From positions 1,674,001 to 1,738,000 of the forward strand of contig SPDT01000002.1 of NCBI GenBank assembly GCA_008477525.1: DNA of 64,000 bases, in the 5' to 3' direction. The notes beneath the pieces were generated by a model, which searched no databases, was not told the DNA's origin, and worked only from the letters and a program-made list of their open reading frames with translations. The translations under genes and the position numbers were made by a program. This document shows, in pieces, positions 1 through 64,000 of the stretch. Source of the stretch: Hypomyces perniciosus. Lineage: Eukaryota; Ascomycota; Sordariomycetes; Hypocreales; Hypocreaceae. Each line of letters starts with the position of its first letter. The first letter of the stretch is position 1.

Positions 1-2160
1 AGCTTCTAGTGATGCGAAATCCTGTTTATGCGTGTTTGGTACAGGTGCTATTTGTTTTGGCTTTGGCGGCTTTTGCGACTTAGGAATATATGCTTTGAAT
101 CTGAAGGGGGCAGCCATGGTGGATGATGGCAGGAATAGTGAGTATATTGTGATCGAAGACGGGAAAGAAAAAATGCGAGATAGTCCTTCCTATTTATCCA
201 AGAGTCGACCTCTCCTCCCGGAGTTGCCAGCGGGGCTGTGAACAGACGTCGGCATTGCCAACTCTCCCCTGAAAGTCCCTGGCTGAGAGGAGAAAGCTGC
301 TCACCCCACCCCCCTCCTTCCTACACAGATGGCTGCGACGATTTCTCATTCGTGTCATTGCGGCTACGACCACTTGCGCGTTCCGTTTGGTCTCATATGT
401 AGATCAAAACGTAGAACCCGGTCTCAGAGTGGCGGAGCTTGCAGCTACGCGGCCAAGCCGGACCGGCGAAGCGAGAGCTTCAGGCCGAGCAACTTAGCGG
501 GCCCGTTTGGAAACGCTGAGTTGCTCAGATCATGATTGGTCAACCCTTAGAGCATGGATACACATTCATGCTGTTGGCCCAAAACCCCTGGACCGAGCAC
601 CTCACAGCATCTTCGTAATAGACCAATACATGATGTTGCATACGACGGGCTTATCCATAGAAGGCCCGACTTGGCCATTCTCACGTCGAGGGGTCTGTAC
701 TAGCATCACACCTCCTTTCCGTTAGGTCAGCGGTCCAAAGATGTTCATCCGCCCATGCTGACGAGCTGTGCTGGACGTATTAAGATAGATAATCGCGTAG
801 ACAGTCATCAGCCCGCAAACGACGGAGATTGGCATGGTATCATTTCGCCCCCCCAAACCCCTCGTCATACGATTCTTGCGTCTTAGGCGTGAGGTGCTGT
901 GAAGTTGCCATGGCCAGCAGGATTCAGGAGTTGATACGGCCCCCACGCTCCTTCCATTTTTGCGAGGCCAAGTCCACATCTTGTGAACTAATAGGCGGAG
1001 GGCGGAGCTGATGACCAAGACCTTACGCCCCAAGGCCGGCTACTCCGAGCTTATGCTCTGTTCGGGCAGCACTTCACCTATCATCGCCCTGTCCTTGGTC
1101 ATCTCATGATGCTAGATGAATGGCTTGAGCTAGAGGCTGCATAACGGTCAGAGTGATGCCCCATTCTTTGCGTAATCGGAATCGTCTTCAGCGTGGCCAT
1201 GCATTCGATATCGGGCAGGTTGAGGGTTACGCCACTCATTGGTCGAATCAGCGCGGACTAAGATCCATGGGCCCAAGTAAAATAGCGCAAAGGGAGGTTT
1301 CTGTGTTTCCCCTGAGACGACTAGGGAAATGGTGAGTTGGGTCTGGCCAATTGTTGGGCATGGGGACGTCAAGTCCGCATCAAGTGGTTGATCGCTTTCC
1401 AGGATGGACACTCGGAGTGTCCGTAAGCTGGAATGCTGCTCCATTTGTGACAATGTTAATTTCCCAAAACGGGCACTGCCTCGCCCTTATTCCCCTCTGT
1501 AAGTCAAATCCACACCACGGAGACCTGCTGAGAACTTGGTGGAGCATCCAGTGTTATGAGAGGGAGGCAGATACAACGTCAACGCCACTGCATGATGCCA
1601 GCGTCCGTGTCTATCCATTTTTTCCGTATATGGGCATCCCTTGTGATAAATTTTTGCCTTTTTGGGTAATTTTGAATAAGTCGTGGAGGGCCATCCACCC
1701 ACATCAGCTTCGATCTTTCCGCTTGTGACAAGACGTGGATAGAGGTTGGTGGGGGAGAGTTGGTCTCATGAGATCAAGCAAGTGTCCGGGACGTAGACCA
1801 ATTTCAGGGTACTATCATGGTAAAGAGGATACGGTTGAAGCGCCGGATTAAGTGCAGGTGTAATCATGGTTCTTGTCTGTTGTAAAAACCCATAATGAAG
1901 TTGCAAGACGTGTAGTTAGAAGATTAATCACGTGAGAGTGGGAACAGAAGGGAGGAAATAATGACATGAGAGGTACATGGCAAGAGGGAGGAGGGCCGGT
2001 CTTTTTATGGCCGACGCAAAAGCAGCGAGGGATGGAGGGGCCGAAAATTCCCCGATGAGGCATTTGCCAAATGTGGTGGGCCAAGACCACAATTTCCGGA
2101 TACAAACAAGCCGTCTGAATTTTTACTATTTATTAAAAGGGGTAGTTAAAATTTATTTAT
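1..2160. other. Normal-composition flank without a recognisable gene
   Basis: Base composition is balanced and CpG and CpA are common, so this stretch has not been hit by RIP. The longest open frames (1351-1728 plus, 125 codons; 1148-1453 minus, 101 codons) overlap each other, show no family motif and have no convincing intron structure. A pyrimidine-rich tract precedes an ATG at 329, but the 68-codon frame that follows is arginine/serine-rich and looks non-coding. It may be intergenic DNA or an eroded gene. The change to AT-rich sequence near 2125-2160 is abrupt. Confidence 0.5.
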
Positions 2161-5100
2161 AGTTTTATATTATTTAATTACCTATTAAATTCTTTTATTT
2201 AAACTAGCTTTAACGATAATTTTATTTTTATAACTGCATTTTTTATATTTAACCATATTATATAATATCTTTTTTCCTTTAATTTATTTATGAATCTTAA
2301 AGGGCACTATAATATAAACTAAATAGGCTATTTAACAGTCTTTATTTTATTAAAGGGTATTATATTTATTTTAATATCTCTTCTTACTTATTAACTATAT
2401 ATAGTCTATAAAAAGTTTTTAAAGTATTTATATAGCTGTATTTAGGTTTTCCTTAATTAAATTAGTGATATTTACTTTTAAAAGGAGCTAGGTATATATA
2501 TATATTAACGAATTAAATTTTTATAGGCTTTAAAAGTAATATATTTCTTTTTTATATTAGCTATTAACTTAATCAAGTTTAAAAGTATAATGATAATTAT
2601 ATAATAATTTAAGCTTATATTTAAGTTTTATATAATAGTCATTAATATAAAGCAGTTAAAGAAAATAAAGTTAATATACTTTCCAGAATCTTTTATAAAG
2701 GTATTTATTAAAGTAACGATTAGGTTATATTTATTTACTTATTTAACTAGTCTATTACTTATAGCATTTAAAACTTAACCTAATTATTATATTTAATATA
2801 ATATATTAATGGCTTTTATTATAATTAAATTTAAAAAAGGCTAACCTTACCTTTTAAAGGTTTTTATTATAATATTAAAAAAGGCTTTATAATATATATT
2901 AATAATAAGATAACTATTAACTTTTATTTAATAAATATAATTACTTTTTAATGTTGAAGGCGAAAATTATTAATAAAATAAATTTAGTAATTTTTTAATA
3001 TATATAAAGATAAAAGGTTTAGTCTCCCTTTAATTATTAAATAAATTGAATATTTAAAAGTTAAAGTAAGATTTTATTTATTTTTTAAATAATATAATAT
3101 TTTAGTAAATTGATAGCTTTTAAATAAATATAATGTTAAAGCTGTCTTTTTAAATTAATAAAAAGGTAATATTATACTATTATTTTTATTTTTTTATATT
3201 AATTTAAAAGATTTTTTAAATTAAAGTTTTTTTAATAGTTTTAATAAAATTTATTATTTATAGATTAAATTTATAAAGTTTATCTCTTTTAAAGGATTTT
3301 TTTAAAGTATTATTTATAAAGTTATTTAAATTAATAACCTTTATTATAAAGTAAGCTAATAAACTTTCCTTTAATAAATTATTAAAGATATTTATTTAAA
3401 AGGGCTTTATTATAAAAGTAAAGGGTATTACTTTATTTAAAAGAAGGGGTCTTTAAATCTAAGCTTTAAAAGCAGTAAAAGATTTAATTAAAGTAGCTTA
3501 AAAAGCTTTTTTTAAATGCATTAAGTTTAGGTTTAAGGGGGTAAAGTTTTTTTTTTAAAGTTTTTAAATTTTAAATTCTTTAATACTTTTAAATATATTC
3601 TAATTTATATATTTATATTAATATATTAAAATGTAAAGTTATTATATTTTTTATATTATATAGTTTTAATATATTTATGAAGATTATAAAAGTTAAAGTA
3701 TTTATTATATTAAATTACTTATACTTTTTAAATTTAAAGCTTTATTACAGTTAAATAGTTAAAAAGTTTAAAGTTTATTTTAATTTCTTTTTAAAAAACA
3801 TAAAATAATAATAAATATTAATAGTTTTATTAAAAAAAGCCTTTTAATAAAAAGTTAAAAGTTTTTTAAACCTAATATTGTTTTAAGCTTTAATTAAAAT
3901 TAATATATTAATAAAACAATATTTAAAGTATTAATATAGTATTTAAAGATACTTTATATAAAAAGACTTTTTTATATATATACTTTTTTAATTTTTAAAC
4001 TGCTAGCTTTTATAGTTAAGTTTAAAATAAAAATTACCTTTTTAATTTTATTATTTTTAACTTATAATATAAAATTATATTTTACTTTTTAAAAATAAAT
4101 AATATTTTTATTTTTAAGCTTTTTAATTTTAATAACTTTTTATTTAACTTTAATCATAAAAATTCTTTTTTAACTATAATTTAATAAAATTTAAAAGAAA
4201 ATTTTATTATTAATTTTTTTAATTATTATATTTTATTTTTAATTTTTAAATTTTATAATAAAAATTAAGTTTTCATTATTTTATAAAATCATTTTTTTTC
4301 ATTAAAAGGTTTTTATTTATATTTTTAACTGCAATTATAGTTTATATAATTTACTTTATATTATTAATTACTAGTCAAGCATTTAAATTAATTTAAATTA
4401 AAAAGTAAAGTTTTATTTATTATTATTTATTATTTTAACAAATCTTTTTATTAATTAACTGTATAGTTATTAATTAAATTAAAAGGGGGTCTTTATTTAA
4501 TTTTTTCAAGTTTATAAAGGCTTTTAAAGAAAAAAGGCTTTTAAAAGTATTAATAAATACTTTATTTATTTATAAAATAGCTAAAAAATAATATTTTCTT
4601 CAATATTTAATTAAACTATTATTAATAATTTAAACTATTAAAAATAAAACTTTTTATTTAACTCTTTAAATTATATTAATTTATTTAATTTATATAAAAT
4701 TTTTATAAATTATAATAAACTATTTACTATTATTAAAAAAGTAAATACTTTTATTAGCTTACTTTAAAAAAAAAAGCTTTTTTAAATCTTTTTTAAAAAA
4801 AAAGAAATATTAAGTTTTATATTAAAACTAAAATTAAATTTAAAGATATTAATTTTAATATATTTATTATTAATATACTATTTTTTAAATATAAGCGGGA
4901 AAATTATAGTCCTTTTTTATTTTAAAAGTAAAAAAGTGCCTTTTTTTTAAATTACTAAATTACTGCCTGCCCAATAGTAATAAAGTTTAGTTATCTTTAA
5001 TTTACTTAAAGTTTGATGGTATTTATTATTTTTCTTTAAATGCCTAAAAGGGTAAAGGAGTATTATTAAGTTTATTTTTCTTTAAAGTTAATTAAAAGGT

Positions 5101-5162
5101 TATAAATTTTAATAAGTAGGCACCTAAAAGGTAGGGTACCTGTAGGTGTAGGAGGGAAGCTT
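2161..5162. repeat. RIP-saturated unidentified repeat, left copy
   Basis: Extremely AT-rich DNA in which almost every C is followed by C or T, the signature of saturated RIP. Its inner 1.6 kb (about 3520-5162) matches the reverse complement of 8227-9865, including the terminus next to the island (a GTAGGAGGGAAGCTT motif ending at 5162). It is therefore one arm of a large inverted pair. Stops are everywhere and I could not recognise a protein domain in any frame, so the element class is unknown. The outer part (2161-3520) has no visible partner in the window. Confidence 0.75.
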
Positions 5163-5290
5163 AAGGGTACAAGGTAAAACAGTAAACCTCTTGGGAAATA
5201 TTTTAACAGGTGCCTAGTCGGTAGTTCGTTCTTGAAGTGCAAGCGATTTAAGGGTATTGCGGGTGCGATGCGGTCCCAACGAAACTACTG

Positions 5291-6057
5291 TTATTTGGCC
5301 ATCCAAACAGCATCTGCATCATCACATGCAGCATCTTGAAAAGGATGTGCATCTAACCAGTTATCGACTGTCTCTTTTTTGGCATTCTTGTTATAGAAGT
5401 TATCTAATAATTGATTCAAATCTGAAAGATAAAGGGGATTAGTAATGTTTTAGCAAGATATATTAGAGTACTCTGTCCGCTTAACAGCATGCCCTGTGAC
5501 GGCTGAAGAGAGAATCTGGAAACATATTCATTAAGAAGTATAAGATGGCTGGGAATAGCCGTTCCTATTTATTTTCTGTTAGTTACTTAAATATTGACTA
5601 TATGAGAAAAAAAGCTCTATACCTTTAGGAATAGTGTAGATAAACGGCATCTCAACTTGTCCGCATTTATCCTCGCAATCAAGAACTTCGTCACAGTATC
5701 TCCGCACAAGCTCCTGCATCATAAAAGTATTTGGAAGCATGACTGCGCCGTTCGAAACTTCCAGCCTGTTCAGCCCTTGTCTAAAGGTAGGCAAAGCTTG
5801 CCAGTGTACTAACCGGATCTCGCGCTGATACCCGGGTAGACGAGCCCATTCTCATCCACAGTCACCCCTTCATCATATAAGTTGTCTGGCCGGCTGTTGT
5901 TATTCTCCCTGTGGTCGAATAGGCTTGAGCGGCGACGCGAGCTACAGTAGTGTAAGGTTGCAGGGAATGAGGAGTGAATCGCTTTCACTGAGAAATATCG
6001 CTGAAGTAATGAGCGTGGCTGTTGGCGCCAGAGGATATTGGAGGTACGCGTAATCAT
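5291..6057 (-). CDS. Tse2-like ADP-ribosyltransferase-fold protein, divergent gene A
   Basis: Proposed exons on the minus strand: 6057-5832, 5775-5623, 5564-5472, 5421-5291, giving 200 residues and a TAA stop. Motifs seen in order: LYDEGVTV (residues 60-67), NGAVMLPNT (about 83-91), an IPKG segment ending exon 2, and a SRFSLQPS segment in exon 3. The same motif order occurs in the neighbouring plus-strand gene, and the exon 2/3 junction falls at the same codon in phase. Known family: Tse2 is a bacterial type VI secretion toxin with an ADP-ribosyltransferase-like fold; related domains occur in filamentous fungi with unknown roles. Residues 1-27 are basic and lack acidic residues, so mitochondrial import is possible (inference). 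The first intron uses an AAG acceptor and intron 3 a GTACTC donor, both unusual, so those borders are uncertain. Intron 2 has a perfect CTAAC branch site. Confidence 0.62.
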
Positions 6058-6263
6058 GGTGAAAGGGCGACGGTTGATATTTTATGTTATGATGGATGAT
6101 TGAGTGGTTTGGCCTATGAATTGATCATCAGCGGGTTCGGCGTTAATTTCGCCGAGTGTGGAGTTACATTACTCCGTACCCAGACAACCTAACAAACCTT
6201 GACAACTTGATGTTGACGGGTAGCAACCCAATTCTATCATTGTCTGGCCAGACCTGACCCAAA
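6058..6263. promoter_or_regulatory. Shared divergent promoter of the two Tse2-like genes
   Basis: Only 206 bp separate the two start codons, so both promoters must share this space or overlap. It contains three dyad symmetries: CGGCG..CGCCG at 6138-6154, GGAGT..ACTCC at 6160-6175, and the 10-bp palindrome TCTGGCCAGA at 6243-6252. These are candidate protein-binding sites for joint control. No clear TATA box was found. The arrangement is seen directly; the regulatory role is inferred. Confidence 0.5.
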
Positions 6264-6919
6264 ATGTCGCCTCCGAATCTGATTAAGGTATGTAGGGAGC
6301 TCCCTAGGGAACTCTTTCGGTTAAATAATGGCCTTCAAGTCAAGTTACGCACCTGGACACCTACACGATATAGCTATGATATTATCGCGAAAAATGGACT
6401 CGTTGAACCGAAGGCCCTTGATCCAGTGAGCTATGTAGGTAAGTGATCTTTAACGTTTACCTGAGCTATTCCGAATTTCTTGAAATTAAATAGCATATCA
6501 GCTCCTAACGGCGCCTCAATGCGACCTAATTCGCCTTACCACCAATCGCTGGTGTCCTGGCGATTCCGAGGCGATAATACTATCGTATACTCAGTCCCCA
6601 AAGGTAAGCTGGAAAGTATTTCCTTTAATTTCAGGCTTCTATCTCGAAGTAGAATATACAAATGCTAAAGAGACTATAAAGGAATTAGACTTCCAGACGA
6701 CCTTCTCCTGGTGCACGAGCGGTCGGATCATTACTCCCTCCAGCCAGCAAGGATAATGACCATTGAACGTAAGTGATCCTGCGTTTAGTGACAATATAGT
6801 AAATACTGACACTTTAGAATTTAGACCTCGACGCAAAGATAAGCCGCTTCTTAATGGACAATGCCAAAATCTACACAAGGGAGCAGTGGCTTCAAGCATA
6901 TCCAATGGCTATTAAATAG
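6264..6919 (+). CDS. Tse2-like ADP-ribosyltransferase-fold protein, divergent gene B
   Basis: Four exons, 6264-6438, 6502-6603, 6682-6768 and 6825-6919, give a 152-residue protein; all introns have GT..AG ends (three with GTAAG donors) and are 56-78 bp. Motifs: PRELFR at residues 14-19, NGASMRPN at 61-68, VYSVPKG at 87-93, VHERSDHYSL at 103-112 and REQWLQAYP near the C-terminus. This order and the short total length fit the fungal Tse2 ADP-ribosyltransferase domain family (Pfam ADPRTs_Tse2); the domain fills the protein, with no signal peptide or membrane segment. The fungal role is not established: self/non-self conflict, antagonism or a domesticated enzyme are possible. No premature stops or RIP-type changes are seen despite RIP-saturated DNA on both sides. 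Gene A starts 206 bp upstream on the other strand. Confidence 0.75.
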
Positions 6920-7072
6920 TTTAGGGTAGGTAAATCTCGCATATGTGATTATTGGAGGAGTCTTGAAATGTAAGGGGGTGCCGTGGTTGAGGTAGCAACC
7001 TAGGGCCTCCTGTGAGATTGGGGAAGTTCCCAGCGTGCTCCTTTGAGGTGGTGATTGTGGCTGTCGTGGGTA

Positions 7073-7770
7073 CTATAGTCTGAAGGGGCAGTTTGTCCTT
7101 GACAATAATGCTGTAGTAGTACTCTCTCTAGTCCCCACAGTCGACACTAATAGAAGTGTTTCATAGATTGAACTTGTTGGAGTAATGCCGTAGTAGTCTC
7201 TAATCCTTGCAAGTGTCGCCGTGCCAGTTTTCGAACCAGTCGATCCATGTGTCGATTGTGTTAGGGTCGTGTTCAGGTGAGCCGCCGACAGATAAAAGGT
7301 GCGCAATAGATCTTTCTTATCACCCCATGCTATGAGATTGATAAAATGGTGACAGGAGACTCCCAACTTCACCTCGCCCGGGATGGCATCAATGTTGGAG
7401 ACAAGAATGCCAGAGTCAGCCTCAGGGTCGGTAAAGTCTTTAATCATATCGCCGAAGAAAACTTTGAAACCGGCAATCGAAAGCATGGAAAAGGCTGTCC
7501 TGGAAGAGGTCAATACTTCACTCGGTCCCAAGGAAAAAATATTGGTTTAGAACCGAGCGAAATGGGTTGACCTACAGGCGAATCCAGGCAGTATTAGAGT
7601 GGACGACCACGCAATGGCCCTTACCTAGAAGGAGACAGCAAGTTTCGTATTACATATGAGGGACGCTATCCGCGGCGTAGAAGTAGGAGATAGGACGGAA
7701 CGATAACAAATATAGAATGTATGGGAAGAGGCTGTGGAAGAGGAGGATTAAGAGTAAGGCATAGACGGTG
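7073..7770 (-). pseudogene. Decayed gene with a hydrophobic segment, unknown product
   Basis: A 152-codon open frame ends at 7073. It includes a stretch reading DMIKDFTDPEADSG and looks protein-like. Upstream on the same strand (about 7770-7650) another frame encodes a long hydrophobic run (LLLILLF..PYILYLL) that could be a membrane helix. Between them lies an intron-like segment with a GTAAGG donor and a CTGTAG acceptor (about 7573-7622). An in-frame TAA directly after the hydrophobic exon, and a frame change near 7530, break the reading frame. I do not recognise the family. It could be a third gene of the island inactivated by a few point mutations, or a wrong join of unrelated pieces. Confidence 0.3.
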
Positions 7771-8226
7771 GTCAAGGTAAATTAAAAGCAAATATTAATG
7801 GTGGGGTCCTGGTCGGGAGGCTGGACCTGATCGGGGCGCTTAGGTTGACTACTGAATATGGTATACCGTCTCTAAACCTGCACAAACGTTGCACACAATT
7901 CAGACTATTCAACTTCAAGTTGAAAGCATGACCTATTTTGACAAGTCAAGTTGGTATTTTACTGTAACTTAAACTCTGCATATCGTTGGCTCGCACTGAT
8001 TGAGTGACGCACGCGTCATCTTCAGTAGTTTCGAAAAGTTGTCAACCATTTATCTCAAGTGTATATGGTCGCTTTTTTCTCAAAGAATTCTGTAAGTTTC
8101 TTGTTCAACTCTGTACTCATATTCAGTTGTGTGTATCTCTATGTCTTGCAGTTACTACATACCAGTAAGGGGCATTTCGACAGCTGGTTAGAGTGAATAG
8201 TAGTCTGAATGCTTATATACAAGGAG
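7771..8226. other. Island right flank, nothing recognised
   Basis: Moderate base composition, no open frame of note and no repeat match elsewhere in the window. It ends where the right copy of the inverted RIP-degraded repeat begins. Confidence 0.5.
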
Positions 8227-9865
8227 AAGCTTCCCTCCTACACCTACCTTTTAAATGCCTATTTATTAAAATTTATAACCTTTTAATTAACTATTAAAAA
8301 AAAAATTTAACAATACTCTTTTACCCCTTTTAAATATTTAAAGAAAGATAGCAAATATTATTAGACTTTAAGTAAATTAAAAATAATTAAACTTTATTGC
8401 TGCTAGGCAGGCAGTAATTTAGCGACTTAAAAAGGAAAGCACTTTTTTACTTTTAGGATAAAAAAAGACTATAATCCTTTTATTTACGCTTCAAAAATAC
8501 TATATTAATAATAAAGATATTAAAACTAATATCTTTAAATTTAATTTTAGTTTTAATATAAAATTTAATATTTCTCTTTTTTTAAAAAAGACTTAAAAAA
8601 GCCTTTTTTCCTTTTTTTAAAGTAAACTAATAAAGATATTTACCTTTAATGATAGTAAATAATCTACTATAGCTTATAAAATCTTTATTTAAATTAAAAA
8701 AATTAATATAATTTAAAAAGTTAAATAAAAAGTTTTATTTTTAATAGCTTAAACTATTAATAATTACTTAATTAAATATTAAAGAAAGTATTATTTCTTA
8801 ACTGCTTTATAAATAAATACAATGCTTATTAATACTTTTAAAGGCCTTTTATTTTTAAAGGCCTTTATGAACTTTAAAAAATTAAATAAAACCCCCCTTT
8901 AATTTAATTAATAATTATATAGCCAGTTAATAAAGAGACCTATTAAAAGAATAAATAATAATAAACTAAACTTTACCTTTTAACTTAAATTAACTTAAAT
9001 ATTTAGCTAGTAATTAATAGCTTAAAGTAAATTATATAAACTATAATTATAGTTAAAGGTATAAATAAAAACCCTTTAATAAAAAAATTTTTTTTTACTT
9101 TATAAAATAATAAAAGGTTAACCTTTATTATAAAACTTAAAACCTAAAAATAAAATAATAATTAAAAAACCTAATAATAAAATTTTCCTTTAAATCCTAT
9201 TAAACTATAATTAAAAAAAAAACTTTATTATTAAAGTTAAATAAGAAATTATTAAAATTAAAAAGCTTAATAAAAAAGATATTATTTACTTTTAAAAAGT
9301 AAAATCTAGCTTTATACTATAAACTAGAAATAATAAAATTAAAAAAATATTTTTTACTTTAAACTGAACTATAAAAGCTAGTGGCTTAAAGATTAAAAAG
9401 GTATATAAATAAAAGAGTTTTTTTATATAAAGTATTTTTAAATATTATATTAATACTTTAAATATTTTTTTAATTAATATATTAATTTTAATTAAAGCTT
9501 GAAAAAGTGCTAGGTTTAAAAAAACCCTTAATCTTTTACTAAAAGGCCCCTTTTAGTAAACCTATTAATATTTACTATTACTTTATCTCTTTTAAAAAGG
9601 AAATTAAAATAAAATTTAAACTTTTTAACGATTTAGCTTTAATAAAGCTTTAGATTTAAAAAGTATAAGTAATTTAATATAATAAATGCTTTAAGTTTTA
9701 TAACTTTTAAAAATATACTAGAATAATATACTATAAATAGTGCAGTAAGCCTGCCTTTTAATATATTAATAAAAATAAAAACTATAATAATTTTATTTAA
9801 TATATTAATTACTTTAAACTTTATTAATTTAATACTTTAAACTATTATATATACTTAATTATTAA
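8227..9865. repeat. RIP-saturated unidentified repeat, right copy (inverted)
   Basis: Reverse-complement match to about 3520-5162. The island-facing terminus (AAGCTT at 8227 followed by CCCTCCTACACCTACC) mirrors 5162, and matches persist out to about 9800. The copy stops at the inverted-repeat element at 9873, so it is shorter than the left copy. Both copies are RIP-saturated. No protein domain could be identified. Confidence 0.75.
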
Positions 9866-9872
9866 AAATAGT

Positions 9873-10274
9873 TTGTCTAGGGGGAATTGGCACTCTAAAA
9901 CACATATACAATATACACACACCTACACATAACGACTGGTATCAAGCGCGGGAACCGCGCTCCTGACAGAACCACGAAGCAGCGATTAAGTAATATAGGG
10001 ATTAAAAGATACTGCAGATCATCTAATTATAATGCCAGCAGCTAAAAGCAACTAATAGTTACCTTTATACGCCTCAGCGGCTATATTCTTACAGGTAGGG
10101 TTATATATTAAAGGGGGAAGAAGGTTACTCTTTATTAAACTAGGTCTATCTGTATATCTTTATACTTTTATACTTTCCTAATCCAGTAGCTGCTTAAATA
10201 AACAGCTAACCTTTCTCGGGTAAGCTAAAAGAAAAAGAAAGCGGGTGCATTAAGCATATCAGTTACCCCCGACA
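9873..10274. mobile_element. Candidate TIR element with TA duplication
   Basis: The ends are inverted repeats: GTTTGTCTAGGGGG at the left and CCCCCGACAAAC at the right, each flanked by TA, as expected for Tc1/mariner-type elements. About 400 bp, with no transposase reading frame. Internally there is a GCGCGGGAACCGCGC palindrome. It lies exactly between the inverted repeat copy and the truncated Gypsy-1a, so it may mark a rearrangement junction. An alternative is an LTR-like TGTC..GACA unit, but 5-bp flanking duplications are not seen. Confidence 0.45.
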
Positions 10275-13200
10275 AACTATATATTATTATTATAAAAAAA
10301 AGGGATATATTGCCTAGTTTTATAAAAAAAGCTATAGAGCCTGGGTACATTAAGTCTAAATCGCTGACTATAAGTCTAATAATAATAACTAGTATATTAA
10401 CAGTAAAGAAGATAGTAACTTTAGTGATAAATTAAAAGATTAACTTTAATATAAAGTCAGGCATTAAAGCCTATAAAAAAAGAATTAAAGGGATAGAAGG
10501 AGTTTAAAGAGTAAATAACCAGTAAATTAGTAATATTATAAGCTAGAATAGAGAATATACCTATTACAGTATTATTTAATACTGGCTATAACCTTTATAC
10601 TATTATAAACTCCTCCTTTACCTAAAAGTTATACTTCCTGTAAATTAAAATTACTAAAAGGAAGATTAAGATATTTACTGAGATTTATAAAAAAGTAAAA
10701 ACTAGCTATATTACTGTTATTTACCTAAATCTATATAGCTATATTAAATATTAATATACCTATATAGTGGATAAACTAAATTATAACTTAATCCTTAGTA
10801 AGCTTTAAGTTAAAGCTAACTAGGTAGTATATAATGCAGCTAAAAAGGAAATTATCTATAGAAAAGCTGGCCTATAACTATAATTTATAGATAAAGAGGA
10901 GCCTGGGAATATTAAGGCTATATAAAAAGCCTAGCTTATACCAGCCTTAATATTGCAAGTAAAATACTACTGCATTAAAAGGAATAGTAAAAAGGAAATA
11001 TACTTCCTCTAAGCTATTAGCTTATTTAATATTAAAAAAGCACTTTAGCTTAAAAAACCTATAAATCCCCAGGAATATATCCCCCTTAAACTATATAAAG
11101 AGTTCTGTTCGCTATTTTTTATAAAAGAAACTATTAAACTTCCACTATACTGCCTTAAAGTTAATTTACAGATGCCCTTAAAAGCTAATAAACATAGCAA
11201 AGAACCAGAACTCCCTTAAAGCCCCCTTTACAGTATATTATATAAAAAACTATTAGTGTTATAGAAAACTTTCCTTAATTTACGCAATAAGGGATTTATT
11301 TAAGCTAGCAGCTTAGCTGCCGCAGCCCCTATCCTTTTTATTCAGAAACCTAAAAGAGGAATTCGCTTTTATGTAAATTACTGCGCCTTAAATACAATAA
11401 TATCGCAAAATTACTACCCCCTCCCCCTTTTTTCTAAAACCTTTAATAGCTTAATAAAAGTAAAGTAGTTTATAAAGCTATATATAATAGCTGTATTTTA
11501 TAAAATTAAGGTTATAAAAAGAAAAGAATATAAAACTATATTCTATATATACTATAGCCTATATAAGTGGCAAGTAATTCTATTTAAACTTATTAGCGCA
11601 CTAGCAGTATTTTAACAGTATATTAACTAGGTACTACGCCCCTTTTTAAATAACTTTATGTCTATATACCTTAATAATATTTTAATCTATATTAATAGGT
11701 TATAAAAAGACTATATAAAAAAGGTTTGGCAACTTTTATACGCCTTTACTAATATTAGGCTATACCTAGATCTTAAAAAGTGCGTGTTTATATAAAAAGA
11801 GATTAAATATTTTAGGTTTATTATATATACTAGTAAAGGAATTACCTATAACCCTAAAAAGCAGTAAACTATTAGCAAGTAGCAGGCACCTATAATAGTA
11901 ATAAGAATTTAAAGCTTCTTTAGCTTTATTAATTACTATTAAATATTTATCCCTAGGTTCTTTTAAATAGCCTACCCGCTAATAAAGCTAACTAAAAAAA
12001 GACCCCTTTTTAATAAAAAAATATAAAAGAAGCAGCCTTTTAAAAGCTTAAATGCCTCTTTATTAAAGCCCTTATATTATAAGCTTAAAATCCTATAAAA
12101 TATACTTTTATTAAAGTAGACTGTTTAAGATATACTTTAAGGGGAGTCCTTTTATAAAAGAATAAAAAGGGAGAATACTATACTATAGCTTACTATTTAT
12201 AGAAGTTAAGCCCTGCTAAATATAATTATTTTATTTATAATAAAGAAATACTAGCAGTAATTTACTATTTAAAAAAGTAAAGAGTAAAGCTATATAGCTA
12301 TAACCCCTTTATAGTTATTTTAAACTATAAAAACTTATAGTTCTTTATAATGCGCAGGAAACTTTTTAAATAATAAATACACTAAGTAAAGTTCTTTTCC
12401 TAGTTTGATTTTATAATTTAATATAGGCTAGGCAGTAAGGCAGCTACTTTTAATATATTAAACTGCAGGGAATAAAACCTTTTATTTAATAAAGGCAATA
12501 AGTGTAAACTAAGCCGCTATATATAACTTATCCTAGCTGCACTAATAATATAGCAATTTAAGGATAGCGATATTAATCTCCCTTTAATACACGTATTTAA
12601 CAGAAATAAAAAACTATAGGACTTATAGAACTTAACGATTTAAAAGGACCTAGTATATTAACAGGTATATACTGCAGTTAAGAAAAAAAAGCACTCCCTC
12701 TTTATAGACCTTTAATTTAAAGTATAGATATTGGAATATATAATTAATAAAGAATAGAGATTAATGTTTTAAGACTATATTTAAGTACTAGCTATAACTA
12801 AAAAAGAAGGCAAAATACTGTATACTTGTATTATATAAGCACAATATAATACTGCAGTTTTAAGCTACTTAAATTATAACAGAACCTTAGCTATTATTTC
12901 CTATAGGTTTTTTTAGCTAAAAATTAACAGTATAGTCTAATAATTCTTCTATAACTATAGTATATATAGAAAAGGAAAAGTATAGAGAAGCTATAAGCGA
13001 AAACTCTTTAAACTATTACCTATTCCCTAGCATATCTATAGTAACTTAACTATAAACTTTATAGTTAACTTATTACCTATAAAACTAATATAGGTATAAT
13101 ACCTTTAAGTTATTATTAACTAGCTTATTAAAAATATTACCTTTAAAGTAATAAAGAGTATAAAGGTAAAAGTATATATAAAAAGGTTCCTTTAATACTA

Positions 13201-13317
13201 CTATTAGTTTTACAGGATACTTTAATTTATAGTTAACGATTAAAGATTTAATTAAATTAACTGCTTTTAAAGAGCTTTCTGTAAACTAGCAGGAACCTAG
13301 TAACGCTTAAATATAGT

Positions 13318-13898
13318 TGCTAAAAAGGAGGGCTAAAAAGTAAGGATTTCAGTGTATCTGGGTAACCTTCCTATTCTGGCTTGACCCGGAATTAGGCCCG
13401 ACGCTAGGACCGAGTTCCGGAGGAACTTCAGTGTAAGTCAGGAAATTTCTGTTATCTTCAACGATAACAATTAAGCTAGGACCAGCTACCCCACCTACCC
13501 TAGACTTAATACAATGGCTATAATGGCTATTGTGAAAAATCTGACCAAAATGGTTTCCTGTTTGTATGGCCGTGAGTCGATTTGACTGATTTTACATACA
13601 AATGAATTTTGCGGAAAAATAGGAATGCGGCCACGAACCCAATTCTGCCACCGCACACCTATTGTTAGGTCGGAGGACTATTGTAGAAGACAAAGCTATT
13701 GTTCATACAATCACTTCTACACCAGCCGCACATCACTAGATATTCTATAGCTTTCTAGCTATTAGTTTAGTTACAATTCAATTGTTTATTTATTGTTAAC
13801 CCAACTAGACTCTCAGTCGTTTCCTCATTGCTGCGTTGGGTGTACCTTCCTAGAAGCTGCACTTAAATAAGGTTCAGTATAACCTTGTTATTTTAACA
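13318..13898 (+). repeat. Solo LTR of Copia-1 family, little mutated
   Basis: 581 bp, starts TGCTAAAAAGG and ends TTTTAACA, matching the LTRs at 31367-31956 and 37584-38166 but with far fewer C-to-T changes. It splits the Gypsy-1a integrase. The flanks ATAGT and GTAAT do not form a clean 5-bp duplication. Confidence 0.85.
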
Positions 13899-14323
13899 GT
13901 AATTAAAAGATTTAAGTATATATTAAAGTATATATAAACTACTCTTAAAGCAATTAAAGAGACCTCCTCCCAGTAGCATAATTAGCTTTAAATAAATATA
14001 AATATATAGCTATTTAAATAAGCCCCTTTTCTTTAAATACAGCTATTATATAAAACCCCTTTAGCTATATATAAAAGAAAATAAAGCTATTAAATTAAAG
14101 GACTTAAAGGAGAAGGCTATAAAAGAAATAATTAAAAGACTAAAAGGAGTAACCGCCTTTACCTAAGCAGCATTTACCCTTATACAATAACGCTATAAAG
14201 ACTCTATAAACTAGCAGCAAGGCCCCTTTAAGAGATATAAAGTAGGAGATAAAGTCTAGCTATACCTCGGCAACTATAATATTCCCTAGCCTTTTAAAAA
14301 GCTTAATACTTTATATTATAAAT

Positions 14324-14904
14324 TGTTGAAATAATAAGGTTATACTGAACCTCATTTAAGTGCAGCTTCTAGGAAGGTGCACCCAACGCAGTAATAAGGA
14401 AACGACTGAGAGTCTAGTTGGGTTAATAATGGATGAACAATTGAATTGTAAACGATCTAATAGCTAGAAGCTATAGAATATCTAGTGTATGTGCGGCTGG
14501 TGTAGAAGTGAATTGTATAAACAATAGCTTTGTCTTCTACAATAGTCCTCCGACTAGATAATAGGAATGCGGCGGCAGAATTGGGTTCGTGGCCCTATTC
14601 CTATTTTCCGCAAAATTCATTTGTATGGGAAATCGGCCAAATCGACTCACGGCCATACAAACAGGAAACCATTTTAGTCAGATTTTTCACAATAGCCATT
14701 GTGGCCATTGTATTGAGTCTAGGGTAGGCGGGATAGCTGGTCCTAGCTCAATTGTTATCGTTGAAGATAACAGAAATTTCCTGACTTACACCGAAGTTCC
14801 TCCGGAACTCGGTCCTAGCGTCGGGCCTAATTCCGGGTCAAGCCAGAATAGGAAGGTTACCCAAATACACTGAAATCCTTACTTTTTAGCCCTCCTTTTT
14901 AACA
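14324..14904 (-). repeat. Solo LTR of Copia-1 family, inverted
   Basis: 581 bp, reverse complement of the LTR at 13318, only 425 bp away; the DNA between is continuous Gypsy-1a integrase in plus orientation. Little RIP damage. It lacks matching flanking duplications. Short open frames inside it on the plus strand are chance frames in LTR sequence. Confidence 0.85.
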
Positions 14905-15329
14905 TAATATATAATAATAAAGGTTATTAGCCTTTATATAGTAGAACTAGGCGTATTAACTGGTATATACCCGCGATTTTATATTAACTTGCTAAAAAGA
15001 GTGGCCGATAACCCCTTTCTAGGCTAGATTTTAGATAACCTTTAACTACTACTAATATAAGTGGATAGCGAGGATAAATGGGAAGTTAGAGGTCTTTTAT
15101 GCAAGGACTAAGCAGTAAGGTCGCAGCTTTTTCCGCAAAGCATTAATATAGTGGAAAGGATATATAAAGTTAACCTAGGAACTAATATATATATTTAAAG
15201 ATATAGCAGCCCTTAATAACTATATATTTAAATATAGCCTAATTAAATTTAATAACAGGCTATTTAACAGCTATGCGCCAGCGAAGCAATAGCGCTTAAG
15301 GAGAGAGCCACTATAAGAAGGGGGGGTAA

Positions 15330-15547
15330 TATTATAGGCTAGGCTATATCTCCCGGAATTACAACTACGCTAAATCCGGAAATACAACCAATACTAGACC
15401 GCTTACCTAATTAGGAAACCACCTCGGCTATAACCTTATATATATAACTATATAATATATATATAGCTAATACAGAGCCTCCTTCCTTAGCTATAGATAG
15501 ATAATATAGAAGTGCCTTAACTGTATACTTTCCAGTTAGGCTATACC
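15330..15547 (+). repeat. Gypsy-1a 3' LTR, RIP-mutated, split
   Basis: Aligns base for base with the clean LTR that follows; differences are C-to-T or G-to-A. The last seven bases (CGCTACA, 15778-15784) lie beyond the inserted solo LTR, which shows that the second LTR jumped into this one. Confidence 0.8.
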
Positions 15548-15773
15548 TGTCACAGGCTAGGCCATGTCTCCCGGAATCACGACTACGCCGAATCCGGAAA
15601 TACGACCAATACTAGACCGCTTACCTAATTAGGAAACCACCTCGGCCACAACCCTATACGCACAACTATATAACGCATACATAGCTAGTATAGAGCTTCC
15701 TTCCTTCAGCTATAGATAGACAATACAGAGGTGCCCTAACTGCGTGCTTTCCAGTTAGGCTACACCCGTTACA
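15548..15773 (+). repeat. Solo Gypsy-1 LTR inserted in the older LTR, unmutated
   Basis: 226 bp, TGTCACAGG...CCGTTACA. Flanked by TACC on both sides (15544-15547 and 15774-15777); removing it restores the end of the older LTR. By eye it is identical to 23864-24089. Confidence 0.85.
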
Positions 15774-15784
15774 TACCCGCTACA

Positions 15785-16078
15785 ATTATATAGGCCAGAA
15801 TATATATATAAAAGCAATTATAGTCTTTAAAGATATAGAACTTTAGAGATTAATAAACTACTACTGCTATACCTAACTATTAGTTTCTAACTTATTACCT
15901 ACTTATTAGCACCTATTTCTCCTTTAAGTAATTGCTCTTTAACCTCCTTTACTTTTCCCTAAGGTTGCAGCCCCTTGCCCGATCCGTCTGCCTTAAAGAG
16001 GGTCTTTAATACACTAGCTTATAAGCTAGGAGGAAACCAAACCTAAGAATAAGTGGGGCGTGGCATAGTTAATAGATA
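15785..16078. other. Gap between Gypsy-1a and TIR element, nothing recognised
   Basis: Partly AT-rich sequence without a coding frame or a repeat match that I could find. Confidence 0.4.
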
Positions 16079-16716
16079 AGAATTGCTATTTGCATAGGTC
16101 TAAATGTTTATTTGCACAGGAAATAGGGCAGACTTTTTTTTAGCCAATCCCGCGCTGCCTATACCGCCATACCAAATTATAATAAAAAACCCTAAATAAA
16201 AAAGTAGTGCCAGAAAAGCCTAGGCTAATTAAGGCCATAACCAAAAAAATTTCCTTATTAATAGCGCTACCTTTTATAAAGCTATCACTAACACAATAAC
16301 CTAAAATAAACCTAAATTTCATTCTTAATGCGCCTAAAGGCTCTAAGCCTATTACACCTACCCAGTCGAATAAGCCTGCTAGTTCTTATAATACCTCTTT
16401 TAACGTTACAGGCAACCCGATAAAGTATACGCGAGGGCCGCGGCATATATCGCCACTAGGGCAGAGGCAATTGAGCTGGGCTCGGCACGGATTAATTAGA
16501 AGCTGTAGTATACTTATAACTATAAAAATGCATTATCTAAGCAATTCGAGGTCTTAATAAATAGGGAGCTTTTATACTGTAATGTAAGTAGATTGTTAAA
16601 AAAAAAATTTGGCCTGCCTTGTGTTATTCCATCCAAGGCTATAAAGATTTAGTGGCGGGGTATAGCAGTAGGGAAGTGGATCTGAAAAGTGGATTTCCTG
16701 TGCAAATAGCAATTCT
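16079..16716. mobile_element. TIR element with AGAATTGCTATTTGCA ends
   Basis: 638 bp bounded by inverted repeats: AGAATTGCTATTTGCA at 16079-16094 and its complement within 16693-16716, where the match extends into CACAGGAAAT. The left end carries a partial internal duplication of the terminal motif (about 16107-16126). A second copy of the left 55 bp lies at 20319-20373. The interior is partly RIP-mutated and no transposase motif was recognised. The flanking duplication is unclear (TA or longer). Confidence 0.55.
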
Positions 16717-16778
16717 CTAATAGATTACTTGGCTGTGATAACACTAAGACTTCCTCCTCCTTTCCCTCTAGGACTGTA

Positions 16779-17422
16779 TTAACAGAAACTGGCAGCCGAA
16801 AGGCATTGGTTCCCGCACTGGCCTCCAAGCAAGGTGTCGGAAGTCCAGCCGGACAGCCATCGGCCTTCGTACCTCCCGCATTGACTATACACGGCATAGG
16901 AGGAACCCACCAAGTCGCTCCATCGGGCATTGGTACCAGTGAGTTTGTGCGTAAAGGCGAAGCAGCAGCTGCCTTGTACAGAATTGCCAACGCAGCTGGA
17001 GCGCAGGCCGGCGGGAAGAGGGTTGTTGGAAAACCTCGGGTCTCTCATTGAGTTGATGAGGTCCAGACAGCGGGCGTCCAGGGCAAGGTTTCTGAAATTA
17101 TTATCGCAGTGCAATTGATTGCTTCCACATCGTTTGTTGTGTGGGAGGGCTGCCCCGGCAGACGGTTTTTCGTCAGGGATGCCATAGCTGAATTTTGCAT
17201 TGTCAGCGGAAGGGCGTAAGGGGAAGATTTTCTCGTCAAAGACAAGAACAAACTAATTAGGTGGTTGTCATACAGGGTGATATTGATGCTCCCGACTGGG
17301 ACAACGTCAAGGACAGCAAATTCTGTGGCCGCCACCTCTTCCGCCGGAGCTGGCACCGCTACCACAAGGGGCAGAGACGTAAAGAGGGCGACAACGCCTA
17401 GAGCAAGCTTGGTGACTATCAT
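16779..17422 (-). CDS. Small secreted cysteine-rich protein, WD-like fungal domain
   Basis: Two exons on the minus strand, 17422-17274 and 17187-16779, give 185 residues. The 86-bp intron has a GTATGA donor, a GCTGACA branch site and a TTCAG acceptor; without it the downstream frame would be wrong. Residues 1-22 form a clear signal peptide (LALGVVALFTSLPLVVAV) followed by an acidic stretch typical of a pro-region. The mature part has ten cysteines, including a CC pair and a C-terminal GQCGNQCLS..FC cluster. The spacing resembles the fungal WD-like domain family of secreted proteins, whose function is not established; assignment is from memory of the pattern. Codons look normal and there are no RIP stops, in contrast to both flanks. 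The small size, secretion and repeat-rich setting resemble effector candidates, but that is inference. Confidence 0.65.
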
Positions 17423-17540
17423 AATGGTATGCGGGAGAAGCTGCGAATACTATGTCGTTGTAGAGCGGCGGTCCTGTGGTAATGGGGTTGTGGTGGAAGG
17501 TGCGGCGATGCTCTCTTATTAGATGGGTGGAATACCTACC

Positions 17541-17550
17541 ATATTTATAA
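17541..17550 (-). promoter_or_regulatory. TATA-like box of the secreted-protein gene
   Basis: TTATAAATAT on the minus strand about 120 bp upstream of the ATG at 17422, with pyrimidine-rich sequence (CTTCTCCCGC) just before the start codon. Suitable position for a core promoter; not otherwise supported. Confidence 0.4.
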
Positions 17551-17918
17551 TACTTGTATTCGAGACCAATCTAATTTTAATCAATTCAGGCTTCCGTCCT
17601 TCCCGGCATTTACCTCGTTTCCAAGATTCTTGGCCAGCGGCTTATGAGACTGTGGGTAAGCATTGAAACTGCTAACTAGAACAGTGGCGACTGCACGTAC
17701 CCCTTGCAAGTGCATAAGGTGAGAATCTGAGCTCAAGTCAGGCTTAGAATATCTGGCCAGATCCACTACTTCTGAATATGTCCTATCGCTGACCTAGATG
17801 TTCGATGCCGGAACCAGCATACCGCTAGCAGATAACTACTAGTTTTTATATTATAAAGAGCTAGTTCTTACATGCTAGTTATATATAGGTAGGCTCCATT
17901 AAACGATTAGATACGATC
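17551..17918. other. Gene upstream region, no further gene recognised
   Basis: A 61-codon minus-strand frame at 17581-17766 has no recognisable motif and is probably chance. The rest grades into AT-rich sequence bordering the Tc1/mariner relic. Confidence 0.4.
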
Positions 17919-17919
17919 A

Positions 17920-18560
17920 GGATTATAAACGTTAGCCTAATACAAGACCTATATCCCGGTTTTTTATTAGTGATACAATAGAAGTTACAGTACTTTTAAA
18001 TACTAGGAAATTACTAATAAAATCAGCTCTTAACTATAATCCAGCGTGGTCTATTAGTGCTGATTATGGCCCAGGTCTTGTCATAGAAATAGATTAGCCT
18101 TTTTAACCAATCCTTTAGCTGGGGCCGCTGGGTAAGGAGATAATACTAGTATATGGCTATGGCAATGCATTGCTGATGGATCTGTAGAGTGTTTAGGGGC
18201 TGTTTTGGTTGATGACGCTGACTATAGCCAAGATCCTTAAGACCCCTTAAAATAGCTGTATAGCCTATGTTCTCGAAGCCGGGAATAAAGAGCCGAAAAT
18301 CCTGCTATACAATTTTACAGTCCTCAGGATCTTCCTTAATAAAATCCTTTAATTATTCCAGCTGATTTTCAAAAAAGAAGCCTTTCCGAGGCTTAGATTT
18401 CTATAGGGTTGACTGGCCTTAGATAGCCTACCAGATCTGACAAGTTATAATCGTTAGTTAGTCTTGGCCGCAATTTCCTTGTAAGTTACTCCGTATACTT
18501 ACATATTTACGGATAGCTCGGATAAGGATTCTCTAGTCCTTAGTCAATTCCTTAGCTCTT
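17920..18560 (-). pseudogene. Tc1/mariner transposase relic
   Basis: Read on the minus strand with several stops: a helix-turn-helix-like start (ILIRAIRKYV), then PRKGFFFENQLE, ILRGLKDLGYSQRHQPKQPL, and YFYDKTWAIISTNRPRW. The last corresponds to the segment holding the first catalytic Asp of the DDE/D transposases of Tc1/mariner elements. The C-terminal catalytic half is missing. Beyond the relic, at 17920-17958, is a terminal-repeat sequence (GGATTATAAACGTTAG) shared with the miniature element at 19565-19698. It is a truncated, RIP-damaged element of that family. Confidence 0.6.
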
Positions 18561-18666
18561 AGCTGCTAAAGCTTTTAAAGGGGGGGTTTCCAGAGGATCC
18601 ACCAATGGGTAGGTGTATTTTGGTTTATTTTAGTCATATAGCTTCGAGGTCCCCGGGGTAAGTGGT

Positions 18667-18800
18667 CCCGGTGGGGCTGGTACCGATAGGGCGTCGAGAT
18701 TTAAACGGAGTTGTTAATCGGCCAGTGCACTATTTTACTCGTAAGTAAAATTCGTTATACGAGGAAACGCTCATCCCCCTGCTAGTACCAGCCCCACGGG
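18667..18800. repeat. Inverted-repeat unit (134 bp)
   Basis: Arms of about 16 bp, CCCGGTGGGGCTGGTAC (18667-18683) and GTACCAGCCCCACGGG (18785-18800), enclose about 100 bp with an inner TTTACT..AGTAAA dyad. Possibly a miniature element; no target duplication found. Directly after it, ATATTTTGGGCTGC occurs twice in tandem (18803-18830). Confidence 0.5.
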
Positions 18801-18911
18801 GAATATTTTGGGCTGCATATTTTGGGCTGCAACCTCGTAGAATCCTGCCGTCAACCTCCTGCGATTCCAAGCCGCCCTGCCGTTCCTTTGCCATTGAATT
18901 TTTACAGGAAG

Positions 18912-19430
18912 TTAATCTCGCCGCCGGCTATGACTTTCTCTATGTTCTGCTAGGATATGCGTAATCTTATTGTATGGTGTTTTGAAGCGTAGCAGCGGCG
19001 AGGAGGGCAGCTCGAAGTCATCGTCATTGTGATCGTCAGGCTCTGGAGTTGTAGCTTGTGTCAGGCCTAGCGCTGAGTCTTGTGTGAAGCCTGCTGTGAG
19101 GCCTTGGGAGGGCTCGTCTCGATCTTCTTCTTCATCTTCGTCATCCTCGTCACCAAAGGGCCCAAGCCTGATATCCACATCACTGGTGGTTGACCCCTGG
19201 AAAGAGCAAAGTGACATTTGCTCCAGCGGCTGCGGCTTCGTGAGAGCTTGACTTCCTCGTTGTAAGTAGAATGACTGCTTATTGTATCGATGAGGAAGGT
19301 ATCTTCCCGCTAATTGAGAAGCTCCTAGTATTCTTTGATGCCCCTGATTCCGCTGCATGGCTTGGAATGTAGCCGCTTGCGTACGGTACTCTGCAGCTAC
19401 TAGATCGAAACTCGTGCCATCTGATTTAGT
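18912..19430 (-). pseudogene. Acidic ORF relic, unknown family
   Basis: An open frame from an ATG at 19358 to a stop at 18912 (148 codons) stays open upstream to a TAA near 19430. It has a Gln-rich start (QAATFQAMQRNQ), a strongly acidic central run (GDEDDEDEEEDRDE), and a Ser/Pro-rich end with basic residues (ESHSRRRD). Codon use is not RIP-biased. The composition resembles the C-terminal tail of a DNA-binding or transposon-borne protein, but no catalytic motif is present and I do not recognise it. No start context or upstream exon was found. Confidence 0.35.
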
Positions 19431-19564
19431 TTAACGGTAGGTCAGGTATAGAGTACCACAGGAAGTATTAATGGAAGCACTGGGTGGATAACACTATTAG
19501 GGGGGCCTTTTAGATCTAGTACTTATCCGATACAGAGCTAAGAGAGAAGCCTTAAGGACATACT

Positions 19565-19698
19565 GCAAGGATCATAAACGTTAGTTCAGTACAAGACCCA
19601 TATCACGATTTTATATAGAAATATATCTACTTTATTATCTAATCAAAAAATCGAGATATAGATGGGTCTTGTACTAAACTAACGTTTATGATCCTTGC
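19565..19698. mobile_element. Miniature inverted-repeat element of the Tc1/mariner family
   Basis: 134 bp, nearly all inverted repeat: the first 40 bases (GCAAGGATCATAAACGTTAG...) pair with the last 40, leaving a short AT-rich centre. The terminal sequence matches the end of the transposase relic at 17920, so it is probably a deletion derivative of that element. TA dinucleotides lie just outside both ends. Confidence 0.7.
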
Positions 19699-19728
19699 GG
19701 CATATACTTATTTCTATAAAGATAAGTA

Positions 19729-20033
19729 CCCGTTGGTATAGTACTTCGTGAAAACCAACTATTAAAAGGACTTCGCCTTTTAGTTGGGCCCAAAATCTCT
19801 GAGCCACCCCAATACCCGGGCCAGGAACAGGTTTATATGGGACTCCCTATAGGGAGTTGTTAGTGCATAGGTCAAAAATCCAAATCGATAATTTTCGCAA
19901 AAATCGAAAATGTACTTAGCCGACCACCCATTTTATATGAGTGGCTCGGGTACTGAGGTGGCTCAGAGATTTTGGGCCCAACTAAAAGGCGAAGTCCTTT
20001 TAGTTGGTGTTCACGAAGTACCACACCAACGGG
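19729..20033. mobile_element. MITE with about 80-bp inverted repeats and TA duplication
   Basis: 305 bp, TA on both sides (19727-19728 and 20034-20035). Long terminal repeats begin CCCGTTGGT and run through TTAGTTGGGCCC to CTCTGAGCCACC; each arm contains its own small hairpin (AAAAGGACTTCGCCTTTT). The centre matches a diverged fragment at 20238-20315. Non-coding. Confidence 0.8.
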
Positions 20034-20237
20034 TAATAATATAATTTTCCGTAGGGCACCTACTCTAACCTTATTATAGAATTAAAGTTGGTAAGCGCTA
20101 ATATAGATGAACCGGCGCTATTTGCTGACCTTTACTTACCTATATATCGCGTAAGCGCTACATTACCTATATACAGGGCGATCTTACTCCGTAGTGCTTA
20201 CTCCGTACTGCAGTTTCCTTTCCTTTTTCTACCTTAA

Positions 20238-20373
20238 TACCCGAGCTAGGTACTTATATAAATTGGGTAGTCGGCTAAATACATTTTCGATTTTGCGACA
20301 ATTATCGATTTAGATTTGAGAATTGCTATTTGCAGAGGTCTAAATGTCTATTTGTACAGGAAGTAGGGCAGAC
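20238..20373. repeat. Fragments of the two TIR element families
   Basis: 20238-20315 matches the reverse complement of the centre of the MITE at 19729. 20319-20373 matches the left 55 bp of the TIR element at 16079 and is cut off at exactly 20373 by the Gypsy-1b LTR. Confidence 0.65.
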
Positions 20374-20599
20374 TGTTACAGGCTAGGCCATGTCTCCCGG
20401 AATCACGACTACGCCGAATCCGGAAATACGACCAATACTAGACCGTTTACCTAATTAGGAAACCACCTCAGCCACAACCCTATACGCACAACTATATAAC
20501 GCATATAGAGCTAATATAAAGCTTCCTTCCTTTAGCTATAGATAGACAATACAAAAGTGCCTTAACTGTATACTTTCCAGTTAAGCTATATTTATTATA

Positions 20600-23500
20600 T
20601 ATCTATAGCTTAGCTACTACTTAGCCAGTAAGTAATAGAACTCTTACTGTAAAAGGAAAATAGCGAATTTCAGAGACTAAGCCTTTAAGGGCAATAATAT
20701 ACAGTCGCGGATCGAGTAAGCTGTTTTACCTTTATAGGAATAAATAGCTGCACTAATAAGAAAGCTGGACTTTATAGCACTAGCGACTTAAGGGCTAGAT
20801 AGCCAGGAAAACAAGATATTATTCCTTCTATAACTTAAGCAAGAACCTGTATAAGCTATAACTATAAAGCCTGCATTAACCTTTATAATAAAGTTTATAT
20901 AAACTCTTAAAGTTAAAAGGAAGCTACTCTTTAACCTATTTAAATTCTTAAAAAAGTAAAGGGAGTATACTATATAGGCGTAAAATATATATAAAAAGCT
21001 TAAACTTAATAAAGAGTTCTATAATAGCAGTAAAGAATAGTAATACTTTATTAACTATTATTTAAATGCTATATTTAAGCAGGTAGTCGCTACCTTTTAT
21101 ATATTAAAAGGAATTAATAAAAACTATAATTTAATGGAATTTATATAATATTTAGACTATACTTATAAAGATTAAGGATTTTAGAACTGAGCTATATAAA
21201 AGCTGTGTACTTTTAAGTAAAAAGATAAAACTTTGCTTTTATCTTTTTTTCCCTACTTTAAATAAAAGCTCTTTAAAGTAGGCGGCGATAATTAGGCTAA
21301 CTAAATTAAAATCATTTTCCTTAAAAGAGTATTATTTTTAAAACTATAATTCTGCTTAGCAATAGTAGACCTACTACTTACCTATAGTAAATAGCTTACT
21401 AAAGTCTAAAATATTATTAGCTGCATTAAACGATTAGATCTAGATTAATAGAATATAAAAGCTGCTTTAATAGGCTACTCTTAGCAGAAAAAATATAATA
21501 AGCCTTAACTATATTGCACTTTAAAGGACTATATATAAGCAGTCGATAAAGAGGGCAATACTTAAATAAAGGGCATAAACTATATAAAGAACCAGTATTA
21601 ATACAGCTTTTTAGTAAATAAGGCAAATACTGCCTGGGAGGCTATATATTACTGTTACAGGAAAGAGGGATATATTGCCTGGTTTTGCAAAAAAGGCTAT
21701 AAAGCTTAGGTATATTAGGTCTAGATTACTAACTGTAAGTGTAATAATAACAACCAGTATACTAATAGTAAAGAAAATAATAACTTTAGCGATAAATTAA
21801 AAGATTAACTTTAATATAAAATTAGGTATTAAAGCCTACAAAGGAAGAATTAAAGGGATAAAAGGAGTTTAAAGAGTAAATAACTAGTAAATTAGTAATA
21901 TTATAAGCCAGAATAGAGAATATATTTATTATAGCACTATTTAATACTAGCTATAACCTTTATACTATTATAAACTCCTCCTTTACCTAAAAGTTATACC
22001 TTCTGCAGATTAAAATTATTAAAAGGAAAATTAAAATATTTACTAAAATTTATAAAAAGGTAGAAACTAGCTATATTACTATTATTTACCTAAATCTATA
22101 CAGCTATATTAAACGTTAATACACCTATATAGTAGATAAACTAGATTATAACCTAATCCTCAGTAAACTTTAAGCTAAAGCTAACTAGGTAATATATAAT
22201 ACAGCTAAAAAGGAAATTAACTATAGAAAAGCCGGCCTATAGCTATAATTTATAAATAAAGAGGAGCCTGGGAATATTAAAGCTATATAAAGAGCCTGGC
22301 TTATACTAGCTTTAATATTATAAATAGAATACTGCTATATTAAAAGGAATAGCAAAAAGGAAGTATATTTCCTTTAAGCTATTAGCTTATCTAATATTAA
22401 AAAAGCACTTTAGCCTAAAAAACCTATAAATCCCTAGGAATATATCCCCCTTAAACTATATAAAGAGTTCTATTTGCTATTCTTTATAAAAGAAGCTATT
22501 CAGCTTTTACTATACTGCTTTAAAGTTAATTTATAGATTCCTTTAAAAGCTAATAAATATAGTAAAAAACTAGAACTCTTTTAAGGCCCCTTTTATAATA
22601 TATTACGCGAGGAATTATTAGTATTATAAACAACCCTCTTTAATTTATTTAATAAAGTATTTATTTAAGCTAGCAGTTTAGCTGCTATAGCCTTTATCCT
22701 TTTTATTTAAAAACTTAAAAGAGGAATTCGCTTTTATATAAACTACCGCGCTTTAAATGCAATAATATAGCAAGATTATTACCCCCTCCCCCTTTTTTCT
22801 AAAACCTTTAATAGCTTAATAAAAGTAAAGTGGTTTATAAAGCTAGATATAATAGCTATATTTTATAAAATTAAGGTCGCGAAAGGAAAAGAATATAAAA
22901 CTGTATTCTATATACGCTATAGCCTATATAAGTGGCAGGTAGTTTTATTTAAACTTATTAGCGCACTAGCAGCATTTTAATAGTATATTAATTAAATACT
23001 ATGCCCCTTTTTAAATAACTTCGCGTCTATATACCTTAACAATATCTTAATCTATACCAATAAATTATAAAAGGACTATATAAAGAAGGTCTAGCGAGTT
23101 TTATATACCCTCGCTAATACTAGGCTATATTTAGATTTTAAAAAGTATATATTTATATAAAAAGAAATTAAATACTTTAGGTTTATTATATATACTGGTA
23201 AAGGAATTGCCTATAACCTTAAAAGTAGCGAGCTATTAGTAAGTAGCAGGCATTTATAATAATAATAAAAGTCTAAAGCTTTTTTAGCTTTACTAATTAC
23301 TATTAGATATTTATTTTTAGGTTTTCTTAAATAGCTTACCCGCTTATAAGGCTAATTAAAAAAGGGACCCTTTTCTAGTAGAAAGGTATAAAAGAAGTAG
23401 CCTTTTAGGAGCTTAAACGCCTCTTTATTAAAGCCCTTATACTATAAGTTTAAGATCTTATAAAATACACCTTTATTAAAGCAGACTATTTAGGATATAC

Positions 23501-23860
23501 TTTAAGAGGAGCCCTCCTATAAAAGAATAAAAAGGGAGAATATTATACTATAGCTTACTATTTATAAAAGCTAAGCCCTACTAAATATAATTATTTTATC
23601 TATAATAAAGAAATACTGGCAGTAATTCGCTATTTAAAAGAGTAAAGAGCAAAGCTATATAGCTGTAACCCTTTTATAGTTATTTTAGACTATAAGAACT
23701 TATAGTTCTTTATAATGCGCAGGAAACTTTTTAAATAATAAACGCGCTAGGCAGAGTTCCTTTCCTAGTTTAATTTTATAATTTAATATAGGCTAGGCAG
23801 CAAAGCAGCTGCTTTTAATACATTCACTGCAGGGAATAAAACTTTCCATTTAATAAAGGC
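20600..23860 (+). pseudogene. Gypsy-1b gag-pol relic
   Basis: Gag precedes a CCHC knuckle relic at about 21645-21700 (CYRKEGYIAWFCKKGYKAW). Then protease (about 21920-22210), reverse transcriptase (about 22670-23140) and RNase H up to about 23860. Dozens of in-frame stops at former Gln and Trp codons show RIP. This copy supplies the gag region that Gypsy-1a lacks. Confidence 0.75.
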
Positions 23861-23863
23861 AAT

Positions 23864-24089
23864 TGTCACAGGCTAGGCCATGTCTCCCGGAATCACGACT
23901 ACGCCGAATCCGGAAATACGACCAATACTAGACCGCTTACCTAATTAGGAAACCACCTCGGCCACAACCCTATACGCACAACTATATAACGCATACATAG
24001 CTAGTATAGAGCTTCCTTCCTTCAGCTATAGATAGACAATACAGAGGTGCCCTAACTGCGTGCTTTCCAGTTAGGCTACACCCGTTACA
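23864..24089 (+). repeat. Unmutated Gypsy-1 LTR
   Basis: 226 bp, by eye identical to 15548-15773 and with no RIP-type change, although it abuts saturated RIP sequence on both sides. Confidence 0.85.
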
Positions 24090-24201
24090 AAATTCAACTA
24101 AAAATCTTTTATAGTTATTATAATTTAATAAGTAAAATCCTTTATAAAGGGAATCTTTTTAAAAAATGTTAAAGTAACTATATTATCTTTTAAAAAGCTT
24201 A

Positions 24202-27200
24202 TATTAGGTTAAGTAGGCTAGGGCTTTACTGCCTCTTAGCGCTAAAGCTAGCGCTAACAAGATTTTATTTACTTTATAAGTAAATATAAGCTAATATATA
24301 TATCGCGTAAGCGATATATTAAACTATATAGATACTTATAAAGTGCCTATATACTGCTTTTCCTTTATATTAGCTATATATATATAGAGAGGCCACTTTC
24401 ATATATTTTCTATTATAAAATTAAACTTTATTTATTTTCTCTCTATACTTTAATTAGCTATACTGCGCTTTACTATAATTATAAGCCTCAATAATAATTA
24501 TTAAAGTTATTAAAAACTTTTATTTAAATAGTATTATTTATTATTCCCTTTACCATTTACTTTTAAGCTACTAAGGCTATTTTTATAACAACTAATATAA
24601 AGGATATTACGTTTATAAAACTAGACTTAATAGTTTAGTAAATTAAACAAATTACTATTTTAATTAACGATATAACTACTATTAAAGTTTAAAATAAAAT
24701 TAATATTAATTTCCCCAATTAATTAAATAATAATTTCTTTACTTTTAAGCGATTTAGTTTAAAAAGAGTAAAGGCAACTATAGTTAAAGAATTTAATTTT
24801 AATACCCTTTTAATAAATATCTTTATTTATTATAATAATATACTTTAAAAGTATTAACTTTTTATTATTAATAATATAAAAAAAGGAAGGCTAAAGCTAT
24901 AATTTTAAAGTAAATATTAAAAATAGTTGAGTTTAATATTTATATTTTAGTTTTAATAAACCATTAAACTATAGCTTTAGCGTTTATTACTATTAAACAA
25001 GCTTATAATAATAACAAAAACTTTAATATAAAGTTTATTATTTCCTAAATTATTAAAAAGTATAAAGATTAACTAGCTTTTTGCAAAAATATAATATATA
25101 AAGAAATATGTGAATTTTATGTATATATATACTATGAAGTAAAGTATATGAATATTAAATTAAAAGTATAGTATATTTATTAGATGTATATTTATATAAA
25201 TATAATAAAGTATAAGCTTTTTAAGGTTATAAGAATAGTTTTTTAAATAGCTTTCTTTAAAGCTCTTAAAATATACTTTACTTTAACTTTTATTATTTAT
25301 AATTTAATTTATATAAATAGTTTAATTAAACGTAGTAAAATAAATAAAATCTTTTCAGTTAATTAATTTAGCTAGCTTTTTTTAAATAATATAAGGAATA
25401 TAGAGAATTATATTTACAGCTTTTATATAACCTTTAATAATTACTTAAATAATATAATAGATAATGATAATATATACTTAAAAGCTTCTATTGGTAAAGA
25501 CTGCTTCTATAGACTTAAAGGTATACTTAGCCTTTAAATAACTATAATAATATATATACTATAGTTATTAAGACGTGTAATAAAAAAGCAAATATACTTT
25601 TATATTTAAATAAAATATGAAAATGTATATATATTTAGAAAATAAATAGATAGCAGGTTACTTATAAAAGGCTTAATTAAAAGGGTATTAACTTTACCGC
25701 TTTAATATAAGAAAAATAGCTTTAACTATTATAATTACTTTAATTTCCTTAAATTTAATTTATTAAAGAAATATAACCTTTATAGTATATGTAAGAAATA
25801 TATAAATATATACTAATATGTAAAATTTACTTTATAGCCTCTTGTAAAGTATTCTTTTTAATATATATAATATTATGTATTTAATAAATAACAAGAATTA
25901 CTTTATTTCGAACTTTTTGATTTTAAATATAAAAGGGGATTCTATTAAAGCACGAAAGGTTAACTATTTAATAATTAAAAAAGGTTATTAGATATTAAAA
26001 GATACTCTTTATAATCTATATTAAAAAATAGTATAAAGTATAAGTATAATGTTTTATTACTTTATATTACCTTTATATTTAAATATACTATATTAAATAG
26101 CTTAATAGCTTTTTTTATTTGTATTAATGCTAATAATAATATTTGTATTGGATTAAAATATAAAAAAGGCTAATATATAACCTTTTAATACTATAATATA
26201 ACTTAAAATAATTTTAATATTTAGAATTAAAATATTTAAGGCTAAAAGTATTTAAAGTACTTATAAAAGATATAAAGAATATGCATATTAAAGGAATTAT
26301 ATATATAAAATAGATTATTTTTTATTGATTTTTTAATATATAAATATTAATGCTATTCTTTAAAGGATACTAAAATCTTTAAAACTATCTTTAAAGCTAT
26401 AATAAAATAGAATATAAATAAACTATTTATAATTAAGTTAAATAAAATATTTAATAAAATTAAAATCTTTTTATATATATTTTTATAATAAAAGATACCT
26501 TTATAGGTAATATAAAAAAACAAAATATATTTTTAAAAGTAATAAATATATAATGTATTAAAATAATTTAATAAATACGTTAAGTAAATTATTAATGGAT
26601 TTAAAAAAGTCATTTTATTTTAAATATTAAAAGTTACTGTAAAATAATTAATCTTTATAAATAAAATTAATATATTAATAAAAACTTTAAGTAATAGTTT
26701 TATTAGTAATTTACTTTTATATATAAAGAAAACTATAATAAAAAAATAGCTTTATATATTAAAAGTATATCATTTAATAAAAAAAGATAATCTATTAAAG
26801 TTAGAAGTAAATTAATATAAGAAAGATTTATTTATTTTTATAATAAAAAAGTAAACTTTTAAAGAAATATTAATGAATAATTATTTAAATAGTAAAGTAA
26901 TAGTTAATATTTATAAAAGCTTAAAACTTTAATAAAAGTAACTTATAAAAAAAGCTAATAAATATCTTTTAATATATAAAAATAAAATACATACTTTAAA
27001 TATTATTTTTAAAAATAATAAGCTTTATATATATTTAATAATTACTAAACTCTTTAATTTAATATTATATTAATTATTATTTAATTGATAAAAGTAAATA
27101 AATAAAAGATTAAAAGGTATAAAAACAGTATTTATTATTTTTAATATATTAATAAACTATAAATACTGTTTTTAAAAAGGTATAGTTTTTAATAAATTAA

Positions 27201-27388
27201 TTATTTATTAAAAGCTTCTTAAAGCTTTATATAAGTTAAAAGGTTTATAAAAGCTATAATTTAATAAACTATTTTTAACTTTAAAGGAATAAAAGTTAAT
27301 TTTAAACTTTAAAAAGCTTTATCTTTTTATAATTCAATTTAAAGAATCTTTATTATATTTTATATCAATAATATTTTTATTATATATT
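24202..27388 (+). mobile_element. Copia-2A retrotransposon, 3' truncated
   Basis: 5' LTR at 24202-24477, with ends corresponding to TGTTGGG...CTACA in the clean family member at 34308. ATTATAAGCC right after the LTR fits a half-tRNA primer site. A Copia reverse transcriptase relic on the plus strand (about 27190-27388) includes a KALYKLKGL segment matching the ALYGLKQ signature. All RIP-degraded. It is interrupted by the TRIM at 27389 and ends at the LTR of Copia-2B. Confidence 0.7.
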
Positions 27389-27839
27389 TGTTATCTAGTA
27401 TATAAGGTCACTTATCTACGCAGATTATATAGAGCTTTACTTTTGCTGGATTTATGGTCTAATAGTTATAAGCCTAGTATCGTTTCGCGCGAAATTATTT
27501 AATATAGCTTTAGGTTATAAGTTCGATTCTGTCCTACAGGAATTTAAATACGCTAGGGTTCCCACTATTTAGGGGAATTAAAATAAAGCCGAAAAAAGTC
27601 CTAGTTTAACCAGATCTAGGTAAAAGACCTAGTTTAACTAAATCTAGGCACTATAGCTATAGTAGTTAAAGGTTAGCAGGAAAAAGTCCTCTGCGCCCTG
27701 CCCTTTTATATAGGATTACAGGGAATACAGGCGCTCTATCTAGACTATTGCACCTGGGGGGTATATTATATAGCATATCAGGTCACTTATCCACGCAGAT
27801 TGTATATAGCTTCACTTTTGCTGGATTTGTAGTCTAACA
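27389..27839 (+). mobile_element. TRIM: miniature LTR retrotransposon with 76-bp LTRs
   Basis: Two 76-bp direct repeats, 27389-27464 and 27764-27839, each of TGTTATnTAG..TCTAAnA form. The first is followed by GTTATAAGCCTAG, a half-tRNA-type primer site; the second is preceded by a CTGGGGGGTA polypurine tract. The 5-bp duplication ATATT flanks both ends (27384-27388, 27840-27844). The 299-bp interior has no coding frame but contains two copies of CCTAGTTTAAC..ATCTAGG. Total 451 bp, with little RIP damage, as expected for an element this short. Confidence 0.8.
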
Positions 27840-30800
27840 ATATTATTATTAGGTTAAGTAGGCCGGGGCCCTACTGCTTATTAGCGCTAAGGAGGTTTTA
27901 TCTGCTTATAAAGCAGATATAAGCTAATATATATATCGCGTAAACAATATATTAAACTATATAGATGCTTATAGTATATATATATAGCTTTTTTTTATAT
28001 TAGCTATATATATATATAGTAAAGCTATTATAGTATATTCTTTTTTATAGAATTAAACTTTATTTACGTTCTCTTTTTACTTTATATAGCTATACTGCGC
28101 ATTACTGTAATTATACGCTTAAATAATAACTATTAAAGTTACTAGAAACTTCTATTTAAATATTATTTCTTTTTATTCCTTTACCCTTTACCTTTAAGCT
28201 ATTAAAGTTATTTTTTATAATAAATAATATAAAGGATATTACTTTTATAAAATTAAAATTAATAGTTTAATTCATTAAATAAATTAATATTTTAATTAAT
28301 TATATAACTACTATTAAAGTTTCAAATAAAATTAATTTTAATTTCTTTAATTAGCTAAATAATAATTTCCCTACTTTTAAATTATTTATTATAATAAAAT
28401 CAAAGGTAACTATAGTTAAAGTATTTAATCTTAATGCTTTTTTAATAAATATTTTTATTTACTATAATAATATACTTTAAAAGTATTAATTTTTTCTTAT
28501 TAATAATAATAAAAAAGGAAAATTAAAGCTATTATTTTAATATTAATTTAGAAAATAATTAATTTTAATATTTATACGTTAATTCTAATAAACCTTTAAG
28601 CTATAGCTTTAACTTTTACTGCTATTAAAGCAGTTTATAATAATAATAACGATTTTAATATAATGTTTTATATTTACGAAATTATTAAAAAGTTTAAAGA
28701 TTAATTAACTTTTTGCAAGGATATAATATATATAGAAGTATATTTGTCCTATTAATATATATTATATAAAATAAAGTATAGGAATATTAAGTTAAATGTA
28801 TAATATATTTCCTTAATATATATATATATATAACTACAGTAAAGTATAAGCTTTTTAAAGTTATAGGAATAGCTTTTTAAATAGTTTTCTTTAAAGCTAT
28901 TAAAATATACTTACTTTAAACTTTACTATTTATTATTTATTTTATATAAATGGCTTAATTAAAAGCAGTAAAATAAAAGAGATTTTCTCTTTTAATTAAC
29001 TTAATTAACCTTTTCTAAATAATATAAAAAATATAAAAAACTATATTAATAGCTTTTATATAATATTTAATAACTGCATTAATTATTTATTAAGCAATAA
29101 TAATATATATTTAAAGCCTTTTATTAATAAAAAGTATTTATATAGATTTAAAAGGTATATTTAACCTTTAAATAATTATAGTAAAGTATATACTATATTT
29201 ACTAAAAAGTTTAAATAAAAAGGGAAGTATATTTCTATATTTAAATAAACTCTAAAAATTTAGATATATTTATAAAAAAATAAATAAGAGGTTATTATAA
29301 AAAGTTTAATAAAAGAGGTATTAATATTATTATTTTAATATAAAAAGGAATAGCTTTAATTATTATAACTCCTTTAATTTCCTTAAACTTTATTAATAAA
29401 GAAAATATAAGCTGTATAATATATTTAATAAGCTTGCTAATTTATTTGATAAGTATATTAATATATATTAATATATATTTATATATAAAATATACTATAC
29501 TGCTTTTCTCAAAGTATTTTTTTTAATATATATAATAGGAATTATTTTATTCCTAGCTTTTTTATTTGAAATATAAAAAAGGATTATACTAACGTAAAAA
29601 AGTAAATTATTTAATAATTAAAAAAGGATATTATTTATTAAAAAATACTTGTTATAATCTATATTAAAACATAATAAACGTTATTAAACTTACAGATATA
29701 GCTATAGTTCAAAGATTCTATATTAATATTAGATTTCTATTAAAGCTTTAAAAAGCAGGGACTTAGCTAATAACGTATAATTATATACTTTATATTAATA
29801 TAGTTAATTTAAATATTATTATAAAAAAGGTAAAGTAAAAGTAAATTTTCTATTTCTTTAATATAAGCTTTTATTACTTTATATTGCCTTTATTTATAAA
29901 TATATTATACTAAATAGCTTAATTGTTTTTTTTAATATAAACTATAATATGTATATAGTATTAAAAAGTAAAAGAAGATTAATATATAATCCTTTAATAT
30001 TATAATATAACTTTAAAGAGCTTTAATATTTATAATTAAAACATCTAAGCCTAAAAGCACTCAAAGTATTTAAAAAGAATATAGAGAATATATATATTAA
30101 AGGAATTATATATATAGAGTATATATATTAAAGGAATTATATATATAGAATATAAAGCTTATACTTTTATATATATAAAATAGATTATTCTTTATAGATT
30201 ATTTAATAAATAAATATTAAAACTATTCTTTAAAGTATACTAAAATCTTTAAAATTATTTTAAAGGCTATAATAAAAGTAATTAGCTTTTAATAGTTAAA
30301 GAAGAATATACTATATAGTGTTACAGGTTAGACCCAATTAGGAAGGACCTTAGCTATACCGAGCCCGGCACTACTATTCCCTATATCTCCTAGACCAGCT
30401 AATACAGATATATATATATTGGGCACTGCGTATAAGCCCTAGGGCTATACGCATATACACTACTGCCTTACAGATCGATATATATAGCTAGATAGCTCCC
30501 TTTTCTATTCTTTTACTTTTTAGCTTTAAATAGATAATTCTACAGCGCCCTATTATCACCTACTATAATAAACTATACCTATTATATATTTAAAGCTTAT
30601 TTCTATTAATTCTATTAATTCCCTGTATATATTAATACAATTGGCTTTATTAATAATAATAACTTTAATTTTAGTAAAAACTAAATTATTATTTTAGTTA
30701 ATTAATTAATATAGTTAATTATAAAGCAGATAAATGTTATTATATAAGCGCTTAATATTAAAAGGAATAATATAAAAGAAGCACTGCCTCCTTTATAAAC

Positions 30801-31956
30801 TAGTGCACTATATTAAAAGAGTCAGAAACCTTTTTTTAACCCTTTAAAGTTTTTAGGGAAATAAAGCAAGTATATAGTTTAAGTGCAGTAGATGCGCGAT
30901 AATATAGCTTTTACTAAATATCTCTATATAGGCAATAAAGATCTTTAATATTTTATTAATACCTGCTTTAAAATTAAGCCTTAGTAAATAATCGCGATTG
31001 ATTACTCTTTAAATAAATAAAGAGGCAAATATAACCTTTAAGACTTTATAATATACCTTAACTAAAGCTATAAAGATTTAGGTCTTTAAGTTTATATTAG
31101 TAAAGAGCTTTAAATGTTATAATAGAAAAAGGGAGCTAGTTTCTTATCTTTTTTACTAAAGTTTAAATAAAAGCTTTCTAAAGCTAATAAAGAAGATTAA
31201 GTAGATTAAGTAAAGATTATTTTCTTTAAAAAAGCCCTCTTTTTAAAGCTGTAATATAGTTTAATTATAGTTAACCTTTTATTAGATTATAACTGTTAAC
31301 TAAAGTAAGTTTAAAATATTGCTAGTAAGATTAAGCGATTAGACTGCGATAAGTCCACTATACCTATATTAAAAAGGAGGGCTAAAAAGCAAGGATTTCA
31401 GTGTATCTGGGTAACCTTCCTATTCTGGCTAGACCCGGAATTAGGCCCGACGCTAGGACCGAGTCCCTGGAGGAACTTTAGTGTAAGTCAGGAAATATCT
31501 GTTATCTTTAACGATAACAATTAAGCTAGGACCAGCTACCCCGCCTACCCTAGACTTAATATAATGCTTACAATGCTTACAATAGGCATTGTAAGAAATC
31601 TAATTAAAATGGTTTCCTGTTTGTATGGCTGTAAGTCGATTTAAGCGACTTTATATATAAATGAATTTTACGGAAAATAAGAATGCAGCCATGAACTTAA
31701 TTCTGCCACCGTACGCCTATTATTAGGTCAGAGGACTATTATAGAAGATAAAGCTATTATTTATACAATCACTTTTACACCAGCTGCATATTACTAGATA
31801 TTCTATAGCTTTCTAGCTATTAGTTTAGTTACAATTCAATTGTTTATCTATTATTAACTTAACTAAACTTTTAGTTGTTTCTTTATTACTGCGTTATATA
31901 TAGCTTCCTAGAAGCTATATATAAATAAGGTTTAGTATAACCTTGTTATTTTAATA

Positions 31957-31971
31957 GGTTATAAGCCCAGG
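31957..31971 (+). other. Copia-1 primer binding site, half-tRNA type
   Basis: GGTTATAAGCCCAGG follows the 5' LTR directly. It matches the complement of the anticodon stem-loop of initiator tRNA-Met (GGTTATGAGCCC with one G-to-A change), as in Drosophila copia, where an internal fragment of that tRNA is the primer. Confidence 0.65.
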
Positions 31972-31999
31972 AAAGTTTTCCTTGGGTCTTTATTAGTGG

Positions 32000-34900
32000 A
32001 TTTTTCTAGTAGTTATAGCACTTCCCTTTACGCTATTACAGCACTTATAGCGGGTTTTTATAGTATTTATCCTAATGCTTATATTAATACTTTTTAGGAT
32101 TTTTAGTTATTAAAGCTATTTTTAGGCTTCTACTATAAATACTATTACAGTTATAGTAATATTACCTATATTACTATTTCTATTATATACTATATAATAT
32201 ATTCTTTATTTTTATAGGATATAGGTTTAATATTAGCAGTATAAGTCGACCTATTAAAGCTTTTAATAGCCCTATTTCTTTAATTAAGGATAATAGCTCT
32301 CCTTAACAGTAAAGGGACCTATTTATTTAAGTGTAGAATATAGAATAAAAGCTTTAGGCATAGAGGGCTTTCACTAAAACAGTTAAGGTATAGTTAAAGG
32401 GTTAGAATAATACTATAATTTAGTTATCTAATACTCTAGGTAGCCTAGCTGCTACTATATTAAGGCTTTAATAATAGACTATTAGTCTAATATAAGTTAA
32501 TCTTATAGTCCCTATTTTAATGCTAATATAAACTCTTACTCCTATTTTTATATTAATCCAGGTTTCATTTTCATTTATTCCTTAACCTTAAACTATTATT
32601 TCTACTTTAAATAATAGTTTTATTAAAGAAGCATTAAAAAAGGCCTATAGCTTTTTAGAAAGCTATAAGCTAATAAGTCTTAATAATTTTAATTAGTAGA
32701 AACAGTCTTTGAGTATTATACTAAAGGCTATAGATTATTATATTTTTATAGAAAGTCCTATAGTTATTAATTCTTTATTTAATTTAGAATAAGCTTTATT
32801 ATTTATATTAATTAAAGATAGTTTAATAACTATTCCTGCCATATCTATTATTTAAATTCAAAGCTTAAAATAAGTATTTTTAATATTAAAGAGATAATAT
32901 AGTTACTTTAATACTCTATAAAAAGATTCCCTTTATAGGGAATTTCATTTATTAAATTACAGTAATTATAAAGGATCTTTAATTAAATTTAATACTGCTT
33001 TTAATAAACTATTTGCTAAGCTAGCTATTTTAAAGGTTAATATTAATATACTAAACTAAATAAATTAATATTTAAATTCTTTTAAAAAGACTTTCTTTTA
33101 ATAGGCTAAAAGAATTAAAGGAACTATTAGATCTAGCAGAGCTATTAGGTAATCTACTAAAGGTTTTAATATTCAGTTTCTTATAGTAAATATATTAAAA
33201 GAGACTAACAATCTATCTTTAACTATATATAAAGTTAATAAGGCTTTAGGCCCTTTTAAGTCCCTTGAAGATTAAAAGCCAGCTTTTAACTCTAATAAAA
33301 GGAAAGGAAATTAAAAGAATTAAAGAAATCAAAAGAATTAAAAGAATTAAGATTAATAAAACCAGAAGTAAACTATAAAGGATACTGCTTTTGCTAGTAT
33401 ATATTATCTAGCTATTGGGAAGTATAGCTTAAAAGAGCTATTAAAAGAATCCTCTATTAAATCTATTAGTAGTTTAAATCGTAATCGAGATCTTTTATAT
33501 ACTTTAAATGCTAAAAAAGGCAAAAAGCCTTTTAAGCCTTTTAAATCTTTTAAAAAACCTAAACCCTTTAAACTTCCTATTCAAGATAATCTATTATATA
33601 ATACTAGATCTATAGTTTATATAGTTAATTCTAGGAAATAGTTTATAGACTATAAACCTAATAACAGGGATCTAAGCATTATTTATACTAGCAGGGGCCC
33701 TGTTACCTTTAAGGGAATAGGTATAGCCACTTTTAATATCTTTAATAAAGATAATAACTATAAAAAGATAATATTATTAAATACCCTCTTTTACTTTTAG
33801 TTAAATATAAACCTTATAAGTAGTTTCAGGTATTATTAAGTTAAATGACATATTTAATATAATACTTTTTTTTACTAAATTAATACAGTTAACAAAGCTG
33901 CTAAATCTTTTAAAATATAGCTTTTTCTTTACTATTAAAGGATATACTATACGCTATAGCTATAAGCTTTATAGCTATTTATATAGCTATAGCGTATAGA
34001 AAAGGCTAAGTAATATATAGCTATTCTAAAAGTAATAGCTTTAAAAAAACAATTAATTAGATTTAGTCCTAGGCTTATTAAAAAGAATAATCTTAAAGGA
34101 AAAGATCTCTTTAAACTCCCTAAAACTTTAGGCTAAGTAAAGGATTAAGGGCTTTATATACCCCTATTACTTAAAAAAATAAAGGAGAATAAGCCTATAG
34201 AGGATACCTTTATAAAGGAAAGGCCTTATATATTTAAAGAATCCTTTATTATTAAAGATTTAAAGGTTATTAATTTAATTAAATTAAAGGGAGATACTAT
34301 TACTAGTTGTAGCGGAGCGCGGCACAGCTATGTGGAGTATAGAGAGATGGGAAACGAAGCTTGATTCTATGAAAGAGAATATGCCGTAGTGGCCTCGCTA
34401 TATATACACATAGCTAACATAAAGAAGAAGCTGTGTGCAGGCGCTTACAGCGCCTGTATAGTCTGACACATCGCTTATGCGATATGTATGTCAGCTCGTA
34501 TCTGCTTACATAGCAGATAAGAGCTCCCTAGCGCTGATAAGCGGTAGGGCCCCGGCCTACTCAACCCAACACTAATCCTAGCTTTAAACTATTAAAGCTA
34601 GCCCTTTTATAGTATAAAAGACTAGGTTATATTAGCTTAAATCTATTAAAAAAGAATATTAAAATAACTGTTAGAATTCTTAACTTTAATTATATTAAAG
34701 AGATTAAACTTTACTGCCTAATATATAATAAAGGAAAAGCTCTTAAGCGGCTTAATTTTAAGCTAATTGCTAATCTACTAGCCTCTTTAAATTATTGAAA
34801 AGTTAATACTTTCTCTATAAAGCTAGTGCCTTATAATAAAGCCTTAATTGGTCTTTTAATTATTAATAGAAAATTAAGATATAGGTAGCTATTCCTTTTA

Positions 34901-37400
34901 AAAGATTATAGTAGATTTACCTTTTTAGCTATTATATAAGGCTTTATAAATAGCCTTAAAATATAATATAACCAGTATCTTAAAGAATTTTATTATAATA
35001 AAGGACAGGAAATTAATCAAGATCTTTAAACTGAATTCTTTTCTTTAAGAATTATATATTCCTATAGCAGCCTTTATATTTATAAATAAAATAATCTAAT
35101 AAAATACTTTATTAAAGTTTTATTAAATAGGCTTTAGGCTACTATTATAGCAGTTAATTTACTACTATATCTCTAGAATTCTATTATTATTATAGTTTTT
35201 AAATTAATTAACTATATAGCTATTACTAATAAGGACTTTACCTTTTATTAAGAATTATATAAATACTTAGACTTTAATAAGGATTATAAGCCTGATTTGC
35301 AAAGATATATGATTATTGGCTTTTATTATAAAGTATTTATTCTGTAAAAATAAAAGGTTAAAGGCTATAAATTAGCCTTTAAGACTAAAACTATGAGACT
35401 ACTAGCAGTATTAAATAGTAATACCTATCTTATCTATATTTTAACTAAATATATAGTCTTTAAATCGTTAACTATTAAGCTATATAAAGATAAAATTCCT
35501 AAACTTTAGATCTTAAAGCTTACTATAAGTTAAGATAATAAGGAATTAAAGGGAGAAATAAAGCTAGATTTATTAAATTAAATAATTCCTAGCTTTTAAA
35601 ATATTAATCCTTTACTCCCTAACCCTATTTTAAAAGGAGTACCTACTATTATTCCCTTTACTTTTAGCTTTATTCCTATATTAGTTATATAAGACTCTGC
35701 AGTTATAAAGGATCTTATAGATATAGATATATCCTATTTTGTTTATAATAGCGTTAAAAAGCTAGCCTTTTTAACTGCTGCAGTATAAAACCTATAAACC
35801 CTTACATAAATACTTTATAGTCCTAATAAAACTAAATAGCTAAAAGCGATTTATAGTGAATTTAACTAGCTAGTTAAATAATATACTTTCACTTTTATTA
35901 AATGTAATAGTATTCTTTAAGGCAGGAATCCTATTACTAGTTGATTAGTTTTAAAGATTAAAAATGACTAAAATAATAACATAGTTAAATTTAAAGCTAG
36001 GCTAGTTACTAGGGGTTTCCAATAACTAAAAGGAATAGTTTTTAACTAAATATTCGCTTTAATAGCTGTTCCTTTTATTTAAAGGCTTTTATTAGCCTTA
36101 GCTATTATCTATAACTCGGAAATTAAATAAATTAACTTTATTAATATATTCCTTAACAAGATACTTAAAGAAACTATCTTCTTTAACTTCCTTAAAGGAT
36201 TTAAAGACTATAACAGTTAAGCTTCCTTTAAATTTAAATGTATTTTTAGAAAGCTAGGTTATAACTTTAATATAGATTAGGTTATTTAATTATAGAAAGC
36301 TCTTTATAGTTTAAAACAGTCCTTTAAAGAATAGTAATAGGCTTTATAAGCCTTAGGAAATAAACTAGGATATAATCTTTTAATTTCTGACTTTATTATT
36401 TTATATAATCTAAATAATAGTGTTTTTATTGTTACTTATATAGATAACTGTCTTTTTATTAGACTAGATAAAGAAGCTATAGCTTAGCTAAAACTAGCTT
36501 TTAATAAAGTCTATACTATAAAAGATAAAGGCCTTGCCTTTTTTTTTAAGGGTTTAGATAGTTAAAGATAGAAAAAGAGGCCTTTTTTAGCTTTCTTAAA
36601 AATAATATATTATTAAAGCTATAAAGTTTTTTAACCTTTAAGACTTAAAGCCTATTTAACTACCCTTATAGTCTTCTCTTTTAGCTAATAAAACTATAAC
36701 TAAACTAGATAAAGCTAATATTAAGCATTTTCAAGCTATTATTTATGCTATTATTTATTTAATAATTTATACTTAAATAAATATTAGCTGTTTAATTTAA
36801 TAGCTAGCTAGATAATTTTAAAGTCTTTATAAAAAGTATTTAAACGCAGCCTATAACCTATTACAGTATTTAAATAATACCTAAGATCTAGCTATTTAAT
36901 ATATTAGAAAATCTAATCCTATACCTATTAATTATTGCAATAGTGATTTTACTAGGGATAAAGAATTAAGTAAATTGACTTATAGCTATATTATTATAGT
37001 TGCTAATAGGCTAATTAGCTAGAAATTAAAAAAGGGCTTAACTATTTATCTTTTTACATTAAAAACAGAGTTTATAGCTTTTATAGAAGCTATTAAAGAG
37101 ATTTAGTAGCTTATTGGTTTATATAAAAAGGTAAATTAATTAATTAAATAGCCAATCTCTTTATTTAACAATTATAAAGGTACTATTTCTACTTTAAATA
37201 ACTTTACCCTTTATAATTAAATAAAATACACTTTATTATAGTTTAATTATATAAGGGAATAGGTTAAAAATAATATTATTATAGTCAGCTATCTGGAAAC
37301 CAGTAAAATAGTTACTAATAGGCTTACTAAGCTTTTTCTAGGTTTAAAATTAAAAAACTATATAAATCTCCTTAATCTTAAGCTTTTATTTAAAGTATAT
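32000..37400 (+). pseudogene. Copia-1 gag-pol relic
   Basis: Plus strand with RIP stops. Integrase core with LLKDYSRFTFLAII at about 34900 (the Copia DYSRF signature); reverse transcriptase with KARLVTRGFQ at about 35990, ALYSLKQSFKE at about 36300 and the YVDD box altered to YIDN near 36440; RNase H about 36950-37390 ending in a TNRLTKLF segment. The order IN-RT-RH is that of Copia. The clean solo LTR at 34308 interrupts the frame upstream of integrase. Confidence 0.75.
34308..34571 (-). repeat. Clean solo LTR of Copia-2 family inside Copia-1
   Basis: 264 bp, reverse orientation, TGTTGGG...CTACA. Flanks CTAGT (34303-34307) and CTAAT (34572-34576) agree in four of five bases. It has no visible RIP and serves as the reference for the mutated LTRs at 24202, 27847 and 53563. 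Three hairpins lie in it: 34438-34455, 34468-34487 and 34494-34524. Confidence 0.85.
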
Positions 37401-40400
37401 ACTTAAAGTCTTTACCCTTTTTATAGCTATTAGCTATTTTATAGCTATTAACTATTTTTATTATTTTAGTTATTTTTACCTATATTAACTATCCTTTTTA
37501 TTCGTATATTCTAGTTACTTTCCTATATTTAGATACTATATTTACTTTAACGTTATATAGGATAGTATCTATTTTAAAGGGAGTATTAAAAAGGAGGGCT
37601 AAAAAGCAAGGGTTTTAATATATTTAGGTAACCTTTTTATTCTAGCTAGACCTAGAATTAGGCCTAACGATAAGACTAAGTCCCTGGAGGAATTTCGGTA
37701 TAAGTCAGGAAATTTCTGTTATTTTTAATAATAATAATTGAGCTAAGACCAGCTACCCCGCCTACCCTAGACTTAATATAATGCTTATAATAGGCATTAT
37801 AAGAAATCTGACTAAAATGGTTTCCCGTTTATATAGCTGTAAGTTAATCTGAGCGATTTTATATATAAATGAATTTTGCGGAAAATAGGAATATAGCCAC
37901 AAACCTAATTCTGCCACCACACGCCTATTATTAAGTTAGAGGACTATTATAGAAGATAAAGCTATTGTTTATACAATAACTTCTATACCAGCTATATATT
38001 ACTAGATATTCTATAGCTTTCTAGCTATTAGTTCAGTTATAATTCAATTGTTTATCTAGTGTTAACCTAACTAGACTCTCAGTCGCTTCCTTATTGCTGC
38101 ATTATATACAGCTTCCTAGAAGCCATATATATAAATGAGGTTCAGTATAACCTTGTTATTTTAACAACCTATAAAGGCTGCCTACCCTATAATAAGTAAA
38201 GGTTTAAAGAATATAAAGGCTAAAGGCAATAAACGCGCTAAGTATTATACTCGCAATTATAAAGGGGATATATAGATAACTGGCGTTAACGATATTAAGA
38301 ATTAGCAGTATAAAGATTCCCCTTTAAGTAAAGAGGGTTAAGTATACTTTTACTGCAATTTCTTTAAGTACTTAGCCTAGGAATACCTATAAGCTTTTAA
38401 AAAGAGATTTAAGGCTTATATTAATAAAGTCTATAAAGTTAAACTATAAGCTTAAAAGGAGCAGGAACTTTAAATTATTAAGTTTAATAGTAACTTTAAC
38501 TTTTTTAATAGATTATTAAAAAAGTAACTTTAATATAAAGTTAAATATTAGAATTAAGTAATATAGAAGTTAATAAATAGCAAAAATCTAAATAATAAAT
38601 AAATAATAAATTAATATTAATATAGGCTGAGATAAAGAATATATAAATCTCTGCTTTATTTAATACTAGTTATAATTGCTATATTATTCTAAAATACTCC
38701 TTTATAAAAAAACTTTACTTTTTTTAAATTACAATTAAAAATAGCAATTAAATAGCTTTTTTAAAGAAAGTCTATTAATAATCATTAAATTTATAACTAT
38801 AATTTATTTAAAGCTTTATAGCTATATTTAATACTTATATATATATATAGTTAAAGGTTTAAATTATAACCTGCTTTTTAACAAACTATAAAGAAAAGTA
38901 AATAGTATAATCTATAATACCGCTAAGTAATAGATCTTTTATTAAAAAGTAGATATCTAACTGCAATTTTCAGGCAATTTAAAACTTAAAAGTATATAAG
39001 CTATATAAACTATTTAATTTATATCTGCTTTAACCCTTTAAACAGAATATTATTGCCTTTAATAATCTAGTAAAAAATATATATTTATTTTTATACTATT
39101 ATATTTATAAATATTAAAAAAACACTTTAATTAAAAAAGTTAATAAATTAAAAGCAGACTATTCCCTTTAAACTTTAAAATAAATTCTATTTATTATTCT
39201 GTATTTAAAAAGTAGTAAAGCTATTATTTTAAAGGCTAGGCATTAACTATAAAATCCCTTTAAAGCGAGATAAAGATAGTAATAAACTAAAGCTTTTATA
39301 AAGCCTTTGATATAATATATTATAAAAAAAGCTATTAATATTATATAAAACCCTCTTTAATCTGTTTAATAAAGGGTTTATTTGCGCTAGCAGTTTAGCT
39401 ACTGCTATATTAATACTTTTTACTTATAAGTTAAAGGGAGGAGTATACTTTAATATAAATTACTATACTTTTAATATAATTACATAATAAAATTAGTACC
39501 CTTTACCTTTATTCGCAAAAATATTAAATAACTTTATTTAAATAAAGTAGTTTATTAAGTTTAATATAATAGCTGCTTTCTATAAAATCTATGTTATAAA
39601 AAAGGATAAATATAAAACTGTATTTTATATATATTATAGATTATATAGATAAAGAGTTATATTATTTAAATTTACTGGCGCTTTAATAATATTTTAATAG
39701 TTTATTAACTATATACTTTACCCTTTTTTAAATAACTTTACTATTATATATATTAATAATATTTTAATATATTTAAATAGCTTATTTAAAAATTATATAA
39801 AAAAAGCATAATATATATTTTACGCTTTTATAGATACTAGCTTATACTTTAACCTAGTAAAGTACTCTTTTATTTAAAAAAAGGTTAAATACTTTAACTT
39901 TATTATTTAAATAGGAAAAGGTATTGCTTATAACTTTAAAAAGCAGTAAATAATATATAAATAGATAGCCTTTGCGTTAATAATAGGTATATAAAGCTTT
40001 TTTAGATTTATTAATTATTATTATATTTTTATTTTTTAACTTTTTATATATAATCTTCCCTTTTACCTATTTAATAAAAAAAAGGTTCTTTTTTAATAAA
40101 GAAATAATAAAAAAGCTGCTTTTAAACATTTAAAGCGCTATTTTTATAAAGCTTTAATACTTTAAATATAAAATTTAAGTAAAAAGATATTTATTAAACT
40201 TAACTATTTTAAATATATATTTAAAAGTATATTATAATAAAAGGATAAATAGGGAAAATATAATACTATTATATATTACTAATAAAGACTAAAGGTAGTT
40301 AAATATAATTATTTAATCTATAATAAAGAGATATTCGCTGCTATTTACTGCTTAGAAAAATAAAAGGCTAAGCTATAAAGCTATAGACTTTTTACTATAA

Positions 40401-43400
40401 TTTTAAATTATAAGAATCTATAGTATTGTATAATATACTAAAAGCTTTTAAAAAGGCAGATTTATTAAGCTAAATTCCTTTTATAATTTAATATAATAAT
40501 ATAATGTTAGTTTAGCAGTAAAGCAGTTATTTTTAATAGTTTTAATCATTAAGAATAAAATTAGCCAAAAAATAAAAATAATAAGTAAAAGTAAGCTGCT
40601 ATATATAGTTGCTCCCTGTAACCTTAAAAGTAATCTATTAGCTAAAATTTATTAATATTTTAATCTTTTAAATATAAGTATTTAATAATAACCTAGAATT
40701 ATAGAAATTTTAAAATTAGTTAATATAAACTAACCTTAATTACTGAAAGGCCTAGATAATAGTAAAACTTAAAAAATATAACTTCCCTTTTATCCCTTAT
40801 TTAAAAGTTTAAATTATAAAATATATAATTAATGAATTATTTTATTTTACTTTCTATAATTCAATTTAAATTCTAGTTAAAGTAAATAAAACAAGGACTA
40901 TACTATATATATATATTATATAAGCTAAATATAATATAATAATAGCCAGCTATTTTAATTAAAATAATACTTTAATAATTATAGTTTAAAAATTCTATTA
41001 GCTTAGCCTTTTTTAAACTATATAGTAATTTATAAAAAATAATAATATCTGCAGAAAAAAGTATATTTAAAGGACTTAAAAGTATAGCCTTTTTAAACTT
41101 TTATTAATCTTTTTATATATATAAAATAACTTAGCGATAGATTTTATTATTAAACTTCCTTTAACTAGTCCTTTTAATACTTAGTATTTATAAATAATAG
41201 TAAATTAGTTTATTAAAGCTATTATATTAAAAGCTATAAAGAGTATAAACGTAAAAGCCTATATATAGTATTTCCTTTAATACTATTATTACTTCTATAA
41301 TATACTTACGTCTATAGTAAATAATAAAAGGTTTAATTAAATTAATAAATTCTAAAGAGTATTCTGCTAATTGACGGGAGTAAAATAATAATTTGATACT
41401 ATATATTACTTATAGACTAATAGTAGCTTAAAATAAATAAATTAAAAGATTTAAATATACCTATAAATATATATTAACTACAGTTAAAAAGACTAAGGGA
41501 ATTAGCTTTTAATAGCTTAATGAATATTAAATAACTATATAAGCTCTGTAATTTAATTAAGCGCCTTTTTTTTAAATATAGCTATTATATTAAGGCATTT
41601 CTATTATATTATAGTTAAAATGTAAAGTAAAAAACTATAAATCTAAATAAACGCTAAATAAAAGAACTGCTTTAGCGCTTAAAAAATATTACTTTTTTTA
41701 TATAAATTAATTTAGCAGTAATATAGCAGCAATATAAAAATACTGCTAATAAATAAAAAAGATTTACTAAAAGGTTTAAAGTTTAAGATAAAGTATAGCT
41801 TTACTTTAGCAATTATAAATCCTTATACTTTAATAAAAAGCTAAATATTTTTTACTATAAATATTTAATAGTAAAAGTATTTAACCTTTATATAGTTAAA
41901 TTAAATATATTTATAGGAATCTATTTGCGCTTTTATATTAACCTGCTATAATAAATTATAAATAACATTTTACCTAAGTAATAAAATAATAACTTTTAAC
42001 CCCTTTTTATATATATTAAAGGTAAAGATAAATAAAAAGTAAAAGAGATTTTTTATATTAAAATAAAGAAATAAGGCTGCGGCCTTTTCCGCGAAGTGCC
42101 TATATATTAAAAGGGATATATAAAGCTGACTTAAAAGCCTACTATTTCATTAAAAGATATAGCTGCCTTAAACGCTTATATAAAAAGATATAGGCCTATT
42201 AAAATTATAAATAGGCCCTTTAAAGAATATACCCCTGCAAAAAAGAAATATAAAAAATAATTAATCTAATAGGGGGGGTAATATTATAAGTTAAACTTAA
42301 TTAAAAAGGACTTTAGCTATATTACGCCTAGTACCACTATTCTTTATATCTCCTGGACTAGCTAATATAAATATATATATATTAGGCACTGCGTATAAGC
42401 TTTAGGCCTATATATATATATATATTACTGCCTTATAGATTGATATATATAGCTAAATAGCTCCCCTTTCTATTCTCTCGCTCTTTAGCTTTAAATAAAT
42501 AATTCTATAGCGCCCTATTATCAGCTACTGTAATAGACTATGCCTATTATATATAATTATATATATACCCTTTATTAAATAAAAAATAGGAAATTATTGT
42601 TAGGATTTTCCCATTAATTTTATAAGTATAATAAAAATATAATATAATATCTTTATATATTTCTTGAAATAAAATAATAAAAAAACCGTAATTGCAGTTA
42701 AAAGCTTATTATATTTCTAGATTGAAGCTAATATAGAAATTATTATCTTAAGGTTTACGCTTTTTTATATATATAAGCCAAATAATATTTTAAAATAGGC
42801 AGGTTAAGAAATTATTATTAAATTAATTAAAATACTAAAAGCTATAAATCTTTAAATTAACCTATAGCTTAAAAGTATAAAAGCTATAGTATATATTACT
42901 AATATAAGTCTTATATATAATTTTAATATAATATTATTTATTAATAAATTAAAGTAACAGTTCAGTGAATTTATATTTTTTTAATAAAAGAGCCTTTTAT
43001 AGATTTATAGCCACATTAAAGTAAACCTTATTTACATAGCTGCCGCGCCTATATATTTAATAAAGACTATAAAGCTAGGTAGAAAAAGAGAGAATTTAAA
43101 ATCAAGCTTAACGGGCTAATTGAATATTTTGTTAACTATACTGCAAATAATATATATTATATTTAACTATTTTGCCTAGTTGAGGTAATTATTATAAAGA
43201 CTATACACTTTAATAAAACTAGCTTTTTTCATGGTAATAAAGAGATTATAGATAAACTATGTATAATTAAGTTAAATAAACGATTTAATAAAGTTAAAAA
43301 AAATAAACTAGAATTTAAACTTTATTTATATATATTCCTATAATAAAAAATACTTTTATAAATAATATAAAAAAGAGTATACTATGAAAGGTAATCGAGA

Positions 43401-45099
43401 TATAAAGTATTAAAAGATAATTTAATAAATGCTTTAAGTAAACTATTAGTATATTTAAAAGAATTTCTTAGTTTTTAAATATTATAGGTTACTTTAAAAA
43501 AATTAGTTTTTATAGATAATAGTAGTATATTAATAAAAGCTTTAAATAATACTTTTATAAGCAATTTAACTTTTTTTATAAACAAGGATATAATAAAAGA
43601 ATAGTTTTATATATTAAAGGTATATAATTTAAAAAAGAAAATAGTTTGTTAAAGTTAAAAATAAATTAATATATAAAAAACTTATTTATTTTTATAAATA
43701 AAAGGTAAACCTTTAAAGAAAGATTAACTAACAATCCTTTATATAATGAAATAATAGCTAATATTTATAAAACTTTAAGACTTTAAAGGAAATTATTAAT
43801 AAAAAAGGCTAATAAATATCTTTTAATATATAAAACTAAAATATATACTTTAAATACTGCTTTAAAGACAATAAGCCTAAGATATATTTAATAATTATTA
43901 GTGGTTTTAATTTAATACTGTATTAATTATTATTTAATTAATAAAAGCTAATAAATAATAAATTAAAAAGTATAAAGATGATATTTACTGTTTTTAATAT
44001 AGTAATAAACTATAAATTTTCCTTTTAAAAAAGTATAGCTTTTAATAAATTAATTATTTATTAAAAGGATTTAATTAAACTATTAAAGAATTAAAAGGAA
44101 TTTATAAAATATTTATTTAAAGATAAGTTTAAGTAAACTGTATATAATAAGATAAATTTTTTATATATAAAAGGGATTTAATAAAAAATATTATATTTAA
44201 AGGCAATAATAAAGCTATTATTAATATATTAAATCTTTACTTATAAATTTAATTAAGATAGAAATCTAAAATACTATAAAGTTTATTTTATAGTTTATAG
44301 GGATTTATAAAAGTATTTTACTATAAAAAGTATATATTTAGCTATATTAATAATATATTTTGTTTATATATTTATTACTATTATAGTAAAATTTCACTTT
44401 ATATTAAAATAATATAATATTAAAAATGCTTTTTTTAATATTTTAAAAGATAAAAGTTTAAAATTAATTATATATAAACTTTTTAAAGGTTTTAAATAGT
44501 TAAATATTTATTTCAAGTTTATAAAAGCTTTATATAGCTTAAAGGATTTATTAAAATTATAATTTAATAAATTATTTTTAACTTTAAAGTAATAAAGGTT
44601 AATTTTTATTACAGCACTAACCGTAACGCGATATTGACGCCCTATTACGTAAGCCCCGGTTATATAACCAGGCCCTAACGCGTTCCTAGCTATAGCTTTC
44701 CGTAAAGCCTTAGGGCTTTCTTACTCCCTATAGTATAATAACGATATTTGCTTTAACCTGCCTTTCTATACTGTAATAGTTTATGCTGTCCCTTAACTTA
44801 ACTGCGCTATTGCGAGGTATATATCCAACTAATTACGAATTCCTCTAGAATCCCCCTTTATTCTTAAACCTATAATAATGCCTTTATAGCCTAGCCTTTA
44901 TCCTTTAAACCCTATATTTATAGGAAATTAATTATAAGTAAGATAAATATAGATGCCCTAAACTTTGCCCTATAGCTTAATTTAGCCGAATAGACTATAG
45001 TTTTAGCTATAAAGTTTACGCCTTTCTTTTTTCTCTTTAAAACCCTATAAAAATCTAGCGTTAATAGCGATTATATATATTTAATAAACGCAATTATTA

Positions 45100-48000
45100 A
45101 AGATAATAACCTTTATTACTAATTCTATCTCTTCAGCTAAATAATTAAAAAGGGCTTAGCTTAATAAAAAAAATTAAAATAAACCTTTAAGTAGGAAATC
45201 TTAAAGTAGGTAGCTAAAAATTAAAACTTTAAAGTATAAATTAAAGCCTAGGTTAAAGCCTTAAATACAGCCTTACTATTAAGCCCCAGAAATAATAACC
45301 TACCTAGCTACTATTAAATTAAAAACTTTAAGTAATTTAATAGTAAATAAAAGGATATTATTAAATATTAATAAAAATATATTAACTAATATTCCTAGAT
45401 TAATATTACTTTTATAAGCAATTAATTAATCTTTTTAACTAAATTTAAAAAGATCCTATATATTGCAGGTCTTTTAAAAAGAGATATATATTAATTATAA
45501 TAAAGAAACTTTAATACTATTATTAAAAGTTTTAATAACCCTGCCTAATAATATTAAAAAATTAATACAGTACTTTTTATTAATTCTAATAAATAATATA
45601 AAATAATCAACCTCTTTTAAAAGGCATTGCAGTCTTTTAATAACCTATATATATTAAATAAGCCTTTCTAGAATTTTATAATAGAGTTATTTATATTAGG
45701 CAGTAAATGCAGTAAAACTGCTAAATAGATAGTAAAGGCCTTAAAGATAAAGGTCTTTTAAGAGTTTACTAATACTATAAAGACTTAAATAATTAAGCTA
45801 GATAAGTTTAACTTTATTAAATAGTGTTAACTTTACTAAACTATTTATAATAGGCTTTAAAAGGGCGCCTACTATAACGCCTTTTATACTGCCTAAATAG
45901 GCTATTATTAATAAAGCTATTAATAGCAGTAGTATTAGCATTAATAGCAATATTATTAACGCTAGTAAAATAATTAAGCTGCTGCTTTAATGCTAGCCGG
46001 CGACCTAATATAACTGGATATTATATATACCCTGCCACTTTACCTTTAAATTTTTCGCGAGGAATATATCGCTAAAAGACTTTACTTTTACTGCAAAAAG
46101 CAAGCTATAGCCTTAATAAATATAATAAAAAAAAGCAGTTTAATATATACTAAAGCAATCTATACTAAATATAAAATTAAAACCGCTAAGTTTAGTTATA
46201 CTAACTATACCTTAACCTAATAATACCTTAAGGCTAATAATAAAATAGCCTAGTAAGGTATAATAACTAAACTCTAGTGGCGCGCTAATATTACCTATAA
46301 TGCTTAGGTAACCTATAAATCTAGGCCTTAAACGATATACCCTCTTTAAGTATTAATAAAGATTATAATAGTGGCGCTGCCTTATTAACTTTTAGCTTAC
46401 TTTAGTTTAGCTAGACCTACCTATTAAAAACCTAGACGTAACTCGCAAACTAGGGAAAAGATTAACTTTTGCTAAAAGTCGCAAATAAAGGTTAACTATA
46501 AATAGGATTATTATCCTAAAATAGATCTACTATTATGTTTTTAATTGAAAACCCTTTAGATTTAAATTAATAGACAGTAAATCCCTTTTAATATAAACTA
46601 TATTATTTTTTGTATATAATGTCTATATTAATATAAAAGCTTTAATAAATAGCAGCTATATACTTTAAGCTTTTACTAACTGCGCTTTTATTAAGCAATT
46701 TAATATTATTACCTAATAACTGCTATTTACTAAAAATCTTTTATTTACTAATAGAAGTATAGCCGATAAAATTTTAAACTTTTTTATTATATAAACTATA
46801 ATTAACTTTTATAAAAAACTCTACCTTTTTTTTATTATAAATATCTTTAATAATATACCTATAATCTTTAGCCTTTTATAGCTAAGAAAATATAACCTTA
46901 ATATTAATTAAAAAGAGGTAACTATTACTTTTAGATTTTATTACTATTATAATTACTATCTTTTAAAAAGTATAGCCGGCTTTATATAAATCTTAATAGC
47001 AGTTAAAATAAAAAACAATTTCGCTAAAGCTAATATAGGGAGTATATATTACTAATAACTAATAGTTAAAGACGCCTTAAATAAAGCAAAGCCTAACTTA
47101 ATTAAATAAAGAATTACACTATATTAGTAACTATTAATTAAAAATACTTTAAAAGAAATAAACTATAACTTAATTAAGGAAAAGGCCTTTAAACTATATA
47201 TTTTATAAACCTTAACGTTAAACTGAGATTATTATATAACCTGTAAATATAGTGGAACTAATAATAAGGAAATATAGGTATAAATAATCCTAAATTAAGT
47301 ATATATAAGGCTATTGCCTGCCCTTATAATTTGCAGTTAATAATAAAAAGGGAAACCCTTGCTAAAGTTATTACTATTACTTTTTAATATACTACTTCTA
47401 TAAAACTAAACTGAACTTTAAAATTAGAAAATATACTTAAATATAGCGGATATATAGATAATAGCAGCTATAAACTTTATTACCTTCTATTAATAACTAT
47501 ATATCTATATCATAAAAGTAATTTAAAAGGAGATTAATTAAGCTATTAAAATTAAAGAATTAATACCTATTACTTTACTAAAGCTTTTAAATAAGTTTTT
47601 CTAATAAATACTTATAGGATAAAGAGATTATATTCAGGCAAAAATAGTATTATTTAAAGAAATATATAACTTTATTAATAAATGCTACTCTTTAATATAA
47701 TTAAAAAAGATTATAACTGCTAATATCAAGAAATTTATAGCAGGGAAACTTAAGTTTAATAAACTGGATATCATGAAAAAACTGCTATCTTAGCTATATA
47801 ACTTATACAATACCTTCTTATTAAAGACAGCAAATAAGCTTCCCCTATAATAGGCCTAGGATTATAAAATTAATATACTGCTAGGAAAAGACCCGCTATA
47901 TTAAAAGAATAGGCTATTTTTACCTGATAAACTATAAGTAATAAAAAAATAGTTAAATAATAATTTAGCGAAAGGATTTATCTGCAAATCGCAAGTATAA

Positions 48001-50960
48001 TGCACTACTCCTCTCCTTTTAGCGGCAAAACTAAAAGGCAGTGTCTATATCTATTAAAATTACTGAAGGTTAAATAATATTACTATTAAAAATCGGTATT
48101 TATTACTATTAATCTAGGAAACCTTTAATGCTTTAAGTTAAGTAAAGGTATATATAAAACTCGATATTATTACTGCATTTAATAACCTCTATATCACTAA
48201 AAGGGATATATAAAAAACAGCGTTTATTATAAAGTTTAGCCTTTTCAAGATATTAATTATACTTTTTAGCCTCTATAATACGCCTACTATATTTTAATAC
48301 TATATTAACTATACTCTCTATAACCTCTTTAACTATATCTATATAGTATACTTTAATAATGTCTTTATATATTTATTATACTAAAAAGAGTATTAAAAAT
48401 ATATATATAAAGTAGTAGCCTGCCTTTAAAACGCTGGCCTTTAGATTAATATTATTAAATATAAGTTTAAAATAATAAAAATAAAATACTTTAGCTTAAT
48501 TATTACTTTAAAGGGACTGGAAATAGATCCTGAGAAAGTTAAGGCTATATTAAACTGGCAATTACTTAAAGGAGTAAAAGACTTATAAAAGTTCTTTAGC
48601 TTTATAAATTTCTATTGCCATTTTATTTAAAGATACTCTAAAATAGCTATACTATTAAATAAACTTTTAAAGAAGGATTAACTATATATTTAGGGAGAGA
48701 AATAGCAGGAAGCTGTTAACCTAATTAAATATACCTTTAAATTAGCCTTAGTTTTAGCCCTTTTTAATTATAATAAATAAATAGTCTTTAAGACTAATGC
48801 CTTTAATTAAATATTAGGCGGTATTTTATTGCAGTATAATAAAAAAGGCATTTTACGCTTTATTATATTCTTTTCTATAAAGTATAATGCCTAAGAATAT
48901 AACTATAAGATTTATAATAAAAAGCTCTTAGCTATTATTAAAGTAATAGAAAAGTAATGCCTAGAATTATAAGGCTTATAAGAGTTTAATGTTATTATAG
49001 ACTATAAGAACCTTAAATACTTTACTTTAATAAAAGCTTTAAATTAACAGTAAATCTAATAGTTTAAATTCCTTTCTGGCTTTAACTTCTATATTGTCTA
49101 TTAACCTAGCTTTAAGGCTGTAAAGCCTAATGCCTTAAATAGAAAAGCGGAAGATAGGCCCGCGAAATCAGACCCCTTTAACAATTAAATTAAAAATAGG
49201 TAATATATTATCCTCCCGCAAAGTTCTTTTAGCCTTAAAGCTTAAGCGATATTTTAAAAAGAAGTTTTATTAAACATTAAACTATCTATAAAAGCCGCCT
49301 TTATAGCTATAATAATACCAGCAGAAAATAAACTAATTAATAACCTAATTACAGTAGTATATAAATAAAATACTATAGTAAGAGAAATAGTAATTGCACT
49401 TTAAGACCTTAATATCTGCCAATAGCTAAAATAGCTCTGTAAAGAACTTTAGATTGCAATAAATAACTGCTAAATAATAAATAACAGAATTTATTACTAA
49501 AAGCAGCTTTTTATTCCCTTTAATAATAAACTTTAAATATAAATCTTATTTAGAAACCACTTAAATAGCCTAGCCAGACATTTAAGTAAGTTTAAAACTT
49601 TAAACTTTATTAGCTGGATATACTAGTAGCTATAGATTTTAAAAGATATTAAAGTATTTATATAAGCCTATAAACTGTATATTAAAATAAAGGCTTTGCA
49701 ATCTTTACTATAAGGCTTCCTTTAACTATTATTAATTTTATTCTATATATAGTTAAATATCTCTATTAACTATATTATACTACTGCCTAAATTATATTAA
49801 TATAATATTACCTATAAGTATTTACTGGTAATAGTTTACTGCTTTATAAAAATATATTATTTTATACCTATTACTTTACTATTAATAAAAAAGCTAGCTA
49901 ATATATTTATTAGCAGGATTTACTGCCTTTATAGTATATTTAATAATATTATATTAGACTATAGTATATAGTTTATATTAAAATTCTAGGAATAACTTTT
50001 AAAGCAATTAAGAGTTATATTAAAATAGTTATTAGCCTTTCACTTTAAGATTAATAGCTAAACTAAAAGGATTAATATAAGCGTAAAATAATACCTATAA
50101 GCTTTTATTAACTTTTACTAGGATAATTAGGCTTATTGGCTTTTATTGCCTGAATTCGCTATAAATAATATAATATTTGAAACTACTGGCGTATTACTAT
50201 TTTTCACTAATTATAGTTTTAACCTTTGCTTAAGGATAAAGCCTTTATAGCCCTGCCCGCTAAACCTCTTTATAGTAAAGAAAAGAGAGTTTTTCCGCAT
50301 TAATATTATTACTAAGCGATTCGAATATATTATTATATAGCTGAAAGCCTTTACTGAGGCTTTAGGAAAAAGATATAAAGAAAACGCAAATGCGCAGAGA
50401 GAGGCGTTACTAGTCTATACTATTAGGCAGGAAGTCTTTATCGATATGCGAAATATAAAGATTAACTGGCTAATAAAGAAGCTAGATAATAAATAGGCAA
50501 GGCTTTATATAATCATAAAGGTATATTTATAAGCCTGCGCTATTAGCCTGCTAGAAAGTATAAAGATTTTCCTAGTCTTATATAACTCCCTCCTGCAACT
50601 TAAGACAGTTACTTTACTATATCTTAAGCAAAAAATAATTAATACAGCTAAATTAAGGAATATTTAAGGCAAAATACTGGAAAAAGAAGATAATATAGAT
50701 AAAGTATAAGAGAAATAGGAGTTTAAAGCGCTTTTAGATTATTATAATAATAATAGATTCTATTACTTTATTAAATGGAAATACTATACTGCTATATAAT
50801 AATTAGCTAAAGATTTGTAAGGCTAAGAGAGGGTAATATAAAACTTTTATAGGAGAAACCCAGAAAAGCTAGGCCTACTGCAATAGGCACTAAAAGGAAT
50901 TATAAAAAAGGAAAAAGAGGAAATAGGTAGAAAGAAACTAATGCCTGCAGAGCGCCAACT
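45100..50960 (+). pseudogene. Gypsy-3 gag-pol relic
   Basis: Gag about 45100-46050, protease about 46540-46950, reverse transcriptase about 47970-48500 (TKRDI-KTAFIIKF, YFNNVFIY in place of YLDD, GLEIDPEKVKAI), RNase H about 48720-49150, integrase about 49760-50400 (INNIIFETTG, LCLRIKP) and a chromodomain with FIKWKYY near 50760. Stops fall mostly at former Gln and Trp codons, consistent with RIP. Confidence 0.75.
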
Positions 50961-51136
50961 AAAGACTACACTACGCCGAAGCCTATAACTAAACTATATA
51001 TTACTGACACTAAAAACCATACAATTCGCCCCATTTACCCTTATATCGGAAGTATTAAAATGGATTACCCGGAATTTCGATTTATGCAAGCAATATAGCC
51101 ATTCGCGGCTAAATAGCGTAATAAAGGGGGGGGTAC

Positions 51137-51308
51137 TGTCACGGCACCGACTATAACGCGATATTGATGCCCTGTCACGTGAGCCCCGGTCACGTGACCA
51201 GGCCCTAATGCGTTCCTAGCTATAGCTTTCCATAGAGCCTCAGGGCTTTCTCGCTCCCCACGGCATAACAATGATATTTGCCTTAACCTGCCTTTCTATA
51301 CTATAATA
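51137..51308 (+). repeat. Gypsy-3 3' LTR, nearly unmutated
   Basis: 172 bp. Contains two CACGTG hexamers, 51176-51181 and 51191-51196, both inside a TCACGTGA-like context; the 5' LTR has lost both. Possible bHLH binding sites driving the element (inference). Confidence 0.75.
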
Positions 51309-53840
51309 ATTTTACGCTTTAAAATCTTTTATTCTTTTTATAATAAAGTTTAAAAATCTTTTATTATATTTTATAGAAATAATATTTCAATTATATATTA
51401 TTATACTAATAAAGCTTTTTATATTAAACTATTAAATACTTTAAAAGTAAAATATAAGTTTTATAGTAAAAGAGGTATAAAATAGTTTTTAAAAATTAAA
51501 ATTATTTATAATTATATAAAATATAAAATGTAGTTTAAGAAAATTATAATATAATTTAAGTTTAATAAAAGAATATAGTTTTTTATAATTTTAATATTTA
51601 TTATAAAGCTTTAGAAAAATATATTATAAACTTTAAATATAATTATTAAAATATATTAAAAGGAAGTATAATTAATACTTAATATAGCTATTATAATAAC
51701 GTTTAATATAATATATTATACTTTAACTTTATTATAGTTTTTAATTAACTTTAATAAAAAGTATTTTAAAGCAGTTAATTAATTAATATATAATTTATAT
51801 ATATAGTATTTTTTAGTTTTTTAATATAAAGGGTAAAGAGAAATATAAATTTTAATTACTTTAAGTAAGATTCTTGTTATTAATAATATAAATATTTAAA
51901 GATTATTTTAAAGGTATTTTATTATAGTTTTGTTAAGCTTTATTTTATAAAGTATAATATATTAAAGTATTATTAATATATTTATAATTAAAATTAAGCT
52001 ATTTACCTTTATTTTAATAATAAAAGAGGCTATAAGGTTATATTACCTTTTATAAAAAATAAAATTTACACTTAACGTTAACTCTAATATTAATTATAAT
52101 AATTAATTAATTATATACTGTATAATTAAAAAAAGTATATAAATTAAAATTTACTTATATATATCAATATATAAAATATATAGCCTTAATTAAAGTATTA
52201 AAAGATTATTTACAGTTTTTGTTTCTTATTAACCTTATATTTATTAATAGGTTTACCAAAGCCCTTTTATAATTATACTTTAAGTACTTTAAAATACTAT
52301 TAAATTTAATAAATATACAGTTATTAAAATAAAATATATAGAAATATAAAATATTAGTTAATTTAAATTTATAGGCTACTAGCTATAAAGGTATACTTTA
52401 TTTCTATAATAATTATTCTTTAAAAGCTTCTTAGCCTTTATATACTTATATATAAAGGGTATTATTATTATTACTATTTAAAGTAATTACTTTTGTAATA
52501 TATACTAAATCCTATTATTTTAATAAATTAAATTAAATGTATAATACTTTTTTATAATAAATGATAAGTTAATTATATAAGTTAATAAATATATAAATAG
52601 AAAATAAAGTATTTACTTTATTATTATATTTATTAATAGTTTCAAAGAGCTAATAAATAATTAATATAAGTATTAAATAACTATAACGAATATAAGTAAA
52701 TAAAATAATATAAGTAAATTAAAAAGGAGTTTATTAAAAGGTATATTAATAGTTTTTATTAAAGCAAGCAGTATATTATTAAAAGTAGGCAAAAATATCT
52801 TAAAAAAGTCTCTTTACTAGCAATTATTAATTTTAAATAACCTTTATAAAGAGGGGATCATAGTATAGTAGTAAAAGCAGTAATAGTAATAGAGGTAAAA
52901 GTAAAGGCAGCTATAAAAGTAGCTGTAGCAGGAGTAGCTATAAAAGCAGCTATTAAAGTAATAGTAGTAGCAATAAAGGCTAAGGCTAGGATGAAAGCAG
53001 CGACTAGGGCAAGAGCAGTAATTAAAGCTAAGGGAAAACTAAAAAGAGGAGAAAAAGGTATAGCTGCTTAGCTAACTAAGTAACTAATACTGTAATAAGC
53101 TACCTTTAAAGGGCAACTATAACTATACTTTACTAATAAAATATTCGTTTTCTGCAATTTCACTATTAATTAATAAATATATAGTATAAAAAGAATTAAT
53201 TGAAAGTGTATTACTTACAGTAAAAGCTATATTACTATTAATATTAATAATAATATTAATAACTAAAAAAGCATAAAAAATAAAGTTGAAGGCAGTTAAT
53301 ATACCTATTTTCAGTTATTTAAAACTAATTTACTTATTTAAAAAGCTTTATTATTTAACTTTTTATTATTATAGATTAATAATAATTATAGCTTTTATAT
53401 TCCTTTTACCTTTATAATAAAATATTAATATATATTTATAATAAAAAGCTTTTAATTAACTAAAAGAGGCTTTAAAAGCGCAGCCAGTTAATTATAATAC
53501 TATAAATAAACTAAAATAACAGTAAACAAAGTACTAGGAATAGCTTTATTAACTAAGGGGTATATTAGGCTAAATGGGCTAAGGCCTTACTGCTTCTTAA
53601 TATTAAAGCTAGTATTAAAGAGCTTATATCTACTTTATAAGTAAATATAAGCTAATATATATATTGTGTAAGCGATATATTAAACTATATAGACACTTAT
53701 GAAGCGCCTATATACTGCTTCTTTTCTTTATTAGCTATATATATATATTGTAAGGCCACTTTAGTATACTCTCTTTCATATAATCAAGCTTTATTTATTA
53801 TCTCTCTATACTTTATATAGCAATACCGCGCTCTGCTATA

Positions 53841-56800
53841 AAAGGCTATACTTCTTAGAGTATAATATAATAAACGAATTAAAATTAAAGGCACTAAAAA
53901 TAAAAAGGAATTATTAAAGGTAAATTAAATTAAAATAATAATTTAAATAATAATTTTCAATAATATAATTAAACTTAAGATTAATACTCTTTTAAATTTT
54001 ATTTTAAGGTTTATAAATACTTTAAAAATAAATGTAATTATCAGACTATAAAAAGTTATTACAATATAGTTTTATAAAAGAATTAATTTAATTATTTTAA
54101 GCCTACTTGATAGTAAATAACCTTTATTTTTATATATAAATACCTTTTTAAAAAAGAGCTATTAAACAGATTAAATATAATAGTTATGTATTTAAGATTA
54201 ACTATATAAGTTATTTGATTACTATGAAATAAGCCTTTTAAAGCTATAACCCTATAACCTGTATAATTAAAGGGATTATTAAAAAAGAATTATTTAATTT
54301 TCAAGCTTTAAATTTATTACTACTATTAAAATAATATTTTTATAAATTAAAGTAATTAAATATAGTTATTAACTCTAAACTAAATTAATTATAAAAGTCT
54401 ATAATTTAAATTTATATAGTTATAGTAGGAAAGATCTTTTAATATTTATAAGATTTACTATAGATATAGGTATAGTTAAAATAGCTTAATAGTATATTTA
54501 TTAATGCATTTATAAATTTTTAGTTAAAAGGAAATATTATTTTTAATTAATTAACTATAAAATAGAGTTTAAAGATATACTTTTACTAAACAACTAATAT
54601 TATATTTAATAATAGTGAAATAAATATATATAGTAAAACTATTCTTTAAATATATAGGTAATATATAAGTAATAGTTAAATTTTATATTATATTTAATAA
54701 AGTTTTAATATATTGTATTTTTAAGATATTATTTATTCAAGCTATACAGTTAATATTTAATTATATATTAAAGAATAAGGATTTATATATAAAATATAAA
54801 ATAAAAGTATTATATAACTTAAAGCTAAAATAAATATTAACTTTATTTTTAAATATAAACTTAATAAAATAGAAAAAGGTTTAAAAACCCTTTATTTTAC
54901 TTTTAAGGAAAAGGTTTTATATAGACTATTAAAGTAAATTAAAAAGGATTTAATTTAGTTATTACTGGCTAATAAAGTAGAATATTACATAAAAGTAATA
55001 AGGAAAGCAGTAATGGAATTTAACGGAATAAAGGAATAAAAGAAAAAGTCTTAAAAGAGAAGACAAAAGTATAAATAAATTAAAATTAATATTATATATA
55101 AAGGAAAGGTATAAAATCTATTTAATAGATAATACTTTATTTAATAGTTCTATTCCTATTAAAAGCTTTGATTAAAAGCAGAAACAGTAAAATAAAGTTA
55201 AAGATAATTCAGACTTTAATGCCCCTTTCACTAAATATATTACTTTAAAGTCTTTCTCAATTAAAGCTAGGTTAAAGCTTATATTAGACCGTTTAGCTGT
55301 AATTTTAAACGTTATAGAAGTGAAATTAATAGTATAAAAAACTGCAATTTTAATATAAATCTTAAAAAATAAAGAATTAATATTTGCTTAAGATTTTATA
55401 AAATACACAAAAATTAAACTTTAAAATCGCCGTGTTATAGATTATTTATATAATAAAGTATAATATTGAAAAAAGTAGCAGTATTGTAATCTTTAAACGT
55501 ATAAAAAAGAAAGTAATTAATTTACTATAAGTATATATTAAAAAAAAGTCTTTTAAAGGAAGGCTATATATTATATAAAAACCTATTCTTTTTAATACAA
55601 AAGAAAAATAGTAGCCTTTACTTTATTAGTTTTATTAGATAAATAAATAAAGTAACTATTAAAAATACTTTTATCCTTTAAATGTAAATTAATTTAATAA
55701 AGACTTTATAGGTTATATAATACTATTATTTCTAGACTTTTCTTTAGGCTACAATTAAATCCCTTTTTAATAAAAAAAGCTAAAACATAACTATATTTAT
55801 AAGCCTTATTAGCCTTTTAAAATATTATATTATCCTAATAAATGCTATAAACGTAATAATATAATTCTAATATATTATTTTTCAGATATTATTTAATTTT
55901 ATACCTAGAGTTTACTAATTACTTTTAAATAATATTATAGTGTAAGGTTTAAAGTTAATATATAGTAGTAAAAAAGTAATATTCAAAGTTTAATAGTATA
56001 TTTTAAAGTGCCTTTAAAATATAAATGAAATATTTATAAATATTAAAATATCAAGATATATAATTTTAGCAGTAAAATTAATGTTTTATTAAAGATATAT
56101 TAAATTAATACAATATTTATATACAATCAAAGAATATTAATTAACTATAAATAAAATTATTAATATTTAAGAAATAAAGAATTATAAAACTATTAATAAA
56201 GTTTATTCTTTCTTTAATGTAATTAACTATTATAGATATTACATTAAATATTTAATATAAATTATTAAGCCTTCAATAAGTTTATTAAAGAAAAATGCCC
56301 TTTAAAAGTAAATAAAGGAATAATAATAAACTATAAATAAACTTAAAAAACTTATTACTTTAAATTTAATACTACTAATATTAAATATAAATAAAGAATA
56401 TAAAGAGGTGATCTTTATAGCTAATATTAATATAATAGGCTAAAAGGCTATTTTAATATAGATTATAAAAGGGAAAGAATATTGACTTTAACATAAAAGT
56501 AAATACTAGGTTTTATTAAAGATAAAGTATAATATTATAAAAAAGGAATATAAGGCTTTACTTTAAGATTTTAAAAGGTTATATATTTATCTTTATAAAC
56601 TTTTATTTACATTAAAAATAGATATTGAAGTTATTATTAATTAAATAAACAGTAGAATTAATAATATTTTAAGCAGGTACATAACTTAATAGATTAATTA
56701 TATCCTTTTTTTAACTTGATAGATAGAATATATATTTAGGTTCAATTGGCTAAATTATTATAATATAATAATAAAGCAGTTATTTATTTATATACTTTTA

Positions 56801-59712
56801 GTAAATAGTATTTTTTATTGTATAATATTATAGGTTATACTATAATTAATTAAAACTATTATTAGTCCTGCTTTAATAAAATTAATTATAATTTAAGTTT
56901 TTTTAATTATTTAAGTAAATCCTATTACTTTAAATTTTATAGGCTAATATTATAGTTTACTTTTTTTTAATATTTAGTTTAAAAATAAAATAAATTTTAC
57001 TGCTAAAATAAGGATTTATTTATTAAAACGTTATTAAAATCCCTTTTTTAAATAAAAAGCTATTACTTTAATACCTTTTTCTGTTAATATATAAAGCTAA
57101 ATAAATAAAATTTTATTTAAATTAAAGTAATATTATGTTTTTATATCCGCTAATACTTTAATTATATTTTCAAAAGCTATGATTTCTATATTAATTAAAG
57201 TAAAGTTTATCCTTTATATAAAGTTTATCTTTACTTTTCTTTTAAACAGTCTTTTTTTATTTTTTATAGCTAAAAGTAACTATATTCTTTTATTTTATAA
57301 TAGTTTAATTTTTAATATAAATTAAAGAATTAAATAATAAAGCTATTTAATTATATTAATTTAAATTTCTAACTTTTATAAAATAGCTAGGAATTCTATT
57401 CTTTAAAGTATTATTATTTTTTCTTTAATATTTATTAATTTTATTTTATTTATTAAAAGTTTAAAATTTTATATTAATAAATATATTAAAAATAAATGTA
57501 TTAACAATAATAAAATCCTACTTTTTAAAAATAATTAAAATATTCTTTAAATACATTAAACACTTTTTTATAGTATTAAAATATATTATAATATTATTAA
57601 TAAAAGTTACTGTAAAATCGTAATAAAGTTAAAAGGTTTTATCTATAAACCTCTCTATATAAGCTAAAAGTTCCTAAATCCTATTAAAATAACTTCAAAT
57701 CTTTTTATACTTTTATAAATTACTATTATAAACTAATTCTAATATTTAAACTTTATAAAGAATTAATAGAAAAAGCACTTTATATTAATTATATTCATAT
57801 ATTATTTCCCTTTTAACTTTATAATAATACTTTACTGCTTTAATATTAAATCTATATTAAAAATAATAATATTAGTTAATACTTTTAAATTAACTATAAT
57901 TTTCATTTGTTATTATTATTTATTGTTCTTTAAACTATAAATATTAAATTAATAAAAGGTATTAATTTAATTATTTATTTGATATAACTTTAAATATAAA
58001 GTATATTAAAAGTTATATTTAATAACTTTTTATCCTTTTCGCTTACAGGCTAAAGTTATTATAAAACTTTACTATTTTATTAATTATTAACTAATAAAAC
58101 CTTTATATATTTAATAGGATTTATTTTAATTTCGTTAATATTTTTTTATAAATTAAAAAGCACCTTTATTAAGTTTTTAATTTAATAGGCTAGTTTTTTA
58201 TTTTTTATATAAATATATACTTTATATTTGATTTAAAATATAGCTTTATAGGTTTTTTTATAGTAAAGGTTTAGCTTCTTTTTATTTATTTAAAGGTTTT
58301 TAAAAAGGCTTTAATTTACCTCGCTCTTTTAATAATATAACTCATAATAAAAAACTTTTATTTTCCTTTTATATACTATAAACTAAATACTTTTAAATTA
58401 TATTATTATTAATATTAATTAATATTCCTATTATTTATTTTATATATATTACTTTTTAAGTATTTTTAATATTTATTTTTGAAAATATATAACATGTTAT
58501 AATATATTTTAACTATAAATAATTAAAAGGTTAAAATAAAAAGTAACCCTTTCCCTTTAAGCAGTATTTTAATAGGAATAAAGATAATATAAAGCTTTAT
58601 AAATTTACTATAATATTCTTTTTATATTTTACTTTTCTTTTAATTTTAAGTCTTTAATTTATAATATCTATTAAAATTTATAAACTATTATATACTATAA
58701 TTAATATACAGCTATAAAAGTTTAAAATATTTATATTATATAAAATATTCAATTTTTAATTAAATAATACTTGAACTATAATAGATTTTATAACCTATAT
58801 TATTATTTATACTTTTATAGTATATAGGATTTTAAAGATAAATCTAGAAATAAATACTATAAATTTAATTTATCTTTTTACCTACAATTTTCTAATATTG
58901 TTTAATTTAATAGTTTTTAAATAATTAATTTTAATATTAATAAAAAAGGTTAATATTTCGTTATTTATTATTAATTTAATTACTTTTAACTTAATATAAA
59001 TTAGCTTCATTTCTTTTAATCTAGTATATTTATATATATTTATTTTAATATATATATAGGTTATTAATCTATTTAAATTAGTTTCAATATAAATAGGTTT
59101 TATTTTAATAATTAAACTGAATATCTATAACCTTTAATATACTGCTTATACTTTTTATATTTTATTATATTCTTTTTTATTAATATACTTTTATAATTTT
59201 CTTTTCTTACAAAATATTTTACTATACTTTTTATATATTCTTTTATTTACTATTCTATTCTTAATATCGAAAATAACAAAAAGAGTATTTAAATTATTTT
59301 TTTAATTAATATAAAGTCTTTTATATAAACCTTTTCTAACTTTTATATATATATTTTATTTTAATATTTAAAATCTATATTATATATTTATTTATGTATA
59401 TATTAATATCTTTAATTAAATATAGCTTTTAAAACCTTTTTTAAGGAAAGTAATTTAATTTTTAAAAGGTAATTATTAATAAATATATATTTTAATATTT
59501 AATTACTTTAATTTTCCTTTTGAGTTTAAAAATTCAATATTTAATATTAACTCCCTTCACTATATTTTAAATAATAAAGGTTTCCTTTTTAAAGCTAATA
59601 AAGTTATTTTAATATATATTGCAAATTACTTATTTAAAAAGTTATATTATATTTTCAATTTGCCTTTTAATTTATATAACTATACTTTTATTTCTTTATT
59701 AATATCTTTAAA
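53841..59712. other. RIP-saturated retroelement debris
   Basis: Uniform AT-rich sequence with C almost only before C or T. Apart from the Gypsy relic at about 55600-56720 no domain could be read; from about 57000 the strand composition shifts to T-rich, which may mean an element in reverse orientation. Confidence 0.5.
55600..56720 (+). pseudogene. Gypsy-4 reverse transcriptase/RNase H relic
   Basis: Plus-strand reading gives KVYSFFNVINYYRYYIKYLI (about 56190-56250), the RT-RNase H connection seen in Gypsy elements, then LLKKNALQK, and an RNase H region with IADTN and KKEYKALL (about 56410-56570). No LTRs were assigned. RIP-inactivated. Confidence 0.55.
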
Positions 59713-59980
59713 TCTAATAGGCGTAGTCTATTATAGTAGCTAATAATAGGGCGCTATAGAATTATCTATTTAAAGCTAAAGAGTAAAAGAATAAAAAAAG
59801 GAGCTATCTAGCTATATATATTGATCTGTAGGGCAGTGGTATATATGTGCGTAGGCCTAGGGCTTGTGCGCGGTGCCTGATATATATATATCTGCATTGG
59901 TTGGTCCGGGAGATATAGGGAATTATGGTGCCGGGCTCGGCATAGCCGAGGTCCTTCCTAATTAGGTCTAACCCGTAACA
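59713..59980 (-). repeat. Solo LTR of Gypsy-2 family
   Basis: 268 bp in reverse orientation, perfect TTAAA duplication on both sides (59708-59712, 59981-59985). The right 150 bp are essentially unmutated, while the left 110 bp carry RIP-type changes. Confidence 0.85.
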
Positions 59981-61285
59981 TTAAAGTATTAATTTAATAT
60001 TATATTTAATAATAGTATTAAAATATATATAAATAAATCTTTTATATATATTTAACCCTTAAATTTATACTATTTAAATATATTAATAAATCTTTTAGCT
60101 TTTTTTATATTAATATCTTTATATCTTTTTTAATATTATCAAACGTAATTTTACATAAATTTATAAACTTAAATTTATTTACTGCTTTTAAATACAACTA
60201 TATTTATTTAAATTTATTTATTTTTATTTACTTTAAAAAGAAGCTGAAAATATTAATAAAATTAATTTTTATATTAAGCGGCAGTAAATATAAATTATAA
60301 TTCTAATTACTAGTAAAAGATAGCCTTTGAAATATCTCTTTAATTATATTATAACCTTTTATATTCTTTCAATAATATACTTTTAAAGTTTCCCAGCTAT
60401 TTATTATATTATATTAAAAGGATAAAATACTTTCATAAACTATATATATTTGTAAATAAAGTAATATATTATTTAATAATATATATAATTCTTTTAATAA
60501 AAGGCTAGGCAGTTTAGTTTTAATTATTAAATTGCGTTTTAACTGTATTTTCTTGAAATATTTATAACAAAAGGTTAAGGTTTATTTAATCTTTTATTTT
60601 AATAGTTAAATAGTTTAAACTGATAATCATTAATATAATAAAAAATTAAGATATATATTAAATTTTTAATCAATAAAGGAAATTTAATTAATAAAGAGAA
60701 AGTTTTAAATATAAGTTTATTTTTCTTTTATATTTTAGTATTTTTAAATTTATATTTTATATTTATATTAAATACTGCTTTTAATTCTTTGACAGAATAC
60801 TTTTATAAATATAGCTTTATTTTTAATAATTTTAATTTAAAATATTTAATAAAATAGTTTATTTTTTTAATATCTTAATTGCTTTTTATTTAATCTTTTT
60901 AAAATATTTAACAGTTATAGAAATTTATATATTATAATAGTAATATATAAATCCTTTAATTTATATTTCAGTTTAAATTAACCTTTTAAAAAAGGTAATC
61001 TTTTTTTTAATAATAAATCGCAAAAAGTCTTTTTAGCTTTTTAGCTTTTTATTTATTTTTTAGCCTTTTAAACTATACTAGTAACACTAGCTTTTTTACT
61101 CTTTTAAAGTTTTTATTATATATTTATAGGATCTTTCTTTTTAGCTAAATAATAATAGCTAAAGCGATTATAATTTATATAGGCTTTATACAGTAAAGTT
61201 ATTATATAATTAAATGCTGTAAAGTTATAGGTTATATAGGCTTTGCGCTATTAGGTTATTATATAGTTAAATACTATAAAAATTG
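59981..61285. other. RIP-saturated AT-rich sequence with a tandem duplication
   Basis: No readable domain. At about 61181-61283 a unit of roughly 55-60 bp beginning TATATAGGCTTT occurs twice in tandem. Confidence 0.45.
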
Positions 61286-61639
61286 CTATTATATAATATA
61301 TAATAGAATAAAAGAGTAAAAACTAATGCCCCTTTTCCCTTTATGTCCCCTTTCTCTTATATAGTCTTTAAAGGGAGTTACTGGGGAAATATTCAGGAAA
61401 TCTGTTTTTAGAGATTTCCCGGGAAAACTCGGGGAAATGTCCGCGTAATTATTGTTCCTCCATTTCCCTGCTATTTCCCGGTTATAGCACTTGGCTATAT
61501 TAGTATTGTGTATCACTATTAAATTACTTTAAATAATAAATCTTTAATATATATTCTATCTATGTATATATATTCCTTTAAACCAACTATTCTTCTAGCT
61601 ATATAGCTAGTATAATCTCTTTAATCTCCTTAATCTGGG
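61286..61639. other. Short patch of normal composition, no gene assigned
   Basis: A 75-codon minus-strand frame (61289-61516) lies over a patch rich in GGGAAAT/ATTTCCC motifs (about 61380-61490). These repeated motifs make chance coding likely. May be a miniature element fragment; no clean inverted ends were found. Confidence 0.3.
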
Positions 61640-62227
61640 ATAATACTACTGCTGTGGCAGAGATGTAGCTTTATCGGCTCAAAGTTTTTATAACCCGCAA
61701 TCTATTATAGCCTCTAGACCATTAACTGGATATTCTAGGCCCCTGTAATGTCGGCTGTGAGCTCTTAATCTCTGACTGTGAGGGGACCTGTTGTATACTG
61801 GGGTTAAGCTTATGTATAGGTGGTCGGCCCTGGGGCCGACCTCTCGGCTGCACCTGTGACTATTGTGATAATTCTTGTATAGCAGCCTTACTGCTGCTGC
61901 TGCTTCCTTGCCCTCGTGGCCTCCCTCGTTGTAGCTGGAATTTCACGCTTAGGTTCAGGCAAATCTAGTAGTTGTGAAGGCGACTGCGGCTAGTCTTCAA
62001 TTTCGCCATCAAAATATAAGGACCCCAGCAGCTCAGAGTTATCTGCAGTATCGCCATACTGGGCCAATAACGGGTCTAAAGGGAAATCTATTACGATATA
62101 TAGAATTGGTGTTATTGTTGTGATTGAAAGTGTTGTGGAAGATTGAGGATTTGAAAGCTGGGACGATTTCTGTGTATACGCACGGACTATCTGTTCCAGT
62201 AGCAATTTTTGTCTGTTCCAATAGCAT
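61640..62227 (-). pseudogene. Decayed minus-strand ORF, unknown family
   Basis: Two overlapping frames start near 62227 and 62205; the latter gives 71 codons ending YFDGEIED then TAG. Reading past that stop (possibly a former CAG) the same frame continues with a Pro/Gln and Arg-rich stretch (LLDLPEPKREIPATTREA) and a short Gln repeat, then further stops. This pattern suggests the C-terminal part of a protein hit by a few RIP-type changes. No catalytic motif seen; the family is unknown. Confidence 0.3.
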
Positions 62228-62480
62228 TACTCTTTTTAATATACTATTTAATTAATTTTAAAGGTTTTATTTTTATTATTTTAAAATATAGGATATAAAA
62301 GTAGAGTATATAGGCCTAAAAATGTTATTTTATTTTACTATCTCTATTTTATAGCTATAGTTCTTAATATTCCACTATTCTTTCCCTTAGATTATTATTA
62401 TTTTAATCCCCTTACAGATACAGATCTCTTCCATGGAAGTTGTGTGAAGAGGACATGCCGTAACATTCACCCCATTTTGA

Positions 62481-63924
62481 TCACGTCGAGGTCATAATTT
62501 CGTCAGGGCGCACGAAAAACGCAATCGCGATGATCAAATACCTAAGCAACGGCAATTAGTCACATCGCATCAGGTATCATAGGCCAGACGATACTTACGC
62601 GCCGATCAAGAGCAGACCCTCAAAGTAGTTGATCTTCCCGCTTCGCACGAGACAATTGAGGACAAGCGTCGACATGGTCATCACAATGGTCTCAAATGTG
62701 TCGAACTTCAGCGACATGTTCTTGCCAATGATCCAGCCCACGACCACCAAAAAGGGCGTGACAAACAACGAGATCTGCAATGTGCTTCCCACAATAACGG
62801 AGACGGCCAGGTTCGTCCTCCCGGTCGAGGACCACTGAACTGCCCCGACAAAGCACCCAGCGTTGCCAACAACCGGCACTAGAATCATGCCAATGAAGCT
62901 GCGGCTGACGCCAAGTGTCTCGACGAACCCATCAATGCTGTCCACTAAGGCATCGGAGCAGCCGCCCACACCTAGGGTCGCAACAATGAGGACAACACTG
63001 CTGGCGACCCAATGTAGCTTGTCCTCGGGCTCGTCTTCCTCCTCATTGAAGAGATGTGCATGGCTCACTGACTGGAAGTACAAGTACAGCAGGTAGAAGA
63101 TGAGGAGGAAGATTGATGTGATGCGTGAGAGGGTCAAGACGTAGTCGGTCGGGTCATTATTTAAGTCGCCGGCGTTCGGATCGGTGATGTGGAGGGCCGA
63201 TGGCATGATGAGATACGAGCACGAGATGATCATCAGAGACGTCAGAATGCCGGCCACGTCGACGCTGATTTCAACTGGCGCCTTTCCATTCTCAAGGTCC
63301 CCGAGGAAGAAAGACACGCCTAGGATCTGTAAACGTTTTATTAGCAGGAAGGAATGCCGGGGGGAGTACATCCGGGGAGGAAGAGAGTCTCACCAGCAAG
63401 GTTGAAGATAGAATGCTTCCAATCATACTCGACTGCACAATGCCAATTTCTCCTTCCTTGAGAGCACTAATGCCGACCTACAGAACAGAAGTCAGGAGAC
63501 AGCAAAGGAATGGACAAGGTCAAAGTATACGTACGATCATTTCCACCAAATTGCCGAAACTCGCGTTGATCAGGCCACCGGCTATGGACCCGACTACAGC
63601 AGCAAGCTGCTCAGTTGCAAAGGTCAGAACGGAGGCCAGCGGGAGCATGGCAAGGAAGTTGAGGGCAAAAATTGCGGCGGGGGGCCATCCCCATTCACCG
63701 GCGTATAGGCCGAGAGGCACACAGATGAGAAGAACATTGGTATGGCTGCATCGAAGAGAAGCATCCAATGCATGCCAGGCCTCACGCCCAGCCCGCCATA
63801 CCAGAGACTGTTGTTCGAGTTGGTTCGAATCCGTTTGTTCGCCGGCCGGCAGCAACGGGGTTGACTCGCTAGACTCGGCCACAAGCCCGGAGTCCTGCTC
63901 AGGGGGCGAAGTGGGATTAGCCAT
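62481..63924 (-). CDS. Cation/proton exchanger of the CAX family (vacuolar Ca2+/H+ type)
   Basis: Four exons on the minus strand, 63924-63535, 63477-63394, 63326-62599 and 62541-62481, give 420 residues, the usual fungal CAX length. Introns of 57-67 bp have GTACGT, GTGAGA and GTAAGT donors. The N-terminus is acidic with an STPLLP motif, then about eleven hydrophobic segments with an acidic loop (EEEDEPED, residues 253-260). The c-1 signature GNLVEMIV (124-131) keeps its glutamate. The c-2 signature, normally GNAAEH, reads GNAGCF (312-317), so the conserved Glu-His pair is missing. CAX proteins exchange vacuolar protons for cytosolic Ca2+ (or Mn2+); with one of the two acidic centres lost, transport may be altered or absent (inference). 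The C-terminus ends in the usual YLIIAIAF segment. The ATG at 63924 is the first in frame; 76 bp of upstream sequence are visible. Confidence 0.9.
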
Positions 63925-64000
63925 ATCAGACTGACGCCACGAAGAAGGCCTTTGGAGAAGAGAAGAAGGGAAAAGGACTCAAAGAAGTTTGGCGTCGAGC

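Follow-up and report, generated by a model that had tools for sequence, protein, structure and literature searches.

A divergent pair of Tse2-type genes in a fungus: a candidate ADP-ribosyltransferase and a degenerate, probably mitochondrial paralogue

Two Tse2-type genes that lie head to head in Hypomyces perniciosus belong to two fungal protein sets whose pairing, judged by sequence comparison, is old and extends far beyond the locus in which it was noticed. The shorter gene (S) has the full set of polar residues characteristic of its relatives, and the longer one (L) has lost this set and carries a presequence-like N-terminus. We tentatively propose, as a reading with not quite an even chance of being right, that S is an ADP-ribosyltransferase and L its dead, probably mitochondrial paralogue, which restrains S or shields its target. 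If this is true, a transferase with the Tse2 fold has long been retained in fungi beside its linked, dead paralogue, a bacterial-type toxin fold has been turned to fungal use, and the pair offers a testable eukaryotic case of ADP-ribosylation controlled by an enzyme and a pseudoenzyme. Tse2-type domains in fungi are labelled 'toxin' by profile alone. The window analysed here is a stretch of 64,000 nucleotides of contig SPDT01000002.1.

Results

The Tse2-type S gene (6264..6919, + strand) and the L gene (5291..6057, - strand), a putative pseudo-ADP-ribosyltransferase, were delimited by splice models, Pfam search and residue content. Their start codons are separated by 206 bp (6058..6263), a candidate shared promoter that measures 212 bp at a second locus on contig C3. 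The splice model of S consists of exons 6264-6438, 6502-6603, 6682-6768 and 6825-6919 with introns of 63, 78 and 56 nt; its frame is open over 152 aa and the donors of the predicted introns are GTAAGT, GTAAGC and GTAAGT. The L model has exons 6057-5814, 5757-5623, 5564-5472 and 5421-5291, introns of 56, 58 and 50 nt and a product of 200 aa. These models confirm the coordinates of the two divergent genes as given in a preliminary description, and the difference in length and N-terminus noted there is upheld, the N-terminal extension being found on L alone. The shared intron position that it reported is extended from one intron to three: all introns of S and L occupy identical alignment columns and are in phase 1, which suggests one spliced ancestor. 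In a search with the Pfam profile PF18648 (ADPRTs_Tse2), S scored 127.3 bits (E 8.5e-37), L 123.3 bits (E 1.4e-35) and the L of contig C3 130.3 bits, all far higher than the curated cut-off of 26.6 bits, and the original assignment of both translations to the Tse2-type family thus stands. Structure prediction agrees, in that the models of close relatives of S and of L had Tse2 (5ako_C) as their best match and so point to a Tse2-type transferase fold common to both.

The pair occupies an island between two RIP-saturated copies of the same repeat, which is some 1.65 kb long, the left at 3555..5162 (- strand) and the right, inverted, at about 8227..9870 (+ strand). With RIP composite indices of +1.01 and +1.23 in the arms, the inverted RIP-saturated repeats first described on each side are recovered. 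The repeat is AT-rich and present in many copies genome-wide, with at least 55 matching pieces after scoring of 40 out of 211 initial candidates, and long copies share 72-85% identity with the right arm. Within the island the index was -0.51 for L, -0.03 for S and 0.00 for the remainder. The supposedly RIP-free island is thus unsaturated, but S and the remainder are less clean than two normal-GC comparison stretches (-0.83 and -0.88). Where the island meets the right repeat, tblastn and inspection of frames revealed the relic of a second S-type gene (8034..8229, - strand). It ends at the repeat, contains stops and corresponds in one part to S residues 100-123 and in another to residues 122-147. 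The flanking repeat copies point toward one another and, by eye, the left one has some 12 additional bases close to the end that faces the island.

Both frames had been described as intact, and both are indeed open under the splice models; L, however, is not plainly so. Alignment with its paralogue on C3 indicated that the window L has lost the GT donor for intron 3 and has a weak and non-ancestral one, GTACTC, 6 nt downstream, the use of which preserves the frame and lengthens the product by two codons. The acceptor of intron 1 reads AAG in the window L against CAG in the C3 copy. Conserved L columns were broken at 2 of 44 positions in the window L (family median 0) and at none in the C3 L, and the end branch of the window L is the longer in the tree (0.15 versus 0.081), indicating faster change. 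From its sequence, the window L may use GTACTC as a splice donor or encode a truncated product, and the faster branch, the broken columns and the lost donor suggest that it may be decaying. In the window S, 2 of 41 conserved S columns were broken, compared with a family median of 1.

Relatives of S and L formed two sets separated by a fully supported branch in a tree of 135 rows, in which a mixed gene model (P0134) was the sole misplaced row; the S and L alignments matched each other at 99.8% probability. Both sets include species that, from their names, we take to be Eurotiomycetes, Dothideomycetes, lichen-forming fungi and Sordariomycetes, and the split therefore looks ancient. Residues R19, N21, R29, H104, E105, H109, S111 and Q113 are invariant in the 42 rows of the S alignment. 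A wider search returned 174 proteins, of which the best 120 were used, with the extra L relatives assigned on their profile scores rather than on a tree. Among the matches listed in this wider set (83 S and 95 L, gaps scored as misses), R19 was found in 78/83 S versus 15/95 L, N21 in 76/83 versus 4/95, R29 in 76/83 versus 0/95, S64 in 77/83 versus 2/95, R66 in 78/83 versus 5/95, H104 in 79/83 versus 6/95 and H109 in 78/83 versus 2/95. When the count was confined to rows with letters at R19, N21, R29, H104 and H109 (75 S, 69 L), all five residues were present in 70 of the 75 S, while 48 of the 69 L kept none, 18 kept one, two kept two and one kept three. For the polar set R19, N21, R29, S64, H104 and H109, the window S has six of six and the window L and C3 L each have none. 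L has invariant residues of its own, which argues that it is conserved rather than drifting. By analogy with the fold, the polar set of S may bind NAD or act in catalysis, and its loss from L fits the initial suggestion that one product may moderate the other.

The N-terminal extension of L, to which S has nothing comparable, contains a median of 6 basic residues in 28 and is acid-free in 49 of 62 L proteins. Directly ahead of the conserved domain, 53 of the 62 scorable L proteins have R-x-[FYL]-[STA], a cleavage-type motif of mitochondrial presequences. The window L and the C3 L both count among the L proteins with presequence character. The helical moment was above that of shuffles (0.05 or below) in only 2 of 62, and the L of C. 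karsti (P0105) is an exception in having an acidic N-terminus. By its sequence L is probably mitochondrial, and the early idea that the longer product might be so is in keeping with this basic, mostly acid-free extension and its motif.

The second L of the genome, on contig C3, lies outside AT-rich sequence and is 78% identical in DNA to the window L, with dN 0.115, dS 0.547 and dN/dS 0.21 over 197 codons. Upstream of it, at 212 bp and in divergent orientation, is a piece of the S first exon with in-frame stops; its local score was 52, and 200 shuffles reached no more than 27. The C3 spacer gave a borderline match to the window spacer (28 against at most 26 in shuffles), and for the parts of S after exon 1 the scores at C3 were not above those of shuffles. 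On C3, 18 kb from the L locus, lies a broken S-type 3' piece with a 70% match over 165 nt to the S relic that borders the right repeat of the island. Taken together, the divergent S relic beside the C3 L and the matching broken S pieces indicate that the divergent pair was duplicated. As far as the sequences tell, at C3 S died and L stayed open and constrained, though one genome cannot prove a rule. Beside the C3 L, frames (L006 and C3:2255860-2258820) that by eye resemble an aminotransferase of the GABA type and an aldehyde dehydrogenase are possibly GABA-shunt enzymes.

The survey of other fungi covered 131 tag prefixes among the matches listed, with 23 assemblies containing both S and L. 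Within the listed matches, the two were on contigs of equal length in 20 of the 23, had consecutive tags in eight and were within four tags in 11; JGI tags are not positional, and equality of contig size is a proxy for linkage, since the size given is that of the longest contig of each protein cluster. This recurrence supports the link between S and L implied when the pair was first proposed to act together. Tolypocladium capitatum has two linked S/L pairs, one of them on a 7.0 kb contig. Contig sizes differ in the remaining 3 of 23, Xylaria hypoxylon (E0Z10), Akanthomyces lecanii (LLEC1) and M. anisopliae (MANI, where the S and L tags are 14 apart), and in Hirsutella the contigs are equal in size, yet the tags are distant, so that S and L are apart in four assemblies. 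One-strand gene models containing both types occur in Bachmanniomyces (S then L) and Neonectria (L then S); it is doubtful that they are true fusions, but their opposite orders suggest that orientation varies while linkage persists. Distances among S and among L proteins were correlated (r 0.78, n = 24 pairs, 0 of 2000 permutations as high, species tree uncorrected), the 24 pairs taking in the split P0146 and two unlinked pairs. Single-type prefixes were common among the matches listed, 43 of 131 having S only and 65 L only, counts that are weak given clustering at 90%, the use of the best 120 of 174 proteins and the limited sensitivity of the search. Among the same matches Emericellopsis has four S and one L, and the lost copy is hence not always S. 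Joint horizontal transfer, hinted at by Hypoxylon, fell short of significance in the AU test (S, p 0.28; L, p 0.18). An L-L neighbourhood was seen in Claviceps maximensis, where two L-type genes (P0148/P0149) have consecutive tags (E4U21_002644/5).

Discussion

That L acts as a brake on S is the best single reading of these observations, because the two are linked across classes, the residues have been lost from L with the fold kept, and L has survived without its own S. The part in fungal self/non-self or microbial conflict first suggested for the pair is a conjecture. S would be an NAD-dependent ADP-ribosyltransferase of the Tse2 fold, probably cytosolic as it has no presequence, and capable of doing harm. 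L is an ancient paralogue of S that retained the fold and introns, lost the S-type residues and gained a presequence-like extension; no longer an enzyme of the S kind, it would most likely restrain S either by pairing with it or by occupying its target and so shielding it, perhaps at or inside mitochondria. There are observations that sit uneasily with such a brake. With L mitochondrial and S cytosolic, contact between them would be confined to the time before import unless S were imported as well. Some L proteins keep part of the polar set (one residue in 18/69, two in 2/69, three in 1/69; R19 in 15/95), and the low helical moments and the acidic N-terminus in C. karsti weaken the case for a presequence. 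S is not always the copy lost, as Emericellopsis illustrates, contig sizes differ in three assemblies and the Hirsutella tags are distant. At C3 just exon 1 of S is recognisable next to a borderline spacer, and the window L may itself be decaying.

Transferases controlled by a neighbouring gene are familiar from DarTG and other ADP-ribosyltransferase toxin-antitoxin systems, whose antidotes are either ADP-ribosyl hydrolases or binders with a different fold; L as a candidate antidote differs in being a dead paralogue. Dead paralogues do serve as partners in prozyme-type regulation, as in AdoMetDC of trypanosomes, where the paralogue activates the active enzyme. The enzyme class is another one there, and activation contrasts with the inhibition proposed here. 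An analogous arrangement, in which L as a regulatory pseudo-subunit would activate S or direct its location, the two forming a heteromeric housekeeping transferase rather than a toxin with its brake, would account for the conserved pairing of homologous proteins, the conserved residues peculiar to L and the correlated distances, uncorrected as these are for the species tree. We think it rather unlikely, as the C3 L persists by a dead S (though another S exists in the genome) and the presequence is on L only. It is also unlikely that L has a mitochondrial role of its own, such as binding NAD or ADP-ribose, and that the linkage goes back to a tandem origin or serves co-regulation by a common promoter. 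The retention of L alone at C3, the different N-termini and the many single-type prefixes, weak as those counts are, speak for such independence, but a shared promoter alone hardly explains linkage across classes, and the one-strand models in opposite orders and the two linked pairs in one genome disfavour it as well.

Decay would make the island pair a functionless relic, spared by RIP because it is nearly single copy. The lost donor and faster branch of L, the broken second S and the two conserved columns broken in each gene are what this would predict; the well-formed donors, open frame and whole polar set of S, its near-median number of broken columns and the low dN/dS between the two L copies leave it an improbable account. 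As a special case of the brake, the locus might be a selfish toxin-antidote or incompatibility element, with S lethal to nuclei, spores or fusion partners without L. Linkage, duplication of the pair, its position between repeats and the death of S with L retained at C3 would suit such an element, and passages of PMC3482391 report that toxin domains of bacterial polymorphic systems have entered fungi, the transfers described there concerning domains other than Tse2. Selfish elements are not usually so deeply conserved and the Hypoxylon transfer was not significant, and we consider this case very doubtful. Returning to the enzyme and its restraining paralogue, a bolder version would see an ancient toxin-antidote module of filamentous ascomycetes, its antidote a dead, mitochondria-addressed paralogue of the toxin. 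The target of S would then be mitochondrial or NAD-linked in incompatible or uninherited cytoplasm, and L would protect the organelles of its carrier; this we judge to be quite unlikely.

Our literature search found no study of fungal PF18648 proteins and no description of an S/L split, pairing or presequence within the family. PF18648 serves as a test or reference set in two papers, and its family structure is given as 5AKO (PMC10038667). S and L score far above its cut-off, and the family lumps the active-looking S with the degenerate L. The closest known systems include Tse2/Tsi2, the effector and immunity pair of Pseudomonas aeruginosa: there too the two genes are adjacent, relatives of S and L are predicted to share the Tse2 fold, and a toxin with its own brake is possible common ground. 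Tsi2 is no paralogue of Tse2, in contrast to L with its Tse2 fold and presequence, and the fungal pair is eukaryotic, spliced and divergent, with an S that may be toxic. Passages of PMC3325213 state that the T79A/S80A allele of Tse2 is non-toxic, that deletion of tsi2 alone is lethal with tse2 present, and that Tsi2 is a dimer unlike other immunity proteins. According to parts of PMC6617251, Tse2 overexpressed in yeast acts there, but Tse2 delivered by P. aeruginosa affected bacteria only in co-culture, which tells against the brake.

Other features in the window are minor. A 157-aa open frame in the island (7076-7546, - strand), for which a Pfam search gave no match, may belong to an unrecognised gene or have arisen by chance. 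An open frame at 17048-17449 (- strand), likewise without a match in a Pfam search, has by eye a start resembling a secretion signal. The normal-GC right end of the window contains a sodium/calcium exchanger gene (PF01699) at 62598-63978 (- strand).
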